Part shown: piece by piece, positions 1-64,000 of the stretch
Layout of the letters: every line of letters begins with the position of its first letter
How positions within the stretch are numbered: position 1 is the first letter of the stretch
Origin: Lachnospiraceae bacterium
GTDB lineage: Bacteria > Bacillota > Clostridia > Lachnospirales > Lachnospiraceae
Assembly (NCBI GenBank): GCA_030537145.1
Contig: JAUNON010000001.1
Span: forward strand, 57,577 to 121,576
DNA: 64,000 nt
Direction of reading: 5' to 3'
Made by a program: the position numbers and the translations under genes
Notes under the pieces: generated by a model
Told to the model about the DNA's origin: nothing
Database searches by the model: none
Seen by the model: only the letters and a program-made list of their open reading frames with translations

Positions 1-560
1 CAATACGAACCTGACCAGCCTGACGTTAAGCGAAGGGCTGAAAACGATTGGAGCCTCAGCGTTCGCCGGCTGTATTAAGCTGCCGGCGGTTACGATACCG
101 TCAACGGTAACGACGATAGGCGCAAACTCTAATCTTACGGGAACGTTTGAGGGGTGCAGCAAGCTGGCTGCGGTAACGCTGAAAGCGGGAACGGACGATG
201 CCCTGATCGGCTGGAACACGTTTGAGAATTGTACAAGCCTGAAAAGTATCGTAATACCGGGGAATTATTATGCGGTAAAATATGACGCATTTAGAGGCTG
301 CACATCGCTGCAGAGCATGGAATGGAAGGCCAGCACCAGTATCTACGCCAACCAGAGTCTGGGTGAAAATGCGTTTTATGGGTGCAGCAGCCTGACGACT
401 GCGGTACTGCCGAAAACGCTGGCGTCCATCGGAGACAGCGCATTTCGGAACAATACGAACCTGACCAGCCTGACGTTAAGCGAAGGGCTGAAAACGATTG
501 GAGCCGCAGCGTTCGCCGGCTGCAGCAAGCTGCCGACGGTTACGATCCCGTCAACGGTTA
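1..560 (+). repeat. 450-bp-period direct repeat inside the LRR gene
   Basis: Bases 1-110 recur at 451-560. The first 55 bases are identical and about eight differences follow in the next 55, after which the copies diverge. The period of 450 bases is exactly 150 codons, so the repeat keeps the reading frame and adds whole LRR units. This looks like recent duplication or gene conversion within the LRR array. Confidence 0.85.
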
Positions 561-1933
561 CGATGATAGGTTCAACGTCGAATCGCACGGGAGTTTTTGA
601 AAACTGTGCTGCTTTGACAAAAGTAACGATCAAGAAAAATACAAACGCAGACGAGTGCACGCTGGGGCAGAATACCTTTAAAGGCTGTATCAGTCTGAGC
701 TACGTTTACATTCCTTCGACCTATACTACCTTCTGCAGCAGCAATATATTTGCGAACCGAGGGATCGCACTGTCCATCTGGGGCGAGTGGGGAAGCGCGG
801 CGGAGACCTTTGCCGACGCTAATGATATTCCGTTTAACAGACAGGGGCTGCAGCTGGGAGTGCCGGATCATATTCAGGCGATTAACCGGGCAAGTCAGAT
901 CGAGGTTCGCTGGGATACGGTAGAGTATGCAGATCAGTATGTGGTTCTGAGAAAGACCGGAAGCTCGGAATATAAGGAAATTGCGAAGGTAAAAACCAAT
1001 CGCTATTATGACTCCGGTGTTACTGCGGGAACCACGTATGAGTACACGGTAAAGGCCATGTATAACAATATGTCCGGAAGCTATCTTACAAACGGCGCAA
1101 AGGTTTTTCGGCTGAATATGCCGATTGTTCGTTCGGTGGTGAATGTATCTTCCGGTCTGCAGATTACCTGGAATCAGGTTTCCTATGCCAAGTCATATGT
1201 GATTTACCGCAGAACGCTGAACGGATCTTATTCCACTGTTGCAACGGTAAGCGCTGGCAAGGGAACCTATATAGATACGTCTGTGCGCAATAACGCCGGT
1301 GCTGGGTATCGGTATACTGTGCGTGCCCTGTCGGGAGCGCCTGTAACATCGGTGAGCGACTGCAGAGAGTGCTCGGCGATCCGGCTGCTGACACCGAAGC
1401 TGAGCGTATCCAATGTATCGGGCGGCGTGAATCTGAGCTGGGATAAGATTACCGGAGCCTCCGGATATGCGATTTACCGGAAAACCAAAAATACGGCATA
1501 TACAAAGATTGCGACGGTGAACAGCAGAAACGTAGTAACTTATAAAGATACCTCTGTGAAGAGCCATAACGGAAGCGCCTACATTTATACTGTCCGGGCA
1601 ATAAATGGGAATTCCATAAGTGTGGGTATGGATAAGAGCATTACCCGCCTTACCTCACCGTCAATTACCGGACTGACAAATTCGGCCTCACGGAAGCTGA
1701 CCTGCAAGTGGAGCAGTAATGCGAAGGCCACCAAATATCAGCTTCAGTATGCCACAAACAGCAGCTTTTCAGGCGCAAAAACGGTATCGGTAGGGAAAAA
1801 GCTGAAATATACCTTATCCGGACTGACGAAAGGGAAACGGTATTATGTGCGTGTCCGTGCGGTTAGAACCGTGGGATCTGCCACGTATTATTCTGCCTGG
1901 AGCAGCTATTCCAGCATGAAGATCAGCAAATAA
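2..1933 (+). CDS. BspA-like leucine-rich-repeat / fibronectin III surface protein (5' end missing)
   Basis: The frame is open from base 2, so the start lies upstream of the window; 643 residues are visible. The first ~290 residues are BspA/TpLRR-type repeats with the spacing 'F.GC..L..V.IP..V..IG', for example 'AFAGCSKLPTVTIP'. About four fibronectin-III-like domains follow, each starting near a 'P.......GL.I.W....A..Y.IYR' signature (clear at 1120, 1400 and 1660), and the protein ends at the last one ('SYSSMKISK'). No LPxTG sorting motif, choline-binding repeat or C-terminal membrane segment is present, so any anchoring must come from the missing N-terminus or from non-covalent binding. Proteins of this type are usually secreted adhesins or matrix-binding proteins; the ligand here cannot be told. 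An intrinsic terminator follows about 90 bases after the stop. Confidence 0.85.
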   Translation, partial: NTNLTSLTLSEGLKTIGASAFAGCIKLPAVTIPSTVTTIGANSNLTGTFEGCSKLAAVTLKAGTDDALIGWNTFENCTSLKSIVIPGNYYAVKYDAFRGCTSLQSMEWKASTSIYANQSLGENAFYGCSSLTTAVLPKTLASIGDSAFRNNTNLTSLTLSEGLKTIGAAAFAGCSKLPTVTIPSTVTMIGSTSNRTGVFENCAALTKVTIKKNTNADECTLGQNTFKGCISLSYVYIPSTYTTFCSSNIFANRGIALSIWGEWGSAAETFADANDIPFNRQGLQLGVPDHIQAINRASQIEVRWDTVEYADQYVVLRKTGSSEYKEIAKVKTNRYYDSGVTAGTTYEYTVKAMYNNMSGSYLTNGAKVFRLNMPIVRSVVNVSSGLQITWNQVSYAKSYVIYRRTLNGSYSTVATVSAGKGTYIDTSVRNNAGAGYRYTVRALSGAPVTSVSDCRECSAIRLLTPKLSVSNVSGGVNLSWDKITGASGYAIYRKTKNTAYTKIATVNSRNVVTYKDTSVKSHNGSAYIYTVRAINGNSISVGMDKSITRLTSPSITGLTNSASRKLTCKWSSNAKATKYQLQYATNSSFSGAKTVSVGKKLKYTLSGLTKGKRYYVRVRAVRTVGSATYYSAWSSYSSMKISK

Positions 1934-2018
1934 CGCAAAGCTCTTGTATTAGCTGCAAAGTCCGCAGGAGGAGAAATGACCGAAGGACCGAACCGGAAAA
2001 GAGTATTGCAAATGCCAA

Positions 2019-2055
2019 AAAAGGGCATCGCAGGAAGTCTGCGATGCCCTTTACT
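2019..2055 (+). terminator. intrinsic terminator after the LRR gene
   Basis: A perfect 10-bp stem, GGGCATCGCA (2023-2032) and TGCGATGCCC (2040-2049), with a 7-base loop is preceded by an A-run and followed by TTTACTTT. It separates the LRR gene from holB and argues against any holB start upstream of it. Confidence 0.85.
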
Positions 2056-2125
2056 TTGTGCTTCAAATATGTTATTCTTACTGTGGTGTTGTGCGCAATT
2101 TATGTGCACAGGGAGGTGGCAGAAG

Positions 2126-3118
2126 ATGTCAGGACTGAAAGATATTATTGGACATGAACAGACGATTGCGCATTTGCAGAATGCGATCCTTTCAAATAAA
2201 GTCAGCCATGCATATCTGATCCAGGGAGATCCGGGATCGGGAAAGCGGACGGTGGCGGACGCCTTTGCGATGACGCTGCAGTGTGAGGCGCAGGGCGCAG
2301 ATGCCTGCGGGCAGTGCCGTTCCTGCCGCCAGTCTGTCAGCCGGAATCATCCGGATATTATATATATTACCCACGAAAAGCCAAACAGCATCGGGGTCGA
2401 TGAGATCCGGGAGCAGTTGGTCAATGATATTCAGATTAAGCCTTACAATGGAAAATACAAGGTATACATTGTGGCGGAAGCGGAGAAAATGACGGTGCAG
2501 GCTCAGAACGCACTGCTAAAGACGCTGGAGGAGCCTCCGGCCTATGCAGTGATTCTGCTGCTGACGGTGAACGCATCCATCCTGCTGGAAACGATCCGTT
2601 CCCGCTGTGTGCTGCTGAATCTTAAACCGGTGCAGAGCCAGAAGGTGAAAAAATATCTGATGGAGCACCTGGAAATTCCGGATTATCAGGCGGATATCTG
2701 TGCGGCCTTTGCACAGGGAAGCATAGGACGGGCCATGTCACTGGCCTCCTCAGAGGAGTTTAACGGGATAAAGGCTTCCGCACTGCAGATTTTGTGCAAT
2801 GTTAAGGAAATGGATCTCAATGAGATCATCGGCATGGTAAAAAATGTGGTTCAGTATAAGATTGCGATTAAGGATTATCTGGACCTGATGGCAGTATGGT
2901 TTCGGGATGTGCTGTATTTTAAGGCGACCCGGGATGTGGACGGTATTATTTTTAAGGACCAGCTTAAAGGGATCCGCAGCAATGCCAGCACCAGCTCCTA
3001 TGAAGGGCTGGAGGAGATCCTGCAGGCGCTGCAGAAGGCAAAGGTGCGGCTGGATGCGAATGTAAACTTTGAATTGACTATGGAGCTGCTGTTCCTTACG
3101 ATTAAGGAAAATGTATGA
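2126..3118 (+). CDS. holB: DNA polymerase III delta' subunit (clamp loader)
   Basis: A 330-residue AAA+ protein that acts in the clamp-loader complex, opening the sliding clamp onto primed DNA. It opens with 'GHEQTIAHLQNAI' and has a Walker A loop 'GDPGSGKR' near residue 35, a cysteine zinc-binding cluster ('CEAQ..ACGQCRSC') near 55-70, 'ALLKTLEEPP' and an SRC motif ('IRSRC'), all typical of delta'. The modified Walker A (KR instead of KT/KS) suits the non-hydrolysing delta' role. The chosen ATG at 2126 has GGGAGG seven bases upstream; the frame is open back to 1976, but that stretch crosses the terminator at 2019-2055. ricT follows 28 bases downstream, the conserved Firmicutes order. Confidence 0.93.
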   Translation: MSGLKDIIGHEQTIAHLQNAILSNKVSHAYLIQGDPGSGKRTVADAFAMTLQCEAQGADACGQCRSCRQSVSRNHPDIIYITHEKPNSIGVDEIREQLVNDIQIKPYNGKYKVYIVAEAEKMTVQAQNALLKTLEEPPAYAVILLLTVNASILLETIRSRCVLLNLKPVQSQKVKKYLMEHLEIPDYQADICAAFAQGSIGRAMSLASSEEFNGIKASALQILCNVKEMDLNEIIGMVKNVVQYKIAIKDYLDLMAVWFRDVLYFKATRDVDGIIFKDQLKGIRSNASTSSYEGLEEILQALQKAKVRLDANVNFELTMELLFLTIKENV

Positions 3119-3146
3119 CAGTGAGATTAGAAAAGGATGAACAGAA

Positions 3147-4103
3147 ATGACGAAAATCGTAGGAGTCCGTTTCCGCAATGCGGGAAAGGTGTATTATTTT
3201 GATCCGAAGGATTATAAAATCAGACCGGGCGACCATGTAATTGTAGAAACCGCCCGGGGAATCGAATATGGAACCGTGACCGGAAAGGTACAGGAGGTGG
3301 CGGAGGAAAAAATCGTCCAGCCGCTGAAGCCGGTGATCCGACCGGCCAGCGCCGAGGATGATGCCCGGGCAAGGCGGAACCGGGAAAAGGAGCGGGAGGC
3401 TATGGCGATCTGCAAAGAGAAGATCCAGAAGCGGAATCTGGAAATGAAGCTGATCGATGCAGAATACACCTTCGATAACAATAAGGTGCTTTTTTATTTT
3501 ACCGCCGATGGCCGCATTGATTTCCGGGAGCTGGTCAAGGACCTGGCGGCAGTGTTCCGTACCCGGATTGAGCTGCGGCAGATCGGTGTGCGGGATGAGA
3601 CAAAGATCCTGGGAGGCGTAGGGATCTGCGGCCGGCCTTTGTGCTGCAGTACCTTCCTGTCGGAATTTGCCCCGGTTTCGATCAAGATGGCGAAGGAGCA
3701 GAATCTGTCTTTGAATCCCACCAAGATCTCCGGTGTCTGCGGCCGGCTGATGTGCTGCCTGAAGAACGAGCAGGAGACCTACGAATATCTGAACAGCAAG
3801 CTGCCGGGGATCGGAGATACGGTTACTACCGATACCGGGCTGCAGGGAGAGGTTTCCAGCGTCAATGTACTTCGCCAGAAGGTGAAGGTGCTGGTCAGCG
3901 TAGATGACGAGAAGGAGCTTCAGGAATACGATGTGAAGGAGCTGAAGTTCAAGCCCCGCCGGAAAAAGGAAAAAGGAAATAACGGGGATAAGGCTGAAAA
4001 ATCCGGTAAGAACAATAAAGAGAGCAGAGCGGATAAGGAATTGCGGGAGCTGGAGGCTCTGGAGAAAAAGGAAGGAAAATCCAGACTGGAGGATAAGGAA
4101 TGA
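3147..4103 (+). CDS. ricT: PSP1-domain protein RicT (YaaT)
   Basis: 318 residues. The start 'MTKIVGVRFRNAGKVYYFDP' and the two cysteine motifs 'CGRPLCC' and 'CGRLMCC' near the middle are the PSP1/YaaT signature. In Bacillus, RicT works with RicA and RicF in an Fe-S-containing complex that promotes RNase Y-dependent mRNA maturation and affects sporulation and competence (family knowledge). The C-terminal ~50 residues are a Lys/Glu-rich low-complexity tail ('KPRRKKEKGNNGDK'). The gene is sandwiched between holB and trmN6 as in many Firmicutes, but the usual neighbour yabA is absent. The stop overlaps the next start by four bases, so translation is probably coupled. Confidence 0.92.
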   Translation: MTKIVGVRFRNAGKVYYFDPKDYKIRPGDHVIVETARGIEYGTVTGKVQEVAEEKIVQPLKPVIRPASAEDDARARRNREKEREAMAICKEKIQKRNLEMKLIDAEYTFDNNKVLFYFTADGRIDFRELVKDLAAVFRTRIELRQIGVRDETKILGGVGICGRPLCCSTFLSEFAPVSIKMAKEQNLSLNPTKISGVCGRLMCCLKNEQETYEYLNSKLPGIGDTVTTDTGLQGEVSSVNVLRQKVKVLVSVDDEKELQEYDVKELKFKPRRKKEKGNNGDKAEKSGKNNKESRADKELRELEALEKKEGKSRLEDKE

Positions 4104-4846
4104 CGTCACAGGCGCTGCTGAAGCCGGGCGAGCGCCTGGATGAGCTGCAAAGAAACGGATACCGGATCATACAAAATGAGAATCTGTTTTGCTTCGGCAT
4201 GGATGCTGTGCTGCTGTCTGCATTTGCGCAGGTAAAAAAGGAAGAGCGGGTGCTGGATCTGGGGACAGGGACCGGGGTGATTCCCATTTTGCTGGAGGCC
4301 AGGACCCAGGGAAAGCATTTTACCGGGTTGGAAATTTGCCCGGAGAGCGCTGATATGGCCAGGCGCAGCGTGCAGTACAATCATCTGGAAGAAAAAATAG
4401 AAATCGTACAGGGAGACATCAAAGAAGCCGACCGGATCTTTCCACCGGCTTCTTTTGACGTGGTGACAAGCAACCCTCCTTATATGACGGCACATCACGG
4501 ACTGGTGAATCCCCGGCAGGACCGGGCAGCGGCCCGGCATGAAATTCTGTGTACGCTGGAGGATGTGATAAGCCAGGCGGCCCGGGCGCTTCCCTTCCAG
4601 GGGAGATTCTATATGGTGCACCGGCCCTTCCGGATGGCGGAGATTATCCGGACCCTGAGCCGGTATCGGTTGGAGCCGAAGCGCATCCGGCTGGTTTACC
4701 CCTTTGCAGACAAGGAGCCGAATATGCTGCTGATCGAAGCCCGGAAGGGGGGAAATCCCAGAGTCACGGTGGAGCCGCCCCTGATCGTATATGAAAAGCC
4801 GGGCAAATATACGCCGGAGGTGCGGGATCTGTATTACGGAGCGTGA
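4100..4846 (+). CDS. trmN6: tRNA1(Val) (adenine37-N6)-methyltransferase family protein
   Basis: 248-residue SAM-dependent methyltransferase. The SAM-binding motif 'VLDLGTGTGVIPILL' is near residue 51 and the adenine-N6 catalytic motif 'NPPYM' near residue 131, together the mark of the YfiC/YabB group. The N-terminal 'ERLDELQRNGYRIIQ' is also typical. It overlaps ricT by ATGA (4100-4103). Position between ricT and rsmI matches yabB of Bacillus. The exact tRNA target is inferred from family membership. Confidence 0.85.
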   Translation: MTSQALLKPGERLDELQRNGYRIIQNENLFCFGMDAVLLSAFAQVKKEERVLDLGTGTGVIPILLEARTQGKHFTGLEICPESADMARRSVQYNHLEEKIEIVQGDIKEADRIFPPASFDVVTSNPPYMTAHHGLVNPRQDRAAARHEILCTLEDVISQAARALPFQGRFYMVHRPFRMAEIIRTLSRYRLEPKRIRLVYPFADKEPNMLLIEARKGGNPRVTVEPPLIVYEKPGKYTPEVRDLYYGA

Positions 4847-4920
4847 GGCGGAAGCCGTACCGCAGGGCTGCGCCGGCAGGAAAAAGGAAACGATGACGCA
4901 GGAGGAAAAGGGGAACCGAT

Positions 4921-5778
4921 ATGCAGGGAAAATTATATCTGTGTGCCACACCCATCGGAAATCTGGAGGATATGACCTTCCGGGCGGTGCGCATTTTGCA
5001 GGAGGCGGATCTGATCGCAGCGGAGGATACCCGCAACAGTATTAAGCTGCTGAACCATTTTGAGATCAAAACGCCTATGACCAGCTACCATGAGTATAAC
5101 AAAATCGAGAAAGCGCATTACCTGATCCGGCAGATGCAGGAGGGAAAAAATGTGGCTCTGATCACGGATGCAGGCACGCCGGGAATTTCCGATCCGGGAG
5201 AGGAGCTGGTGCGGCTTGCCTATGAAGCGGGAATTTCCGTTACCTCCCTGCCCGGAGCCTGTGCCTGTGTGACGGCATTGACCCTTTCCGGACTGCCCAC
5301 CAGGAGATTTTGCTTTGAAGCGTTCCTGCCTTCCGATAAAAAGGAACGGCAGGAAATCCTGGAGGAGCTAAGGTGCGAGACCCGCACCGTGATTCTCTAT
5401 GAGGCACCGCACCGGCTGCGCCGCACCCTTCAGGAGCTGCTGGATACGCTGGGAGACCGGAGGATCACCCTTTGCCGGGAGCTGACAAAGCGGCACGAGA
5501 CTGCGTTTGTTTCCACCCTGCAGGGGGCGCTGGAGGCTTACCGGGATCAGGAGCCGAAGGGGGAATGCGTGATCGTGATGGAGGGACGCAGCCGCCGGGA
5601 AATGAAGGAGGAAGAGCAGAAATCCTGGGAGGAGACGGAGCTGCAGGCCCATATGGAGCTGTATCTGAATCAGGGAATGGATCAGAAGGAGGCCATGAAG
5701 GCAGTGGCCCGGGACCGGGGGATCAGCAAGCGGGACGTATACCGGATGCTGCTAAACCAGCAGGGGCCGGGGGCTTGA
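4921..5778 (+). CDS. rsmI: 16S rRNA (cytidine1402-2'-O)-methyltransferase
   Basis: 285 residues. 'LYLCATPIGNLEDMTFRA', 'AEDTRNS', 'ALITDAGTPGISDPG' and 'SLPGACA' are the conserved RsmI (YraL) blocks of the tetrapyrrole-methylase fold. The enzyme methylates C1402 in the decoding centre of the 30S subunit. The ATG at 4921 has an AGGAGGAAAAGG purine tract just upstream. It is the last gene of the holB block; a new promoter overlaps its stop codon. Confidence 0.94.
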   Translation: MQGKLYLCATPIGNLEDMTFRAVRILQEADLIAAEDTRNSIKLLNHFEIKTPMTSYHEYNKIEKAHYLIRQMQEGKNVALITDAGTPGISDPGEELVRLAYEAGISVTSLPGACACVTALTLSGLPTRRFCFEAFLPSDKKERQEILEELRCETRTVILYEAPHRLRRTLQELLDTLGDRRITLCRELTKRHETAFVSTLQGALEAYRDQEPKGECVIVMEGRSRREMKEEEQKSWEETELQAHMELYLNQGMDQKEAMKAVARDRGISKRDVYRMLLNQQGPGA

Positions 5779-5803
5779 AATGCCTGTGATACTATGCTAA
5801 AAT
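5775..5803 (+). promoter_or_regulatory. promoter for the envelope glycopolymer cluster
   Basis: TTGAAA (5775-5780), a 17-base spacer, then TAAAAT (5798-5803) with an extended -10 TGC before it. It begins inside the rsmI stop region and lies about 65 bases before the first glycosyltransferase start. The same architecture occurs at 13524 and, on the minus strand, at 24900. Confidence 0.7.
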
Positions 5804-5869
5804 GACCGTAGTTCATAATATTGAAATATTTTTGTAACTATTTTTATGGGTGAATAAGGGGAGGAAGAG

Positions 5870-7000
5870 ATGCCGAAAGTATCGATTATAGTACCGACAT
5901 ATAATGTGGAGATGTACCTGGAGGAGTGTATGGAGAGCCTGGTGCGGCAGACGCTGCGGGATATTGAGATCGTCTGTGTCAATGACGGCTCGAAGGACAG
6001 CTCACTGGATATTCTGAAAAGATATGCTGCCGATGATGAGCGGGTAGTGATCATAGATAAGGAAAACGGCGGTTACGGGAAGGCGATGAATGTGGGCCTG
6101 GACCGGGCCACGGGAGAATATATCGGCATCGTGGAGCCGGATGATTACGTTCCTCTGAATATGTATGAGGATCTGTATCAGGCGGCAGTAAAGGAGGATC
6201 TGGACTTTGTAAAGGCAGATTTTTACCGTTTTACCACGGAAAAACGGACCGGAAATATGGAGCTGGTATATAACCGCCTGGATCGTTCGAAGGAGTGGTA
6301 CGGCAAGGTGGTGACACCCACAGAGGTTCCTGTTGTGACCACCTTTGTCATGAATACCTGGAGCGGGATTTATAAAAGAAGCTTTCTGGAGAAGTATCAT
6401 ATCCGTCATCACGAGACGCCGGGCGCTTCCTTCCAGGACAATGGATTTTTCTGGCAGACCTTTATGTATGCCGAGCGGGCCATGTTTGTGGGGAAGCCCT
6501 ACTATATGAACCGCAGGGATAACCCGAATTCTTCCGTAAAAAGCCGGGAAAAGGTCTATTGCATGAATGAGGAATACAAGTATATCCGGGAGATTTTCCT
6601 GCGGGAGGAAAATAAGGAGCGCTGGGAAAAGCTGAAAACCTACTATAATCTGAAGCGCTACCGCAACTATATCTTTACCCTGAAAAGAATTGGAGCGGAA
6701 TTCAAACAGGAATATATCCGGCGTATTGCGGAAGAATTTCAGGAAAGTATGGCGGCGGGAGAGGTGGATCCCTCCCTGCTGAACGAGAAGGAGCAGGCAG
6801 AGTTTGCATTGCTGATAAAGAGCCCGGATGAATTTTATGAAAAGATCGGCAAATATACGAAGCAGGAGGATATCTCCGATGTGACAAAGGCTACATTGAG
6901 CAAGCGGCTGCGGGACATCGAGACCTCTACCACCTATAAGGTGGGTAAAGCGGTGATGTACTGGCCGATTAAGATTAAGAAAGCAATCAAAGGCAAATAG
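5870..7000 (+). CDS. GT2 family glycosyltransferase
   Basis: 376 residues. The N-terminal GT-A domain has 'VSIIVPTYNVEMYLEECMES', 'VNDGSKDSS' and the metal-binding acidic motif 'EPDDY' near residue 100. The C-terminal half has no recognisable catalytic domain and ends in a basic tail 'ETSTTYKVGK...KKAIKGK' that recurs at the end of the large glycosyltransferase at 19007-21457. It probably adds a sugar to a lipid-linked envelope polymer on the cytoplasmic face; donor and acceptor cannot be told. ATG at 5870 has GGGGAGGAAGAG upstream. It is the first gene after the cluster promoter. Confidence 0.85.
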   Translation: MPKVSIIVPTYNVEMYLEECMESLVRQTLRDIEIVCVNDGSKDSSLDILKRYAADDERVVIIDKENGGYGKAMNVGLDRATGEYIGIVEPDDYVPLNMYEDLYQAAVKEDLDFVKADFYRFTTEKRTGNMELVYNRLDRSKEWYGKVVTPTEVPVVTTFVMNTWSGIYKRSFLEKYHIRHHETPGASFQDNGFFWQTFMYAERAMFVGKPYYMNRRDNPNSSVKSREKVYCMNEEYKYIREIFLREENKERWEKLKTYYNLKRYRNYIFTLKRIGAEFKQEYIRRIAEEFQESMAAGEVDPSLLNEKEQAEFALLIKSPDEFYEKIGKYTKQEDISDVTKATLSKRLRDIETSTTYKVGKAVMYWPIKIKKAIKGK

Positions 7001-7093
7001 ATTTGGCTCAGACAGCGGGAGCGGGCGGCCAGGGGGCAGCCCGTGAAAAAGGGGGGCGGAAACGGACTTCCCCGGAGCTGAGGAGGAACAGAG

Positions 7094-8188
7094 ATGAAAA
7101 AGGTATCGGTGGTGCTTCCGGTCTACAATGTGGAAGAATATCTGGAAAAGTGCCTGGACAGTGTCATTCATCAGACACTGCGGGAGATTGAGATTATCTG
7201 TGTGGATGACGGATCCACGGATGGCTCCGGAGCCATATTGGAGGCGTATCGGGCAAAGGATCCCAGGATCCGGGTTCTGCATCAGGAGAACCGGTTTGCC
7301 GGGGCTGCCAGAAACAAAGGCCTGGAGGAGGCTTCCGGAAAATATGTAATCTTCTGGGATTCCGATGACTATTTTGAAAAAACGGCGCTGGAGAAGCTGT
7401 ACCGAAGATGTGAGGCGGACCAGGCGCAGATCGGCGTCTGCGCCGGAAAGCGGCTGGACGATGCCACCGGGCTGGTTTATCCGGTGGGGGCGTATCTGAA
7501 CCGCAGGATGCTGCCGAAAAAAATGCCCTTTCAGAAAGGAGACATTCCCGGATATCTGTTTAATTTTACGACGAATGTTCCATGGAACAAGCTGTATCTG
7601 CGGGAATTTATTATGGAACAGGGACTGCGGTATCAAACGCTGCGGCAGGCGAATGACGTTTATTTCAGCATGATGGCGCTGTTTTTGGCGGAGCGGATCA
7701 CGGTAGTGAAGGCTCCGCTGGTAATCTACCGGGTGGATAATCCTAAGAGCCTGACCGGGAAGGCATCCGTCAACCAGACCTGTACCATCCAGGCATACCG
7801 AAGCGTCCTGGAGCGTCTGGAGCAGGAGGAGGGATTTACGGAAAAGGTGCGGCAGAGCTTTGCAAATAAGGTCTGGGATGCGCTTCTGTATTCCTTAAAG
7901 ACCCAGAGAAATGTACAGGCGTATCTGGAGCTGTTTTCCCTCTATAAGGAGCAGGCGCTGGAAGAATTTCAGATCAGCGGGCAGGAAGAGGCGTACATTT
8001 ATAATGAACAGCAGCGGGAGGACCTGCGCCAGATGCAGCGGCTGGATGCCCAGGATTTTCTGCTGTACCAGTTCCGCAGCTATGAAAGACGATTTCAGAT
8101 TGCTACGGGAAAGCGGCTGATTCTGGAATCCCGTTTCGGAAACCGGGTGGAGAGAAAGCTGGCCCGGATTCTTGCGCCCGGAAAATAA
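7094..8188 (+). CDS. GT2 family glycosyltransferase
   Basis: 364 residues. The GT-A domain is clear: 'VSVVLPVYNVEEYLEKCLDS', 'VDDGSTDGS' and the DxD-type 'DSDDYF' near residue 93. 'NRFAGAARNKGLE' is the usual nucleotide-sugar segment. The C-terminal ~150 residues are helical and not assignable. It resembles the preceding gene only in the N-terminal domain and lacks its 'ETSTT' tail. AGGAGG lies eight bases before the ATG. Likely acts in the same glycopolymer pathway. Confidence 0.85.
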   Translation: MKKVSVVLPVYNVEEYLEKCLDSVIHQTLREIEIICVDDGSTDGSGAILEAYRAKDPRIRVLHQENRFAGAARNKGLEEASGKYVIFWDSDDYFEKTALEKLYRRCEADQAQIGVCAGKRLDDATGLVYPVGAYLNRRMLPKKMPFQKGDIPGYLFNFTTNVPWNKLYLREFIMEQGLRYQTLRQANDVYFSMMALFLAERITVVKAPLVIYRVDNPKSLTGKASVNQTCTIQAYRSVLERLEQEEGFTEKVRQSFANKVWDALLYSLKTQRNVQAYLELFSLYKEQALEEFQISGQEEAYIYNEQQREDLRQMQRLDAQDFLLYQFRSYERRFQIATGKRLILESRFGNRVERKLARILAPGK

Positions 8189-8254
8189 GCCGCAGAAGCG
8201 GCGGCAAGCCCGAAGGGGATTGCGGACAGTGATAAGATAAAACAGGAGAGAAAA

Positions 8255-9169
8255 ATGTCAGTATTATCTGTAGTGCTTCCTGCGTACAATGAGGAGGCTA
8301 TGCTGCCCAAGGCAGCAGAAACATTGAAAAATATCCTGGAAAAAGAAAAAATCAGTTATGAATTGGTATTTGTGGATGACGGCTCCAGGGATCGCACCTG
8401 GCAGTGCATCCGGGAAGCGGCGGAAAAAGATGCGCATGTGAGGGGCGTACACTTTTCCCGGAATTTCGGAAAGGAGGCCGCTATCTTTGCGGGGCTGGCC
8501 AGTGCGTCAGGAGACTGTACGGCAGTGATGGACTGTGATCTGCAGCATCCCCCGGAGACCCTGGTGGAGATGTACCGCAAATGGGAACAGGGCTATGAGG
8601 TGGTGGAAGGCGTGAAGCGCAGCAGGGGGAAAGAAGGACGGCTGCATAAAGCATGTGCGGGCCTGTTTTACCGCCTGATGTCCAAGGCTACCCAGATCGA
8701 TATGTCCCGGGCTTCGGACTTTAAGCTGCTGGACCGAAAAGCAGTGGAAACCCTGCTGGAGATGCCGGAAAGAAATGCGTTTTTCCGGGCAATGTCTGCC
8801 TGGATCGGCTTTAGGACGACTGCTGTGGAATTTGATGTGCAGGAGCGGGAGGCCGGCGCTTCCAAATGGTCTACCAGGTCTCTGGTGAAATATGCGATCA
8901 CCAATATCGTAGGATATTCTGCGGCGCCCATGCAGTTTGTCACAGGAGCCGGCATAGTTGTATTTTTGATTGCGGTAGTCCTGGGCATCCAGACATTGGT
9001 GCGCTACTTTAGCGGGCAGGCAGTGGAGGGATTTACCACGGTGATTCTGCTGCTTTTGTTTATCGGCAGCGTGATTATGATCAGCCTGGGGATCATCGGA
9101 TATTATATCTCCCGTATTTACGAGGAGGTAAAGGGGCGGCCCAGATATATTATTTCAAAGAAAATATAG
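8255..9169 (+). CDS. GtrB/DPM1-like polyprenyl-phosphate glycosyltransferase
   Basis: 304 residues. The GT-A domain begins 'LSVVLPAYNEEAMLPKAAET' and holds 'VDDGSRDRTW' and 'DCDLQHPPE' (metal and donor site). 'RASDFKLLDRKAVE' is typical of the GtrB/polyprenol-phosphate group. Two C-terminal transmembrane segments lie near residues 228-248 and 263-288. This family charges undecaprenyl phosphate with one sugar, which is then flipped, often by a GtrA protein; a gtrA-like gene ends the same cluster at 21513. The sugar is unknown. Confidence 0.85.
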   Translation: MSVLSVVLPAYNEEAMLPKAAETLKNILEKEKISYELVFVDDGSRDRTWQCIREAAEKDAHVRGVHFSRNFGKEAAIFAGLASASGDCTAVMDCDLQHPPETLVEMYRKWEQGYEVVEGVKRSRGKEGRLHKACAGLFYRLMSKATQIDMSRASDFKLLDRKAVETLLEMPERNAFFRAMSAWIGFRTTAVEFDVQEREAGASKWSTRSLVKYAITNIVGYSAAPMQFVTGAGIVVFLIAVVLGIQTLVRYFSGQAVEGFTTVILLLLFIGSVIMISLGIIGYYISRIYEEVKGRPRYIISKKI

Positions 9170-9240
9170 GCTGCGGAAGGCTTTTGCGGGCCCGGCATGA
9201 CCCGGGAAATTGCAAGAACAGGACTTAGGAGTGCACAGAT

Positions 9241-10425
9241 ATGGATTGGAAATTTGCTTTAAAACAGTATTGTAAAATGGTTGCCCAGAATTGTGTGCTC
9301 CCTTTTTATTATGGGCTCTGCAGACGGGGCCGGGTAGCTTCCAGTCTGGTGGTGTTTGCGGATGCCCATCATAACAGCCGGCCCGGAAATATGGATGCGC
9401 TGTATGCGTATCTGACCGGAGAAACGGAGCATCGGGAGAGGAAGGAAACGAAGGAAGCCGGACTGCAGGGCGGATTTCGGGTGGTGGAGCTTTATCTGGA
9501 CTATCAGAATGCGTCCTTCGGCGCGGTCCTCCGTCATATGCTCCGGTTCATGAAATGGTATGCCCGGGCGGGTTACGTGGTGATTTGCGATAATTTTCTT
9601 CCTGCGGCATCCTGCAGAAAACGGAAAGAGACAAGGGTGATACAGCTTTGGCATGCCTGCGGGGCCTATAAGAAATTCGGTTATGATACGGAGGACGATA
9701 TCCCGAAGAATTATCATGGAAATGTATTCCGCAATATTGACCTTGTGACGGTAAGCGCCGCAAGCTGCGTAAGGCCCTTTGCCTCTGCCATGCAGCTGCC
9801 GGAATCCTGCGTCCGGCCCATCGGAGTCTGCCGGACGGATGTGTATTTCCGCAGGGACTGGCAGGAGGACTGCCGCAGGGAGTTCTATCAGGCGTATCCC
9901 CAGGCAAGGGGGAAGAAGATCGCATTATGGGCGCCTACCTTCCGGGGAAAAGCGGGAGAACCGGAATTGCTGGAACTGGACCTGAAGCGGCTGCAGGACG
10001 CTCTGGGAGAGGATTGGCTGGTGCTGACCCGGGTGCATCCGCATATGATGAAAAAATATGGAAAAGATAATTGCAGTATTGTTACGGAACGGCTGTTTCC
10101 GGTCACGGATGTGCTGATCGGGGATTATTCCTCCCTCATCTTTGAGTATCTGCTGTTCGGGAAGCCGCTGATCCTGTATGTGCCGGATCTGGAGCGCTAC
10201 AAAGAGCAGAGAGGCTTTTATCTGGGGCTGGAGGAGATACCGGGCCGTCTGGTCAGAAGGGAAGAGGAGCTTCCCGAAGCTATAGCAAGGGCGGCGGCAC
10301 GGCACATGGACGGGGAAGAGGAAGAAGAAAAGCGGAAAACGTTTATGGAGCGGTATATGAGCGGCTGCGATGGACATGCTACAGAGCGGGTGGCAGCTTA
10401 TATGGAAGGAGAACGGAAGAAATGA
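9241..10425 (+). CDS. CDP-polyol glycerophosphotransferase family (TagF/TarL-like)
   Basis: 394 residues. The catalytic half carries the family motifs 'LWHACGAYKKFGYD' near residue 137, 'WAPTFRG' near 230 and 'GDYSSLIFEYLLFGKPLI' near 295. Members transfer glycerol- or ribitol-phosphate from the CDP-polyol onto a teichoic acid chain at the inner membrane face. Because tarI and tarJ follow directly, ribitol phosphate is the more likely substrate (inference). A paralogue lies at 12344-13522. Its stop overlaps the tarI start by four bases. Confidence 0.85.
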   Translation: MDWKFALKQYCKMVAQNCVLPFYYGLCRRGRVASSLVVFADAHHNSRPGNMDALYAYLTGETEHRERKETKEAGLQGGFRVVELYLDYQNASFGAVLRHMLRFMKWYARAGYVVICDNFLPAASCRKRKETRVIQLWHACGAYKKFGYDTEDDIPKNYHGNVFRNIDLVTVSAASCVRPFASAMQLPESCVRPIGVCRTDVYFRRDWQEDCRREFYQAYPQARGKKIALWAPTFRGKAGEPELLELDLKRLQDALGEDWLVLTRVHPHMMKKYGKDNCSIVTERLFPVTDVLIGDYSSLIFEYLLFGKPLILYVPDLERYKEQRGFYLGLEEIPGRLVRREEELPEAIARAAARHMDGEEEEEKRKTFMERYMSGCDGHATERVAAYMEGERKK

Positions 10426-11177
10426 GCAGTGTGTACGGTGTAGTCCTGGCCGGGGGTATTGGGTCCCGGATGGGAAATATGGAAAAGCCAAAGCAATTTC
10501 TGGAGCTGGGGAAAAAACCGGTGATTATCCATACCATTGAGAAATTTGCGGTACATCCGGGCTTTTCGAAAATCCTGGTGCCGGCCCCCAGAGCCTGGGT
10601 CAGCTATACGCAGGATATTGTGAAGAAATATATTGGCAGGCGGGAAAACATTGTGGTGATAAACGGAGGAGAGACCCGGAATGAAACCATCATGAATGCG
10701 ATCCGCTATATTGAAGAGACGGACGGGCTGGAGGAGGATACGGTGATCGTAACCCACGATTCTGTGCGTCCCTTTGTGACCCACCGCATTTTATCGGAAA
10801 ATATAAAGTATGCGGGAAAATATGGGGCGTGCGATACGGTGATACCGGCTACGGATACCATCGTGGAAAGCATGGACGGGGAACAGATTACCGGCATTCC
10901 AAACCGGAAATATATGTACCAGGGCCAGACGCCCCAATCCTTCCGGGCAAAGCGGCTGAAGGAGCTGTATGAATCCCTGAGCGAGGAGGAGAAGGGCATT
11001 CTGACGGATGCCTGCAAGATCATGGTGCTTAAGGGCGAGCATGTTCATCTGGTGCAGGGCGAGGTGTTTAATATTAAGATTACCTATCCCTACGATATGA
11101 CAGTGGCGCAGGCGCTGCTGGGCCTGAACCCGGAAGAGATACTCGGCACGGGCTTTGCGGCAGGCGCAGAGTCCTGA
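10422..11177 (+). CDS. tarI: D-ribitol-5-phosphate cytidylyltransferase
   Basis: 251 residues of the IspD/TarI nucleotidyltransferase fold. 'VLAGGIGSRMGNMEKPKQFL' binds CTP, 'THDSVRPFV' is near residue 110 and 'PATDTIVE' near 143. Both IspD and TarI carry these motifs; TarI is preferred because the next gene encodes a TarJ-type dehydrogenase and both flanks carry TagF-like transferases. The product would be CDP-ribitol. ATGA overlap with the upstream gene suggests coupling. Confidence 0.82.
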   Translation: MSSVYGVVLAGGIGSRMGNMEKPKQFLELGKKPVIIHTIEKFAVHPGFSKILVPAPRAWVSYTQDIVKKYIGRRENIVVINGGETRNETIMNAIRYIEETDGLEEDTVIVTHDSVRPFVTHRILSENIKYAGKYGACDTVIPATDTIVESMDGEQITGIPNRKYMYQGQTPQSFRAKRLKELYESLSEEEKGILTDACKIMVLKGEHVHLVQGEVFNIKITYPYDMTVAQALLGLNPEEILGTGFAAGAES

Positions 11178-11214
11178 TGAAGCGGCGGCAAGGAAAAACA
11201 GCAGGAGGAGTGAA

Positions 11215-12249
11215 ATGCTAAATACGGTTTATCAGTTGGTCCGGCCAAGACAGTTTGAGGCTGCCTTTGAGGACATTTCCCTGGACGGAACCCATATTCT
11301 GGTGCGGCCCCGGTATTTGTCCATCTGCAATGCGGATCAGCGGTATTATCAGGGAAAGCGTCCCGAGGATGTTCTGCGGCAGAAGCTGCCCATGGCGCTG
11401 ATCCATGAAGGGGCCGGTCAGGTGGTTTATGATCCCACCGGAACGTTTCAAACGGGAGAAAAGGTGATTTTGATTCCCAATACTCCCTGTGAACAGGATG
11501 AGGTGATTGCAGAGAATTATCTGCGCTCCAGCCGTTTCCGGGGAAGCAGCATGAACGGGCTGATGCAGGAGTATGTGGAGACGGTGCCGGACCGCCTGGT
11601 GCGTCTGCCGGAGGGAATGAATGAGCTGGTGGCGGCCTTTACCGAGATGGTGACGGTGTGTTATCATGCCATTGCCCGTTTTGACCGCACGGCCCATAGC
11701 CGGAGAGAAACCATCGGCGTTTGGGGAGACGGAAATATGGGTTATATCACCTCTCTGCTTTTGAAGTCCTGGTTTCCCGGGTGCCGGGTCTGCGTTTTTG
11801 GCGTGACAGAAAATAAGCTGAATGATTTCTCTTTTGCGGATGAGGTATATCTGGTGACGCAGATTCCCAAGGAGCTGCGGATCGACCACGGCTTTGAATG
11901 CGTGGGAGGCAATGCGGCCGGGCAGGCGATCAATCAGATTATCGACTGCATTCATCCGGAGGGAACCATAGCGCTTCTGGGAGTATCGGAGAATCCGGTG
12001 CCCATTCATACCCGCATGGTGCTGGAAAAGGGACTGCGTATTCTGGGAACCAGCCGCAGTGGGAGGCAGGATTTCCTGGGGCTGCTGAGACTGTATGAAC
12101 GGCAGCCGAAGATTACATCCTATCTGGAAAAGCTGATCGGCGGAGTGGTGCCGGTGCGGGGCATCCGGGATATGGAAGCAGCCTTCGAGATGGATATCCA
12201 CAAGATCATGGGCAAGACCATTATGATATGGGACTCCGAAGGGTTTTAA
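11215..12249 (+). CDS. tarJ: ribulose-5-phosphate reductase (TarJ-like, MDR alcohol dehydrogenase)
   Basis: 344 residues of the zinc/medium-chain dehydrogenase superfamily: 'ICNADQRYYQGKRP', 'MALIHEGAGQVV', and a Rossmann motif 'GVWGDGNMGYITSLLL' near residue 163. TarJ reduces ribulose 5-phosphate to ribitol 5-phosphate for TarI. The start at 11215 is chosen because AGGAGG sits six bases upstream; the frame extends back into tarI. Tight linkage to tarI supports the call. Confidence 0.85.
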   Translation: MLNTVYQLVRPRQFEAAFEDISLDGTHILVRPRYLSICNADQRYYQGKRPEDVLRQKLPMALIHEGAGQVVYDPTGTFQTGEKVILIPNTPCEQDEVIAENYLRSSRFRGSSMNGLMQEYVETVPDRLVRLPEGMNELVAAFTEMVTVCYHAIARFDRTAHSRRETIGVWGDGNMGYITSLLLKSWFPGCRVCVFGVTENKLNDFSFADEVYLVTQIPKELRIDHGFECVGGNAAGQAINQIIDCIHPEGTIALLGVSENPVPIHTRMVLEKGLRILGTSRSGRQDFLGLLRLYERQPKITSYLEKLIGGVVPVRGIRDMEAAFEMDIHKIMGKTIMIWDSEGF

Positions 12250-12343
12250 CCATTCGGTTTTAAGGCGGTGCATCCGTCGGAAGCTTTTTTCTCCCGGCGG
12301 ACGAAATCAGCAGAGGGCCATAAAAGGAAAGCAGGTACGGAGT

Positions 12344-13522
12344 ATGGGAATCAAACAATCGGGCAGAATGGCGGCCCGGAATTTGTACAAAGTCTGGACA
12401 CTGCACGGTCTGTATCCGTCCAGATACAGGAAATGTGCAAAAAAGCCGGTGGAAAAGAATAAGATCGTATTTTTGGAGATCCGGATGCCGGAGCTGACAG
12501 ACAGCTTCCGCCTTCTCTATCAAAAGCTGGATGAGCGGAAACAGTATCAGCTTAAAGTCTGCTGTATCCGGGAGGGAATGATAGGACGGGCGCAGGTGCG
12601 GAAAAATTGTCTGGCAGCCATAGAGGAGCTGGCTACGGCGCAGTACATTTTTATCAACGATTCCTCTTATCTGATCAGCAGCCTTCCGCTGCGTCCGGAG
12701 ACGAAGGTGATTCAGACCTGGCATGCCTGCGGGGCATTTAAGAAATTCGGCTACAGCATCGCAGACAAAAAGTTTGGATCCGGAAAGAGCGATCTGGAAC
12801 GGTTTCCGGTGCACCGAAATTTTTCTTATGTGACGGTCAGCAGTCCGGAGGTGGTCTGGGCTTATGCGGAGGCCTTTCATATGGAGCGGGAGCGGGAGAA
12901 GATCCTGCCCCTTGGCATCAGCCGCACGGATCTTTTTTATCAGCCAAAACGGCGGCAGGCAGCGTATGAAAAGCTCTGGAAGCTCATGCCGGAGTGCCGT
13001 GGGAAGAGGGTCGTCCTTTATGCGCCTACCTTCCGGGGCAGAGTGGCGGATGCGGTTTCACCGGATGTGCTGGATTTTGAGAAAATGGGACAGGCGCTGG
13101 GAGACGGCTGGGTCTTTCTGTGCAAGCATCATCCGTTTGTGAAAAAGCGTCCGGAGATTCCCGCAAGCTGCCGGGATTATGCCCGGGATGTGACGCAGGA
13201 GATGGAGATCGAAGAGCTGCTGATGGTTAGCGATGTGTGTATCTCCGATTATTCCTCCCTGATCTTTGAATATTCTCTGTTTGGGCGGCCCATGATCTTC
13301 CTGGCTTATGACCTGGAGGATTACTATGACTGGCGGGGCTTTTACTATCCCTATGAAGAGATGACGCCCGGACCGGTGGTAAGGACCACGGAAGAAGTGA
13401 TCGATTATCTTGCGCATCTGGAGGAGCGGTTCGATAAAAAGAAGGTGGCGGATTTTCGTGAGAAGTTTATGAGTGCCTGTGACGGACACGCCACAGAAAG
13501 GATTTTATCGCTGATCACATAG
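12344..13522 (+). CDS. CDP-polyol glycerophosphotransferase family (TagF/TarL-like), second copy
   Basis: 392 residues. It shares with the copy at 9241-10425 the motifs 'TWHACGAFKKFGYS', 'YAPTFRG' and 'SDYSSLIFEYSLFGRPMIF', and both end in 'SGCDGHATER' or 'SACDGHATER'. Two paralogues around tarIJ suggest a primer-adding enzyme and a polymerase, but which is which cannot be read. The ATG at 12344 has an AAAGGAAAGCAGG tract upstream. A new promoter begins at its stop codon. Confidence 0.85.
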   Translation: MGIKQSGRMAARNLYKVWTLHGLYPSRYRKCAKKPVEKNKIVFLEIRMPELTDSFRLLYQKLDERKQYQLKVCCIREGMIGRAQVRKNCLAAIEELATAQYIFINDSSYLISSLPLRPETKVIQTWHACGAFKKFGYSIADKKFGSGKSDLERFPVHRNFSYVTVSSPEVVWAYAEAFHMEREREKILPLGISRTDLFYQPKRRQAAYEKLWKLMPECRGKRVVLYAPTFRGRVADAVSPDVLDFEKMGQALGDGWVFLCKHHPFVKKRPEIPASCRDYARDVTQEMEIEELLMVSDVCISDYSSLIFEYSLFGRPMIFLAYDLEDYYDWRGFYYPYEEMTPGPVVRTTEEVIDYLAHLEERFDKKKVADFREKFMSACDGHATERILSLIT

Positions 13523-13523
13523 C

Positions 13524-13552
13524 TTGAAAATGACAGAGTGCTATGCTAAAAT
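13524..13552 (+). promoter_or_regulatory. internal promoter of the envelope cluster
   Basis: TTGAAA (13524-13529), 17-base spacer, TAAAAT (13547-13552), with the string CTATGCTAAAATG that is also present at 5792. It would give a leader of about 180 bases before the next start. Confidence 0.7.
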
Positions 13553-13559
13553 GTAAGAG

Positions 13560-13739
13560 GTCAAAAGCCCGTGAATCCCGAGGGTTTTGCAGGATTGCGG
13601 GTGCATAAAATGCGTAACGGCAAATATAACGATTCAGCAGCTCTACCGTCCCGGTGCAATGGGCGTGCCCTGCAGGAAATGCGTAGATCCGCTGAATTGC
13701 TACAATAGAACAGATAAAAGGAATAACGAAAAAACGACT
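13560..13739 (+). ncRNA. candidate structured leader RNA
   Basis: The stretch between the promoter and the ATG at 13740 is rich in self-complementarity. A 15-bp arm at 13632-13646 (ATTCAGCAGCTCTAC) pairs with 13683-13697 with 13 of 15 matches. Nested inside it is GCA-GGGC / GCCC-TGC (about 13656-13673). Upstream, AAAAGCCC pairs with GGGTTTT (about 13563-13587). It does not match a riboswitch class I can recognise, and no terminator-like T-run follows. It may regulate translation of the downstream membrane protein. Confidence 0.4.
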
Positions 13740-14789
13740 ATGGCAGATAATAAAAAATCATCAATCGTATATGAATCCCAGGAATCTTTATACGCCAAGG
13801 CTGTCCGGACGATGGAGATGGACAAGCTGATCGTTCAGTTTGCGTTCAAAGAGGAAAATTACTGCAAGGCGGCGGAGATGTTTGAAGAGGTGGGAGATTA
13901 CCTGGATGCGCCGCAGTTGGCGGCGGAGTGCCGCAGACTGGCGGAAAGCACGCAGGAGGAGGCAAAGAAATACCAGTACCAGCGTGCTTTGACCCAGAAG
14001 AAAGAGGCAAAATCCGCAAAAGGATATGAGAAAGCAGAAAAGATGTTTCAGGAGATCTGCGGTTATCAGGATTCGCAGCAGCAGATGGAGGAATGCCGAC
14101 GCTGCCGGGAGCAGCTTCAGAAAAAGAGGAAACGGAAAAAAGCAGGAAAGGGACTGGGATTGCTGGCTGTGGTGCTGGCAGTCGCCGCATTTTTTTTGTC
14201 TCCTCAGTGGAATACCTTATGGACAAAGCTGCTGATAAGGGTGGAGGCCTCCTCTAAGGAAAAGCTGCCGTCCCTGAAAGCGGCGGAAGCGGGTGAGCTG
14301 GTGGAGTTCGGAGGCTATCAGTGGTATGTTCTGGAAAAACAGAATTCCGCTGCAAAGCTGATCCTGTATCATGCGGAGCAGGTGGAGGAGCTGCGCTACC
14401 GGGCATATCATGAAAAGCAGGAGGCCGTGACCTGGGAGGATTGTTCCCTGAGAGAATGGCTGAACCATGATTTCCTGAATACCGTTTTTTCAGAGAAGGA
14501 GCAGGAGAGGATCCTGCTTACGGACGTACCGAATGAGAAGAATGAGACCTACGGGACAGACGGAGGGAAGGATACCCAGGATAAGGTATTCCTGCTTAGC
14601 GAGAAGGAAGCGAAGCAGTATCAGGATATTCTGAAAAGCCTGAAGATTGCGTTCTGGCTTCGTACGCCGGGCGCCAGTCCGGATACGGCGGCTTATATGT
14701 CCGTACGGCCCCGCATTATGGACTACGGTTATCCGGTAAGCAGCCCGAATCTATATACCTGCCCGGTGATTTGCGTGTCGATTGAATAG
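13740..14789 (+). CDS. membrane protein with TPR-like repeats and a DUF6273-like extracellular domain
   Basis: 349 residues from the ATG at 13740; the frame is open upstream but that part is the leader RNA. Residues 40-66 and 96-122 are two copies of a helical motif, 'A.(E/K)MF.E..(D/G)Y.D......EC'. A basic stretch (128-137) precedes one membrane segment ('LGLLAVVLAVAAFFL', about 139-153). The outside part (about 180-349) has 'VEFGGYQWYVLE', 'SLREWLNHDFLNTVFSEKE' and 'WLRTPG', the pattern of the DUF6273 / lectin-like group seen in Clostridia. Shine-Dalgarno spacing is long (AAAAGGAA about 16 bases before the ATG). Function unknown; it lies just before the polymer exporter genes. Confidence 0.7.
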   Translation: MADNKKSSIVYESQESLYAKAVRTMEMDKLIVQFAFKEENYCKAAEMFEEVGDYLDAPQLAAECRRLAESTQEEAKKYQYQRALTQKKEAKSAKGYEKAEKMFQEICGYQDSQQQMEECRRCREQLQKKRKRKKAGKGLGLLAVVLAVAAFFLSPQWNTLWTKLLIRVEASSKEKLPSLKAAEAGELVEFGGYQWYVLEKQNSAAKLILYHAEQVEELRYRAYHEKQEAVTWEDCSLREWLNHDFLNTVFSEKEQERILLTDVPNEKNETYGTDGGKDTQDKVFLLSEKEAKQYQDILKSLKIAFWLRTPGASPDTAAYMSVRPRIMDYGYPVSSPNLYTCPVICVSIE

Positions 14790-14809
14790 AGAGTGTCTGG
14801 AGGATAAAA

Positions 14810-15598
14810 ATGGGTTTGTTTCGATATAGAATAAAGACTCTGTTTAAGTATAAGGATTTAATTAAAGAACTGGTGGGAAGAGATCTGAAGCTGAAGTACC
14901 GGAGAAGCTTTCTGGGCTATGTATGGAGTATTCTCAACCCGCTGCTGATCATGATCGTTATGACCCTGGTCTTTTCCGCAATGTTCCGGCATAATATTGA
15001 AAATTACCCGGTATACCTGCTGATCGGACGTATTTTATTTGAGTTTACGACCACCAGTACCAACAGCGCCATGAAATCTGTGACCGGAAATGCGGCTCTG
15101 CTGAAAAAGACCTATGTGCCGAAATATATTTTTACACTGGCAAAGGTGACAAGCTGCATGGTGGATATGGTATTTTCCATGGGAGCGCTGCTGATCGTTA
15201 TGCTGGCTACTAGATCCCCCTTCCATTGGGAGATGGTAATGCTGCCTCTGGTGATCCTTCAGATTTATATTTTTTGCTGTGGCCTGGGCTTTCTGCTGGC
15301 CCAGCTCAATGTATTTTTCCGGGATATTCAGTATATTTACAAAGCAATTACCACGGCCTGGATGTATCTGACCCCGATTTTCTATCCGATCGAGCAGCTT
15401 CCGGTGGCGATCCAGTTTATGATTAAGGTGTTTAATCCGCTGTATTATTATGTGGCGCAGTTTCGGGATATGGTGCTGAACGGACAGATTCCCGGCCCCC
15501 GTATTTTCTGGGGCGGCTGGCTCTGGGCGTTTGTGATGCTGGTGATCGGAGTCTGGTCCTTCCAGCGTTCCAAGGATAAATTTATTCTTTATATATAG
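14810..15598 (+). CDS. ABC-2 polysaccharide/teichoic acid export permease (Wzm/TagG type)
   Basis: 262 residues with about six membrane segments. The N-terminal 'LLIGRDLKLKYRRSFLGYVWS'-like region (here 'LVGRDLKLKYRRSFLGYV') and 'LTPIFYPIEQLP' near residue 190 are signatures of the O-antigen/teichoic acid exporter permease family. It pairs with the ATPase domain encoded 11 bases downstream to move a finished lipid-linked polymer across the membrane. GGAGG lies about nine bases before the ATG. Confidence 0.92.
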   Translation: MGLFRYRIKTLFKYKDLIKELVGRDLKLKYRRSFLGYVWSILNPLLIMIVMTLVFSAMFRHNIENYPVYLLIGRILFEFTTTSTNSAMKSVTGNAALLKKTYVPKYIFTLAKVTSCMVDMVFSMGALLIVMLATRSPFHWEMVMLPLVILQIYIFCCGLGFLLAQLNVFFRDIQYIYKAITTAWMYLTPIFYPIEQLPVAIQFMIKVFNPLYYYVAQFRDMVLNGQIPGPRIFWGGWLWAFVMLVIGVWSFQRSKDKFILYI

Positions 15599-15609
15599 AA
15601 GGGGAAAAC

Positions 15610-17544
15610 ATGGCTAAGAATATCATTGATGCGGACCACGTTACCATAAGATTTAATCTGGCAAATGAAAAGGTAAATAACCTGAAGGAATATGCGATTA
15701 AAATGGCAAAGCATGAGCTGATGTTTCAGGAATTTTTTGCCCTGAAGGATGTTTCGCTGCATGTGAAAAAGGGGGAGGCCTGGGGCCTGATCGGAACCAA
15801 CGGCTCCGGGAAATCTACGCTCCTTAAGACCATTGCCGGCATTTTAAAGCCTTATACCGGGAAGGTAAAGGTAAGGGGAAGGATCGCTCCGCTGATTGAG
15901 CTGGGCGCCGGGTTTGACCAGGAGCTGACAGCCCGGGAGAATATTTTCCTGAACGGGGCGGTGCTTGGGCATTCCAGAGAGTTTATGGAGGAGCATTTTG
16001 ACGAGATCGTGGAATTTGCAGATCTGGAAAAATTCCTGGATTCTCCCATTAAGAACTACTCCTCCGGCATGAAGGCCCGTCTGGGCTTTTCCGTGGCTAC
16101 CATGGTGGATTCGGAGATCCTGATCGTGGATGAGGTATTGTCTGTGGGGGATTATCAGTTCCGGAAAAAGTGCAATGAGCGGATGGAAGAGATGCTTTCC
16201 GGCGGAACCACGCTTCTTTACGTTTCCCATAATATCGATTCCGTGAAAAATTTGTGTACCCATGCGCTGTGGCTGGATCATGGGGATGTGATCATGGCCG
16301 GGGACGCCAGAGAGGTCTGCGATGCGTACAACAGCCGGCAGGAACAGATCGTCCGGGTGGTGAAGAAGGAAAAGGAAGTAAAGAAGGCCCAGAAAAAGGG
16401 GAACAAATACGATTATCTGGTGGTAGGCTCCGGACTGTTCGGCTCTGTGTTTGCCAGAGAGGCCTATCAGGCAGGAAAACGGTGCCTGGTGATCGATAAG
16501 AGGGATCATCTGGGCGGCAATATTTATACAGAAAAAATCAGCAATATTGACGTACACAAATACGGAGCCCATATTTTTCACACCAGCAACAAAGAGGTGT
16601 GGAATTATGTAAATCAATTCGCGGAGTTTAATAACTACATCAATTCTCCGGTGGCTGTTTATAAGGATGAGCTGTATAATCTGCCCTTCAATATGAATAC
16701 CTTCAGTAAGCTGTGGGGGCTGCGCACCCCGGCAGAGGTACAGGAGAAGATCCGGCAGCAGATTGCGGAGCTGAATATTACCGAACCGAAAAACCTGGAG
16801 GAACAGGCTCTCTCCCTGGCAGGACGGGACGTATACGAGAAGCTGGTGAAGGGATATACGGAAAAACAGTGGGGACGGGACTGCAAGGATCTGCCATCCT
16901 TTATTATTAAACGTCTCCCCCTGCGGTTTACCTATGATAATAACTATTTCAATGACCGGTATCAGGGGATACCGGAGGGCGGTTATACCAAGATTATTCT
17001 GGAGCTGCTGGACGGAATCGATGTAAAGCTGAATACGGATTATAAGACCTTTATAAAGGAAAACGGCCAGACCTTTGATAAGGTGATCTACACGGGGCCT
17101 ATTGATGAATACTTTGATTATTGTCTGGGCCATCTGGAATACCGTTCCGTGCGGTTTGAGACGGAAGAGCTGGATATGCCTAACTACCAGGGGAATGCGG
17201 TGGTGAATTATACAGACCGGGAGGTGCCTTATACAAGAATTATTGAGCATAAGCACTTTGAGTTTGGCCAGCAGCCCACCACTATTATTTCCCGGGAATA
17301 CTCTGCTGAATGGAAGCCGGGCATGGAGCCTTATTATCCGGTAAACGATGAGAAGAACAATGCCTTGTTCGAAAAATACCGGGAGCTGGCGGCGAAGGAG
17401 CCCAATGTGATTTTCGGAGGCAGATTGGGAAATTATAAATATTACAACATGGATCAGGTAATCGAAGCCGCTTTTGAACTGGTAAAGCAGGAGTTAAAGC
17501 GGAAGGTCATCGTGGAGACCAATGAAGCGGTGCCGGAGGTCTAG
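15610..17544 (+). CDS. fusion: Wzt/TagH-type export ATPase + UDP-galactopyranose mutase
   Basis: One 644-residue frame carries two full enzymes. Residues 1-245 are an ABC ATPase: Walker A 'GTNGSGKST' (62-70), signature 'YSSGM' (150-154), Walker B 'ILIVDEV' (170-176) and switch 'VSHN' (205-208), with the early 'FQEFFALKDVSLHV' of polysaccharide exporters. A Lys/Glu linker (251-266) follows. Residues 267-644 are a complete UDP-galactopyranose mutase (Glf): FAD motif 'VVGSGLFGSVFAREA' (271-285), 'HLGGNIYT' (300-307), 'YGAHIFHT' (318-325), 'KGYTEKQWG' and 'RFTYDNNYFNDRYQGIPEGG'. Glf converts UDP-galactopyranose to UDP-galactofuranose. In other bacteria wzt and glf are neighbours but separate. No stop, internal Shine-Dalgarno-led start or frameshift is visible at the junction. 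Confidence 0.9.
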   Translation: MAKNIIDADHVTIRFNLANEKVNNLKEYAIKMAKHELMFQEFFALKDVSLHVKKGEAWGLIGTNGSGKSTLLKTIAGILKPYTGKVKVRGRIAPLIELGAGFDQELTARENIFLNGAVLGHSREFMEEHFDEIVEFADLEKFLDSPIKNYSSGMKARLGFSVATMVDSEILIVDEVLSVGDYQFRKKCNERMEEMLSGGTTLLYVSHNIDSVKNLCTHALWLDHGDVIMAGDAREVCDAYNSRQEQIVRVVKKEKEVKKAQKKGNKYDYLVVGSGLFGSVFAREAYQAGKRCLVIDKRDHLGGNIYTEKISNIDVHKYGAHIFHTSNKEVWNYVNQFAEFNNYINSPVAVYKDELYNLPFNMNTFSKLWGLRTPAEVQEKIRQQIAELNITEPKNLEEQALSLAGRDVYEKLVKGYTEKQWGRDCKDLPSFIIKRLPLRFTYDNNYFNDRYQGIPEGGYTKIILELLDGIDVKLNTDYKTFIKENGQTFDKVIYTGPIDEYFDYCLGHLEYRSVRFETEELDMPNYQGNAVVNYTDREVPYTRIIEHKHFEFGQQPTTIISREYSAEWKPGMEPYYPVNDEKNNALFEKYRELAAKEPNVIFGGRLGNYKYYNMDQVIEAAFELVKQELKRKVIVETNEAVPEV

Positions 17545-17571
17545 GAAGCTTTAGAAAGATGAGAAACAGGA

Positions 17572-17602
17572 ATACGGCGTGCTGCGGATAGATCCGCCGT
17601 AT
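17572..17602 (+). other. intergenic hairpin
   Basis: ATACGGCG (17572-17579) pairs with CGCCGTAT (17595-17602), and an alternative inner pairing GCGGAT/ATCCGC is possible. No T-run follows, so it is not a classical terminator; it could stabilise mRNA or modulate expression between the fusion gene and ugd. Confidence 0.4.
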
Positions 17603-17642
17603 GCGGTCAGGATGGGCACAGGAGAAAGGAAAGGCTTTGAAT

Positions 17643-18827
17643 ATGAAGATTGCAGTTGCAGGAACCGGCTATGTGGGACTGTCTAATGCCATACTGCTGT
17701 CGCAGCACAATGAGGTAGTGGCTGTGGATGTGGTGGCAGAGAAGGTCGATAGAATCAATAACAGAAAATCTCCCATTGTGGATAAGGAGATTGAGGAATA
17801 TCTTAGTACAAAGGAATTGAATCTGAGAGCCACCCTGGATGGAAAGAGCGCTTACCGAGATGCGGATTTTGTTATCATTTCCACACCGACGAATTATGAT
17901 CCAAAGAAGAATTATTTCGATACCTCCTCCGTAGAAGCGGTGATCCGGCTGGTGATGGATGAAAATCCCGATGCAATCATGGTAATTAAATCTACGGTGC
18001 CGGTGGGCTATACCCTGTCGGTCCGGGAAAAGTTCCAGTCGGAAAATATTATTTTTTCACCGGAATTTCTGCGGGAGGGAAGGGCGCTGTATGACAATCT
18101 GTATCCCTCCAGAATCATTGTGGGGGCGCCCATGGAGGATGAACGACTGGTGGAAAAGGCCCATACGTTTGCCGGCCTGCTGAAGCAGGGAGCAATCAAA
18201 GAGGAGATTCCGGTATTGTTTACGAATCCCACGGAAGCGGAGGCGGTGAAGCTGTTTGCCAATACCTATCTGGCGATGCGGGTGGCCTTTTTTAATGAAC
18301 TGGATACCTACGCAGAGGTGAGGGGTTTAAGCACACGGCAGATCATCGAAGGCATAGGACTGGATCCCAGAATTGGGAATCATTATAACAATCCCTCCTT
18401 TGGATACGGCGGCTATTGCCTGCCCAAGGATACCAAGCAGCTTCTGGCCAATTATGACCAGGTGCCCAATAATATTATGAGTGCCATCGTAGATGCCAAC
18501 CGTACCAGAAAGGACTTTATTGCGGAACGGATTTTGGAGCGCAATCCGAAGGTGGTGGGAATCTACCGGCTGACCATGAAGGCCAATTCGGACAATTTCC
18601 GTCAGTCCTCCATCCAGGGGGTTATGAAGCGGATCAAGGCGAAGGGTGTGGAAGTGGTCATCTATGAGCCCACCATGAAGGAGGATACCTTTTTCAATTC
18701 CAGAGTGATCCGTGACCTGGAGGAGTTTAAGCGGATCAGCGATGTGATCGTGGCAAACCGGTATCAGGAAGAGATCCGTGATGTGCTGGAAAAGGTATAC
18801 ACCAGAGACCTGTATTTCCGGGATTAG
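17643..18827 (+). CDS. ugd: UDP-glucose 6-dehydrogenase family protein
   Basis: 394 residues from the ATG at 17643, which has AGGAAAGG about eight bases upstream. '[20 protein letters not shown]' is the NAD-binding Rossmann start, 'STVPVGYT' is near residue 122, and '[15 protein letters not shown]' near residue 254 holds the catalytic cysteine. The family oxidises UDP-glucose (or GDP-mannose, UDP-ManNAc) to the uronic acid; UDP-glucose is the commonest substrate for this length. The product would feed a uronic-acid-containing envelope polymer made by the surrounding enzymes. Confidence 0.88.
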
Positions 18828-18905
18828 GGCTTTTGTTCTCTCATAGAAAAGACCTTGCTGTTTTAAAGTGCGAAAGTATGCGACTTTCCTATGAGATAAA
18901 AGCCC
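18827..18905 (+). repeat. long imperfect inverted repeat after ugd
   Basis: The outer arms GGGCTTTT (18827-18834) and AAAAGCCC (18898-18905) and the inner arms TCTCATAG (18839-18846) and CTATGAGA (18888-18895) are complementary, so ~79 bases can fold into one stem. A related TCTCATA...TATGAGA pair occurs near 35737. Probably a small dispersed palindromic element or transcript end. Confidence 0.6.
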
Positions 18906-18915
18906 GTCGGGCGTT

Positions 18916-18951
18916 GATGCGCACGGATGCATAAGGTAATTGATGGCTGCG
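18916..18951 (+). repeat. dispersed palindromic repeat, family I (partial, left half)
   Basis: The string GCGCACGGATGCATAAGG followed by TAATT matches the copies at 45452 and 58431. The right arm present in those copies is not recognisable here. Confidence 0.7.
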
Positions 18952-19006
18952 AAAGAAATGAATCGGTTTTGCAGCAGCGATAATGTGAGGGTTAGAGAGG
19001 TTGGAA

Positions 19007-21457
19007 ATGGCGAAGATATCAATTATTGTGCCCATATGCAATGTGGAAAAATATCTGCCGGCGTGTCTGGAGAGCGTGCTGGAACAGACGCTGGAGGATA
19101 TCGAGATTATCTGTGTGGATGATTGCTCTTCGGACAGGAGCAGGGAGATTCTGCTGGAGTATGCCCGGAAGGATCCCAGGATCCATACCGTTTTGCATTC
19201 GGAGAATTTAAGCACGTCCCAGGCACGGAAGGACGGAGTGGCAGCATCCACTGGAAAATACATTATGTTTCTGGACGGGGACGACCGCTATACGGCGGAT
19301 GCGTGCGAGAAGGTCTGGCAGGCTATGGAAGAAAAGGGGACGGATATTCTCCAGTTCGGAACAGAGGTGGTGAATTTCGCCAATGCGCCGGAGGAACGGA
19401 TCGCACTGAACAAAAGACTGCTGGCGCCCTATTTAAAAGAGGAGCTATACGGAGACCTGATTCATGCCTGCTGGGAGGAAAAGAAGTTTGGGTTCTCTCT
19501 GTGGAACAAGGCATATTCCGGAGATCTGTGCAGAGAAGCCTTTTCCCGGGTCGAGGACGGATCCTTTCCCAAGGCGCAGGATGTTTATGCCTTTTTTGTG
19601 ATCGCCACCATGGCGCAAAACTATAGCGCCATTCCTGATGAAATTTACCGCTATAGCTTTGGGACAGGGATTACAGGGAAGTCCCAGATCGACCTGAAGC
19701 GTTTTGGGCGGATTCTGACAGAGGCGGATGTGTGTGCGGCCATGGAGCGTTATTGTGCCGCCTATGCCCCTCAGTATGAGGAGGTTCTGCAAAAGCAGAA
19801 GAAAAATTTCCTGAATGACTGCCTGAATAACTTTGTGAAGTATCTGCGTACCGATGAAAAGGAAGAAGGATTTTCGATGCTGTGCAGGGCCTGGGGCCTG
19901 GGAAATGTGATCTCCGGCATGGCCGGGCAGTACTGGTTTAATTCTTACCTGGCGGAACCGTGTATTTCCGGCAGCCCGCTGCTCCGCTATGAAAAACGGG
20001 GCGCCGGGAAAAAAACAGTGGGATTTTATTACCGGAACATCCGAAACGGGGGAGCACAGAGAGTGGTGGCGCTTCTGTGCAATATTTTATCCGGGCAGAA
20101 GGATGAAAATGGGGAGGCTCTGTATCGGGTTGTTCTGATTACGGAGGATGCTCCGGCGGAGGACGAATATGCGCTTTCTCCGGAAGTTGAGCGGTTTTTC
20201 ATTCCCAGCCGGGAGGATGCCCGCCGGGATTATCTTCCCAGATATCTTGCATGGCAGGAATTGATCGATCAATGGAACGTGGATCTGGTTGTATCCGGCA
20301 TGTGGATCGACGGGGCCACGCTTTGGGATATGATGAGCGTGAAAAGCCATCCGCATCATCCTGCATTTGTTTTGCACGCCCATTCTTTTTGCTGTGTTCC
20401 GTACCGCAGTATCGGAAATACGGCCAGCAGCCTGGCAGCTTACTACCGTCTGGCGGACGGCGTAGTAACCTTGTCAGACTGTGATAAGGCATATGCCGAG
20501 GTATTTAATCCTTACGTTGCCTGCATCATGAATCCTATTTCACTGCAGCCGGATGAAATTCTGCCGTCTCCCGGACTGGAGCATAATCTTGTATGGGTCG
20601 GAAGAATCGCCGCGGAAAAGCAGCCCTGGGATGCAGTATATATGATGGAATATCTGTTGAAGCAGGTGCCGGACGCAAAGCTTTATATGGTGGGAGACGG
20701 GGAACCGAAAATCCTGGAGGAGCTGAAGGCTCAGATCGCAGACAGCGGGCTGGAGGAGCATATTATTCTGACCGGATTTACCAACTGCGTCAGCCAGTAT
20801 TATGAGAAGGCGGCGGTTTATATTTCTACGGCGCTGTACGAGGGAGCCGGGCTGACCTTTTATGAGGCCATGTGCCATTCGCTTCCGGTGGTGAGCTATA
20901 ATATGCCCTGGCTGACCCATTTCCGCGACGGCAGAGGAATTGTAACGGTAGAACAGGGCAAGGTGGCCGATATGGCGGATGCTGCGGCAAAGCTGCTGCT
21001 GGATAAGGGATATGCAGAGCAGATGGGGAAAGAGGGCAATACGCTGATACGGGAAATGCTCAGTGAAGATACCGGCGCAAGATGGAGCCGGTTTATTCAG
21101 GAGATCGACAGGGAAGAAGCGCATACCTGCAGTGAGGGCGATTATCCTATTATTTTCCGTTATCTGGTAGAATATCAGCAGTATGGACGGGATCTCCTCC
21201 GGGAGGATCTGAATAAAAAGCTGAAGGCAGCGAATGACCGCGCAAAGACAGCCAATGAAAGGCTGAAGGCTGCAAACGATAAGCTGAAGAGGGCAAATGA
21301 AGAAAAGAAGAAACTGAATAATCAGTTAAAAAAGGCAAAACGCAGAATAAAGACACTGGAGACCTCCACCACCTTCCGGGTGGGAAAGGTAATCCTGTTT
21401 CTTCCGGTAAGCGTAAAGAAATGTATAAAAAAGCTTTTGAAAAAATTAAAAGGCTGA
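19007..21457 (+). CDS. dual-domain glycosyltransferase (GT2 + GT4) with coiled-coil tail
   Basis: 816 residues from the ATG at 19007, with AGAGAGG seven bases upstream (a TTG six bases earlier is less likely). Residues 1-~230 are a GT2 domain: 'ISIIVPICNVEKYLPACLES', 'VDDCSSDRS', 'DGDDRY'. Residues ~340-710 are a GT4/GT1-type domain: 'NGGAQRVVALL', 'LVWVGRIAAEKQPWDAV', 'MVGDGEP' and 'STALYEGAGLTFYEAM', the last holding the retaining-enzyme EX7E region. Residues ~725-785 are a charged heptad coiled coil ('AANDRAKTANERLKAANDK'). The end, 'ETSTTFRVGK...KKCIKK', resembles the tail of the 5870 gene. It could add two different linkages in sequence to one polymer. Confidence 0.85.
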   Translation: MAKISIIVPICNVEKYLPACLESVLEQTLEDIEIICVDDCSSDRSREILLEYARKDPRIHTVLHSENLSTSQARKDGVAASTGKYIMFLDGDDRYTADACEKVWQAMEEKGTDILQFGTEVVNFANAPEERIALNKRLLAPYLKEELYGDLIHACWEEKKFGFSLWNKAYSGDLCREAFSRVEDGSFPKAQDVYAFFVIATMAQNYSAIPDEIYRYSFGTGITGKSQIDLKRFGRILTEADVCAAMERYCAAYAPQYEEVLQKQKKNFLNDCLNNFVKYLRTDEKEEGFSMLCRAWGLGNVISGMAGQYWFNSYLAEPCISGSPLLRYEKRGAGKKTVGFYYRNIRNGGAQRVVALLCNILSGQKDENGEALYRVVLITEDAPAEDEYALSPEVERFFIPSREDARRDYLPRYLAWQELIDQWNVDLVVSGMWIDGATLWDMMSVKSHPHHPAFVLHAHSFCCVPYRSIGNTASSLAAYYRLADGVVTLSDCDKAYAEVFNPYVACIMNPISLQPDEILPSPGLEHNLVWVGRIAAEKQPWDAVYMMEYLLKQVPDAKLYMVGDGEPKILEELKAQIADSGLEEHIILTGFTNCVSQYYEKAAVYISTALYEGAGLTFYEAMCHSLPVVSYNMPWLTHFRDGRGIVTVEQGKVADMADAAAKLLLDKGYAEQMGKEGNTLIREMLSEDTGARWSRFIQEIDREEAHTCSEGDYPIIFRYLVEYQQYGRDLLREDLNKKLKAANDRAKTANERLKAANDKLKRANEEKKKLNNQLKKAKRRIKTLETSTTFRVGKVILFLPVSVKKCIKKLLKKLKG

Positions 21458-21512
21458 GAGCTTCGCAGAATGGCCGGGCTGTGAGACCGGATCGGGGAGA
21501 GGAATTGGAAAG

Positions 21513-21932
21513 ATGCAGACGATCAGGAAATTGTGTCTGAAATACAGAGAAATGATCAGCTATCTGATTGTGGGAGGCCTGACTACGGTAGTCAGTCTGG
21601 GCGTATATTATGGCTGTGTGCTTACCTTCTGTGATCCCGGGATTGCCTGGGAGCTGCAGGCGGCGAATATTCTTTCCTGGATTGCTGCAGTAACCTTTGC
21701 CTATTTTACGAACCGCCGTTATGTGTTCCAGAGCCGGAGCGAAAAGAAATGGAAAGAGGCGGCTAAATTTTACGTATCCCGTGCTGCCACACTGCTGATG
21801 GATATGGCATGTATGTTTTTGATGGTGACGGCGGCGGGGATAAATGATAAGATCGCCAAATTGATCGTGCAGGTGATCGTTACTGTCGCAAACTATGTAT
21901 TGAGCAAATTCCTGGTTTTTGGAAAGAAATAA
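21513..21932 (+). CDS. GtrA family membrane protein
   Basis: 139 residues with about four membrane segments. 'LIVGGLTTVVSLGVYY' at the start and 'NRRYVFQS' mid-protein are GtrA motifs. GtrA proteins are thought to help flip undecaprenyl-phosphate-linked sugars; the matching GtrB-like transferase is at 8255, twelve kilobases upstream in the same cluster. It is the last gene of the cluster, followed by a palindromic element and a strong terminator. Confidence 0.88.
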   Translation: MQTIRKLCLKYREMISYLIVGGLTTVVSLGVYYGCVLTFCDPGIAWELQAANILSWIAAVTFAYFTNRRYVFQSRSEKKWKEAAKFYVSRAATLLMDMACMFLMVTAAGINDKIAKLIVQVIVTVANYVLSKFLVFGKK

Positions 21933-21950
21933 AAGAAGCAGACGTGAAAA

Positions 21951-22029
21951 GGAGCTGTCGCAAAATCTCATTTGAAAAGCTCTGTATCTGGATACAGATC
22001 CTTTTGCTTTTCGATTTTGCGACAGCCCC
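21951..22029. repeat. dispersed inverted-repeat element, family II, copy 1 (79 bp)
   Basis: Outer arms GGAGCTGTCGCAAAATC (21951-21967) and GATTTTGCGACAGCCCC (22013-22029) pair nearly perfectly, and an inner pair TCTGTATC/GATACAGA (21981-21998) extends the hairpin. A second, longer copy is at 60864-61029. It looks like a MITE-like or transcribed hairpin element. Confidence 0.75.
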
Positions 22030-22049
22030 TTCGTGTACTTTGGTATCCG

Positions 22050-22082
22050 GGAGGGCCTGCTGTATGCAGGCCCTCCTTTTTT
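22050..22082 (+). terminator. strong intrinsic terminator of the envelope cluster
   Basis: A perfect 11-bp stem GGAGGGCCTGC (22050-22060) / GCAGGCCCTCC (22066-22076) with loop TGTAT is followed by TTTTTT. It ends transcription from gtrA and lies between convergent genes. Confidence 0.92.
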
Positions 22083-22106
22083 CCATATGTAAGCTTACCA
22101 ATCTTC

Positions 22107-23288
22107 TTATCTGGTGAAAAGAGTAAAGGTGCTGCTTGTGGGGTAGTACTGTGCATCCTGGTCATTGGTGCCCAAGTAAGTATAACGCCAGCATTCATAC
22201 AGAGACAGCTTGGAGTCACTGTTGCTATCTGCAGGAGCAGATGACAGCTTGGTTCCGGAGTAATTAAAGCCTACGCCTTTAACCAGAAGATTCGTGAACA
22301 GGCTGTAGCTGCTTGCTGCGTAGGAGTACTGATTCTTGGTGCAGGCAGTCAGAACCTGGAATTTGCTGGTGCACATTTCACCGGCCTTCGTGATGGTGTT
22401 TTCCTTTGCAAAGGCACTGATCACGTTGTCGTTAAATTCCTTTGCGCTCTTCACTGTAACCGTACCGTCTGCAGACTTGTTGATTACCGCTCCGCTGAAG
22501 CAGCTATCTAAGATTACGATAACCGTTCCGGGAACCTTCTTCAGCCAGCCGGCGAGGGTGGAGGTAGAGATGGTGTAACCATCTACAGAGCAGAGGGATC
22601 CGTTAGAGCTTCCATGTCCGCTGTAGTAGAACAGGGAAACATCGTTGCTGTCAGCAGAAGAGAATTTGCTGATCGCACTCTGCATGGTAGATGCTTTTGC
22701 ATCATAATAGGTAGATACAGAAGAGTAGCCTGTTTTCTTCAGCATACTTGCCATAGCCTGTGCATCATATTTGCATGCGGTCAGGTTAGAGGCATAGGGA
22801 TAATAATTCGTCTGTCCGATGACTACTGCACGGCGTGTTACCGGATTGGTGGAGGTAGAAGAGAGAACTCTTCCGCGCTCGTTAAAGGTATAGCGAACAC
22901 CATTCAGAGTCAGGGTACCGGTAGCTGCCCGGCCGTTGGAGTAGAAGTAATACTTCTGCCCGTTCAGCGTCTGCCAACCGGTAAGGGCACGGCCATAGGT
23001 ATTGAAGTAATAGTAATATCCGCCGATTTTCTGCCAACCGGTAAGGGCGCGTCCGTAAGGATTAAAGTAGAAGCGGTATCCGCCGATGGTCTGCCAGCCG
23101 GTCAGTTTTACTCCGTTTCTGTAGTAATAGCGGTATCCTCTGGATTCGATCCAGCCGGTATACGCTTTGGAAACGGCAGTATTGCCTGCCTGCTGAGTTG
23201 CAACGTCTGCCTGTGCCGACATAACCGGCATCAGAAGAAGCGCAAACATCAGCAAAAACGTTTTGAGCCATTTTTTAGTTGTTTTCAA
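22107..23288 (-). CDS. secreted caspase-like (C14) peptidase with cell-wall-binding repeats
   Basis: 393 residues from a TTG start at 23288-23286, chosen because AGGAGGG (23303-23297) lies eight bases upstream. Residues 1-27 are a signal peptide ending 'MSAQA'. Residues ~43-142 hold five ~20-residue aromatic repeats ('GWQTIGGYRFYFNPYGRAL') of the choline/cell-wall-binding type. Residues ~152-393 are a caspase-fold peptidase: 'RRAVVIGQTNYYPY', catalytic His225 in 'YYSGHG' and Cys263 in 'ILDSCFSG'. Such orthocaspases cut after basic residues in many bacteria; here the enzyme would act outside the cell, held on the wall. It stands alone between a terminator and its own promoter. Confidence 0.88.
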   Translation of the reverse strand: MKTTKKWLKTFLLMFALLLMPVMSAQADVATQQAGNTAVSKAYTGWIESRGYRYYYRNGVKLTGWQTIGGYRFYFNPYGRALTGWQKIGGYYYYFNTYGRALTGWQTLNGQKYYFYSNGRAATGTLTLNGVRYTFNERGRVLSSTSTNPVTRRAVVIGQTNYYPYASNLTACKYDAQAMASMLKKTGYSSVSTYYDAKASTMQSAISKFSSADSNDVSLFYYSGHGSSNGSLCSVDGYTISTSTLAGWLKKVPGTVIVILDSCFSGAVINKSADGTVTVKSAKEFNDNVISAFAKENTITKAGEMCTSKFQVLTACTKNQYSYAASSYSLFTNLLVKGVGFNYSGTKLSSAPADSNSDSKLSLYECWRYTYLGTNDQDAQYYPTSSTFTLFTR

Positions 23289-23330
23289 AATACGATCCCT
23301 CCTATGATTTTTATTTTTTCGTGTATTTTC

Positions 23331-23360
23331 ATTATATTATATTTCTTACAGTATTTACAA
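23331..23360 (-). promoter_or_regulatory. candidate promoter of the caspase-like gene
   Basis: On the minus strand, TTGTAA (23360-23355), an 18-base spacer and TATAAT (23336-23331) lie about 43 bases before the TTG start, in a very AT-rich stretch. Other registers are possible in this AT-rich run. Confidence 0.45.
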
Positions 23361-23472
23361 CTGTTTTTTTACTATTTCATAAAAAAAAGTTCACATATTT
23401 TTCACAATAAAAAGGTTTTCCAATATCTGGAAATATCCATGCAATAACATAGAAGGAATCCGATTAAAGCGG

Positions 23473-24546
23473 TTATGCGGCTGTCTTTCGCTGCTTGTAC
23501 AGAGCGGAGGCTTTGTATACCGCAAATGGAATGACCAGGCAGGCAGCCAGAACGATAAGCGGGCGGCTGTACAGGTAGGCGGAAGTCTTTGACAGGGAGA
23601 GAATTCCCTCTTCTGTATGCAGCTTGATTTTGTTTGCGGCAAGATCAATCATTTTTCCGATCATGGGATGGAAGATATACACGTAAAGGGACAGCTTCTG
23701 TCCGATAAATTCCAGTATCGGATTTCCCATCTGCGGCCTTGTAACGGAAAGGATGCACATGCTTGCCAAAGCAAGGTAGGTTCCCAGATAAAACTGTACC
23801 ACACCGATCGTTAATGTTTCGGCTACCGCAATGCCAAGACCGACGGCGATGACAAGATAATAGCAGAAAAGGGGCACACGGGAAAAGCGCCGGCGGATTT
23901 TGTCGGCGTTCAGTTTCATCAGCATTCCGAACAGGAAAAACGGAAGCGCCCGGAAAAGATAGCAGTTGAAGAAGTACAGGCGGTTGTCCGTATCATACAG
24001 AGGAATGGAGCTTGGGACGCGTATGAGATACTTCATTTCGCCCAGGTAAATGAATCCGATCCAGAGAATCACAGCCGCAGCGGCGAACCAGCGGGAAGGC
24101 TTCCGGTTATGGAAGGGGAGCATGGTAAGGTAACAGTAAATCAGAGCGCCCAGGAACCAAAGATGTCCGTAGACAAAGGGGTCGCTGGTAATTAAGAATT
24201 TTGTAAACTTATCCTTGGTAAGTACCGATGCGCTGTATTCCAGAATATCCCATTGGGGATTTATCAGATGATTCCATAGAATACAGAAGGCGGCATAGGA
24301 AAGTGCGGCAATGCAGACCAGGCGCAGCACATGCTTTATTTTGCGGCGGGTATTGTCCCGTATCAGCAGATTGCTGCTGTTGGTACAGAAAAATCCGGAT
24401 ACAAAGAAAAAGTAAGGGACAGCAAAGGTGCACAGAGGCTTAAAGCAGACACCCATGGTATCCGGAAAATTAAAGTGTATCAGCACGACGGCCATACAGG
24501 CCAGTCCTTTTATGGTATCAATCATTCTGTAGCGGACTTTTTCCAT
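23473..24546 (-). CDS. acyltransferase 3 family membrane protein
   Basis: 357 residues with about ten membrane segments. The N-terminus 'RMIDTIKGLACMAVVLIHF' holds the conserved Arg/Asp and His of the OafA/YrhL acyltransferase 3 family, and 'FFFVSGFF' follows. Members O-acetylate or succinylate sugars of envelope polymers using acyl-CoA. The ATG at 24546 has AGAAAGGAAA upstream. It overlaps a 57-residue ORF by 25 bases in another frame. The substrate may be the polymer made by the cluster upstream (inference). Confidence 0.85.
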   Translation of the reverse strand: MEKVRYRMIDTIKGLACMAVVLIHFNFPDTMGVCFKPLCTFAVPYFFFVSGFFCTNSSNLLIRDNTRRKIKHVLRLVCIAALSYAAFCILWNHLINPQWDILEYSASVLTKDKFTKFLITSDPFVYGHLWFLGALIYCYLTMLPFHNRKPSRWFAAAAVILWIGFIYLGEMKYLIRVPSSIPLYDTDNRLYFFNCYLFRALPFFLFGMLMKLNADKIRRRFSRVPLFCYYLVIAVGLGIAVAETLTIGVVQFYLGTYLALASMCILSVTRPQMGNPILEFIGQKLSLYVYIFHPMIGKMIDLAANKIKLHTEEGILSLSKTSAYLYSRPLIVLAACLVIPFAVYKASALYKQRKTAA

Positions 24547-24695
24547 TTTGTAATTTCCTTTCTTTCTTCCGGTGTGCGGCGTATTTGGGAAACACGGCTT
24601 TTTCTGCTGATCCAGCTTCTGCGATCCAGTTCCGAATCATAGAAATTCAACGTTTCATCCGTATATTTTATCAGTTCAGATCCTTGCCTATTCAT
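24522..24695 (-). CDS. small ORF of 57 residues, unknown
   Basis: ATG at 24695-24693 overlaps the stop of the 52-residue ORF before it (ATGAATAG), and its end overlaps the start of the acyltransferase gene. The product is charged and hydrophilic ('SELIKYTDETLNFYDSELDR', 'RTPEERKEITKW'). The composition looks protein-like. It may be a real coupled peptide, or the second part of a single small gene split by a frameshift. No family recognised. Confidence 0.4.
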   Translation of the reverse strand: MNRQGSELIKYTDETLNFYDSELDRRSWISRKSRVSQIRRTPEERKEITKWKKSATE

Positions 24696-24846
24696 CCACT
24701 TCCGCAATCAGCAGCGCTTCTCTGGAAACATTCTTGTCAACGGGCTTATGAATATGGAACCGGTAGCTCACATTCCAGCTTTCCGGAAGCGGTTTGATGT
24801 GGAAGAAATCGTCTGCGTTGTGGTAATTGTGAGTTGCAGGATCCAT
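24688..24846 (-). CDS. small ORF of 52 residues, unknown
   Basis: The product begins 'MDPATHNYHNADDFFHIKP' and contains 'SWNVSYRFHIHKPVDKN', rich in aromatic and His residues. It is the first ORF after the minus-strand promoter at 24900-24872, about 20 bases from the expected transcript start, with only a weak ribosome site. Together with the next ORF it may be one frameshifted gene. Not recognised. Confidence 0.4.
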   Translation of the reverse strand: MDPATHNYHNADDFFHIKPLPESWNVSYRFHIHKPVDKNVSREALLIAEVDE

Positions 24847-24871
24847 TTTGCATTTGCCTGTAATGTTGGTT

Positions 24872-24900
24872 ATTCTAGCATACTATCCGGTGTTTTTCAA
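24872..24900 (-). promoter_or_regulatory. promoter for small ORFs and acyltransferase
   Basis: Minus strand TTGAAA (24900-24895), exactly 17 bases, then TAGAAT (24877-24872), preceded by TATGC. The same -35 and extended -10 design occurs at 5775 and 13524. The rest of 24901-25064 holds no gene I can support. Confidence 0.7.
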
Positions 24901-25064
24901 CACGCTTTGCGCTGTCTGCAAAGTGAGCCTGCACCGCAGCTTCACGCATTCTGATCCGGGAATTTTCATACAGACCACAGAAAATTATCCTGCCAGAGAG
25001 CGGGGAAGGAAACTGCAGAAAAAAAGGGAAAAAACCGAAAAGAGTAGTATCCGGCGGACATTTT

Positions 25065-25073
25065 TGCTATAAT
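25065..25073 (+). promoter_or_regulatory. extended -10 promoter for the c-di-GMP gene
   Basis: TGCTATAAT at 25065-25073, with no good -35 at the expected place (TAGTAT). It lies about 100 bases before the start at 25174. Confidence 0.55.
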
Positions 25074-25173
25074 GTATTTGATTCATAAAGAAAGTGTCCG
25101 GAGGCGGAACGGGCTCGCCGGGCGCCCGCAGCAGCGCCCCGGTTTTCAACGTATCAGAGAGAAGGAAAATGCG

Positions 25174-27930
25174 ATGAATATAGAAGAAAAGCTTCGCAGA
25201 TATGCACTTATTTTAAAAAAAGGCGGAATAGCCGCTTTTGAATACCGGATTTCGGAGGATCGTCTGCTGGTTTATAATGAGAATCTGGAATTGACAGAGG
25301 ATGTGGAGCATTGCCTGTCTTTTTTGGAAACTGACCCAGAGCTTTATCCGGAGGATCGGAGAAAAGCAGCGGATTTTTTTCAGAGAAGATGTAAGGGCCC
25401 GGTGGAGATCCGCAGGCTGGCGATGGGCAGGAAAGTGATTTGGCAGATGGAGGAATGGCTTCCGGAAGAAGGAGAAGGGGAACAGCCGGAGGTGATTTTC
25501 GGCAGCTTTCGGGATGTAACCATGGAGAAACAGCGAGAGGAGCGCCTGGAAAAGCAGGCAAAGCGGGATGCGCTTACCATGCTGTATAACCAGTATTTTG
25601 GCAAAGAGCTGATCAACGATTATCTGTTAAAGAAGGATCCCTATGCCTCCTGCGGCCTGATGGTGCTGGATATTGATTATTTTAAAAATGTAAACGATAC
25701 ATACGGACATGCGTTTGGGGATCAGGTGCTGAAGGAGCTGGCTCTGCTTTTGAATCGGCTTTTCCAGCCGGACGACATCCGTATGCGGGCCGGCGGAGAT
25801 GAGTTTGTAATATTACTGAAGGATATCAGTCATCCGGCACTGGTAAAAAGAGCGGTGCAGCTTGTAAAGGAGGTGCGCAGGCTCACCTTCCCGGAGAAAG
25901 GCTATGCCATGACCTGCAGTGTAGGGGTCTGCTATCTGTCGGAGAATGTATCCGGTTATACCTATGACCAGCTTTTTCAGGATGCGGACTGGGCATTGTA
26001 TCAGGCAAAGGAAAACGGCCGCAACCGGTATGTTTTTTGTGATGACCTGCGGCGTTTTGCGGCGGGGAGCGAAAAGCCGGTGAACATGAGCGAGGGCATT
26101 GATGCCAGATATATGCGGAATGATATTGTATCCACAGCTTTTGAGATTTTTGAGAAAATGAACAGCTTTGACGCTGCCATGGAGCTGCTGATGAAGGTGG
26201 TGGGCATCCGCCTGCAGCTCAACCGGATTACGGTGATCCGAACGGACATTAAGGGGAAGCGTGCCAGCCGTCAGTACCAGTGGACTTCGGATCACACTCC
26301 GCAAGTGCTGGATACGCCGGGCAGCTTTACGAAGGAGGATTTCCTGACTCTGTTTCACAGCTATGATGACTACGGAACCGTGGTGCTGCAGTATGACGAG
26401 ATGGGACAGTATTCGCCCCAGGCTCAGGCGCTGCTGATACAGGGGGAGGCCAGAACCGTGGTCTATGCGGCGATGTACTGCGAAGGGAAGTACACCGGGG
26501 CGATCTCTTATGTGGCATGCGGGCAGAAACGCATCTGGTCAAAAGAAAACCGCCGTCAGTTTGGAGAACTGACCAAGATCGTATCGGCCCATCTGGCAAA
26601 GAGTGAGGCGATGAATTCAGTCTCTCCGGGAACGATTGTGGCTTCGGAGTATGATCCGCTGACCGGACTTCTATCCTTTTCCAAGTTCCGGGAAGAGGTG
26701 GAGCATCTGATTGTGGGCGGTTATGCCCGGTCACATGTGCTGGTATACAGCGATTTTGAGGATTTCAAATATCTGAATCAGAAATATGGCTACCGTGTGG
26801 GAGATCAGGTCCTGAAGGAGTTTGCCGATTACATTATCGGCACCTTGAGGGATGAGACGAACGTTTATTTTACCAGGGTGGTTTCGGATCAGTTTATTCT
26901 GTTTATGCCCTATCAGCCGAAAGGAAATACGGTAGCGCAGGTGTACAAATTAAATGAAGAATTTGCGCTCCAGCAGTCCCTGCTTTATCCGGATATGCAT
27001 CTTCGTATCCGTACCGGGATTTACTTTGTGGATGCGGACTGCATGAGCGCTTCCGCCGCCATTGATGCGGCTAATTTTGCACGGAAGCAGATCAGGAGGG
27101 ATGCAGCCGTGCCCGTGAAGCTGTACGATGCGAAGCTGCAGCAGAAGCAGAAGCTGGAGAATGAACTGATTACAGGTATGGGCAGCGCCATGAAGGAGGA
27201 GCAGTTCAAGGTATTCCTGCAGCCCCGTTTTTCGCTGGAGAATCATACGGTGGTGGGAGCGGAGGCCCTGGTGCGCCTGCAGCGGCCGGACGGTACGCTG
27301 GTGCCGCCGGATGTCTTTATTCCGCTTTATGAAGAGAACGGGAAGATCGTAGATCTGGATTTCTATGTATTTGAGAAGGTGGCTCAATTTCTGGCGAAAA
27401 ATAACAGGCTGGGAAGGAAGCAGGTGCCCATTTCGGTGAACGCCTCCATCTGTCATGCCGCTGACGAGCGTACGGTGCGGCAGTATCTGGATATTCTGGA
27501 AAAATATGATGTGGATCCGTCACTGACCGAGATCGAATTAACCGAGACGGCCACTGTTTCGGATTATGACAATGTACGGCAGTTGTTCGGCAGCTTCCAG
27601 CGTGTACATATGATGACTGCCATGGATGACTTCGGGGCCGGCTATTCCGTACTGAACACGGTAATAGACATTCCGGTGAATACGGTAAAGATTGACCGGG
27701 GATTTGTAAAGAACTGCGAAAAAAGTGAAAAGGGGATCTATCTTTTGCAGCAGATGGTATCTTTGGTCAAGGGATTGGGATACCATGTGGTCTGCGAGGG
27801 GCTGGAAACAGACAGCCAGGTAGAGCTTCTAAAGCAGGCGGGCTGCGAGGAGGGGCAGGGCTTCTGGTTTGCCCGCCCCATGCCGATGGAAGAATACGAA
27901 AAAATGATGTACCCGGAGGAGAACGCATAA
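25174..27930 (+). CDS. c-di-GMP turnover protein: PAS-like, GGDEF, degenerate GGDEF, EAL
   Basis: 918 residues from the ATG at 25174 (AGAAGGAAAA upstream). Residues 1-~120 are PAS-like. A first GGDEF domain (~125-290) has intact 'DIDYFKNVNDTYGH' and 'AGGDEF' (207-211); the usual RxxD inhibitory site is replaced by QPDD. A GAF-like stretch follows. A second GGDEF-like domain (~495-640) has 'SDQF' where GGDEF should be, so it is probably inactive. The EAL domain (~665-918) keeps 'EALVRL', 'SVNAS', 'EIELTET', 'DDFGAGYS', 'VKIDRGFV' and 'CEGLETDSQ', so phosphodiesterase activity is plausible. No membrane segment is visible, so it is cytosolic. It would make and/or break c-di-GMP. Confidence 0.88.
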   Translation: MNIEEKLRRYALILKKGGIAAFEYRISEDRLLVYNENLELTEDVEHCLSFLETDPELYPEDRRKAADFFQRRCKGPVEIRRLAMGRKVIWQMEEWLPEEGEGEQPEVIFGSFRDVTMEKQREERLEKQAKRDALTMLYNQYFGKELINDYLLKKDPYASCGLMVLDIDYFKNVNDTYGHAFGDQVLKELALLLNRLFQPDDIRMRAGGDEFVILLKDISHPALVKRAVQLVKEVRRLTFPEKGYAMTCSVGVCYLSENVSGYTYDQLFQDADWALYQAKENGRNRYVFCDDLRRFAAGSEKPVNMSEGIDARYMRNDIVSTAFEIFEKMNSFDAAMELLMKVVGIRLQLNRITVIRTDIKGKRASRQYQWTSDHTPQVLDTPGSFTKEDFLTLFHSYDDYGTVVLQYDEMGQYSPQAQALLIQGEARTVVYAAMYCEGKYTGAISYVACGQKRIWSKENRRQFGELTKIVSAHLAKSEAMNSVSPGTIVASEYDPLTGLLSFSKFREEVEHLIVGGYARSHVLVYSDFEDFKYLNQKYGYRVGDQVLKEFADYIIGTLRDETNVYFTRVVSDQFILFMPYQPKGNTVAQVYKLNEEFALQQSLLYPDMHLRIRTGIYFVDADCMSASAAIDAANFARKQIRRDAAVPVKLYDAKLQQKQKLENELITGMGSAMKEEQFKVFLQPRFSLENHTVVGAEALVRLQRPDGTLVPPDVFIPLYEENGKIVDLDFYVFEKVAQFLAKNNRLGRKQVPISVNASICHAADERTVRQYLDILEKYDVDPSLTEIELTETATVSDYDNVRQLFGSFQRVHMMTAMDDFGAGYSVLNTVIDIPVNTVKIDRGFVKNCEKSEKGIYLLQQMVSLVKGLGYHVVCEGLETDSQVELLKQAGCEEGQGFWFARPMPMEEYEKMMYPEENA

Positions 27931-27990
27931 AACTGGTTTTCAAACTGCGGCAAAAGGGAAAAATTGTGAAAAAAACAACATACTATTTGA

Positions 27991-28019
27991 TTGCAGGAAG
28001 CTCCAAAAAAGGGTATAAT
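27991..28019 (+). promoter_or_regulatory. promoter of the folate operon
   Basis: TTGCAG (27991-27996), 17 bases, TATAAT (28014-28019), about 150 bases before folC. The leader shows no known riboswitch. Confidence 0.65.
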
Positions 28020-28166
28020 GTCCGAAAAGGGCAGAGCCAGGGCGCTTTGTCGGAAGGAAAGGCACATCGTTGTCCGGGTGCTCTGTCCAAAATATAAAGA
28101 AATGCCTGCCGGGCGGAAAAACGGCTGCGGCAGGAAAGAAATGGGATTTTCCCAGATAGGAGAAAC

Positions 28167-29465
28167 ATGAATTACAAAGAAGCAAGAGTATATTTGGATC
28201 AGGTATCCAAATACGGAAGTGTACTTGGCTTGGATAATATGAGAGAACTGCTTGACCGGCTTGGCAATCCTCAGAAGGATCTGAAATTTATCCACATTTC
28301 CGGAACCAATGGAAAGGGGTCTGTGCTGGCGTATCTCTCAACGGTTTTGTCTGGTGCGGGATATCGGACCGGAAGGTATCTTTCCCCGACTCTGTTTTCC
28401 TACAGAGAAAAGATACAGGTAGATGGAGAAAAAATTAACAAAGAATCTCTGGCGGCTCATGTGACAGCCATAGCAGAGGCGTCCAGAGATATGCAGGAGA
28501 AAAATGCAGGGACACCAACGATTTTCGAGGTGGAAACAGTTCTTGCATTTTTGTATTTTAAAGAAATGAAGTGCGATATTGTGGTGCTGGAGACGGGCAT
28601 GGGCGGTGCGCTGGATGCAACCAACATCATAGACACCACCGTGCTGGCGGTGATTGCATCCATCAGTATGGATCATATGGAGTTTTTGGGAGACACGCTT
28701 GCGAAGATCGCAGAGCAGAAAGCAGGGATCATTAAGCCGGATATCAGCGTGGTATCCGCCTGCCAGGAGCCGGAGGCGGCGCAGGTGATCCGGAATACCT
28801 GCCGGAGGCAGCGCTGCAGCCTGCAGACGGTGGAGCCAGAGGCGCTTACGCAGATTTGTTACGGATATGAGAGACAGAGCTTTTCCTATAAAAGCTGGAA
28901 AAATATGGAAATCTCGCTGGCAGGAAGCTATCAGGTGATCAATGCGGCATTGGCTCTGGAGGCGGTGGAGGCGCTGCGCAGACTCGGCTATATTCTGCCG
29001 GAGGAGCAGGTGCGGGAAGGATTTGCAAGGACGGAATGGAGAGGCCGCTTTACCGTGATCGGCCGTGATCCGCTGATCGTGATGGACGGCGCTCATAATC
29101 CGGCGGCGGCCCGGACGCTGCGGGATTCGCTGCAGCTTTATTTTCCGGGAAAAACGCTGTATTATATTTTCGGAATGTTTCGGGACAAGGATTATGACGG
29201 GGTCATTGCCCTGACGGCGCCTTTGGCAAAGCATATTATTACGGTGGCAGCACCGGAAAATCCCAGAGCGCTTCCGGCAGAGGAGCTGGCGAAAGCCGTG
29301 GCAAAGGTGAATCCTTCCGTAGAAGCTGCGGACAGCATTGCCCAGGCAGTGAGAAATAGTCTGGATTATGCAGCGGACGGGGATGTAATCGTGATATTTG
29401 GTTCTCTTTCCTATCTGGGAGAGGCGGAAAAGGAAGTAAGATGCGGGGGAAGGCACAATGGATAA
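28167..29465 (+). CDS. folC: folylpolyglutamate synthase / dihydrofolate synthase
   Basis: 432 residues, the usual FolC length. '[18 protein letters not shown]' is the Mur-ligase-like ATP loop, '[18 protein letters not shown]' the conserved folate-binding segment, '[13 protein letters not shown]' and 'DHMEFLG' further blocks, and '[11 protein letters not shown]' lies in the C-terminal domain. It adds glutamate to dihydropteroate and/or folates. AGGAGAAAC precedes the ATG. First gene of the folate operon; overlaps folE by eight bases. Confidence 0.95.
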
Positions 29466-30015
29466 AGAGAAGATCAGGGAAGGCGTAAAGCTGATATTAG
29501 AAGGAATCGGAGAGGATACCGGGCGGGAGGGTCTGCTGGAGACCCCGGACCGGATCGCAAGAATGTATGAGGAGCTGGCGGCAGGCTATACGGACAGCGC
29601 TGCGGAGCATCTGAGAAAGCGGTTTCATGTGGAGAACAACGATATGGTGATGGAGAAGGATATCCATTTTTATTCCTTCTGCGAGCATCATATGCTTCCG
29701 TTTTACGGAACGGCGGCGATTGCCTATATTCCCAACGGGGAGGTGGTGGGCTTAAGTAAGATGGCCCGAACCGTGGAGGTTTTTGCAAAGCGTTTTCAGC
29801 TTCAGGAGCGTCTGACGGCGCAGATTGCCGATGTGTTTATGGAGGAGTTAAAGCCCCAGGGTGTGATGGTTCTGGTGCAGGCGGAGCATATGTGCATGAC
29901 CATGCGGGGAATAAAGAAGCCCGGGACCAAGACGGTAACGGTAGTGACCCGGGGCGTGTTTGATGAGAACGAAACGCTGCAGAATAAGTTTTTCCGGATG
30001 CTGGAGCAGAGCTGA
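29458..30015 (+). CDS. folE: GTP cyclohydrolase I
   Basis: 185 residues. '[13 protein letters not shown]' supplies zinc and catalytic ligands (Cys, His), '[20 protein letters not shown]' and '[13 protein letters not shown]' complete the FolE signature. It converts GTP to 7,8-dihydroneopterin triphosphate, the first step toward folate. The start overlaps the end of folC, and the HD gene follows 31 bases after the stop. Confidence 0.96.
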
Positions 30016-30046
30016 GCGGACACGGCAGAAGATGGAGAAAATTAGG

Positions 30047-30553
30047 ATGAATAAGGATCAATATAAGGAAATGCCCCGGATCGATGCGATCTGCGCCCAT
30101 CCCGTCTGGCGGGAAAGCGTGAAGCGGACCGCTGCGCTGGAACGGGACCGGATTTTCTGCAGGCATGATACGGCCCATTTTCTGGATGTGGCCCGTCTGG
30201 CGTATATTGAAAACCTGGAGCGGGAGCTGGGGCTGTCCAGAGAGGCGATCTACGCAGCAGCGCTGCTGCATGATATCGGAAGGCACCTGCAGTATGAGCA
30301 GGGGCTTCCCCATGATCAGGGCAGCCGGATGCTGGCGGAGCAGATCCTGCCCGAGTGCGGGTTTTCTCCTGCAGAGCAGGAGGAGATTTTGGATGCCATC
30401 GCAGGGCACCGCGCAAAGAAAACCGGGGAGCTGGACAATCTGGCGGGAGTGATCTACCGGGCCGACAAGCTTTCCAGGATGTGCCTGTTTTGTAAGGCGG
30501 AGCCGGACTGCAACTGGGAAGAAGAGAAAAAAAACAGGAAGATTATAAAATAG
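30047..30553 (+). CDS. HD-domain phosphohydrolase within the folate operon
   Basis: 168 residues from the ATG at 30047 (GGAGAAA six bases upstream; an in-frame ATG at 30032 is possible). The metal-dependent HD superfamily motifs are present in order: 'RHDTAHFLDV' (His), 'LLHDIGRH' (HD), 'GHRAKK' and 'YRADKLSR' (Asp). It sits between folE and folP, exactly where a dihydroneopterin triphosphate phosphatase activity is needed, and no Nudix FolQ gene is visible. That role is an inference from position. Two C-terminal cysteines ('CLFCKAEPDC') may bind metal. Confidence 0.85.
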   Translation: MNKDQYKEMPRIDAICAHPVWRESVKRTAALERDRIFCRHDTAHFLDVARLAYIENLERELGLSREAIYAAALLHDIGRHLQYEQGLPHDQGSRMLAEQILPECGFSPAEQEEILDAIAGHRAKKTGELDNLAGVIYRADKLSRMCLFCKAEPDCNWEEEKKNRKIIK

Positions 30554-30583
30554 TCAGAACGGAAGAAAAGAGGTATTATTGCT

Positions 30584-31396
30584 GTGAAAATCGGAAATCG
30601 TGAATTTGATACAAAAAATGATTGCTATATTATGGGGATCCTGAATGTGACGCCCGATTCCTTTTCCGACGGAGGACGCTGGAACGATCTGGAGCGGGCG
30701 AAGCAGCATACGGCGGATATGATTCAGGAGGGGGCCGCCATTGTGGATATCGGCGGCGAGTCTACCCGCCCGGGCCATGTACAGATCAGCGTGCAGGAGG
30801 AGATCGAACGGGTCGTTCCCATGATCGAAATGGTAAAGAAAAATTTTGACGTTCCCGTGTCCATCGACAGCTACAAAAGCCAGGTGGTGGAGGCGGCGCT
30901 GAAGGCCGGGGCCGACCTGGTGAACGATATCTGGGGACTGAAGTATGACCGTCATGTGGCTGATCTGATCGCAGAATATCAGGTGCCCTGCTGTCTGATG
31001 CACAACCGGGAGAAGGCGGAATACACCGACTTCCTGGACGAGATGTGCCGGGATATGCAGGATTCCGTTGCCATTGCACGGGCGGCGGGGGTGAAGGAGG
31101 AACAGATTATCCTGGATCCCGGCGTAGGCTTCGGAAAAAACTACGAGCATAATTTAATTGCCATACATCATCTGGAGCGCCTGGTGGAGCTGGGATATCC
31201 GGTGCTGCTGGCCACCTCCAGGAAATCGGTGATCGGGCTGACCCTGGATCTGCCTACGGATCAGCGGGTGGAAGGAACTCTGGTTACTACCGTGTTCGGC
31301 GTAGCGAAGCATGCATCCTTTATCCGGGTGCATGACGTGAAAGAAAATATGCGGGCCATCCGCATGACCCAGGCAATTTTGCGGGAGTGTAAGTGA
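30584..31396 (+). CDS. folP: dihydropteroate synthase
   Basis: 270 residues from a GTG at 30584 (AAAAGAGG ten bases upstream). 'IMGILNVTPDSFSDGG' and 'VDIGGESTRPG' bind the pterin pyrophosphate, and 'DPGVGFGK' and 'ATSRKSVIG' are later conserved loops. It joins hydroxymethyl-dihydropterin pyrophosphate to p-aminobenzoate, the sulfonamide target step. The stop nearly abuts the folB-folK gene. Confidence 0.96.
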   Translation: MKIGNREFDTKNDCYIMGILNVTPDSFSDGGRWNDLERAKQHTADMIQEGAAIVDIGGESTRPGHVQISVQEEIERVVPMIEMVKKNFDVPVSIDSYKSQVVEAALKAGADLVNDIWGLKYDRHVADLIAEYQVPCCLMHNREKAEYTDFLDEMCRDMQDSVAIARAAGVKEEQIILDPGVGFGKNYEHNLIAIHHLERLVELGYPVLLATSRKSVIGLTLDLPTDQRVEGTLVTTVFGVAKHASFIRVHDVKENMRAIRMTQAILRECK

Positions 31397-31410
31397 CAGA
31401 AAGGAAAAGG

Positions 31411-32241
31411 ATGGGACAGACGAAGTACGACGAAATTCGAATTGAGAATCTGGAATTTTTCGCCCATCACGGAGTGTTTCCGGAGGAGACACGGCTGGGG
31501 CAGAAGTTTCTGGTTTCTCTGACCATGTATACGAATACCAGAAAGGCCGGGCTTTCGGATGAGCTGGAAGGGTCTACGCATTATGGCGAGGTGAGCCATT
31601 TTATTACTTCTTATATGCAGGAGCATACCTATAAGCTGATCGAGGCTGCCGCAGAGCATCTGGCGGAAGCGATCCTCCTTCAGTATCCGCTGGTGGAGGG
31701 CGTGGAGCTGGAGCTGAAAAAGCCCTGGGCTCCGGTGGGACTGCCGCTGGAAACGGTGTCCGTAAAGATTACCCGCTTCTGGCATACGGCTTATATTGCC
31801 CTGGGCTCCAACCTGGGCGACAAGCAGGCTTATCTGGACGGGGCCCTGCAGGCGCTGAAAGCGGTGCCGGGCTGTGCCGTGGAAAAGGTATCCTCCTATC
31901 TGGTAACGGCGCCTTACGGCGGTGTGGAGCAGGATGATTTCCTGAACGGCGCATTGAAGCTGCGCACGCTTCTGCCGCCTCAGGAGCTGCTGGAGGAGAT
32001 GCATAAGATCGAGCAGGCGGCGCACCGGGAGCGGCTGGTACACTGGGGACCGCGCACGCTGGATCTGGATCTTCTGCTCTATGATGATGAGGTTTTTGAA
32101 ACAGATACCCTGATCGTTCCCCATGTGGAAATGCATCTGCGGGATTTTGTGCTGCGGCCCATGGCGGAGATCGCCCCGAATCTGCGGCATCCCATCCTGC
32201 ACAAGACTATGACCCAGCTTCTTGAGGAGCTGGAGCGTTAA
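31411..32241 (+). CDS. fused dihydroneopterin aldolase / HPPK
   Basis: 276 residues from the ATG at 31411, which has AAGGAAAAGG directly upstream (a GTG at 31393 overlapping folP is the alternative). Residues ~5-115 are FolB ('IRIENLEFFAHHGVFPEE', 'TVSVKITR'); residues ~120-276 are FolK ('YIALGSNLGDKQAYL', 'PYGGVEQDDFLN', 'GPRTLDLDLLLYDD', 'VPHVEMHLRDFVL'). The fusion carries out the aldolase and pyrophosphokinase steps that make the folP substrate. FolB-FolK fusions are known in Firmicutes. Confidence 0.94.
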   Translation: MGQTKYDEIRIENLEFFAHHGVFPEETRLGQKFLVSLTMYTNTRKAGLSDELEGSTHYGEVSHFITSYMQEHTYKLIEAAAEHLAEAILLQYPLVEGVELELKKPWAPVGLPLETVSVKITRFWHTAYIALGSNLGDKQAYLDGALQALKAVPGCAVEKVSSYLVTAPYGGVEQDDFLNGALKLRTLLPPQELLEEMHKIEQAAHRERLVHWGPRTLDLDLLLYDDEVFETDTLIVPHVEMHLRDFVLRPMAEIAPNLRHPILHKTMTQLLEELER

Positions 32242-32298
32242 AAGAAAAAAAGCTGCGCATCATGAAAAATCTTCGGGCAGAGAAAAGAGGAGGCAGGC

Positions 32299-32739
32299 AT
32301 GAGCATGAGGCTGGAAGCCGTCATTCAGGAATTGGAGGAAAAAGGAAGGCTGGGAAAAGAGAGGGAGCATCTGCAGCACGGGACGACTACGGTATTTGAG
32401 CACAGTGTCCATGTGGCATACGTCAGCCTTCGTTTTGCAGAGAAATTTCATATTCGGGTGGATACCCTGGCCCTGCTTCGGGGTGCGCTGCTGCATGACT
32501 ATTTCCTTTATGACTGGCACCGCCCGAATCACGGGCATGGGCTGCATGGCTTTACTCATCCAAGAACGGCGCTGGAGAATGCGTCAAAGGATTTTGTTTT
32601 GACGGAAATCGAAAAAAATATTATTGCCAGGCACATGTTCCCGTTGACATTCCTTCCTCCCACCTGCCGGGAGGCCTGGATCGTGTGCCTGGCAGACAAA
32701 TACTGCGCTTTGCAGGAAACCCTTTTTACAGCCGGATGA
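32299..32739 (+). CDS. small HD-domain hydrolase
   Basis: 146 residues. 'TTVFEHSVHVAYVS' (His), 'ALLHDYFLYDWH' (HD) and 'CLADKYCAL' (Asp) are the HD metal ligands. GAGGAGG lies seven bases before the ATG. It follows folBK by 57 bases on the same strand, so it may be co-transcribed, and it is a distinct family from the HD protein at 30047. Substrate unknown. Its last 14 bases overlap the convergent aldo-keto reductase gene. Confidence 0.78.
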   Translation: MSMRLEAVIQELEEKGRLGKEREHLQHGTTTVFEHSVHVAYVSLRFAEKFHIRVDTLALLRGALLHDYFLYDWHRPNHGHGLHGFTHPRTALENASKDFVLTEIEKNIIARHMFPLTFLPPTCREAWIVCLADKYCALQETLFTAG

Positions 32740-33970
32740 AATGCCGGACCTGCCGGGCAATTTTGTAAATCGGATTTTCCATTTCTTTTTTTACCAGTTC
32801 CAGATTTTCACGGATTGGCAGTCCCTGAGGACAGTGCCTTTCACATTTTCCGCATTTTTTACAGAGTGACGCATTGCAGGGATTTTTTTTCATAGTGGTG
32901 CACATGAAATACTCCCGAAGCCCCTGAAACTTGTTTTCCGTATACTGCAGGTTGTAGCTGCGGAAGCAGGCGGGGATATCCACGCCATGAGGGCAGGGCA
33001 TACAGTAGCCGCAGCCGGTGCAGGGGATTTTCATATTTTCATTGATGCTTTTCTTTACCTGCTCAATGAGACGGAAATCCTCGGAAGTCAGCATGTCAGC
33101 GCGGGCTTTTCCGGCAGAAATGATATTCTCCTTGACCATGGAACGGGAATTCATGCCGGAAAGCACCACCGTAACCTCCGGCTGATCCCAAAGCCAGCGG
33201 AAGGAAATCTCGGCCGGGGTGCGTCCCGTATCCTGAATCTTCTTCTGAGCATCCTGGGGCAGAAGATTCACCAGCCGTCCGCCCCGCAGCGGTTCCATGA
33301 TAATAACGGCAAGTCCCTTTGAAGCGGCATACTGCAGTCCGGTCCGTCCGGCCTGGGTGTGCTCATCGTAATAGTTGTACTGAATCTGGCAGAAATTCCA
33401 GGGATAGGCATCCACAAGCCGGCAGAACATATCCGAGTTTCCGTGGTAGGAAAAACCGATATTGCGGATCTGCCTGTTTTCCAGCTTTTCTGCGATCCAT
33501 TCCTGGATACCCAGGTCTTTCAGCCGTTCCCAGGTGGCGATATCCGTCAGCATATGCATCAGATAGTAATCGATGTAATCGGTCTGAAGGCGTTTCAACT
33601 GCTCTTGAAAGCATTTCTCCAGTGCTTCCCTGGATTTTATCAGATAATGGGGCAGCTTGGTAGCAATATGAACCTGCTCCCGGCAATGATTCTCCGCCAG
33701 AATCCTGCCCAGGCATTCTTCGCTTCCGGGGTAGATATAAGCGGTATCAAAATAATTGACACCGTGGCGGATGGCCAGCATCACTTCCTTTTCCGCCTTT
33801 TCATAGATGATTTTTCCGTATCTTTTCGTAAAACGCATACAGCCATAGCCAAGGATAGATAAGGACGTTCCCTTCTGATCCGGGCGGTACTGCATGTGGA
33901 TTTTTCGTTTCTTGGTGCCGGAGGCTTCCGGCGCAGCTTCCTGAGAAGCCTGCAATTTAATTTCTTTCAT
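32726..33970 (-). CDS. aldo-keto reductase with C-terminal ferredoxin clusters
   Basis: 414 residues. The AKR barrel has 'LGYGCMRF', 'YFDTAYIYPGSE' (Asp and Tyr of the tetrad), 'ATKLPH' (Lys) and 'YYLMHML' (His). The last ~110 residues carry cysteine groups 'CTGCGYCMPCP' and 'CKKCGKCERHCPQG', for two Fe-S clusters. This is a common anaerobe family of predicted oxidoreductases; substrate unknown. A 25-residue charged leader precedes the barrel. It is transcribed against the folate operon and in the same direction as the M18 gene upstream. Confidence 0.9.
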   Translation of the reverse strand: MKEIKLQASQEAAPEASGTKKRKIHMQYRPDQKGTSLSILGYGCMRFTKRYGKIIYEKAEKEVMLAIRHGVNYFDTAYIYPGSEECLGRILAENHCREQVHIATKLPHYLIKSREALEKCFQEQLKRLQTDYIDYYLMHMLTDIATWERLKDLGIQEWIAEKLENRQIRNIGFSYHGNSDMFCRLVDAYPWNFCQIQYNYYDEHTQAGRTGLQYAASKGLAVIIMEPLRGGRLVNLLPQDAQKKIQDTGRTPAEISFRWLWDQPEVTVVLSGMNSRSMVKENIISAGKARADMLTSEDFRLIEQVKKSINENMKIPCTGCGYCMPCPHGVDIPACFRSYNLQYTENKFQGLREYFMCTTMKKNPCNASLCKKCGKCERHCPQGLPIRENLELVKKEMENPIYKIARQVRHFIRL

Positions 33971-34156
33971 GGTAGGAAGGTCCTTTCTGATTTTTCATGT
34001 TCTGATCTGCCGGTCTGAGCATTCGCTGCGCCGTCTATTGGATTTTTCTTTGCAGACATATCGGTTTTCCTTGACACTCAAATCCTCACGGGAAATGTCT
34101 GCCGTGTGCTTCCTGGGCGGGCCGGCCGTGACAACAGGGATGCAGGAGTGGGGTAA

Positions 34157-35569
34157 TCACGCCTGCAGGAAGGCCTGATAGCCTTTCTTTGCTTCGTAAA
34201 TATCCGCTTTGCTGGTAATTTCCATAGGTGCATGCATATTCAGCACGGCCACGCCGCTGTCAATGACCTCCATACCGTACAGGGCGGAAATATAGGCGAT
34301 GGTTCCGCCGCCTCCCACATCGATTTTGCCTAATTCAGCAGTCTGGAAAGCGATGCTTCCTTTTTCCATGGCGGCACGAATCCAGCCCATATATTCCGCA
34401 TTGGCATCGTTGGAACGGGATTTTCCGGCGGAGCCGGTATATTTATTGAATACCAGGCCTTTTCCGAAATAAGCGGCATTCTTTTTCTCAAAGGCACTGG
34501 CGTACAGCGGATCGTAGGCAGCGCTTACATCGGAAGAGAGCATTTTTGAGTTGGTCAGGCATCTGCGCAGGTCCAGCTCATTGTATTGTCCCATGCAGTT
34601 CATCAGCTCGGCGGTGGTATTTTCGAAGAAACGGGACTGCATACCGGTGGCCCCTACGCTTCCGATTTCTTCCTTATCCACCAGAAGGCAGCAGCAGGTA
34701 TGAGGCTGTATCTGGGTATCCAGCAGCGCTGCCAGAGAGGTATAGGCGCAGACCCGGTCATCCTGTCCGTAGGCGGCCACCATACTGCGGTCCAGTCCGC
34801 AGTCTCTTGCCTTTCCGGCGGGCACGATCTCCAGCTCGGCGGAAAGAAAATCCTCTTCCTCCAGATCATAGGTATCCTTCAAAAGCTTTAAAATGTTGGC
34901 TTTTACCGCATCCTTTGCAGATTTTTCCTTTTCCGTATCGTTTTCTCCGGAATCCTCCGGCTTCAGGGGGCGGCTGCCGATCAGAAGATCCAGATTCTCT
35001 CCCTCAATGACTACCTTTGCCTTTTTCTCCATCTGGGCGCCGGCCAGATGAATCAGCAGATCCGTCACACAAAAAACGGGATCGCTGTCCTTTTCTCCGA
35101 TGGTAATTTCCGTCACAGAACCGTCCTTTTTTGCTACCACGCCGTGGATGGCCAGGGGAATCGTAACCCACTGGTATTTTTTCACGCCTCCGTAATAATG
35201 GGTATCCAGATAAGCCAGCTCCGTGTCCTCATACAGCGGATTTTGCTTCAGATCCAGACGGGGGGAGTCGATGTGGGCGCCCAAAATGCGCATTCCCTCT
35301 TTCATGGGAGCGGTACCAAGCTGGAAGAGGGCGACTGCTTTCTTCATGCAGACCGCATATACCTTGTCGCCTGCCTGAAGCCGGCTGCCGGACTGAATCA
35401 CGGCTTCCAGATTCTGGTAGCCTGCGGCCTCTGCCAGCCGGACAGCCTCCGCTACGCATTCCCGTTCCGTCTTTCCTTTATCCAGAAAATCCCGGTAGGA
35501 AGCCGACAGCTCCTCCAGCCTGCGGCACTGCTCCTGGGTATAGGAATTCCATATATTCTCCTGATTCAT
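34157..35569 (-). CDS. M18 family aminopeptidase
   Basis: 470 residues, the usual length of the aminopeptidase I (Lap4/ApeA) family. Zinc ligands and catalytic residues appear in 'LGAHIDSPRLDLKQ', 'LVDKEEIGSVGATG' and 'NMHAPMEITSK'. 'QDDRVCAYTSLAAL' is another family block. It is a cytosolic metallo-aminopeptidase trimming N-terminal residues from peptides. AGGAGG-like AGCAGGAGG precedes the ATG. The 186-base gap to the next minus gene shows nothing else I can assign. Confidence 0.92.
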   Translation of the reverse strand: MNQENIWNSYTQEQCRRLEELSASYRDFLDKGKTERECVAEAVRLAEAAGYQNLEAVIQSGSRLQAGDKVYAVCMKKAVALFQLGTAPMKEGMRILGAHIDSPRLDLKQNPLYEDTELAYLDTHYYGGVKKYQWVTIPLAIHGVVAKKDGSVTEITIGEKDSDPVFCVTDLLIHLAGAQMEKKAKVVIEGENLDLLIGSRPLKPEDSGENDTEKEKSAKDAVKANILKLLKDTYDLEEEDFLSAELEIVPAGKARDCGLDRSMVAAYGQDDRVCAYTSLAALLDTQIQPHTCCCLLVDKEEIGSVGATGMQSRFFENTTAELMNCMGQYNELDLRRCLTNSKMLSSDVSAAYDPLYASAFEKKNAAYFGKGLVFNKYTGSAGKSRSNDANAEYMGWIRAAMEKGSIAFQTAELGKIDVGGGGTIAYISALYGMEVIDSGVAVLNMHAPMEITSKADIYEAKKGYQAFLQA

Positions 35570-35736
35570 AATATAAATACCTCCTGCTTCATTTACTGAA
35601 ATATTTATGCTTCATGCCTGACGGCACAGATCCCTGCAGCCTGCAATCCCGAGAATTTCCCCCGCAGGCAAACGATAGGAATTTAAAACCACCTACAGTT
35701 TATCACATCTGCAGGGCTGTGCCAAGTTTGTTCTCA

Positions 35737-35840
35737 TATAGAAAATTCTTCGGCAAAATACCTCCTCTATGAGAAGCCTTCGGCAAAGTGCCTCCTCCTT
35801 TGAGATTAAGGGGCGGGGGAATGTTCGAATCACACTTTTG
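35737..35840. repeat. cluster of short palindromic/direct repeats
   Basis: TTCTCATATAG and CTCTATGAGAA form an imperfect hairpin, and the unit TTCGGCAAAATACCTCCTC recurs 33 bases later as TTCGGCAAAGTGCCTCCTC. The right end (TTGAGATTAAGGGGCGGGGGAA) resembles the sequence after the family I repeat at 45520-45545. The rest of 35570-35736 shows no gene or clear signal. Confidence 0.55.
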
Positions 35841-35843
35841 CTA

Positions 35844-35888
35844 TTGACAGGATACCATAATAGTGATATGGTTAATTACATAAGTAAT
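35844..35888 (+). promoter_or_regulatory. promoter and candidate operator of the GntR/ABC operon
   Basis: TTGACA (35844-35849), 17 bases, TATGGT (35867-35872). The spacer and -10 contain the palindrome ACCATA-N7-TATGGT (35854-35872), and ATTAC-ATAA-GTAAT (35875-35888) follows. Both are well placed for binding by the GntR repressor encoded next (inference). Confidence 0.6.
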
Positions 35889-35936
35889 GAACCAATAAAG
35901 CTTCTGAAAATGGCAGAATGGGAGGAAGTGAGACGA

Positions 35937-36320
35937 TTGAATGGGATTCTGACACAGGAAAAGTCGATTTATCTTCAGATAAAAGAGATGATTGAGAATG
36001 ATATTCTGCGGGATATTTTGCTGGAGGAGGAGCGTGCGCCTAGTACGAATGAGCTGGCGAAGCTGTATGCCATTAATCCGGCCACAGCGGGAAAGGGAAT
36101 CAATCTTTTGGTGGAGGAAGGAATTTTGTATAAGAAACGGGGGATCGGTATGTTTGTAGCTGCGGGAGCAAAGCAGAGAATTATGGCAGAGCGGAAGGCG
36201 CATTTCTATTCGGATTATGTAAGAAGCCTGATGGCGGAGGCGAAAAGCCTGGGGATTACGAAGCAGGAGCTGATTGCCATGATCCTGCAATCAGAAGAGG
36301 GAGGATTGACAGATGAGTAA
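35937..36320 (+). CDS. GntR family regulator, YtrA subfamily
   Basis: 127 residues from a TTG at 35937 with GGAGG twelve bases upstream; the frame extends back but the promoter lies in that part. 'SIYLQIKEMIENDILRDIL' begins the winged helix, 'APSTNELAKLYAINPATAGK' is the recognition helix-turn-helix, and 'GILYKKRGIGMFV' the wing. The short C-terminal helical tail fits the YtrA type, which usually represses an ABC exporter operon it leads. The stop overlaps the next gene by eight bases. Confidence 0.86.
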   Translation: MNGILTQEKSIYLQIKEMIENDILRDILLEEERAPSTNELAKLYAINPATAGKGINLLVEEGILYKKRGIGMFVAAGAKQRIMAERKAHFYSDYVRSLMAEAKSLGITKQELIAMILQSEEGGLTDE

Positions 36321-37188
36321 ATTGATCGGTAAGGGAATTGTGAAGAACTACGGAGGGAAGGCGGTGCTTGAGGATGTGGATCTGGAGCTGGAATCCGGCA
36401 AGATTTACGGACTGATCGGCAGGAACGGAGCCGGTAAGACCACATTGCTGTCCGTGCTTACCGCCCAGAATCCGGCTACGAAGGGCAGCGTGTCCTTTGA
36501 CGGAGAGCCGGTGTGGGAAAATCCCAGGGTGCTGGAGCATCTTTGTTTTTCCAGAGAATTAAATCAGCTTTCCGGCAGCAATGCCAATACGATGAAGGTA
36601 AAGGAGTATCTGGAAATTGCAGCCGCTTATTTGCCTCACTGGGATAAGAAGCTGGCGGCCCGCCTGGTGAAGGAGTTTGATTTGGATGTGAAGAAGAAAA
36701 TCTGTAAGCTGTCCAAGGGGATGCTGTCCATGGTGACGATTCTGGTGGCTCTGGCCAGCAAGGCGGAATTTACGTTTCTGGATGAGCCGGTGGCCGGACT
36801 GGATGTGGTAGCCAGAGAACGATTCTATGAGCTTTTGGTGGAGGAGTTTTCAGAAACCGGCCGTACCTTTGTGATTTCCACTCATATTATTGAAGAGGCA
36901 TCCGACATCTTTGAGGAAGTGATTATAGTGGACAAAGGACGGATTCTGCTGAAGGAAAACACGCAGGAGCTTTTAGACCGCAGTTTTTATATTAGCGGTC
37001 ATGAGCGGGAGGTGGACAAAGCGGCTGCCGGACTGACGCTGCATCATGTGGAGCATATGGGACGAAGCAAGAGCGCCGTCGTACTTCTGAAGCCGGGACA
37101 GACCATCGGAGAAGGGTACGATGTCAGTGTACAGAGACCCAGCCTGCAGAAGGTGTTTGTGGCGTTGTGCGGAAATGGGACAGAATAG
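36313..37188 (+). CDS. ABC transporter ATP-binding protein (YtrB-like)
   Basis: 291 residues: Walker A 'GRNGAGKTT' near residue 37, signature 'LSKGM' near 134, Walker B 'FTFLDEPVAGLD' near 152, switch His in 'STHIIEEAS'. Starts inside the end of the GntR gene, so both are translationally linked. It probably powers the membrane proteins encoded next. Substrate unknown; YtrA-linked transporters often respond to wall-active antibiotics. Confidence 0.88.
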   Translation: MSKLIGKGIVKNYGGKAVLEDVDLELESGKIYGLIGRNGAGKTTLLSVLTAQNPATKGSVSFDGEPVWENPRVLEHLCFSRELNQLSGSNANTMKVKEYLEIAAAYLPHWDKKLAARLVKEFDLDVKKKICKLSKGMLSMVTILVALASKAEFTFLDEPVAGLDVVARERFYELLVEEFSETGRTFVISTHIIEEASDIFEEVIIVDKGRILLKENTQELLDRSFYISGHEREVDKAAAGLTLHHVEHMGRSKSAVVLLKPGQTIGEGYDVSVQRPSLQKVFVALCGNGTE

Positions 37189-37210
37189 AAGAGATAAAGG
37201 GGAAGAAACC

Positions 37211-37900
37211 ATGAAAAATCTGAAATTTTGGGGGAAAACGTGGCTGATGGAGCTGGGAATGATTGTGGTAGTTACCCTTTTGCTGATGCTGTTTATCGGC
37301 ATTGGCGGGAGAGAACCGGACTGGATGGGAAGCGGGACGGCAGCGAAGGCGGAAATGCTTCTTTCACTGAGTCCCTGGTATTTGCTCATCGCAGGGGCGC
37401 TGATCGCATTTATGAGTATGATCGGCTGTTTTATGACCTATCTTCCGGCCCTGCTTGCTGTGAATTGTACCAGAAGAAACGCTTTCTGGAGCCTGCTGCT
37501 TATGCATCTGGCTCTGATCGGCGCAGTGGAGATCCTTTGCTGGATCATCTGGGGCAGGCTGGACAATGACATTGCGCTTTCCGGACGGGAGCTGCTGCTG
37601 CCGGCATTCGGATGGCTGGTGGCTGCGGTTGCCGTAGGCGGAATCATGGGTTGTGCGGTGGCCCGCTGGGGTAAAACGGGTATAATGGCAGCGGCCGGGG
37701 GCTTATTTGGCGGAGGTATGGGACTGGGCTTTTATTCAGGCTATTCGGAGGGCTTTCGGGAGCTTCTTTCGAATATGGCCGGTGCGGCGACGAAGGAGAA
37801 TCTGTTTGTTGGTGTATCGCTGGGAGGCGGAGCGGCCCTGTTTTTGCTGATGGCTCTTTTGGCGGCTGCGGTTATCCGGAAGATGGAAGCACGTTTGTAA
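37211..37900 (+). CDS. ABC-2 type membrane protein of the GntR operon
   Basis: 229 residues from the ATG at 37211 (GGGGAAGAAA upstream). About six hydrophobic segments are visible, starting with 'LGMIVVVTLLLMLFIGI' near residue 17. No conserved motif is recognisable; its place directly after the ATPase suggests a permease subunit. Confidence 0.7.
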   Translation: MKNLKFWGKTWLMELGMIVVVTLLLMLFIGIGGREPDWMGSGTAAKAEMLLSLSPWYLLIAGALIAFMSMIGCFMTYLPALLAVNCTRRNAFWSLLLMHLALIGAVEILCWIIWGRLDNDIALSGRELLLPAFGWLVAAVAVGGIMGCAVARWGKTGIMAAAGGLFGGGMGLGFYSGYSEGFRELLSNMAGAATKENLFVGVSLGGGAALFLLMALLAAAVIRKMEARL

Positions 37901-37927
37901 TGCAGGCGGATGGAAGGAGGACTCTAT

Positions 37928-38644
37928 ATGCTGGACGCAGTAAAAAAGCAATGGAAGGTTCTGCGCAGAGACTGGATCGTGGGTTACATCGCTACCCTGG
38001 TGGGCGGAGCGGCAGGTATTGCTGTAATGATGCTGCTTATGCTGGAACCGGAGGCGAAGCATTATGTTGCCATGGGGACCGTGATAGGCGGCCTGTTGGC
38101 ATGTGTTTTTATCCTGTTTACGACAGGAATGGGATTTGGCCCCATATTCTCTCTGGAGGTGGGGTTTGGCTGTACCAGGAAGCATTTCTTTGTATCTTAT
38201 TATCTGGTAAATCTGGCGTACGGTCTTTTGGATATTCCCATTCTGGCAGGCATATGCATACTGGAGCAGGCGCTTTATAGCCGGCTGTACCGGGACTGCA
38301 CCAATGGGATGGAGCTGCTGCCCTGGCTTCCTTTGCTGGGCGGAGCGCTGTGCCTGGGACTGACGCTGGCCGGCGTACTGGCTGCGCTGGTGATTATGAG
38401 GTTCGGCCGTCCTGCGCGTTTGGGAATATGGCTGGTTTGGATGGCAGTTGTTCTTTTGCTTCCGGAACTGGTGTCTGCCGCAGAGGACGTTCCGGACTCT
38501 GCCTTTGGATGGGCGGGCAGGCAGCTTTTGCGGCTGGCAGGGATGTTTTCCGCTGCTCAATGGATCGGTTTCGGCATCGGGGCAGGGGCGCTGTGCCTGT
38601 GGCTTTCCTGGAGGATGACCTGCAGGCAGCAGGTGAACGGCTGA
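37928..38644 (+). CDS. ABC-2 type membrane protein of the GntR operon
   Basis: 238 residues from the ATG at 37928, with GGAAGGAGG eight bases upstream. About six membrane segments ('IVGYIATLVGGAAGIAVMML', 'VFILFTTGMGFGPIFSL'). 'VGFGCTRKHFFVSYYLVN' mid-protein resembles the 'N.TRK..F' motif of small ABC-2 permeases. Likely partner of the 36313 ATPase and the 37211 protein. Confidence 0.7.
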   Translation: MLDAVKKQWKVLRRDWIVGYIATLVGGAAGIAVMMLLMLEPEAKHYVAMGTVIGGLLACVFILFTTGMGFGPIFSLEVGFGCTRKHFFVSYYLVNLAYGLLDIPILAGICILEQALYSRLYRDCTNGMELLPWLPLLGGALCLGLTLAGVLAALVIMRFGRPARLGIWLVWMAVVLLLPELVSAAEDVPDSAFGWAGRQLLRLAGMFSAAQWIGFGIGAGALCLWLSWRMTCRQQVNG

Positions 38645-38710
38645 AACGGCCGGCGGAACCGTGAAATTTGAAATTGAGTATATATCTTATCATTATGGAG
38701 GAAGAGAAAA

Positions 38711-39718
38711 ATGAGTCTTGTAGTAACGGATCTGTATAAGAAATACGGAGAGAAGGTGGTGGTGGATCACCTGAGCTTTCAGATGAAGGAGCCAGGGGTG
38801 TATGCTTTGCTGGGAACCAATGGAGCAGGCAAGACCACCAGTATCCGCATGATGCTGGGAATGCTGGCGAAGGATGGCGGAGAGACCCTGTGGAAGGGAA
38901 AGCCGCTGAGCACGGATACCTGCAATGTAGGTTATCTGGCGGAGGAGAGGGGACTGTATCCCAAATATTCTCTGATGGACCAGCTTCTGTATTTTGCATC
39001 ACTGCGGGGTGTGCCCAGGGCGGAGGCGAAGGAGCGGATTCGATTCTGGGCAAAGCGGCTGGAGGCAGAGGAATATCTGTACCCTGAGAAGGCTGCGGGA
39101 ACGAAGCAGGAAGCCGGGGAAGGCGAAGGCAGCCGGGGGAAAAAGGGAAAGCTGGGAGCGGGCAGCCGCAGGCGCCAGAAGCCGAAGCTGGCCGACCAGC
39201 TTTCCAAAGGAAATCAGCAGAAGATTCAGCTTATGATCGCGCTGATTTCTGATCCGGAGCTGCTGATCCTGGACGAACCCCTGTCCGGACTGGATCCGGT
39301 GAATACGGATCTGTTCAAGGAGGTGATTCGGGAGGAGATCGCCCGGGGAAAATATCTGATCATGTCCAGCCATCAGATGGCTACGGTGGAGGAGTTCTGC
39401 ACGGATATTACCATATTGGACCGTTCCAGACCGGTAGTGCAGGGAAATTTGAATGAGATCAAAAAAGGCTATGGGCGGGTAAATCTGCATCTGAAAACAG
39501 AAAAGGATGCGGCTGCCTGGATCGCTGCGGCGGGCGCACAGGTTCTTTCGGAAAAGGAGCGGGAATACCAACTGAAGGTGACGGGAGAGGAGCAGGCCAA
39601 CCGCCTGCTGGCAATGCTGATTGAGAATCAGATTCCGGTGATTACGTTTGATCTGCGGGAGCCTTCCCTGCATGAAATATTTGTGGAAAAGGTGGGACAT
39701 AGCAATGGGCAGATATAA
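38711..39718 (+). CDS. ABC transporter ATP-binding protein (NatA-like) with a basic insertion
   Basis: 335 residues: Walker A 'GTNGAGKTT' (35-43), signature 'LSKGNQQK' (164-171), Walker B 'LLILDEPLSGLDPV' near 185. Between the helical subdomain and the signature, residues ~126-158 are a Gly/Lys/Arg/Glu-rich stretch ('EAGEGEGSRGKKGKLGAG') missing from typical NatA proteins. The C-terminal domain after residue ~250 is the usual NatA regulatory part. Works with the two NatB-like permeases that follow; the first overlaps it by 14 bases. Confidence 0.88.
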   Translation: MSLVVTDLYKKYGEKVVVDHLSFQMKEPGVYALLGTNGAGKTTSIRMMLGMLAKDGGETLWKGKPLSTDTCNVGYLAEERGLYPKYSLMDQLLYFASLRGVPRAEAKERIRFWAKRLEAEEYLYPEKAAGTKQEAGEGEGSRGKKGKLGAGSRRRQKPKLADQLSKGNQQKIQLMIALISDPELLILDEPLSGLDPVNTDLFKEVIREEIARGKYLIMSSHQMATVEEFCTDITILDRSRPVVQGNLNEIKKGYGRVNLHLKTEKDAAAWIAAAGAQVLSEKEREYQLKVTGEEQANRLLAMLIENQIPVITFDLREPSLHEIFVEKVGHSNGQI

Positions 39719-41015
39719 AGAAATGCTGAAGGGAACGGGGAAGGTATTCCGTTTTTCCCTGATTCAGCAGTTAAAAAGCAAGGTAAATATGGCGGTTTTT
39801 GTGCTGATGCTGGTGTTGTCTGCCGCTGCCGTGCCGTTTATGGCGCTGCAGACAGGGAGAACATCCGTACATGCTTCAGCGGTGAAACAGGTTTATCTGG
39901 AAAATGATACGGCATATCCGCTGGATCTCCAACTGGCCGGAACGCTGAATCCTTCTTTTCAGGATACGGCATTTCAGATGGCTGACTTTTCGGTGGAGGA
40001 GTATCCCCAAAGGCTGCCGGAGGACGGAGTGCTTGCAGTGATCTGCGCAAAGGAAGGAGGCTACGGAATCGATTTGTATATGCAGGAGGATTCCGGGCTG
40101 GACATGGAGGATACAGAGGCGCTGGAGCAGCTCCTTGCACAGCTTTTCTGGCAGGCGAGAGTCTCATCGGCCAAAGCCTCGGCGGAACAGATCGCGCTGC
40201 TGGGAGCAGGGGTGGAGACAGATATTGTTACGGAGGAGGAATACCGCAATCCCAGAGAAACGGATTGGCAGACACAATTTGCTCTCCAATATGCTTATGC
40301 GATTATTGTGATGATACTGTGTCTGATTACCGCCTCTTATGTGGTGCGGGCCATTGCAGAAGAGAAATCCTCCAGGCTGGTGGAGCTTCTGATGGTGAGT
40401 GTGCGTCCTCTGGCGATGCTGGCAGGGAAGGTTCTGGCGATGATGGTTTATATTCTGCTGATGATAGGCAGTATGCTGGCCGGTGCCGGCTTGTCCTGGA
40501 TGATCACCGGGAGATTCCTGGATCTGTCCGGACTGAATCTGGGAGCGTTATTTGGGCTGAATCCGGGAGAGCTTCATCTGGGTATGGGGCTGGTATGGAT
40601 CATGGTGATCTGCATTCTTCTGGGGTATCTGACCTTTTCCATGACGGCGGGCCTGGCCGGATGCTGCTGTGCCACCATGGATGATGTGGAGTGGGCGAAT
40701 ATGAAGGTAGTACTGCTGGTAATGGCCGGATATTTGGTATCCTGCATTTCCGGCGCCGTTGTTTCCGGATGGGGCTGTACTGCGGTCAGCCTGCTTCCGC
40801 TGATTTCCGTGTTCTGTGCTCCGGTTCAATATGCGATGGGAAATATCTCCCTGGGCGTCCTTGGCCTGTCCTGGATCCTGCAGGCAGCAGTAATCGCAGG
40901 ATTAGCGATCTTTTCCGCCAGGGTTTATAATGATCTGATTATTTACCGGGGCAGCAGGGTCGGACTGCGCCAGCTAGCGGGTATGGCAGGAAAGAAAGGA
41001 GGAATCCGCAGATGA
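39705..41015 (+). CDS. NatB-like ABC permease, first copy
   Basis: 436 residues from the ATG at 39705 (AAGGTGGG upstream). One N-terminal membrane segment ('VNMAVFVLMLVLSAAAVPFM'), an extracellular domain of ~150 residues, then five or six membrane segments with 'RAIAEEKSSRLVELLMVSVRP', the ABC-2 NatB/YhaP motif. Its stop overlaps the next start (ATGA). Likely forms a heterodimer with the next protein. Confidence 0.86.
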   Translation: MGRYKEMLKGTGKVFRFSLIQQLKSKVNMAVFVLMLVLSAAAVPFMALQTGRTSVHASAVKQVYLENDTAYPLDLQLAGTLNPSFQDTAFQMADFSVEEYPQRLPEDGVLAVICAKEGGYGIDLYMQEDSGLDMEDTEALEQLLAQLFWQARVSSAKASAEQIALLGAGVETDIVTEEEYRNPRETDWQTQFALQYAYAIIVMILCLITASYVVRAIAEEKSSRLVELLMVSVRPLAMLAGKVLAMMVYILLMIGSMLAGAGLSWMITGRFLDLSGLNLGALFGLNPGELHLGMGLVWIMVICILLGYLTFSMTAGLAGCCCATMDDVEWANMKVVLLVMAGYLVSCISGAVVSGWGCTAVSLLPLISVFCAPVQYAMGNISLGVLGLSWILQAAVIAGLAIFSARVYNDLIIYRGSRVGLRQLAGMAGKKGGIRR

Positions 41016-42424
41016 AACAGAAAGAGAGTACCTGGAAGATTTTTCGCTTTACGCTGACACAGCGGATTAAGACAGGAGGGTATCTTCCGGCAGTGATCGC
41101 AGGGGCGGTTCTCTGTTTTGCAGTCCCCTTCCTGATCATGGTAGGCATGGAGAAATTCGGCGGAGAGGAAAGTGAAAAAACCAATCCGGTGACTTCCGTT
41201 TATGTGGCGGAGGCACCTTCGCAGGAGGATGCCGGAACAGAGACATCGGAAGATATGCAGGGAAGCGCAGGAGAGGAGTCCCTGGGAGGCCTGCAGGGAC
41301 TTGCAGGAAAAGCTGAGATCGATTACAATAGTTTAAATAGCCTGGGAAGGGAAGGCTATACGGATATCAACTACAAGGTTTGCGGAAGCTTTGAGGAGGC
41401 GGCCCAGGCGGCAGACGGCCAGGAGAATGCAGTGATCCTGGCGGTGGAAAACGGCGGGGCCTCTGCTGAGCTGAAGCTGGTGCTTCCCCGGAATTCCAGC
41501 CTGACGAAGGAGGATCTGGAGGGCCTGGAGGCCTTTTTGAAGGAAGCATACAGCTATATCCAGATACAGCGCAGCGGCCTGGAGCCGGAGCAACTGATGC
41601 AGCTAACGGCGCCGGTGGAGATTTCCAGCCACCGCAGCGCCCGGGCAGAGCAGGACGATATGGATAAGGTGCGGGAAATTCTTGCCTATGTATTGCCATA
41701 CCTGAATATTATGGTTCTGTATTTTCTGGTGCTGTTTTACGGGCAGGGCGTGTCCACCAGCGTACTGATGGAGAAAACCTCTAAGCTGATGGATACCATG
41801 CTTCTGTCCGTGCGCCCGGGCAGTATGGTGCTGGGGAAGGTGCTGGCCCAGGCCCTGGCCGGAGCATTGCAGATCTTTGCATGGCTGGCGGGGCTGACAG
41901 GAGGCCTCCTGGCGGGCTTTCTGACAGTAAAGGCAATCAACCCGGAGACACAGATGCTTTTGGTGAAATTTTTGGAATCCCTGAACGGGATCAGTGGTAT
42001 TTTCACCGGACCGGCGGTCCTGGCGGCGCTGCTGCAGTTAGCGGGAGGATTTCTTCTGTACTGCGCACTGGCGGCCATTGGCGGTGCCGTCGCCGGAAAA
42101 CAGGAAGAGCTGTCATCCACGAATATGCTGTTTGTGCTGGTTCTGGTCGGAAGCTTTTTGCTGTCTCTTTCCTGCGGCGGACTTGGTTCTATGGCCGGAT
42201 CGTCAGCGTGGCTGAACTGGATGCCCTTCTCGGCGGTGCTTCTTGTGCCAAGCCGTGTGCTTCTGGGGCAGATTACCGTCTGGGAGGCCTTCGGTTCTCT
42301 GGCTGTGGTGCTGGCAGCCTTTGTGGTAATAGCGCTGTTTGCCGGAAAGCTGTATCAGTGCATGGCCATGTATAAGGGCAAGACGCCGAAACCAAAGGAG
42401 CTGCTGCGGCTGCTGCGGGGGTAG
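41012..42424 (+). CDS. NatB-like ABC permease, second copy
   Basis: 470 residues, same layout as its neighbour: N-terminal membrane segment ('LPAVIAGAVLCFAVPFLIMV'), extracellular domain, then about six membrane segments with 'VLMEKTSKLMDTMLLSVRP' in place of the NatB motif. The outside domain contains a Ser/Glu/Gly-rich linker ('SQEDAGTETSEDMQGSAGEE'). With the NatA-like ATPase it would form an exporter, possibly of sodium, antibiotic or peptide; the substrate is not readable. Confidence 0.86.
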   Translation: MKQKESTWKIFRFTLTQRIKTGGYLPAVIAGAVLCFAVPFLIMVGMEKFGGEESEKTNPVTSVYVAEAPSQEDAGTETSEDMQGSAGEESLGGLQGLAGKAEIDYNSLNSLGREGYTDINYKVCGSFEEAAQAADGQENAVILAVENGGASAELKLVLPRNSSLTKEDLEGLEAFLKEAYSYIQIQRSGLEPEQLMQLTAPVEISSHRSARAEQDDMDKVREILAYVLPYLNIMVLYFLVLFYGQGVSTSVLMEKTSKLMDTMLLSVRPGSMVLGKVLAQALAGALQIFAWLAGLTGGLLAGFLTVKAINPETQMLLVKFLESLNGISGIFTGPAVLAALLQLAGGFLLYCALAAIGGAVAGKQEELSSTNMLFVLVLVGSFLLSLSCGGLGSMAGSSAWLNWMPFSAVLLVPSRVLLGQITVWEAFGSLAVVLAAFVVIALFAGKLYQCMAMYKGKTPKPKELLRLLRG

Positions 42425-42464
42425 GCGGCAGCCTTTGGCTGCGGATTGGGAGAAAGGAGAAGGC

Positions 42465-43151
42465 ATGGAACAGATTACCAGGCAATTATTTGAAATGCAG
42501 GATCTGAAATACAGGGATTTTAACGCAAAGCTGATACCGGGGACGGAAAAGGAGCGAATCATCGGAGTGCGCACACCGGATTTGCGCAAGTATGCGAAGA
42601 AGCTGTACAAAAGCGGGGAATGGAAGGAATTTGTACGGGAGCTGCCCCATACGTATCACGAAGAAAATGCGCTGCACGGGTATATTTTAGGAGAAATAAA
42701 GACAGATTATGAAGAGATGATGGAGGAATTGGAACGGTTTTTACCCTATGTGGAAAACTGGGCGGTTTGCGACACCATTTCTCCGAAAATCTTCCGGAAG
42801 TATCCGGACCGGGTTTATGAAAAAATACAGCAGTGGGTGAAGAGCGGGCATGTGTACACGGTGCGGTTTGGTGTGGTGACCTTGCTGCAGTTTTTCCTGG
42901 ATGAGAATTTTGATCCCCAAATGCTGGAGCTGGCTGCCGGAATCCACCGGGAGGAATATTACATTAAGATTGCGGTTGCCTGGTATTTCAGTACTGCGCT
43001 GGCGAAGCAGTATGAGGCGGCGCTGCCTCTGCTGGAGAGCCGAACGCTGGATCCGTGGATTCAAAATAAGACGATCCAGAAGGCGATAGAAAGCTACCGC
43101 ATCCGTGAGGAGCAGAAGCAATATCTGCGGACGCTGAAGGTGCGCAAATAG
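42465..43151 (+). CDS. DNA alkylation repair (AlkD-like) HEAT-repeat protein
   Basis: 228 residues from the ATG at 42465 (AAAGGAGAAGG upstream). 'GVRTPDLRKYAKKL', 'HEENALHGYILG' and 'ENWAVCDTISPKIF' match the AlkD-type DNA glycosylase family, where Trp and Asp in the W.VCD segment lie at the active site. The enzyme would remove cationic alkylated bases. It follows the ABC island without a visible terminator. Confidence 0.86.
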   Translation: MEQITRQLFEMQDLKYRDFNAKLIPGTEKERIIGVRTPDLRKYAKKLYKSGEWKEFVRELPHTYHEENALHGYILGEIKTDYEEMMEELERFLPYVENWAVCDTISPKIFRKYPDRVYEKIQQWVKSGHVYTVRFGVVTLLQFFLDENFDPQMLELAAGIHREEYYIKIAVAWYFSTALAKQYEAALPLLESRTLDPWIQNKTIQKAIESYRIREEQKQYLRTLKVRK

Positions 43152-43189
43152 GCAGCCGCAGAAATCAGGATAGAAAAAGGAGAAACAAA

Positions 43190-44416
43190 ATGCGGGCATA
43201 CGAGAGATTGCTGAATTATGTGAGGATAAATACGACAAGCAGGGAGGACAGCGATACGGTGCCGACGACCGCCCGCCAGTTTGATCTGGCAAAGGTGCTT
43301 GTGGAGGAGATGAAGGCCCTGGGCATTGCGGATGCCCGGGTGGATGAGCACTGCTATGTCTATGGCTCCATCCCGGCTTCCCCTGGATATGAGGACAAGA
43401 CCTGCATTGGATTTATTGCCCATCTGGATACGGCTCCGGATTTTTGCGGCGAGAACGTAAAGCCGCAGGTGATCCGGGAGTATGACGGAGGCGAGGTGGC
43501 GCTGGGAAACAGCGGAAAAACACTTTCGCCGGAGAAATTTCCTCATCTGAAGGAGCTGAAAGGGAGAACCCTGATCACGACAGACGGAACCACACTGCTG
43601 GGGGCGGATGATAAGGCCGGTGTGGCAGAGATCATGACATTGGCGGAGGAGCTGCTGCGGGGCGGCCAGAAGCACGGAAGGATCTGCATCGGATTTACGC
43701 CGGATGAAGAGGTGGGCGGCGGAGCCGCACTGCTGGATATTCCGGCCTTTGGGGCGCAGTTCGCTTATACGGCGGATGGCGGCTGTGAACGGGAGATCGA
43801 ATATGAAAACTTTAATGCCTGCTCGGCCAGCTTTACGATTAAAGGCGTGAATATCCATCCGGGGGATTCGAAGGATAAGATGGTAAACGCAGCGCTGGTG
43901 GCAATGGAAATCAACGGCCTTCTTCCGGCGGCGGAGACGCCGGCCCATACGGAAGGGTACGAGGGCTTTTTCCACCTGACCGGTATGAAAGGAACGGTGG
44001 AGGAGGCAGAGCTGCATTATATCATCCGGGATCACAGCGGCGCTCATTTTGAGGCCCGTCAGGAAATGCTGCGTCATATCGAGAAAACTCTAAATGAAAA
44101 ATACGGTGCGGGGACTGTAGTCCTAAGCATCCGGCAGCAATACCGGAATATGGCGGAAAAGCTGCAGTCCTGTATGCATCTGATCGATTTTGCGAAGGAA
44201 TCCATCCGGGAGCTGGGGCTGGAGCCGGACATTTCCCCGGTACGGGGAGGCACGGACGGCGCCCAGCTTTCCTACCGGGGGCTGCCCTGTCCCAATCTGG
44301 GAACCGGAGGCTACGCATATCACGGGCCCTATGAGCACATTACGGCGGAGGGGATGGATACGGCGGTGCAGGTGATGCATGGAATCGTAAGACGTTACGC
44401 AGAACGGGAGATCTGA
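43190..44416 (+). CDS. pepT: peptidase T (tripeptide aminopeptidase)
   Basis: 408 residues, the normal PepT length. M20-family zinc motifs: 'GFIAHLDTAPDF', 'LLGADDKAGVAEIM', 'GFTPDEEVGGGA' and 'RGGTDGAQLSYRGLPCPNLG'. A cytosolic dizinc enzyme releasing the N-terminal residue of tripeptides. AAAAAGGAGAAA lies upstream of the ATG. Confidence 0.95.
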   Translation: MRAYERLLNYVRINTTSREDSDTVPTTARQFDLAKVLVEEMKALGIADARVDEHCYVYGSIPASPGYEDKTCIGFIAHLDTAPDFCGENVKPQVIREYDGGEVALGNSGKTLSPEKFPHLKELKGRTLITTDGTTLLGADDKAGVAEIMTLAEELLRGGQKHGRICIGFTPDEEVGGGAALLDIPAFGAQFAYTADGGCEREIEYENFNACSASFTIKGVNIHPGDSKDKMVNAALVAMEINGLLPAAETPAHTEGYEGFFHLTGMKGTVEEAELHYIIRDHSGAHFEARQEMLRHIEKTLNEKYGAGTVVLSIRQQYRNMAEKLQSCMHLIDFAKESIRELGLEPDISPVRGGTDGAQLSYRGLPCPNLGTGGYAYHGPYEHITAEGMDTAVQVMHGIVRRYAEREI

Positions 44417-44439
44417 CCCGGGCCGGGGAGAAGAAGTGT

Positions 44440-45126
44440 ATGAGATATTATATATCGGATCTGCATTTTTATCATCAGAGCCTGAACGACCATATGGACT
44501 GCCGGGGCTTTGCAGACGGAGAGGAAATGAATGCCTATATGATCCGCCGGTGGAATCAAAAGGTAAGGCCGGTGGATGAAGTGGTGATCCTGGGAGATCT
44601 GTCCGTGGGGAAGGGAAAGGCCACCAATGCCATTGTAGAACAGCTAAACGGCAGGCTTTTTCTGATAGAGGGAAATCATGATCTTTTCCTGAAGGATAAA
44701 CAGTTCGATAAACAGCGATTTGAATGGATCAGACCCTATGCGGAGCTACACGAAAACAAACGGAAGGTGATTCTCTGCCATTATCCGGTATTCTGCTATA
44801 ACGGCCAGTACCGGAAAATGCGGGATGGGGAGGACCGGACTTATATGCTGTACGGTCATGTACACAATAGCTATGATGAGGTATTGATAAACCAGTTTCA
44901 GAATATCACCCGAAATACCAGACGTTTGATCCGGGGGCAGGAGGGGCTGCAGCCCATTCCCTGCCACATGATCAACTGCTTTTGCATGTTCTCTGATTAT
45001 ACGCCGCTGAGTCTGGACGAATGGATTGAAAATGACCAAAGGCGGCGCAGTGTATTTTCAGAAAACTCCTTGACAAAGGAACATTCGAGTGATAATATTT
45101 TAGAAAATCAGAGTGCAAACCGATGA
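44440..45126 (+). CDS. calcineurin-like metallophosphoesterase
   Basis: 228 residues. Metal-binding motifs in order: 'YISDLHFYH', 'ILGDLSVGKG', 'IEGNHDLF', 'LCHYPVF' and 'YGHVHNSYD'. The substrate is unknown; similar proteins are cytosolic phosphodiesterases. The last ~20 codons overlap the trp operon promoter, so the tail sequence ('SLTKEHSSDNILENQ') is partly shaped by it. Confidence 0.88.
   Translation: MRYYISDLHFYHQSLNDHMDCRGFADGEEMNAYMIRRWNQKVRPVDEVVILGDLSVGKGKATNAIVEQLNGRLFLIEGNHDLFLKDKQFDKQRFEWIRPYAELHENKRKVILCHYPVFCYNGQYRKMRDGEDRTYMLYGHVHNSYDEVLINQFQNITRNTRRLIRGQEGLQPIPCHMINCFCMFSDYTPLSLDEWIENDQRRRSVFSENSLTKEHSSDNILENQSANR
45070..45098 (+). promoter_or_regulatory. promoter of the trp operon
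   Basis: TTGACA (45070-45075), exactly 17 bases, TAATAT (45093-45098): the best match to the housekeeping consensus in the window. It lies inside the 3' end of the metallophosphoesterase gene and would start transcription near 45105, at the T-box leader. Confidence 0.8.
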
Positions 45127-45342
45127 AGCGGAAGTAAAGGTGATCATGCTCCTACAGAGAGCCTGGAATGCTGAGAGCAGGCGGAAAACAGTTCATCAAA
45201 TGGGCCGCAGAGGGCACAGTCAAAGGCAGGTTTTTCAGAATCTGCCGAGTATTCTGTGACGTGGAGGGCATACGTCAGTTGCCGAGGGTATGATAGTACC
45301 TGCAGAGTGTATGGGTTATCCATAAAACAGGGTGGTACCGCG
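45105..45342 (+). promoter_or_regulatory. T-box riboswitch of the trp operon
   Basis: The leader ends in the 14-base T-box AGGGTGGTACCGCG (45329-45342), which pairs with the uncharged tRNA acceptor end. Upstream are the AGAGAGC and GCTGAGAG strings of Stem I. A UGG in CGTGGAGG (45262-45264) is the best candidate specifier codon, matching tRNA-Trp. Uncharged tRNA would favour the antiterminator over the terminator at 45357 and allow trpE-A transcription. The exact specifier position was not folded. Confidence 0.9.
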
Positions 45343-45356
45343 GATCGGAGATTCGT

Positions 45357-45397
45357 CCCTGGCAGAGTAGTTTTTCTTATTCTGCCGGGGATTTTTT
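45357..45397 (+). terminator. T-box-controlled terminator
   Basis: CCCTGGCAGA (45357-45366) pairs with TCTGCCGGGG (45381-45390), followed by ATTTTTT. Together with the T-box it forms the attenuator of the trp operon. Confidence 0.88.
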
Positions 45398-45451
45398 ATG
45401 ATATTAGGAAAGTTTTCCCTTTCCTGTATCATAAAAAGCACTTCGTGTAGT

Positions 45452-45520
45452 GAGGCGTACGGATGCATAAGGTAATTTGTTGCTGCGCAATCTGCATCCG
45501 GCGCAAAAAAATGCCTTCCC
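45452..45520. repeat. dispersed palindromic repeat, family I, full copy
   Basis: The core GGATGCATAAGGTAATTT, then TGCTGCGCAAT and GCATCCGGCGCAAAAAA, matches 58431-58499 almost base for base. GGATGC and GCATCC arms form the palindrome. It lies between the T-box terminator and trpE, so it is part of every read-through trp mRNA. Confidence 0.85.
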
Positions 45521-45577
45521 CCTCAGGATTGAGGGGCAGGGGAACCGTTCAATATGAAGAAAAGGAGACAGACAGCA

Positions 45578-47041
45578 ATGATACGTCCGGCTTTGGAAGA
45601 AATCAAACAATTGTCTGCCGGCTCGGATTACCGATACGTGCCGGTCAGCATGGAAATTTTATCTGACATAAAGACTCCCATCGAGGTCCTGCGGATATTG
45701 AAAAATGTATCCGGGCACTGCTATATGCTGGAATCCGTATCCGGGAATGAAAAATGGGGAAGGTACACGTTCCTGGGATATGATCCGGTGCTGGAAATTA
45801 CCTGTACCGACGGAAGGATGAAGGTGGGGTCTCTGACCCTGGAAACCAGGGAGCCGGGGAAATATATCCGGCAGGTGGTGGAGGAGCATAAAAGCCCGGC
45901 CTTCGATTATCTGCCGTCCTTTACCGGAGGGCTTGTGGGCTACTTTTCTTATGATTATCTGAAATACGCAGAGCCGTCCCTGAACCTGGATGCGGAGGAT
46001 ACGGAAGGGTTTCACGATGTGGACCTGATGCTGTTTGATAAGGTAATAGCGTTCGATAATTTCCGGCAGAAAATTGTCCTGATCATCAATATTCCGCTGG
46101 AAAATCTGGAGGCTGAGTATAATAAGGCGGCGCTGGAGCTGAAGCATATGGCGGAGCTGATCCGCACGGGAACGCCCTGCAGGGATGAACCGGGCCGTCT
46201 GACCACGCCGGTGCGGGCGCTGTTTGATAAAGAGCAGTACTGTGAGATGGTGGAAAAAGCGAAGCATTATATTATGGAGGGGGATATCTTTCAGATCGTA
46301 CTTTCCAACCGGCTGGAGGCCGGATATGAGGGCAGTCTGCTGAATACCTACCGGGTGCTGCGCACCGTAAATCCCTCGCCCTATATGTTCTATTTTTCCA
46401 GCAGTGATATGGAAGTGGCGGGAGCCTCTCCGGAAACGCTGGTGAAGCTGGAGGACGGCGTGCTGCATACCTTCCCGTTGGCGGGCACCAGGCCCAGGGG
46501 AAAAACGGAAAAAGAGGATAAGGAGCTGGAGAAGGAATTGCTGGCAGATCCAAAGGAACTGGCGGAGCACAGTATGCTGGTGGATCTTGGCAGAAATGAC
46601 CTGGGAAAGATCAGCCGGTTCGGTACGGTTCAGGTGGAAAAGGCGTACTGCATTGAGCGCTATTCCCACGTTATGCACATCGGCTCTACGGTCCGGGGCG
46701 AGATCCGGGAGGATCGGACGGCGCTGGATGCCATCGATGCGGTGCTTCCGGCAGGCACCCTTTCCGGAGCGCCCAAGATCCGGGCGTGCCAGTTGATTAA
46801 TGATCTGGAAAATAACAAGCGGGGCATTTACGGCGGAGCCATCGGCTATTTAAGCTTCACCGGAAATCTGGATACCTGCATTGCCATCCGAATTGCATAT
46901 AAAAAGAACGGAAAGGTATTCGTCCGCAGCGGAGCCGGAATCGTGGCGGACTCTGTACCGGAAAAGGAGTATCAGGAATGTATCAATAAGGCTGCGGCGG
47001 TGGTGCGGTCGCTGGAGCTGGCAAAGGAGGCGGACCTGTGA
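45578..47041 (+). CDS. trpE: anthranilate synthase component I
   Basis: 487 residues from the ATG at 45578, with AAAGGAG ten bases upstream (an in-frame ATG at 45554 has no good site). 'CYMLESVSGNEKWGRYTFLG' contains the LES tryptophan feedback site. The C-terminal chorismate-binding part has 'VGYFSYD', 'FQIVLSNRLE', 'GTRPRGKT', 'DLGRNDLG' and 'GTLSGAPKIRA'. With TrpG it makes anthranilate from chorismate and glutamine. First gene of the operon; the stop overlaps trpG. Confidence 0.96.
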   Translation: MIRPALEEIKQLSAGSDYRYVPVSMEILSDIKTPIEVLRILKNVSGHCYMLESVSGNEKWGRYTFLGYDPVLEITCTDGRMKVGSLTLETREPGKYIRQVVEEHKSPAFDYLPSFTGGLVGYFSYDYLKYAEPSLNLDAEDTEGFHDVDLMLFDKVIAFDNFRQKIVLIINIPLENLEAEYNKAALELKHMAELIRTGTPCRDEPGRLTTPVRALFDKEQYCEMVEKAKHYIMEGDIFQIVLSNRLEAGYEGSLLNTYRVLRTVNPSPYMFYFSSSDMEVAGASPETLVKLEDGVLHTFPLAGTRPRGKTEKEDKELEKELLADPKELAEHSMLVDLGRNDLGKISRFGTVQVEKAYCIERYSHVMHIGSTVRGEIREDRTALDAIDAVLPAGTLSGAPKIRACQLINDLENNKRGIYGGAIGYLSFTGNLDTCIAIRIAYKKNGKVFVRSGAGIVADSVPEKEYQECINKAAAVVRSLELAKEADL

Positions 47042-47622
47042 TTTTACTGATTGATAATTATGACAGTTTTTCTTATAACCTGTATCAGCTTGTGGGCTCC
47101 ATCGATCCGGATATCCGGGTGGTGCGCAATGACGCATTTACGGTGGAGGAGATCGAGGCCATGAATCCCAAAGGAATTATTCTGTCTCCGGGGCCGGGGC
47201 GGCCGGCAGATGCCGGTATCTGCATCCGGACCGTGCAGCGGCTGGGGGACCGCTTCCCCATCCTGGGAGTGTGTCTTGGGCACCAGTCCATCTGCGAGGC
47301 CTATGGAGCGGTGGTATCTTACGCAAAGGAGCTGATGCACGGGAAACAGTCTGTAACGAGGCTGGATACGGAATGTCATATTTTCCGGGGACTGCCGGAA
47401 AAAATCCCGGTGGCCCGCTACCATTCTCTGGCAGCGGTGGAGGATACCATGCCGGAGTGCCTGAAGGTGATCGCCCGCACAGAGGATGAAGAGATCATGG
47501 CGGTGAAGCACCGGGAATACGATGTATATGGGCTGCAGTTCCATCCGGAGTCCATTCTGACACCGGACGGCATGGCAATCCTGAAAAACTGGTTTTCTAT
47601 TTTAGAGCATGGAACAAATTAA
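47038..47622 (+). CDS. trpG: anthranilate synthase component II (glutamine amidotransferase)
   Basis: 194 residues from a GTG at 47038 that overlaps the trpE stop (GTGA). 'LLIDNYDSFSYNLYQ', 'LSPGPGRPADAG', the nucleophile Cys in 'GVCLGHQSI' and the His/Glu pair in 'LQFHPES' are all present. It may also serve p-aminobenzoate synthesis, since no pabA is visible near the folate operon (inference). Confidence 0.96.
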   Translation: MILLIDNYDSFSYNLYQLVGSIDPDIRVVRNDAFTVEEIEAMNPKGIILSPGPGRPADAGICIRTVQRLGDRFPILGVCLGHQSICEAYGAVVSYAKELMHGKQSVTRLDTECHIFRGLPEKIPVARYHSLAAVEDTMPECLKVIARTEDEEIMAVKHREYDVYGLQFHPESILTPDGMAILKNWFSILEHGTN

Positions 47623-47682
47623 TAGGGAAACGATAAGGAAACGTAAAAAAATTACTGAAAAATAAGAAAGCAGGAGGTCATT

Positions 47683-48702
47683 ATGATTAAAGAAGCAATC
47701 GTAAAAATCGTGGATAAGCAGGATCTGACTTATGAAGAGGCTTATCAGGTAATGGATGAGATCATGAACGGCGATACCAGCCAGGTGCAGAATGCGGCAT
47801 TTCTGGCGGCGCTGTCCACGAAGAGCACCAAGGCGGAAACCATCAGTGAAATTTCCGGCTGCGCTGCGGCCATGCGGGAGCATGCGCTGAAGGTAAATCA
47901 CAATATGGAGGTGATGGAAATCGTGGGAACCGGCGGAGACGGGGCCCACAGCTTCAATATCTCCACTACGGCTGCCCTTGTAACGGCGGCTGGCGGAGTA
48001 AAGGTGGCAAAGCACGGGAACCGGGCGGCATCCTCGCAATGCGGCACGGCGGACTGTCTGGAGGCGCTGGGCGTCAATATCGACCAGTCTCCGGAACGGT
48101 GTGTGGAGCTGCTGGATAAGGTGGGCATGTGCTTCTTCTTTGCCCAGAAATACCATACCTCTATGAAATATGTGGGCGGTATCCGCAGGGAGCTGGGGAT
48201 CCGCACCGTGTTCAATATCCTTGGGCCGCTGACCAATCCGGCTGCGCCTGTTATGCAGCTTATGGGCGTGTATGACGAATCCCTGGTAGAACCGCTGGCA
48301 AGAGTATTGTCCAGCCTGGGCGTAAAACGGGGCATGGTGGTGTACGGGCAGGATAAGCTGGATGAGCTGAGCCTGAGCGCTCCCACCACCGTCTGCGAGC
48401 TGAACAACGGAGCATTTACCACATACGTGGTAGAGCCTGAGACCCTGGGATTGAAACGCTGCCAGAAATCTGACCTGGAGGGAGGAACCCCGGCAGAAAA
48501 TGCGGAAATCGTCCGTGCAGTCCTGAAAGGGCAGGATCGGGGACCGAAGCGGGATACGGTGCTGCTGAATGCGGGTGCGGCGCTCTACATCGCAGGGAAG
48601 GCGGCATCTCTGGCAGACGGTGTGAAGCTGGCGGGAGAACTGATTGATTCCGGAGCGGCTTATAAGAAGCTGGAGGAATTTATTGCAGAGTCAGGGAAAT
48701 AA
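47683..48702 (+). CDS. trpD: anthranilate phosphoribosyltransferase
   Basis: 339 residues. '[14 protein letters not shown]' binds phosphoribosyl pyrophosphate, '[20 protein letters not shown]' is the anthranilate-site loop and '[14 protein letters not shown]' a late conserved block. AGCAGGAGGT precedes the ATG. Confidence 0.97.
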
Positions 48703-48749
48703 AGGAAAAGAAGAATAAGGAAAAAGCAGAAGGAAAACGAGGTAGGCAT

Positions 48750-49595
48750 ATGGCGGATACCATATTACAGACGATTGCGGATTATGCCAGAGTCCGGACG
48801 GAGCAGGCAAAGAAGCAGATCTCTCCGGAAAAAATGGAAGCGCGCGCACGAGAGCTGCGGGCGGCGGAGCTGGAGCGGCAGAGTCGGGGAACGGGAGGAG
48901 GCTTCTCGTTTGAACAGGCTCTGTCGGGGCCGGATATCGGTTTTATCTGTGAGTGCAAAAAGGCATCTCCCTCGAAAGGGCTGATCGCACCGGATTTTCC
49001 GTATGTGGAAATTGCCAGAGAGTACGAGGCAGCCGGGGCAGCCTGCATTTCGGTGCTGACGGAGCCGAAATGGTTTCTGGGAGAGAACCGGTTTCTGAAG
49101 GAAATCGGGGAGACGGTGAGCATTCCCTGTATCCGCAAGGATTTTACAGTGGATGAATATATGATTTACGAGGCAAAGACCCTGGGGGCATCGGCGGTTC
49201 TGCTGATCTGTTCCCTGCTGGATACGGTGACGCTGCGCCGTTATCGGGAAATCTGTGATGAGCTGGGGCTGTCGGCCCTGGTGGAGGCGCATGATGAACG
49301 GGAGATCGATTCTGCCCTGCAGGCCGGAGCCCGGATCATCGGCGTAAACAACCGGAACCTGAAGGATTTTACGGTGGATGTGCATAATAGTGAAAAGCTG
49401 CGCCGGCTGGTGCCGGAGGAGGTGCTGTTTGTGGCAGAAAGCGGGATCCGGACAGCAGAGGATATCCGGGTGCTGCGGCAGGCCCGTGTAAACGGAGTTC
49501 TGATCGGAGAGACCCTGATGCGTTCCCCTGACAAAAAGCGGATGCTGGATGAGCTGCGGGGCGCTCCGGGAGAAAGAGAAAACGCCGCTTTGTAG
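48750..49595 (+). CDS. trpC: indole-3-glycerol phosphate synthase
   Basis: 281 residues. 'FICECKKASPSKGLI' (catalytic Lys), 'AGAACISVLTEPKWF', 'CIRKDFTVDEYMIYEA', 'GVNNRNLKDFTVD' and 'AESGIRTAEDI' follow the TrpC barrel in order. The N-terminal ~50 residues are the extra helical cap of the family. A 108-base gap with a small hairpin (CGGTTAC/GTAACCG near 49618-49637) precedes trpF. Confidence 0.96.
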   Translation: MADTILQTIADYARVRTEQAKKQISPEKMEARARELRAAELERQSRGTGGGFSFEQALSGPDIGFICECKKASPSKGLIAPDFPYVEIAREYEAAGAACISVLTEPKWFLGENRFLKEIGETVSIPCIRKDFTVDEYMIYEAKTLGASAVLLICSLLDTVTLRRYREICDELGLSALVEAHDEREIDSALQAGARIIGVNNRNLKDFTVDVHNSEKLRRLVPEEVLFVAESGIRTAEDIRVLRQARVNGVLIGETLMRSPDKKRMLDELRGAPGERENAAL

Positions 49596-49703
49596 TAACA
49601 GTTTAGCGGAAGGCTGAACGGTTACGCTTTGTAACCGGCGGGAGGAGAGAAGCGCAGCAGAAAGGTCAGGACAGCAAGAGACCTGGCAGGAGAGGGAAAA
49701 GAG

Positions 49704-50351
49704 ATGAAAATTAAGATCTGCGGATTGAGCCGGGAGGAGGATATCCTCTGTGCAAACGAGATCCGGCCGGACTTTATCGGCTTTGTGTTTGCTCCGAAAA
49801 GCCGCCGTTATGTATCGCCAAAACAGGCGGAACGCCTGCGCAGGCTGCTTTCGCCGGAAATCGTTCCGGTGGGCGTATTTGTGAATGAGGAGCCGGAGCT
49901 GGCGGCAGAGCTTCTGAATGAGGGCGTGATCGGGATGGCGCAGCTCCATGGCCAGGAGGATGAAGCATATATCCGGCGGCTGCGGGCGCTGACAGAGAAA
50001 CCGCTTATTCAGGCATTCCGCATTGATACAAGACAGGATGCAGAGCGGGCGGAATGCTCGGGAGCGGATTATATCCTGCTGGATCACGGGGCAGGCGGCA
50101 CAGGAGAGAGCTTTGACTGGTCGCTGCTGAAGGATGTGAAGCGCCCCTATTTTTTGGCGGGAGGGCTGAATCCGGACAATGCGGCCCGGGCGCTGCAGCA
50201 GGCAAAGCCCTATGCCCTGGATGTAAGCTCCGGGGTAGAAACCGGAGGGGTGAAGGACCCGGAAAAAATGAGAGCCTTTGTGCGGCAGGTACGGCAGGCA
50301 TGCGGTACGGCAGCTTCTTCGTGCGGCAGGCCGGTGACAGAGCAGGAATAA
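49704..50351 (+). CDS. trpF: phosphoribosylanthranilate isomerase
   Basis: 215 residues. 'MKIKICGLSREEDI' has the catalytic Cys; 'DFIGFVFAPKSRRYVSP', 'AQLHGQEDEAYI' and 'LAGGLNPDNA' with 'DVSSGVETGGVKD' complete the TrpF signature, including the catalytic Asp in the LLDHG segment. The order C-F-B-A is the usual Firmicutes one. Confidence 0.96.
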   Translation: MKIKICGLSREEDILCANEIRPDFIGFVFAPKSRRYVSPKQAERLRRLLSPEIVPVGVFVNEEPELAAELLNEGVIGMAQLHGQEDEAYIRRLRALTEKPLIQAFRIDTRQDAERAECSGADYILLDHGAGGTGESFDWSLLKDVKRPYFLAGGLNPDNAARALQQAKPYALDVSSGVETGGVKDPEKMRAFVRQVRQACGTAASSCGRPVTEQE

Positions 50352-50396
50352 AAAATAAGCAAAATCCAGAAAAAAACAGGAAACAGGAGGAACAGC

Positions 50397-51587
50397 ATGG
50401 CAGAATCAAGAGGACGTTTCGGAAATCACGGAGGACAGTATATTCCGGAGACGCTGATGAATGCGGTGATTGAGCTGGAGGAAGCATACAATCACTATAA
50501 AAATGACCCGGCATTTCAGACGGAACTGACGGCGCTTTTCAATGATTACGCAGGAAGGCCCAGCCGTCTGTATTATGCGGAGAAAATGACAAAGGATCTG
50601 GGCGGGGCGAAAATTTATCTGAAGCGGGAGGATCTAAATCATACCGGCGCCCACAAGATCAACAATGTGTTGGGGCAGGCGCTGCTGGCAAAGAAGATGG
50701 GTAAAACCCGGCTGATCGCAGAGACGGGAGCAGGGCAGCATGGTGTGGCTACGGCTACGGCGGCAGCTCTTATGGGAATGGAATGCGTAGTATTTATGGG
50801 GGAGGAGGATACGAAGCGGCAGGCGCTGAATGTGTACCGGATGCGGCTGCTGGGGGCTGAGGTGATACCGGTTACTACGGGAACGGCGACGCTGAAGGAT
50901 GCGGTTTCCGAGGCGATGCGGGAGTGGACCAACCGGATTTCGGATACTCATTACTGCCTGGGCTCTGTGATGGGTCCCCACCCCTTCCCAACGATTGTGC
51001 GGGATTTTCAGGCGGTGATTTCTAAGGAGATCAAACAGCAGATTCTGGAAAAGGAGGGCAGACTGCCGGATGCGGTACTGGCCTGCGTGGGAGGCGGCAG
51101 CAATGCCATTGGAACCTTCTATCATTTTATCGGAGATCCAAAGGTGCGGCTGATCGGCTGCGAGGCGGCGGGAAGAGGCGTGGATACCTGGGAGACGGCG
51201 GCCACCATCGCCACCGGAAAGCCGGGCATTTTCCACGGCATGAAGTCCTATTTCTGCCAGGATGAGTACGGGCAGATCGCCCCGGTATACTCGATCTCCG
51301 CCGGGTTGGATTATCCTGGTATCGGACCGGAGCACGCATGGCTCCATGACACAGGCCGGGCTCAGTATGTGCCGATTACGGATGCAGAAGCAGTGGAGGC
51401 GTTTGAATATCTGAGTAAAACGGAAGGAATTATTCCGGCCATTGAATCCGCCCATGCGGTGGCCCATGCCATGAAGCTTGCACCGAAAATGGACAGGGAG
51501 CAGATTATTGTAATTACCATTTCCGGAAGAGGAGACAAGGACTGTGCGGCCATTGCAAGATACAGAGGGGAGGACATTACAGAATGA
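50397..51587 (+). CDS. trpB: tryptophan synthase beta chain
   Basis: 396 residues. The PLP lysine lies in '[11 protein letters not shown]', '[14 protein letters not shown]' has the catalytic Glu, and '[10 protein letters not shown]' binds the phosphate. Conventional TrpB1 type by its length and '[16 protein letters not shown]' start. Joins indole and serine. Overlaps trpA by four bases. Confidence 0.97.
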
Positions 51588-52366
51588 GCAGAATAAAGGA
51601 AGCATTTGCCAAAGGGAAAGCATTTATCCCGTTTATTACCTGCGGAGATCCGGATCTGGAAACGACCGCTGCGGTGGTGCGGGCCGCCCAGGAAAACGGG
51701 GCGGATCTGATCGAGCTGGGAATTCCCTTTTCGGATCCCACGGCGGAAGGACCTGTGATTCAGGGAGCCAATATCCGGGCGCTTTCGGGGGGCGTGACCA
51801 CAGATCAGATCTTTGCGTTTGTCCGGGAGATCCGCAGGGATGTGACGGTGCCTCTGGTGTTTATGACCTATGCCAACGTGGTTTTTTCTTACGGAATCGA
51901 ACGTTTTGCAAAAACCTGCGCTGAGGTGGGAATAGACGGCCTGATCCTTCCGGATGTTCCCTTCGAAGAGAAGGAGGAGTTTGCGCAGGTACTGCGCAGG
52001 TATGACCTGGATCTGGTCTCCCTGATCGCACCCACCTCCGAAAACCGGGTGGCTATGATCGCCAGGGAAGCCTCCGGCTTTTTGTATATCGTATCCAGCC
52101 TGGGTGTTACCGGGGTGCGCAGTGAAATCACCACGGACATCGGCAGCATGGTGCGGCTGGTGAAAGAAAATACGGACGTGCCCTGTGCGGTGGGCTTTGG
52201 CATTTCCACTCCGGAGCAGGCAAAAAAAATGGCCGGGCTTTCGGATGGGGCCATCGTAGGCTCCGCTATTATTAAAATCATAGAAAAATACGGAAAGGAT
52301 GCCGCTCCTTATGTGGGCAGTTATGTAAAGTCCATGAAGGATGCCATTCTGGAAGCGGAACTGTGA
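51584..52366 (+). CDS. trpA: tryptophan synthase alpha chain
   Basis: 260 residues. '[15 protein letters not shown]', '[17 protein letters not shown]' (catalytic Glu and Asp), '[11 protein letters not shown]' and '[14 protein letters not shown]' are typical. It releases indole to TrpB. ATGA overlap with trpB. Last gene of the operon; a hairpin without T-run follows. Confidence 0.97.
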
Positions 52367-52371
52367 TAAGA

Positions 52372-52407
52372 TCAGGCGGGGTGTTCCGGGGAAAATGCCC
52401 CGCCTGA
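52372..52407 (+). other. hairpin after trpA
   Basis: TCAGGCGGGG (52372-52381) pairs with CCCCGCCTGA (52398-52407). No T-run follows, so termination here would be weak; it may mark the mRNA 3' end after trimming. Confidence 0.55.
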
Positions 52408-52418
52408 GGTATGAGAGA

Positions 52419-52460
52419 ATTCATTGCTGCGCAATCTGCATCCGGTGAAAAAAATTTGCC
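52419..52460. repeat. dispersed palindromic repeat, family I (partial, right half)
   Basis: ATTGCTGCGCAATCTGCATCCGG-like sequence followed by an A-run and TTTGCC matches the right half of the copies at 45452 and 58431. The left half is absent. Confidence 0.7.
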
Positions 52461-52520
52461 GTATAATGGAAAAGTGCTAAATAAAAATAATTTTTTTTGT
52501 AGTTTTAGCGCAAATTATTA

Positions 52521-52549
52521 TTGCAAAACCTAATCAAATAAGGTATAAT
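52521..52549 (+). promoter_or_regulatory. promoter of the opp operon leader
   Basis: TTGCAA (52521-52526), 17 bases, TATAAT (52544-52549). Transcription would start near 52556, about 175 bases before oppA, and run straight into a terminator. Confidence 0.7.
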
Positions 52550-52570
52550 TTGTACCAGTGGCGACAATGA

Positions 52571-52613
52571 GGTTGTAACATATGGCTTTTTTGCCATATG
52601 CACGACCTTTTTT
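52571..52613 (+). terminator. terminator in the oppA leader (attenuator)
   Basis: GGTTGT-AA-CATATGGC (52571-52586) pairs with GCCATATG-C-ACGACC (52593-52607), loop TTTTTT, followed by TTTTTTATTT. Because it lies between the promoter and oppA, it is either an attenuator or the end of a ~60-base RNA. No known riboswitch motif was recognised before it. Confidence 0.8.
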
Positions 52614-52729
52614 ATTTATACGGCACATTGACGTGTTAAAGCGAAAAAGCTGCGAAAGCAAGGTTTCAGATTATCTGTCTCAGGAGGTATTTGAAACGGG
52701 TAATTTAAAATAAAAAGGAGGATATAATT

Positions 52730-54361
52730 ATGAAGAAGAAATTATTGAGCGCTGCTCTGGCGGCTGCCATGTGCATGGGACTTGCAGCAGGCGCATCCGC
52801 AGAAGAGGCTGCCGAAAAGGTTTTCCGTTACAGCACGACGGCAGAACCGACGACCCTGGACCCCAGCAAGGTAAACGCCATCTCTGATAATGAGATTCAG
52901 CATGCCGCTACCGAGTCCCTGGTTCGTAATACCGCAGGTGATGTTCAGCCGGGCCTTGCAGAGAGCTGGGAGGTTTCTGAGGACGGTCTGACCTACACCT
53001 TCCATTTAAGAGAGTCTAGCTGGAGCGATGGCCAGCCGATCGTGGCCGGCGATTTCGTATACAGCTTTCAGAGACTGATGAATCCGGAAACGGCCAGCCT
53101 TTATGCTTTTATCGGCGAGTGCATTAAGAACGGCTCTGCCGTTGAGGCCGGTGAGCTGCCGGTAGAGGAGCTGGGCGTATCTGCTCCGGATGACAGCACC
53201 CTGGTGATTGAGCTGGAAGCTCCCACCTCTTACTTCCTCAGCATGATCGGTTCACAGGCACAGTTCGCACCGCTTCGTCAGGATATTGTAGAGCAGTACG
53301 GCGCTGACTTTGCAGCGACTGCAGATAAGAATGTATATTCCGGTCCGTTTGTGATTTCAAATACCGATAACAAGGTAGTTACCTTTGAGCCGAATGAGTA
53401 CTATTGGAACAGAGATGCCATAAATTGGGATCGTGTAGAGCTGTACACAGTAGAAGAGCAGGCTACCGCACTGGCTATGTGTGAGAGCGGTGATCTGGAT
53501 TATGCAAGAATCCCCACCGAGCAGGTTGCGCTCTATGAAGGAGATTCCAGACATCATGAATACATGAATGGTAACGAGGACTACCTGTACATCAATGTGG
53601 GAAGCGAAGATTGCCCGATCCTGGCAAACAAGAACTTCCGTATGGCTTTGAACTATGCGCTTGACAGAAATACCTATATCGCACTTGCTACCAGCAACGT
53701 ATATCTGCCGTCCAATACACTGGTTATGCCGCTGGTTGCCGGTGTGAACAGTACCTATGGCGAGGAGTTTGACCTGACGGAATCCTCTTATCCGCTGGAC
53801 GGCGATGCAGCAAAGGCATTGGAATTCCTGAATGCAGCTCTGGAAGAGGAGGGCATTGCCAGCGCTTCTGATGTTACCGTTGAATTTGTAACGACAGATA
53901 ACGAAACGAATAAGAAGATTGCCGAGGTCATTCAGGAAATGTGGCAGAGCGTTCTTGGCATTAACGTAGACATCCGCCAGGTAACTTACGGTGAGATCTA
54001 CAGCACCGTATATCCCACCAGTGATTATCAGGTTGGTTATGCAGGATGGGGCCCGGATTACTCTGATCCCTACAGCTATCTTGGACTGTTTGAGTCTACC
54101 TTTACCAGCTATGGTACAAACTATTCCAATCCGGAGGTGGACGAGTATCTTGCCTATGCAAAGACAGAGCCGGATGCTCAGAAGCGTATGGAAGCTCTGA
54201 ACAATGCTGAGAAGCTGATCCTTGATGATGCCGCTTTTGTTCCGCTTCAGTGCCGTCAGGACCATTATCTGATGGATGAGGATGTAACTGGCGTAGAATT
54301 CTACTTCTGCTCCGTCAACATCGATTGGATCTATGGTGATATTGCGGCTGATGCACAGTAG
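52730..54361 (+). CDS. oppA: oligopeptide-binding protein of an Opp transporter
   Basis: 543 residues, family 5 solute-binding protein. 'FRYSTTAEPTTLDPSKV' and 'VRNTAGDVQPGLAESWEVSEDGLTYTFHLR'-type N-terminal blocks and a late 'DYSDPYSYLGLFES' are typical. Signal peptide residues 1-24 end 'AGASA'. The only early cysteine (Cys15, 'AAAMCMG') is not in a good lipobox, so the protein may be released or held by other means, unusual for this family in Gram-positives. AAAAAGGAGG precedes the ATG. A terminator hairpin follows, as is common after the binding-protein gene. Confidence 0.9.
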   Translation: MKKKLLSAALAAAMCMGLAAGASAEEAAEKVFRYSTTAEPTTLDPSKVNAISDNEIQHAATESLVRNTAGDVQPGLAESWEVSEDGLTYTFHLRESSWSDGQPIVAGDFVYSFQRLMNPETASLYAFIGECIKNGSAVEAGELPVEELGVSAPDDSTLVIELEAPTSYFLSMIGSQAQFAPLRQDIVEQYGADFAATADKNVYSGPFVISNTDNKVVTFEPNEYYWNRDAINWDRVELYTVEEQATALAMCESGDLDYARIPTEQVALYEGDSRHHEYMNGNEDYLYINVGSEDCPILANKNFRMALNYALDRNTYIALATSNVYLPSNTLVMPLVAGVNSTYGEEFDLTESSYPLDGDAAKALEFLNAALEEEGIASASDVTVEFVTTDNETNKKIAEVIQEMWQSVLGINVDIRQVTYGEIYSTVYPTSDYQVGYAGWGPDYSDPYSYLGLFESTFTSYGTNYSNPEVDEYLAYAKTEPDAQKRMEALNNAEKLILDDAAFVPLQCRQDHYLMDEDVTGVEFYFCSVNIDWIYGDIAADAQ

Positions 54362-54394
54362 TATTTATAAAACAGTTTAGCCTTTAAGGTGATA

Positions 54395-54428
54395 CGGAAG
54401 GAGCCGGGAGGTTCCTTCCGATTTGTTT
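54395..54428 (+). terminator. partial terminator between oppA and oppB
   Basis: CGGAAGGAGCC (54395-54405) pairs with GGTTCCTTCCG (54410-54420) with one G-T pair, followed by ATTTGTTT. It probably makes oppA transcripts more abundant than the rest of the operon. Confidence 0.75.
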
Positions 54429-54455
54429 AAGCTGTGAAAGAAATGGAGGTATAAC

Positions 54456-55376
54456 ATGGGAAAGTACATAGTAAAACGTGTGCTTGCGGCGGTCATAACC
54501 CTGTGGGTGCTGATTACAGCCGTGTTCTTTCTGGTAAGATTAATGCCGGGCGAACCCTTCACCAACCCCAAGCTGACACCGGAGATTCAGGCCAATCTGG
54601 AAGAGTACTATGGATTTAATAAGCCTCTGATTGTGCAGTATGGACAGTACATTGGAAACCTTCTTCGGGGAGATTTCGGATACTCCATGAAGTATACAAA
54701 TAAAACGGTCAACTATATTATCGGCCAGACGTTCCCGTTTTCTGCGGATCTTGGTATTCGGGCGCTGGTTACGGCTATTTCCTTTGGTTTGATATTGGGT
54801 ATTATATCTGCCCGGAACCGCGGTAAGGGCATAGATATTTTCTGTGTGTTTATAGCAATCATAGGTACGAGTATGCCGGACTTTATTGTCGGGGCAACGC
54901 TGCAGTACTTTTTTGGAATGAAATGGGGACTTCTGCCGGTGGCACAGTATAAGGGGTTTGCCTATACCATTCTGCCCACCTGTTCACTGGCTTTTTATAC
55001 ATTGGCCTCCGTATCCCGTATTATGCGGAGCAGTATGCTGGAGGTGGTGCAGCAGGATTACATAAAAACCGCCCGCTCCAAGGGGCTTTCTGAGATGCGT
55101 ATCACGGCAAGGCATCAGATCCGAAACGCCATCATGCCGGTGATCACCATGATGGGACCCACGGTAGCAGCTACTTTGACCGGTACCTTTGTAATTGAGT
55201 CGATCTATGCGATTCCCGGCATGGGCAAATATTACGTGGAAAGTGTCACCAACAACGATTATGCTTTGGTTCTTGGAATGACCGTGTTCTATGGTATGTT
55301 CCTGGTATTGTGCAACCTGATCGTAGATATCCTGTATGGCCTTGTGGATCCGAGAGTACGTGTCGGTGGAAAGTAG
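54456..55376 (+). CDS. oppB: oligopeptide ABC transporter permease
   Basis: 306 residues, about six membrane segments. 'MGKYIVKRVLAAVITLWVLI' is the typical OppB/DppB start, 'RLMPGEPF' follows, and the EAA-type loop is 'DYIKTARSKGLSEMRI'. 'IESIYAIPGMG' is near the end. AAATGGAGG precedes the ATG. Forms the channel with OppC. Confidence 0.93.
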   Translation: MGKYIVKRVLAAVITLWVLITAVFFLVRLMPGEPFTNPKLTPEIQANLEEYYGFNKPLIVQYGQYIGNLLRGDFGYSMKYTNKTVNYIIGQTFPFSADLGIRALVTAISFGLILGIISARNRGKGIDIFCVFIAIIGTSMPDFIVGATLQYFFGMKWGLLPVAQYKGFAYTILPTCSLAFYTLASVSRIMRSSMLEVVQQDYIKTARSKGLSEMRITARHQIRNAIMPVITMMGPTVAATLTGTFVIESIYAIPGMGKYYVESVTNNDYALVLGMTVFYGMFLVLCNLIVDILYGLVDPRVRVGGK

Positions 55377-55384
55377 GTGATCAT

Positions 55385-56314
55385 ATGGAAGAACAAAAAA
55401 TTACAAAAGACATGTTTCAGGTAAAGGGAAGAAGCATTACGGAAATGGAGACCATCAGCCGTCCCAGCCTTTCCTTCTGGTCCGATGCCTGGAGGCGTCT
55501 CAGAAAAAATAAAGCGGCTTTTTTAGGCCTTTGTATTATTGTGGTGTATGCACTTCTGGCAATTTTTGCGCCCATGTTCAGTCATTATACGATGTCTGAG
55601 ATGGACCCGAAATCGATGAATGCGCTTCCGTCTCTGCAGCATTGGTTCGGTGCGGATGCTACGGGGCGTGATCAGTGGGTGCGTGTCTGGATGGGCGCCC
55701 GGGTTTCCCTGACCATTGGTCTGTGCGCGGCAACGATCAATATGTGCATCGGCGCAGTGCTGGGGGGGCTTTGCGGTTATTACGGCGGTAAGCTGGATAT
55801 GATCGTGATGCGTATCGTGGATGTTCTGTATGGGATTCCCAGCCTGATTATTACCATTCTTGTTATGGTGGTTCTGGGTACCGGAGTGACGACTCTGATC
55901 GTGGCCATGTGTATTGTGGGCTGGATCTCAAGCTGCCGTTTTGTCCGGGGCGAGGTTTACCGTTTGAAGGGGCAGGATTTTGTCCTTGCGGCGAAGGTTC
56001 TGGGCGTGTCGGATTTTGTTATTATTATGAGGCATATTATCCCCAATATTATGGGGCTTCTGGTTACAAATCTGTGTCTGGCGATTCCCAACGCCATTTT
56101 CCAGGAGGCGTTTTTAAGCTATATTGGTTTAGGTATTTCTCCGCCCAACTGTTCCTGGGGTGTACTTGCAAAGGAAGGGATTAAGATGCTGCGGGTGGCT
56201 CCCCATGAGGTTCTGATTCCGGCATTCTTTATCTGTACTACCATGCTGGCCCTGACGATGCTGGGCGATGGCCTCCGTGATGCTGTTGACCCGAGACTTC
56301 GCGGTACTGAGTAA
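55385..56314 (+). CDS. oppC: oligopeptide ABC transporter permease
   Basis: 309 residues from the ATG at 55385, nine bases after oppB. 'FWSDAWRRLRKNKAAFLGL' starts the first membrane segment, 'FGADATGRDQWVRVWMGARVS' is the OppC/DppC signature, and the EAA loop is 'DFVLAAKVLGVSDFVII'. About six membrane segments. Partner of OppB. Confidence 0.93.
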   Translation: MEEQKITKDMFQVKGRSITEMETISRPSLSFWSDAWRRLRKNKAAFLGLCIIVVYALLAIFAPMFSHYTMSEMDPKSMNALPSLQHWFGADATGRDQWVRVWMGARVSLTIGLCAATINMCIGAVLGGLCGYYGGKLDMIVMRIVDVLYGIPSLIITILVMVVLGTGVTTLIVAMCIVGWISSCRFVRGEVYRLKGQDFVLAAKVLGVSDFVIIMRHIIPNIMGLLVTNLCLAIPNAIFQEAFLSYIGLGISPPNCSWGVLAKEGIKMLRVAPHEVLIPAFFICTTMLALTMLGDGLRDAVDPRLRGTE

Positions 56315-56326
56315 GGAGGAGGAAAG

Positions 56327-57352
56327 ATGGAAGAAAAAGAAGTTTTACTCGAAATCAAAGATCTTAGCTTCTCTTTTAAAACGTATGCGGGAAGTGTAAA
56401 GGCTGTCCGGGACGTCAGCTTTGATGTGAGAAAGGGAGAGGTCCTGGGCATTGTAGGAGAGTCCGGCTGCGGAAAGAGCGTGACCTGCCAGTGTATCCTG
56501 CGGCTGAATCCGGAACCGCCCGGATACTTCGAGGGCGGCGAGATCCTGTATCAGGGACAGGATATTCTGAAGATGAAAAATAAGGAGATACGAAAAATCC
56601 GGGGCAGAGAGATCGGCTTTGTGTTCCAGGATCCTATGACCTCCTTAAATCCCACGATGCGCATCGGTGCACAGATCGAGGAAGTATTTCTTGGACGCAC
56701 GGATGTATCGAAAAAAGAGGTAAAGGAAAAAGCGCTGGAGATCATGCGCCTTGTAGGGATCTCTGATGTGGAAAAGCGCTACAGGCAGTATCCCCATGAG
56801 CTGTCCGGCGGTATGAAGCAGCGTGTGATGATCGCCATTGCGCTGGTAAGCCAGCCCAGCCTGATTATCTGCGATGAGCCGACCACTTCTCTGGACGTTA
56901 CCATTGAAGCACAGATTTTGGAGCTGCTTCTGGAGCTGCGTGAAAAATTCGGAACCTCCATCATCATGATTACCCATGATCTTGGCGTAATTGCCAAGCT
57001 TTGCGACCGTGTGATCGTGATGTACGGCGGCAAGATCGTGGAGCGGGGTACGGTGAAGGAGATCTTTTATGATACGGCACACCCGTATACCAACGGCCTG
57101 ATGAATTCCATTGCCAGTCTGGATATCGATAAGGATACCGTGCTGAAGCCCATCGAGGGGACGCCGCCGGATCTGTTTTCTCCGCCTGCCGGATGTCCCT
57201 TTGCGGCCCGGTGCCAGTATGCTATGGAGATATGTTATCAGCGTATGCCGGAGAGCTATCAGCTTTCGAAGGAGCATGAGACCAATTGCTGGCTGCGGCA
57301 TGAGTATGCGCCCAAGGTGGATCTTCGGATGAAAAGGGGGGAAGAATCATGA
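56327..57352 (+). CDS. oppD: oligopeptide ABC transporter ATP-binding protein
   Basis: 341 residues. Walker A 'GESGCGKS', 'QDPMTSLNPTMRIG' at the Q-loop, signature 'LSGGMKQRVMIA', Walker B 'LIICDEPTTSLD', and the C-terminal oligopeptide cap with cysteines ('GCPFAARCQYAMEICYQ') that in this family can bind Fe-S or regulate. AAGGAGGAGG precedes the ATG. Overlaps oppF by four bases. Confidence 0.94.
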   Translation: MEEKEVLLEIKDLSFSFKTYAGSVKAVRDVSFDVRKGEVLGIVGESGCGKSVTCQCILRLNPEPPGYFEGGEILYQGQDILKMKNKEIRKIRGREIGFVFQDPMTSLNPTMRIGAQIEEVFLGRTDVSKKEVKEKALEIMRLVGISDVEKRYRQYPHELSGGMKQRVMIAIALVSQPSLIICDEPTTSLDVTIEAQILELLLELREKFGTSIIMITHDLGVIAKLCDRVIVMYGGKIVERGTVKEIFYDTAHPYTNGLMNSIASLDIDKDTVLKPIEGTPPDLFSPPAGCPFAARCQYAMEICYQRMPESYQLSKEHETNCWLRHEYAPKVDLRMKRGEES

Positions 57353-58332
57353 GTGAAAATAAGATACTGACACCGGAACCATTGGTGAAAGTGGATGATC
57401 TGTGTATGTTTTTCCCTATTTCCAGGCATCAGGTGCTGAAAGCGGTGAATCATGTATCCTTTGAGATTCAAAAAGGAGAGACAGTAGGTCTGGTGGGAGA
57501 GTCCGGCTGCGGAAAATCCACCACGGGGCGGTGTCTGGTGCGGCTGTATGAGCCAACCTCCGGTCATGTATATTATAAAGGGAAGGATATCGCCAAACTG
57601 AATAAGGAGGAAAAGAAAAAGTTCACCGGCGATGTGCAGATGATTTTTCAGAATCCTTACGCTTCTCTTAACCCCCGTATGACCGTAAAGGAGATCGTCA
57701 GCGAGGGAATGAAGCTTCATGGAAATTATAAATCAGCGGCAGAGCTGGACGGAAAGGTGGAGGAGCTGCTGAACCGTGTCGGCCTTGGAAAAGACCATAT
57801 GTCCCGGTTCTCTCATGAGTTTTCCGGCGGACAGCGGCAGAGGATCGGCATTGCCCGGGCACTGTCCGTAGATCCGGAGTTTATTGTCTGTGACGAGCCG
57901 ATTTCCGCACTGGATGTGTCGATCCAGGCCCAGGTGATCAATATGCTGAAACGGCTACAGCAGGAGATGAATCTGACTTATCTGTTCATTGCCCATGATT
58001 TGAGCGTGGTTAAATATATTTCCGACCGTGTGATCGTGATGTATCTTGGGACGATCGTGGAGGAAGCGGAGGCGGATGAGCTGTATGCGCATCCCACGCA
58101 TCCCTATACGAAGGCGCTGCTGTCGGCGATCCCCATCGCAGATCCGGATAAGACCAGAGCGAAGAAGAGGATCGGAATCTCAGGAGAGATTCCCAGTCCC
58201 ATCAACCCCAAGGAGTGCTGCCAGTTTGCAGAACGATGTCCCTACGCCACCGAGCGGTGCAGAAATGAAGTGCCCAAGCGGGTTGAGGTGGCAAAGGGCC
58301 ATACGGTGGCCTGCCATTTAGTGGAAGGCTAA
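57349..58332 (+). CDS. oppF: oligopeptide ABC transporter ATP-binding protein
   Basis: 327 residues. Walker A 'GESGCGKST', '[13 protein letters not shown]', signature '[15 protein letters not shown]', Walker B '[12 protein letters not shown]', and the C-terminal '[20 protein letters not shown]' cap. Second ATPase of the importer. A strong terminator follows 41 bases after the stop. Confidence 0.94.
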
Positions 58333-58373
58333 ATTTAAACCCTCGCTAAAAGAAATGAAACGTACTTATTTTT

Positions 58374-58423
58374 GACTGAGTAGATGCCGCATGGCCTGTG
58401 CGGCGTCCGCTCAGTCATTTTTT
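58374..58423 (+). terminator. terminator of the opp operon
   Basis: GACTGAG (58374-58380) pairs with CTCAGTC (58410-58416), with an inner stem GCCGCA/TGTGCGGC, followed by ATTTTTT. Confidence 0.88.
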
Positions 58424-58430
58424 GTGCGGT

Positions 58431-58499
58431 GATGCGCACGGATGCATAAGGTAATTTATTGCTGCGCAATACGCATCCGGCGCAAAAAATGCCTTCGGC
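58431..58499. repeat. dispersed palindromic repeat, family I, full copy
   Basis: GCGCACGGATGC (58434-58445) and GCATCCGGCGC (58473-58483) are near-perfect inverted arms around ATAAGGTAATTTATTGCTGC. It is followed by AAAAAATGCCTTCGGC as in the 45452 copy. It sits right behind the opp terminator. Confidence 0.85.
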
Positions 58500-58552
58500 A
58501 AAAGGCGTACATGGGAAACACTCTCATCAGAAAAAACACTTCACGGTTATAA

Positions 58553-58581
58553 TTGAGTTATGAGGGAAAATGTGGTAGGAT
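58553..58581 (+). promoter_or_regulatory. candidate promoter of the first M24 peptidase gene
   Basis: TTGAGT (58553-58558), 17 bases, TAGGAT (58576-58581), ~120 bases before the start. A TATAAT at 58548-58553 lacks a -35. The leader has a small GTCCG/CGGAC hairpin but no known regulatory RNA. Confidence 0.5.
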
Positions 58582-58703
58582 AGGGACGGCAATACCAAAG
58601 GACCAATAAAAGTACTTTTGCAGCGTCCGGCTGAGAGGTACAGAGGGCTGCGGACCGGAGGATTGCGCAATTACAATTATCGATGAAGAAAGAGGCGCAG
58701 AAG

Positions 58704-59780
58704 ATGAGTGAAATTGTAGTGGATAGAATCCGGGAATATCTGGGAAAGAAGGGGATCGGCGGATTTTTTATCAGCCGTCCCGTGAATGTGAAGTATGTCA
58801 GCGGATATACGGGAGAGGATTCCTACCTGTTTCTGACAGAAGATAAGAAGTATTTCATCACAGATCCCCGGTATACGGAGCAGGTGGCTTATGAGTGCCC
58901 GGATTATACGATCGTGGAGTGGAGAGATGCTTATGGTTCTGTACCGGGTGCGGCTGCAGGTCTGGCGGAAAAAGAGGGATTAAAGAGCATCGGATTTGAG
59001 GAAGATCATCTGACGGTGGATTTTTACCGCCAGTTGGAAGAAAGGACAAAGGCGGAGCTGGTGGGGCTTCAGGGCGTGGTGGAGGAGCTGCGTTCCCATA
59101 AGACCCCCAGGGAGATTGAATATCTGCGGGCGGCCTGCGAGATCGCTTCCCGTGCCTATGAGAAGATTCAGAAGGATATCCGGGTAGGCGTGACGGAGAA
59201 GGAGCTGGCGGCAAATTTGTCCCGGTATATGGTACTGGAGGGCTCCGATACCATGCCCTACGGCAATATTCTGATTTCCGGGGCACGAACCTCGCTTCTG
59301 CATGGAATTCCATCGGAGAAGGCTGTGGAATACGGGGATCTGGTGCTGATGGACTATGGCTGCCAGTACCACGGTTATTTGTCCGACATGACCCGAACCC
59401 TGGTGGTGGGAAAGGCTACGCCGAAGCAGAAGGAGGTTTACCGTCTGGAGCAGCAGATGGTACAGGATACGGAAGATTATATCCGTGCAGGCGCCAGCAT
59501 CCGGGGGGCCTATGAGGCATCTATCCGGGCAATCCGGGATACGGAATATTTCCAATACCATTATTCCGGTATCGGACATGGGATCGGCATGTTTGTCCAC
59601 GAGCTTCCCTTTATGGGCCCAAGATCGGAAGTCACCTTCCATGAGAATACGGTTCTAACCGTGGAGCCGGGCATCTATATTCCCGGCTGGGGCGGCATCC
59701 GTATCGAGGATCAGATTCTGATAAAAGAGGACGGCATCGAAAATCTGGTCTCTGCTACGAAGGAGCTGATTGAGCTGTAG
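58704..59780 (+). CDS. M24 family Xaa-Pro peptidase
   Basis: 358 residues from the ATG at 58704 (AAAGAGG upstream; an in-frame ATG at 58683 lacks a site). The N-terminal creatinase-like domain (~1-125) is followed by the pita-bread catalytic domain with the five metal ligands: Asp in 'VLMDYGCQYHGYLSDMTRT' (two), His in 'GIGHGIGMFVHE', Glu in 'VEPGIYIPG' and Glu in 'GIRIEDQ'. Cleaves the bond before proline. Its paralogue is at 61060. Downstream of the peptide importer, it probably acts on imported peptides. Confidence 0.9.
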   Translation: MSEIVVDRIREYLGKKGIGGFFISRPVNVKYVSGYTGEDSYLFLTEDKKYFITDPRYTEQVAYECPDYTIVEWRDAYGSVPGAAAGLAEKEGLKSIGFEEDHLTVDFYRQLEERTKAELVGLQGVVEELRSHKTPREIEYLRAACEIASRAYEKIQKDIRVGVTEKELAANLSRYMVLEGSDTMPYGNILISGARTSLLHGIPSEKAVEYGDLVLMDYGCQYHGYLSDMTRTLVVGKATPKQKEVYRLEQQMVQDTEDYIRAGASIRGAYEASIRAIRDTEYFQYHYSGIGHGIGMFVHELPFMGPRSEVTFHENTVLTVEPGIYIPGWGGIRIEDQILIKEDGIENLVSATKELIEL

Positions 59781-59814
59781 GAACAGACGGCAGCCTCCTG
59801 AACAAAGAGGAATA

Positions 59815-60690
59815 TTAGCTGCGGGGATTCAGATAATCCTGTACGGCCTCCATGAACTTCACAGTGGCCGGAGAGGCATATCTGCGGGAACGGACAGCCA
59901 GTCCCAGACAGCGGGCATAGGGCGTGGAGAGAGGTCTGATGACCACATGCTCCGGCAGACGCCGCAGCAAAAGCTCCGGCATCAGGGAAACTCCGAGATT
60001 ATGAGAGACCATGGACAGGATCGTCTCGTCTCCTTTGATGCGGAATTTGATTTTTGGGGAGAGCTTTTCGCCCTTCAGGACGCGGAGGGTGTCCTCATCG
60101 GAGCCCTCATAGGGAAAAATAAAGGGATATTTTACCAGCTCCCCCGGACAGACCTTCTCCTTTCCTGCAAGCGGATGGCTGTCCGGCAGCACTGCCATGA
60201 CCGGATCTTTCCGGAGCGTGCAGAATTCAAAGCCCTCCGGAGCGGGGGCGGACATCAGGGCGCAGTCAATGCGGCCGTCTAAAAGCCAGTGGGTCAGCTC
60301 ACCCTGATCTCCTTCAAAGAGCTGGAGCTGGATCTGGGGATGCTGCCCGGAAAAGTGGTGAACGATTTCCGGCAGCCACTGCAGTGAAATGCTGTGGAAG
60401 GCACCCACCCGTACATTTCCGGTCTCGATGCCATTGATCTTGTCGATGGTTTCCTGCAGCTTGTCTGCGGCAGTGATGATCTGCCGCAGATAGATCAGAA
60501 TTTCATTCAGCTCTGCGGTGGGCGTCACTCCCTCCCGGGAGCGGATCAAAAGCGGGAAGCCCATTTCCTGCTCCAGCGAGAGGATCATGTGGCTGATGCC
60601 CGGCTGTGTATAGCCAAGCTGTTCCGCAGCCTGGGTCAGGCTGCGGCACTCCAGCGTTTTCAGAAGTGCCCGGTATTTGAGAATGCTCAT
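59815..60690 (-). CDS. LysR family transcriptional regulator
   Basis: 291 residues. The winged helix-turn-helix is at residues ~3-60 ('LTQAAEQLGYTQPGISHMI', 'LEQEMGFPLLIRSREG'), followed by the two-lobed effector-binding domain ('VGAFHSISLQWLPEIV', 'GDETILSMVSHNLGVSLMP'). It is convergent to the first M24 gene and divergent from the second, so the 60691-61059 gap is the natural operator region. It likely controls the peptidase / glycyl radical genes (inference). Confidence 0.9.
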   Translation of the reverse strand: MSILKYRALLKTLECRSLTQAAEQLGYTQPGISHMILSLEQEMGFPLLIRSREGVTPTAELNEILIYLRQIITAADKLQETIDKINGIETGNVRVGAFHSISLQWLPEIVHHFSGQHPQIQLQLFEGDQGELTHWLLDGRIDCALMSAPAPEGFEFCTLRKDPVMAVLPDSHPLAGKEKVCPGELVKYPFIFPYEGSDEDTLRVLKGEKLSPKIKFRIKGDETILSMVSHNLGVSLMPELLLRRLPEHVVIRPLSTPYARCLGLAVRSRRYASPATVKFMEAVQDYLNPRS

Positions 60691-60770
60691 GGCGGTATCC
60701 TTTCTGGTTTCGGCGGTTCATTGGATTTTATTTAAAATATAAAAAAATGGAATATAAGATATTCATACAA

Positions 60771-60799
60771 TTCATTTTACTTATGGAAGCTATTATAAT
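60771..60799 (+). promoter_or_regulatory. candidate promoter in the lysR-M24 divergent region
   Basis: TTCATT (60771-60776), 17 bases, TATAAT (60794-60799), in an AT-rich stretch where a LysR protein could bind. The -35 is poor, which suits an activated promoter. Family II repeat copy 2 fills most of the remaining gap to the start at 61060. Confidence 0.45.
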
Positions 60800-60863
60800 A
60801 CAATACAAATAGAAATGATAGTGAAAAATGCGGAGCAATCCGTGAACTTATATTTTTGGCGGT

Positions 60864-61029
60864 GGAGCTGTCGCAAAATTTCATTTGCAAGGTTCTGTAT
60901 CCGGTGTTTGTGAGCACTTCCTGACATCTGTCCGCCCATGTCGGACTTCGTACGCCATGTTTCGGACATTTGTCTCAGTGATACAAACACTCTGGATACA
61001 GGTCCTTTTGCTTTTCGATTTTGTGACAG
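60864..61029. repeat. dispersed inverted-repeat element, family II, copy 2 (166 bp)
   Basis: Outer arms GGAGCTGTCGCAAAAT (60864-60879) and GATTTTGTGACAG (61017-61029) match copy 1 at 21951. The middle is longer: GTATCCGGTGTTTGT pairs with ACAAACACTCTGGATAC, and GTCCGCCCATGTCGGAC forms a further hairpin. The element ends 31 bases before the second M24 start, inside the leader. Confidence 0.75.
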
Positions 61030-61059
61030 ATCCATGAAAGTTAGAAAGAAGGAGCGGCT

Positions 61060-62151
61060 ATGCGTGAGAAATATTTGAATAGGCTGGTGGAATGCATCAA
61101 GGCTTCTGATCTGGATGCGGTTTTGGTGTGTCCGGGGGAAGAGATGGAATTTTTACTTGGCTTTCGGCCGATGCTGTGTGAACGGTTTCAGGGCTTGTTT
61201 GTAAAAGCAGACGGAAGCATGTTTTATATCTGCAACTTGCTCTATCAGGAGGAGCTGCGCAAAGAATTCCCGGAGAGTATTCCTGTGTATCCCTGGTTTG
61301 ACGGCGAGTTTATGACGCAGGTGGTAGGTCGGGTATTGGAGGAGCAGGGGCTGTCCGGAAAGAAGATCGGTGTAAATTCCGATGCCCAGGCCTTTAATAT
61401 TCTGGAGATTATGGACCGGACGAATGTGACGTTTTGCAATGCGAAACCGCTGCTGGAGGAGATGCGGGTGAAAAAGGACGCCGGGGAAATGGAAGCGCTG
61501 CGGAAATCCTCAAAAATCGTGGATCAGGTATTTACTGAGGTGCAGGCGGTGATCCGGCCGGGCGTGACAGAGAAGGAAGTGCAGGAATTTCTGCTGGAGC
61601 GCATGAGCGCCCTGGGCGGCAAAAGCCCGGAATGCATTGTAGGCGCAGGCGCCAATTCCAGTTATCCCCATTACAATGATAATAAAGGCATCATTCAGGA
61701 ACAGGACGTGGTTTTACTGGATTACGGGTGCACCTATGAGGGGCTGTATTCGGATATGTCCCGCACCGTTTTTGTGGGCGGCATTACACCGAAACAGAAG
61801 GAATGCTATGAGCTGGTAAGAAGGGCCAACGAGTCTGCGGAGGCGATGGCAGAGGAGGGAGCCTGGATTCCGGATATGGATAAAAAAGCCAGAGAGGTGC
61901 TGGATGAAAAGGGTTATGCAAAGACCCTGATCAACCGTCTGGGCCATGGTATTGGATATACGATCCACGAAGCGCCGGATATAAAGCAGTCCAATCCCAG
62001 GAAGCTGGAGCGGGGCATGGCGTTTTCCATTGAGCCGGGAATTTACCTGGGCGGTGAGTTCGGGATCCGTATCGAGGACGTGGTGCTGATCAATGAGCAG
62101 GGCCGGCGGGAGATCTTAAACAGCTCCACAAAGGAGCTTATCATATTGTAA
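61060..62151 (+). CDS. M24 family Xaa-Pro peptidase, second copy
   Basis: 363 residues. Metal ligands: 'LLDYGCTYEGLYSDMSRT' (two Asp), 'LGHGIGYTIHEAP' (His), 'SIEPGIYLGG' (Glu) and 'GIRIEDV' (Glu). N-terminal creatinase-like domain ~1-130. AAGAAGGAG precedes the ATG. Same fold and length as the peptidase at 58704 but clearly diverged, so the two may prefer different peptides. The glycyl radical activase gene follows ~90 bases later. Confidence 0.9.
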   Translation: MREKYLNRLVECIKASDLDAVLVCPGEEMEFLLGFRPMLCERFQGLFVKADGSMFYICNLLYQEELRKEFPESIPVYPWFDGEFMTQVVGRVLEEQGLSGKKIGVNSDAQAFNILEIMDRTNVTFCNAKPLLEEMRVKKDAGEMEALRKSSKIVDQVFTEVQAVIRPGVTEKEVQEFLLERMSALGGKSPECIVGAGANSSYPHYNDNKGIIQEQDVVLLDYGCTYEGLYSDMSRTVFVGGITPKQKECYELVRRANESAEAMAEEGAWIPDMDKKAREVLDEKGYAKTLINRLGHGIGYTIHEAPDIKQSNPRKLERGMAFSIEPGIYLGGEFGIRIEDVVLINEQGRREILNSSTKELIIL

Positions 62152-62244
62152 GATCGGCTGTCCGGCAGGCAAGGACGAAACGTTATTTTTCGGGAAAGAA
62201 CGGCAGGAATGCTGCGGTATTTCAGAAGAGAAAGAGGCAGAAAA

Positions 62245-63216
62245 ATGAAGCAGCCACTTGTAACAAACATCCAGAAATATTCGATCCACGATGGGACCGG
62301 CATCCGCACTACGGTTTTTTTCAAGGGATGCCCGCTGTCCTGCCGATGGTGCCATAATCCGGAAACACAGCGCTATACACCGACAGTCCTGACCTATCAG
62401 GAACGGTGTACCGGCTGCGGCGCCTGCAGGGCGGTCTGTCCCCGGGATGCTGTCCGCATAGAGGAGCGGACCGTGCAGGAAGGCGGTAAGGAGACGGCAG
62501 CCGGGAATCTGACGAAGCCGGTTCGGATCGCTGTGACGGACCGGGAACGGTGCAACGGCTGCGGTGCCTGTACGGATGAATGCCTGCAAAACGCCAGGGA
62601 GCTGTGCGGGACGGCATGGGAGATCCCGAAGCTGGTGAAGGAAATCCTGAAGGATCAGGCCTTTTATGAGACCTCCGGCGGCGGAGTGACGCTCTCCGGC
62701 GGGGAGGTGCTGGCCCAGGATATGGATTATATCGAAACGCTGATGCGTACGCTTAAAAGCCGGGGCATCCGGATTTTTGCGGATACCTGCGGGGCAGTGC
62801 CCTTCTCCAGCTTTGAACGGATCCTTCCCTATACGGACACGTTTTTGTTTGATGTAAAGCTGATGGATCCGGAAAAGCATCTGGAATACACGGGCCGGGA
62901 CAATTACCAGATTCTGGAAAATCTCAAGAAGCTGTCAGAAAGGGGCGCCTCCCTGTGGATTCGGATTCCGGTGATCGGCGGCGTGAACGACTCAGAGGAG
63001 GAAATCAGAAGCGTCGGCTGCTTCCTGCGGGAAAACGGAATTTCCTACCGGCAGGTGAATCTCCTGCCGTATCACAACACGGGAAGTGCAAAATATCTTC
63101 ATCTGAACCGCAAATATGAGGGCGATGATTTTTATGTTCCGGATTCGGAGAAGATGGACCGCCTGAAAAAAACGCTGGAGGCGGAGGGCATCGGGCCGGT
63201 ATTCATCGGCGGCTGA
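62245..63216 (+). CDS. glycyl radical enzyme activating protein (radical SAM)
   Basis: 323 residues from the ATG at 62245. The radical SAM cluster is 'CPLSCRWC' (Cx3Cx2C) near residue 29. An inserted ferredoxin domain (~55-130) carries 'CTGCGACRAVCP' and 'CNGCGACTDEC' for two more Fe-S clusters, as in activases of non-PFL glycyl radical enzymes. 'TSGGGVTLSGGEVLAQ' binds SAM. It would abstract hydrogen from the partner's C-terminal glycine. The partner gene begins 124 bases downstream. Confidence 0.92.
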   Translation: MKQPLVTNIQKYSIHDGTGIRTTVFFKGCPLSCRWCHNPETQRYTPTVLTYQERCTGCGACRAVCPRDAVRIEERTVQEGGKETAAGNLTKPVRIAVTDRERCNGCGACTDECLQNARELCGTAWEIPKLVKEILKDQAFYETSGGGVTLSGGEVLAQDMDYIETLMRTLKSRGIRIFADTCGAVPFSSFERILPYTDTFLFDVKLMDPEKHLEYTGRDNYQILENLKKLSERGASLWIRIPVIGGVNDSEEEIRSVGCFLRENGISYRQVNLLPYHNTGSAKYLHLNRKYEGDDFYVPDSEKMDRLKKTLEAEGIGPVFIGG

Positions 63217-63340
63217 AAACAGGGTAATCAGGAATGTCACAGACATCCTTACAGATAGAAAGATAGAAAAAAGGTAACAGGTTGGCATTGTAACCGTAGG
63301 GCCGCAAGGCGGCTGCGAAAACAGAAAGGTGTGAAGGAAA

Positions 63341-64000
63341 ATGGAAGAACGAGGAATGAATGAGCGTATCCGGAAGCTGAGGAAGGAAAGTACCGAGACC
63401 CAGGCCAGCATTGATATGGAACGGGCAAAGTATTTCACAGAGGCCTATAAGGAGTATGAGGGCGAGGTCAGCATTCCGGAGCTGCGGGCGCTGAGCCTGA
63501 AGAACTATTTTGCAAAAAAGACTATCAGCATTCATGACGGAGAGCTGATCGTGGGCGAAAAGGGCTGCGGTCCCCAGGCATCTCCCACATTCCCGGATCT
63601 GTGCTGCCATACGGTGGAGGATCTTCAGGTCATGAATGACCGTGACCTGATTAACTTTAAAGTAAGGGAAGAGGATTACGGATTTCAGGAGAAGGAAATG
63701 ATTCCCTACTGGGAAAAACGCTCCATCCGTCACAAGATCCTGATGCATATGACACCGGAATGGAAGGCGGCATACGGCGCAGGCATTTTCACTGAGTTTA
63801 TGGAGCAGAGAGGGCCGGGACATACCGTCGGTTCCGAGAATATTTACCGCAAGGGCTTCCGGGAGCATAAGGAGGATATCCGGAAATCCCTGGAAAGCCT
63901 GGATTATCTGAATGATCCGGAGGCGCTGAATAAAGAGGCGGAGCTGAAGGGCATGGATATTGCCTGCGATGCGATTATGCTGCTGGCATCCCGCTATGCA
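63341..64000 (+). CDS. hypD: glycyl radical enzyme, likely trans-4-hydroxy-L-proline dehydratase (3' end beyond window)
   Basis: The first 220 residues are visible. 'RAKYFTEAYKEYEGEVSIPE', 'RALSLKNYFAKKTISIHDGE', 'LIVGEKG' and 'MTPEWKAAYGAGIFTEFMEQ' with 'RGPGHTVGSENIY' are as I recall from hydroxyproline dehydratase of clostridia. The active-site Cys/Glu and the radical Gly loop are beyond the window, so the exact reaction cannot be fixed; another dehydratase or decarboxylase of the PFL superfamily is possible. GTGAAGGAAA precedes the ATG. The activase gene upstream and proline-peptide genes nearby support the call. The enzyme would turn 4-hydroxyproline into pyrroline-5-carboxylate. Confidence 0.7.
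   Translation, partial: MEERGMNERIRKLRKESTETQASIDMERAKYFTEAYKEYEGEVSIPELRALSLKNYFAKKTISIHDGELIVGEKGCGPQASPTFPDLCCHTVEDLQVMNDRDLINFKVREEDYGFQEKEMIPYWEKRSIRHKILMHMTPEWKAAYGAGIFTEFMEQRGPGHTVGSENIYRKGFREHKEDIRKSLESLDYLNDPEALNKEAELKGMDIACDAIMLLASRYA

Follow-up and report, generated by a model that had tools for sequence, protein, structure and literature searches.

A folate operon with an HD gene between folE and folP

Which enzyme dephosphorylates dihydroneopterin triphosphate when a folate operon has no Nudix gene? The 2007 survey of de Crecy-Lagard et al. (PMC1971073), in the passages available to us, left the dihydroneopterin triphosphate step open in most bacteria, and the window analysed here, a 64,000-nucleotide stretch from a Lachnospiraceae bacterium, raises the question again. 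Its fol genes lie on the + strand in the order folC-folE-HD-folP-folBK, with short gaps or overlaps between them. Four of them were assigned by TIGRFAM matches: folC (28167-29465), encoding dihydrofolate/folylpolyglutamate synthase (TIGR01499, E 5.9e-108); folE (29458-30015), encoding GTP cyclohydrolase I, which makes dihydroneopterin triphosphate (TIGR00063, E 4.9e-66); folP (30584-31396), encoding dihydropteroate synthase (TIGR01496, E 4.1e-95); and a folB-folK fusion (31393-32241), encoding dihydroneopterin aldolase and HPPK (TIGR00525, E 4.6e-34; TIGR01498, E 2.3e-42).

The remaining ORF, on the + strand at 30047-30553 and running from ATG to TAG, encodes a 168-amino-acid HD phosphohydrolase, the candidate FolQ2. 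It matches Pfam HD (PF01966) with 48.8 bits against a curated cut-off of 22 (E 1e-12); this is its only Pfam match, and a Nudix domain is absent. The HDIG model TIGR00277 gave 27.7 bits with a cut-off of 27.6, for a protein encoded within a folate cluster. Among NCBIfam matches at E 1e-3 there was no separate model for YqeK, and the match to NF005519 was far below its cut-off. The ORF and the Pfam and TIGRFAM matches confirm the original prediction of a fol operon with an HD gene between folE and folP and no Nudix gene. The genome has five Nudix matches, none of them on the window's contig. No RNA families or repeats were found around the operon, and promoter- and terminator-like sites there were about as frequent as expected from shuffled sequence. 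Just upstream of folC, positions 25072-27930 encode a 952-amino-acid protein that combines two GGDEF stretches with an EAL domain.

A second HD-domain ORF (146 amino acids, Pfam HD), overlooked in the original prediction, lies just after folBK at 32299-32739. Its place beside folBK would allow this protein, and not the first, to be the folate phosphatase, but its relatives are common (33 of the 50 family genomes searched, folP-minus ones included). None of the relatives among the matches listed was near folP outside genome G000; those on the folP contig were tens of kb or more away, and the protein was not found beside the other fol operons scanned. As it is unlinked to fol genes elsewhere, we rejected it as a folate enzyme and regard such a role as extremely improbable.

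Conserved metal ligands and a four-cysteine signature

Two alignments of the first HD protein were used. A1 has 59 rows picked from the 85 family genomes that carry the gene; A2 has 80 rows, namely the window protein (P0001) and 79 of 80 named loci, L185 being omitted for its X letters. The named loci were examined from at least 127 relatives found in a scan of genome contigs. The metal-ligand motif H..HD..H..H..D (30176-30466, + strand) is complete in the window protein, with H44, H75, D76, H89, H121 and D140, as the claim of a full HD ligand set had it. Every row of A1 and A2 has E32, R35, C38, H40, H44, H75, D76, G78, H89 (59 of 59 and 80 of 80), D140, R144, C146, C149 and C155, and H121 is kept in 58 of the 59 rows of A1 and in all 80 of A2. 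An earlier alignment of 87 rows, which took in two duplicates (L036 and L037) and two fragments, showed a few isolated exceptions at H75, D76, H89, H121, D140, R144 and the C-terminal cysteines. According to passages of the review PMC8177086, this motif marks a dinuclear site, as in the diphosphatase YqeK.

The "cysteine pair near the C-terminus" that had been singled out is real but miscounted. Three cysteines form a C-x2-C-x5-C tail (codons 146-155; C146, C149 and C155; 30482-30511, + strand), and a fourth, C38 (30158-30160, + strand), stands two residues before the conserved H40; all four are present in 59 of 59 rows of A1 and 80 of 80 of A2. The tail was absent from all 29 of the other, non-folate HD proteins of the family that were examined. 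Judged from this pattern of conservation, the four cysteines are probably a metal site (Zn or Fe-S). Unlike this four-cysteine family, the HD proteins in the text of the PMC8177086 review are presented with no mention of cysteine anywhere. Passages of the same review state that HD phosphohydrolases typically have a conserved Arg at the third position ahead of the first ligand His. This Arg is not there in A1 and A2, where residue 41 is in most rows D, G, N, T or S; the conserved Arg residues of the fol-operon family are R35, R50 and R144 instead.

The AlphaFold2 model built on A2 is helical and of high confidence (pLDDT 95.4, pTM 0.90). With Foldseek, the only match below E 1e-3 was PDB 2pq7, a predicted HD hydrolase of a Thermotogales bacterium with no known function or substrate, which is also the best sequence match of the window protein (E 1.3e-4, 24% identity). 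It was again the best of the VIA-align matches listed (Z 14.5, rmsd 3.2 over 144 residues), followed by Ppx/GppA and cyanamide hydratase (Z about 12), SAMHD1 (about 11) and YpgQ (10.8). The predicted structure is a general HD fold and says nothing on the substrate.

Co-occurrence and linkage with folate genes

We searched 200 Lachnospiraceae genomes with the window HD protein, folP (TIGR01496) and folE (PF01227). Strong HD matches (E below 1e-10) were obtained in 84 genomes, 83 of which have folP. A profile search of the 37 folP-plus genomes that gave no strong match, and of 23 others, added one ortholog (G103, 138 bits); the next best matches had at most 55 bits and no cysteine tail. An HD ortholog is therefore present in 84 of 120 folP-plus genomes (G092 is counted among the 120 on a folP fragment that scores below the cut-off) and in 1 of 80 folP-minus genomes (Fisher p 8e-26, ignoring kinship). 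In G040, the sole folP-minus carrier, the gene adjoins folC where the contig ends. In G142, of the window's genus, folP, folE and the HD gene were all absent in our searches. In 78 of the 84 strong matches the HD gene precedes folP on the same strand by less than 300 bp; folE is directly upstream of it in 53 of these 78, and the other 25 have no folE beside them.

A class sample of 291 genomes, overlapping the family sample in some genomes, was searched with the A2 profile (E up to 1e-18) and for folP (E up to 1e-30). The HD gene was found in 51 of 85 folP-plus and in none of 206 folP-minus genomes (p 2e-34, ignoring kinship). Most of the 51 genes (41) are less than 500 bp upstream of folP; eight others are within 5 kb of it, one is far away (G410) and one is on another contig (G404), with no fol gene detected beside it within the stretch examined. 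Among the named loci (80 of at least 127 relatives), 79 have at least one fol gene and 71 have folP. The exception, L183, has no fol gene in its stretch, and folP is elsewhere in the same genome. HD orthologs also stand alongside fol genes in C. ihumii (L179), C. ljungdahlii (L197) and others.

Five Collinsella loci (L180, L195, L198, L200 and L202) have the order folE-HD-folB, with folP not next door, and folE and folBK likewise flank the HD gene in G410 and G449. This placement points to a step between FolE and FolB. The HD protein is fused to folC at L109, L111 and L216, and at L168 (4353-5513) a four-cysteine HD protein is fused to a reductase-like RibD_C domain in a genome that gave no folP match. 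Taken together, gene order, co-occurrence and gene fusions strongly support a function within the pterin branch of the folate pathway.

Other unusual fol genes were seen at these loci. The folB-folK fusion is joined to prephenate dehydratase at L050 (6845-8824), L103 (1444-3132) and L117 (4836-6524), at L050 with chorismate mutase as well, which links genes of folate and phenylalanine synthesis. A long folBK ORF at L120 (1371-3059), known from the ORF only, equals that of L103 in length. At L203 (3214-5007) folC is fused to dihydrofolate reductase, and the folP proteins of L348, L368, L370, L376 and L381 (378-406 amino acids) have an N-terminal extension of about 140 amino acids with no Pfam match.

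Folate operons that lack the HD gene

The HD gene is missing from 36 of the 120 folP-plus family genomes, and in these folE, where it is near by, mostly abuts folP. In G038 the HD gene is reduced to a remnant, its C-terminal cysteine tail, which still stands between folE and folP (L044, about 6939-7019); the gene has been lost here. Genomes of this kind, then, either can manage the step by other means or do not need the gene.

If a Nudix FolQ took over, the two genes should be mutually exclusive, and we looked for such a pattern. Of 40 family stretches extracted, 37 came from genomes with no strong HD match; beside the fol genes of the 36 HD-minus ones that remain when G103 is set aside, some of which end at contig ends, we found no Nudix motif and no HD relative; this motif scan was stricter still than a looser motif that missed 7 of 30 Nudix loci. 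No Nudix protein was detected at 29 HD-minus fol loci of the class with a profile of 23 family Nudix proteins and E. coli NudB, the latter only weakly similar to the Nudix proteins compared. Nudix counts per genome were alike, with a mean of 6.5 in HD-minus genomes (33 of the 36) and 6.8 in HD-plus genomes (33 of the 84; Mann-Whitney p 0.83), and the candidate Nudix family queried from L290 turned up about equally often in the two groups (24 of 33 genomes that lack the HD gene, 22 of 33 that have it). Among the fol-plus genomes that lack the HD gene, G087 has only 2 Nudix matches. Mutual exclusion of the HD gene and a Nudix FolQ is thus not shown by the counts, the L290 family or the operons, although, with a strict motif and no L. 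lactis FolQ as reference, these results do not speak firmly against it.

Relation to FolQ2 and other enzymes

The idea that an HD protein is the dihydroneopterin triphosphate phosphatase is not new. In PMC1971073 an HDIG-superfamily protein of folate clusters, 'FolQ2' (CPE1020 of Clostridium perfringens), was proposed as an alternative to the Nudix FolQ, and its Table 2 lists FolQ2 as 'prediction not experimentally verified'. A reconstruction of gut microbiome pathways from 2019 (PMC6593275, as far as its text was available) brackets FolQ, FolQ1 and FolQ2 in the folate pathway of gut genomes. No later experimental test of FolQ2 was found in a literature search among open-licence papers. The window protein resembles FolQ2 of the CPE1020 type by description, as both are HD superfamily proteins of Clostridia folate clusters with the same predicted function. 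What is new here is the stronger genomic support, from co-occurrence and linkage, and the four-cysteine signature; this signature, the folC fusions and the wide distribution in Lachnospiraceae are not described in the passages of PMC1971073 available to us.

Two diphosphatases in the PMC8177086 passages have the HD fold but belong to families other than that of the window protein: YqeK, with the same dinuclear ligand motif, and YpgQ, which cleaves nucleoside triphosphates. The Nudix dihydroneopterin triphosphate pyrophosphatases FolQ and NudB share the predicted step and belong to an unrelated family, so that the HD protein would be a non-homologous replacement. MptB is an HD protein as well. 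This archaeal Fe2+-dependent enzyme is, in the part of PMC3087415 available, the cyclic phosphodiesterase of 7,8-dihydroneopterin 2',3'-cyclic phosphate, and so, as predicted for the window protein, hydrolyses a phosphate ester of dihydroneopterin in pterin synthesis. However, its substrate is the cyclic phosphate from MptA, whereas the FolE of the window is a GTP cyclohydrolase I, giving the triphosphate.

Probable function of the HD protein

The gene travels with folate synthesis and adjoins a step that has no enzyme. We consider it likely (a probability of about 0.7) that the window protein is a dinuclear-metal HD pyrophosphohydrolase of dihydroneopterin triphosphate, of the FolQ2 group. 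We infer its substrate, the bond cleaved and the metal as follows. The protein would take up dihydroneopterin triphosphate from FolE and, with a dinuclear site that probably holds Fe or Mn, split the triphosphate, most likely between the alpha and beta phosphates, giving the monophosphate and pyrophosphate. It may continue to dihydroneopterin, the substrate of FolB. The original prediction of a missing folate phosphatase thus holds for the role in the pterin branch, and HD chemistry fits it, while its Nudix counterpart did not show the expected pattern. Counting against our reading are the 36 folP-plus family genomes that lack the gene, the 25 family operons where it adjoins folP but has no folE at its side, the HD protein of L168 in a genome that gave no folP match, the gene of G404 with no fol gene detected beside it, the missing Arg and the lack of a complementary Nudix pattern.

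The same genomic evidence would also suit an enzyme that removes only the last phosphate, converting dihydroneopterin monophosphate to dihydroneopterin after another enzyme has removed pyrophosphate. HD monophosphatases such as YfbR and YGK1 stand beside di- and triphosphatases in the PMC8177086 passages, but those described there are mononuclear, whereas the fol-operon family keeps the dinuclear ligand motif. The fol operons scanned revealed no enzyme dedicated to the first cut, and we regard this division of labour as rather doubtful. It is slightly less probable still that the protein has a regulatory or clean-up function linked to folate, acting for instance on nucleotides or a damaged pterin, and is not an obligate step. 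The 36 folP-plus genomes that do without it, and G038, which lost it and kept folE and folP, speak for such a role, and the invariant cysteines could serve as a sensor of iron or of the redox state; its nearly absolute confinement to folP-plus genomes and its operon place between folE and folB or folP speak against it.

We give a similarly low chance to a Nudix enzyme elsewhere in the genome being the real FolQ, with the HD protein serving an unrelated role. The genome does have its five Nudix matches, and fol-plus genomes that lack the HD gene must use something else, but the Nudix counts of the two groups are equal, and none was detected in the HD-minus operons of the family (strict motif) or the class (profile). 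An HD-type diiron oxygenase was considered unlikely: the ligand motif fits, but no O2-dependent step is needed, and the hosts of the fol-operon HD gene are mostly anaerobes. The dinuclear HD-type oxygenases named in the PMC8177086 passages are MIOX, PhnZ and TmpB.

The fol-operon HD family could even be a distinct kind of HD phosphohydrolase, although we hold this only tentatively and think it improbable. Its four invariant cysteines would hold a Zn or Fe-S centre beside a dinuclear Fe site, and in anaerobes the earliest phosphate removal on the way to folate would be coupled to metal or redox state, with one enzyme clearing the whole triphosphate.

Few gene assignments in bacterial folate synthesis are as unsettled as that of the dihydroneopterin triphosphate step. 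If the activity were confirmed, the step would be settled for many Clostridia, gut folate producers included, and the four-cysteine signature would let annotators tell the fol-operon HD protein from the many other HD proteins.
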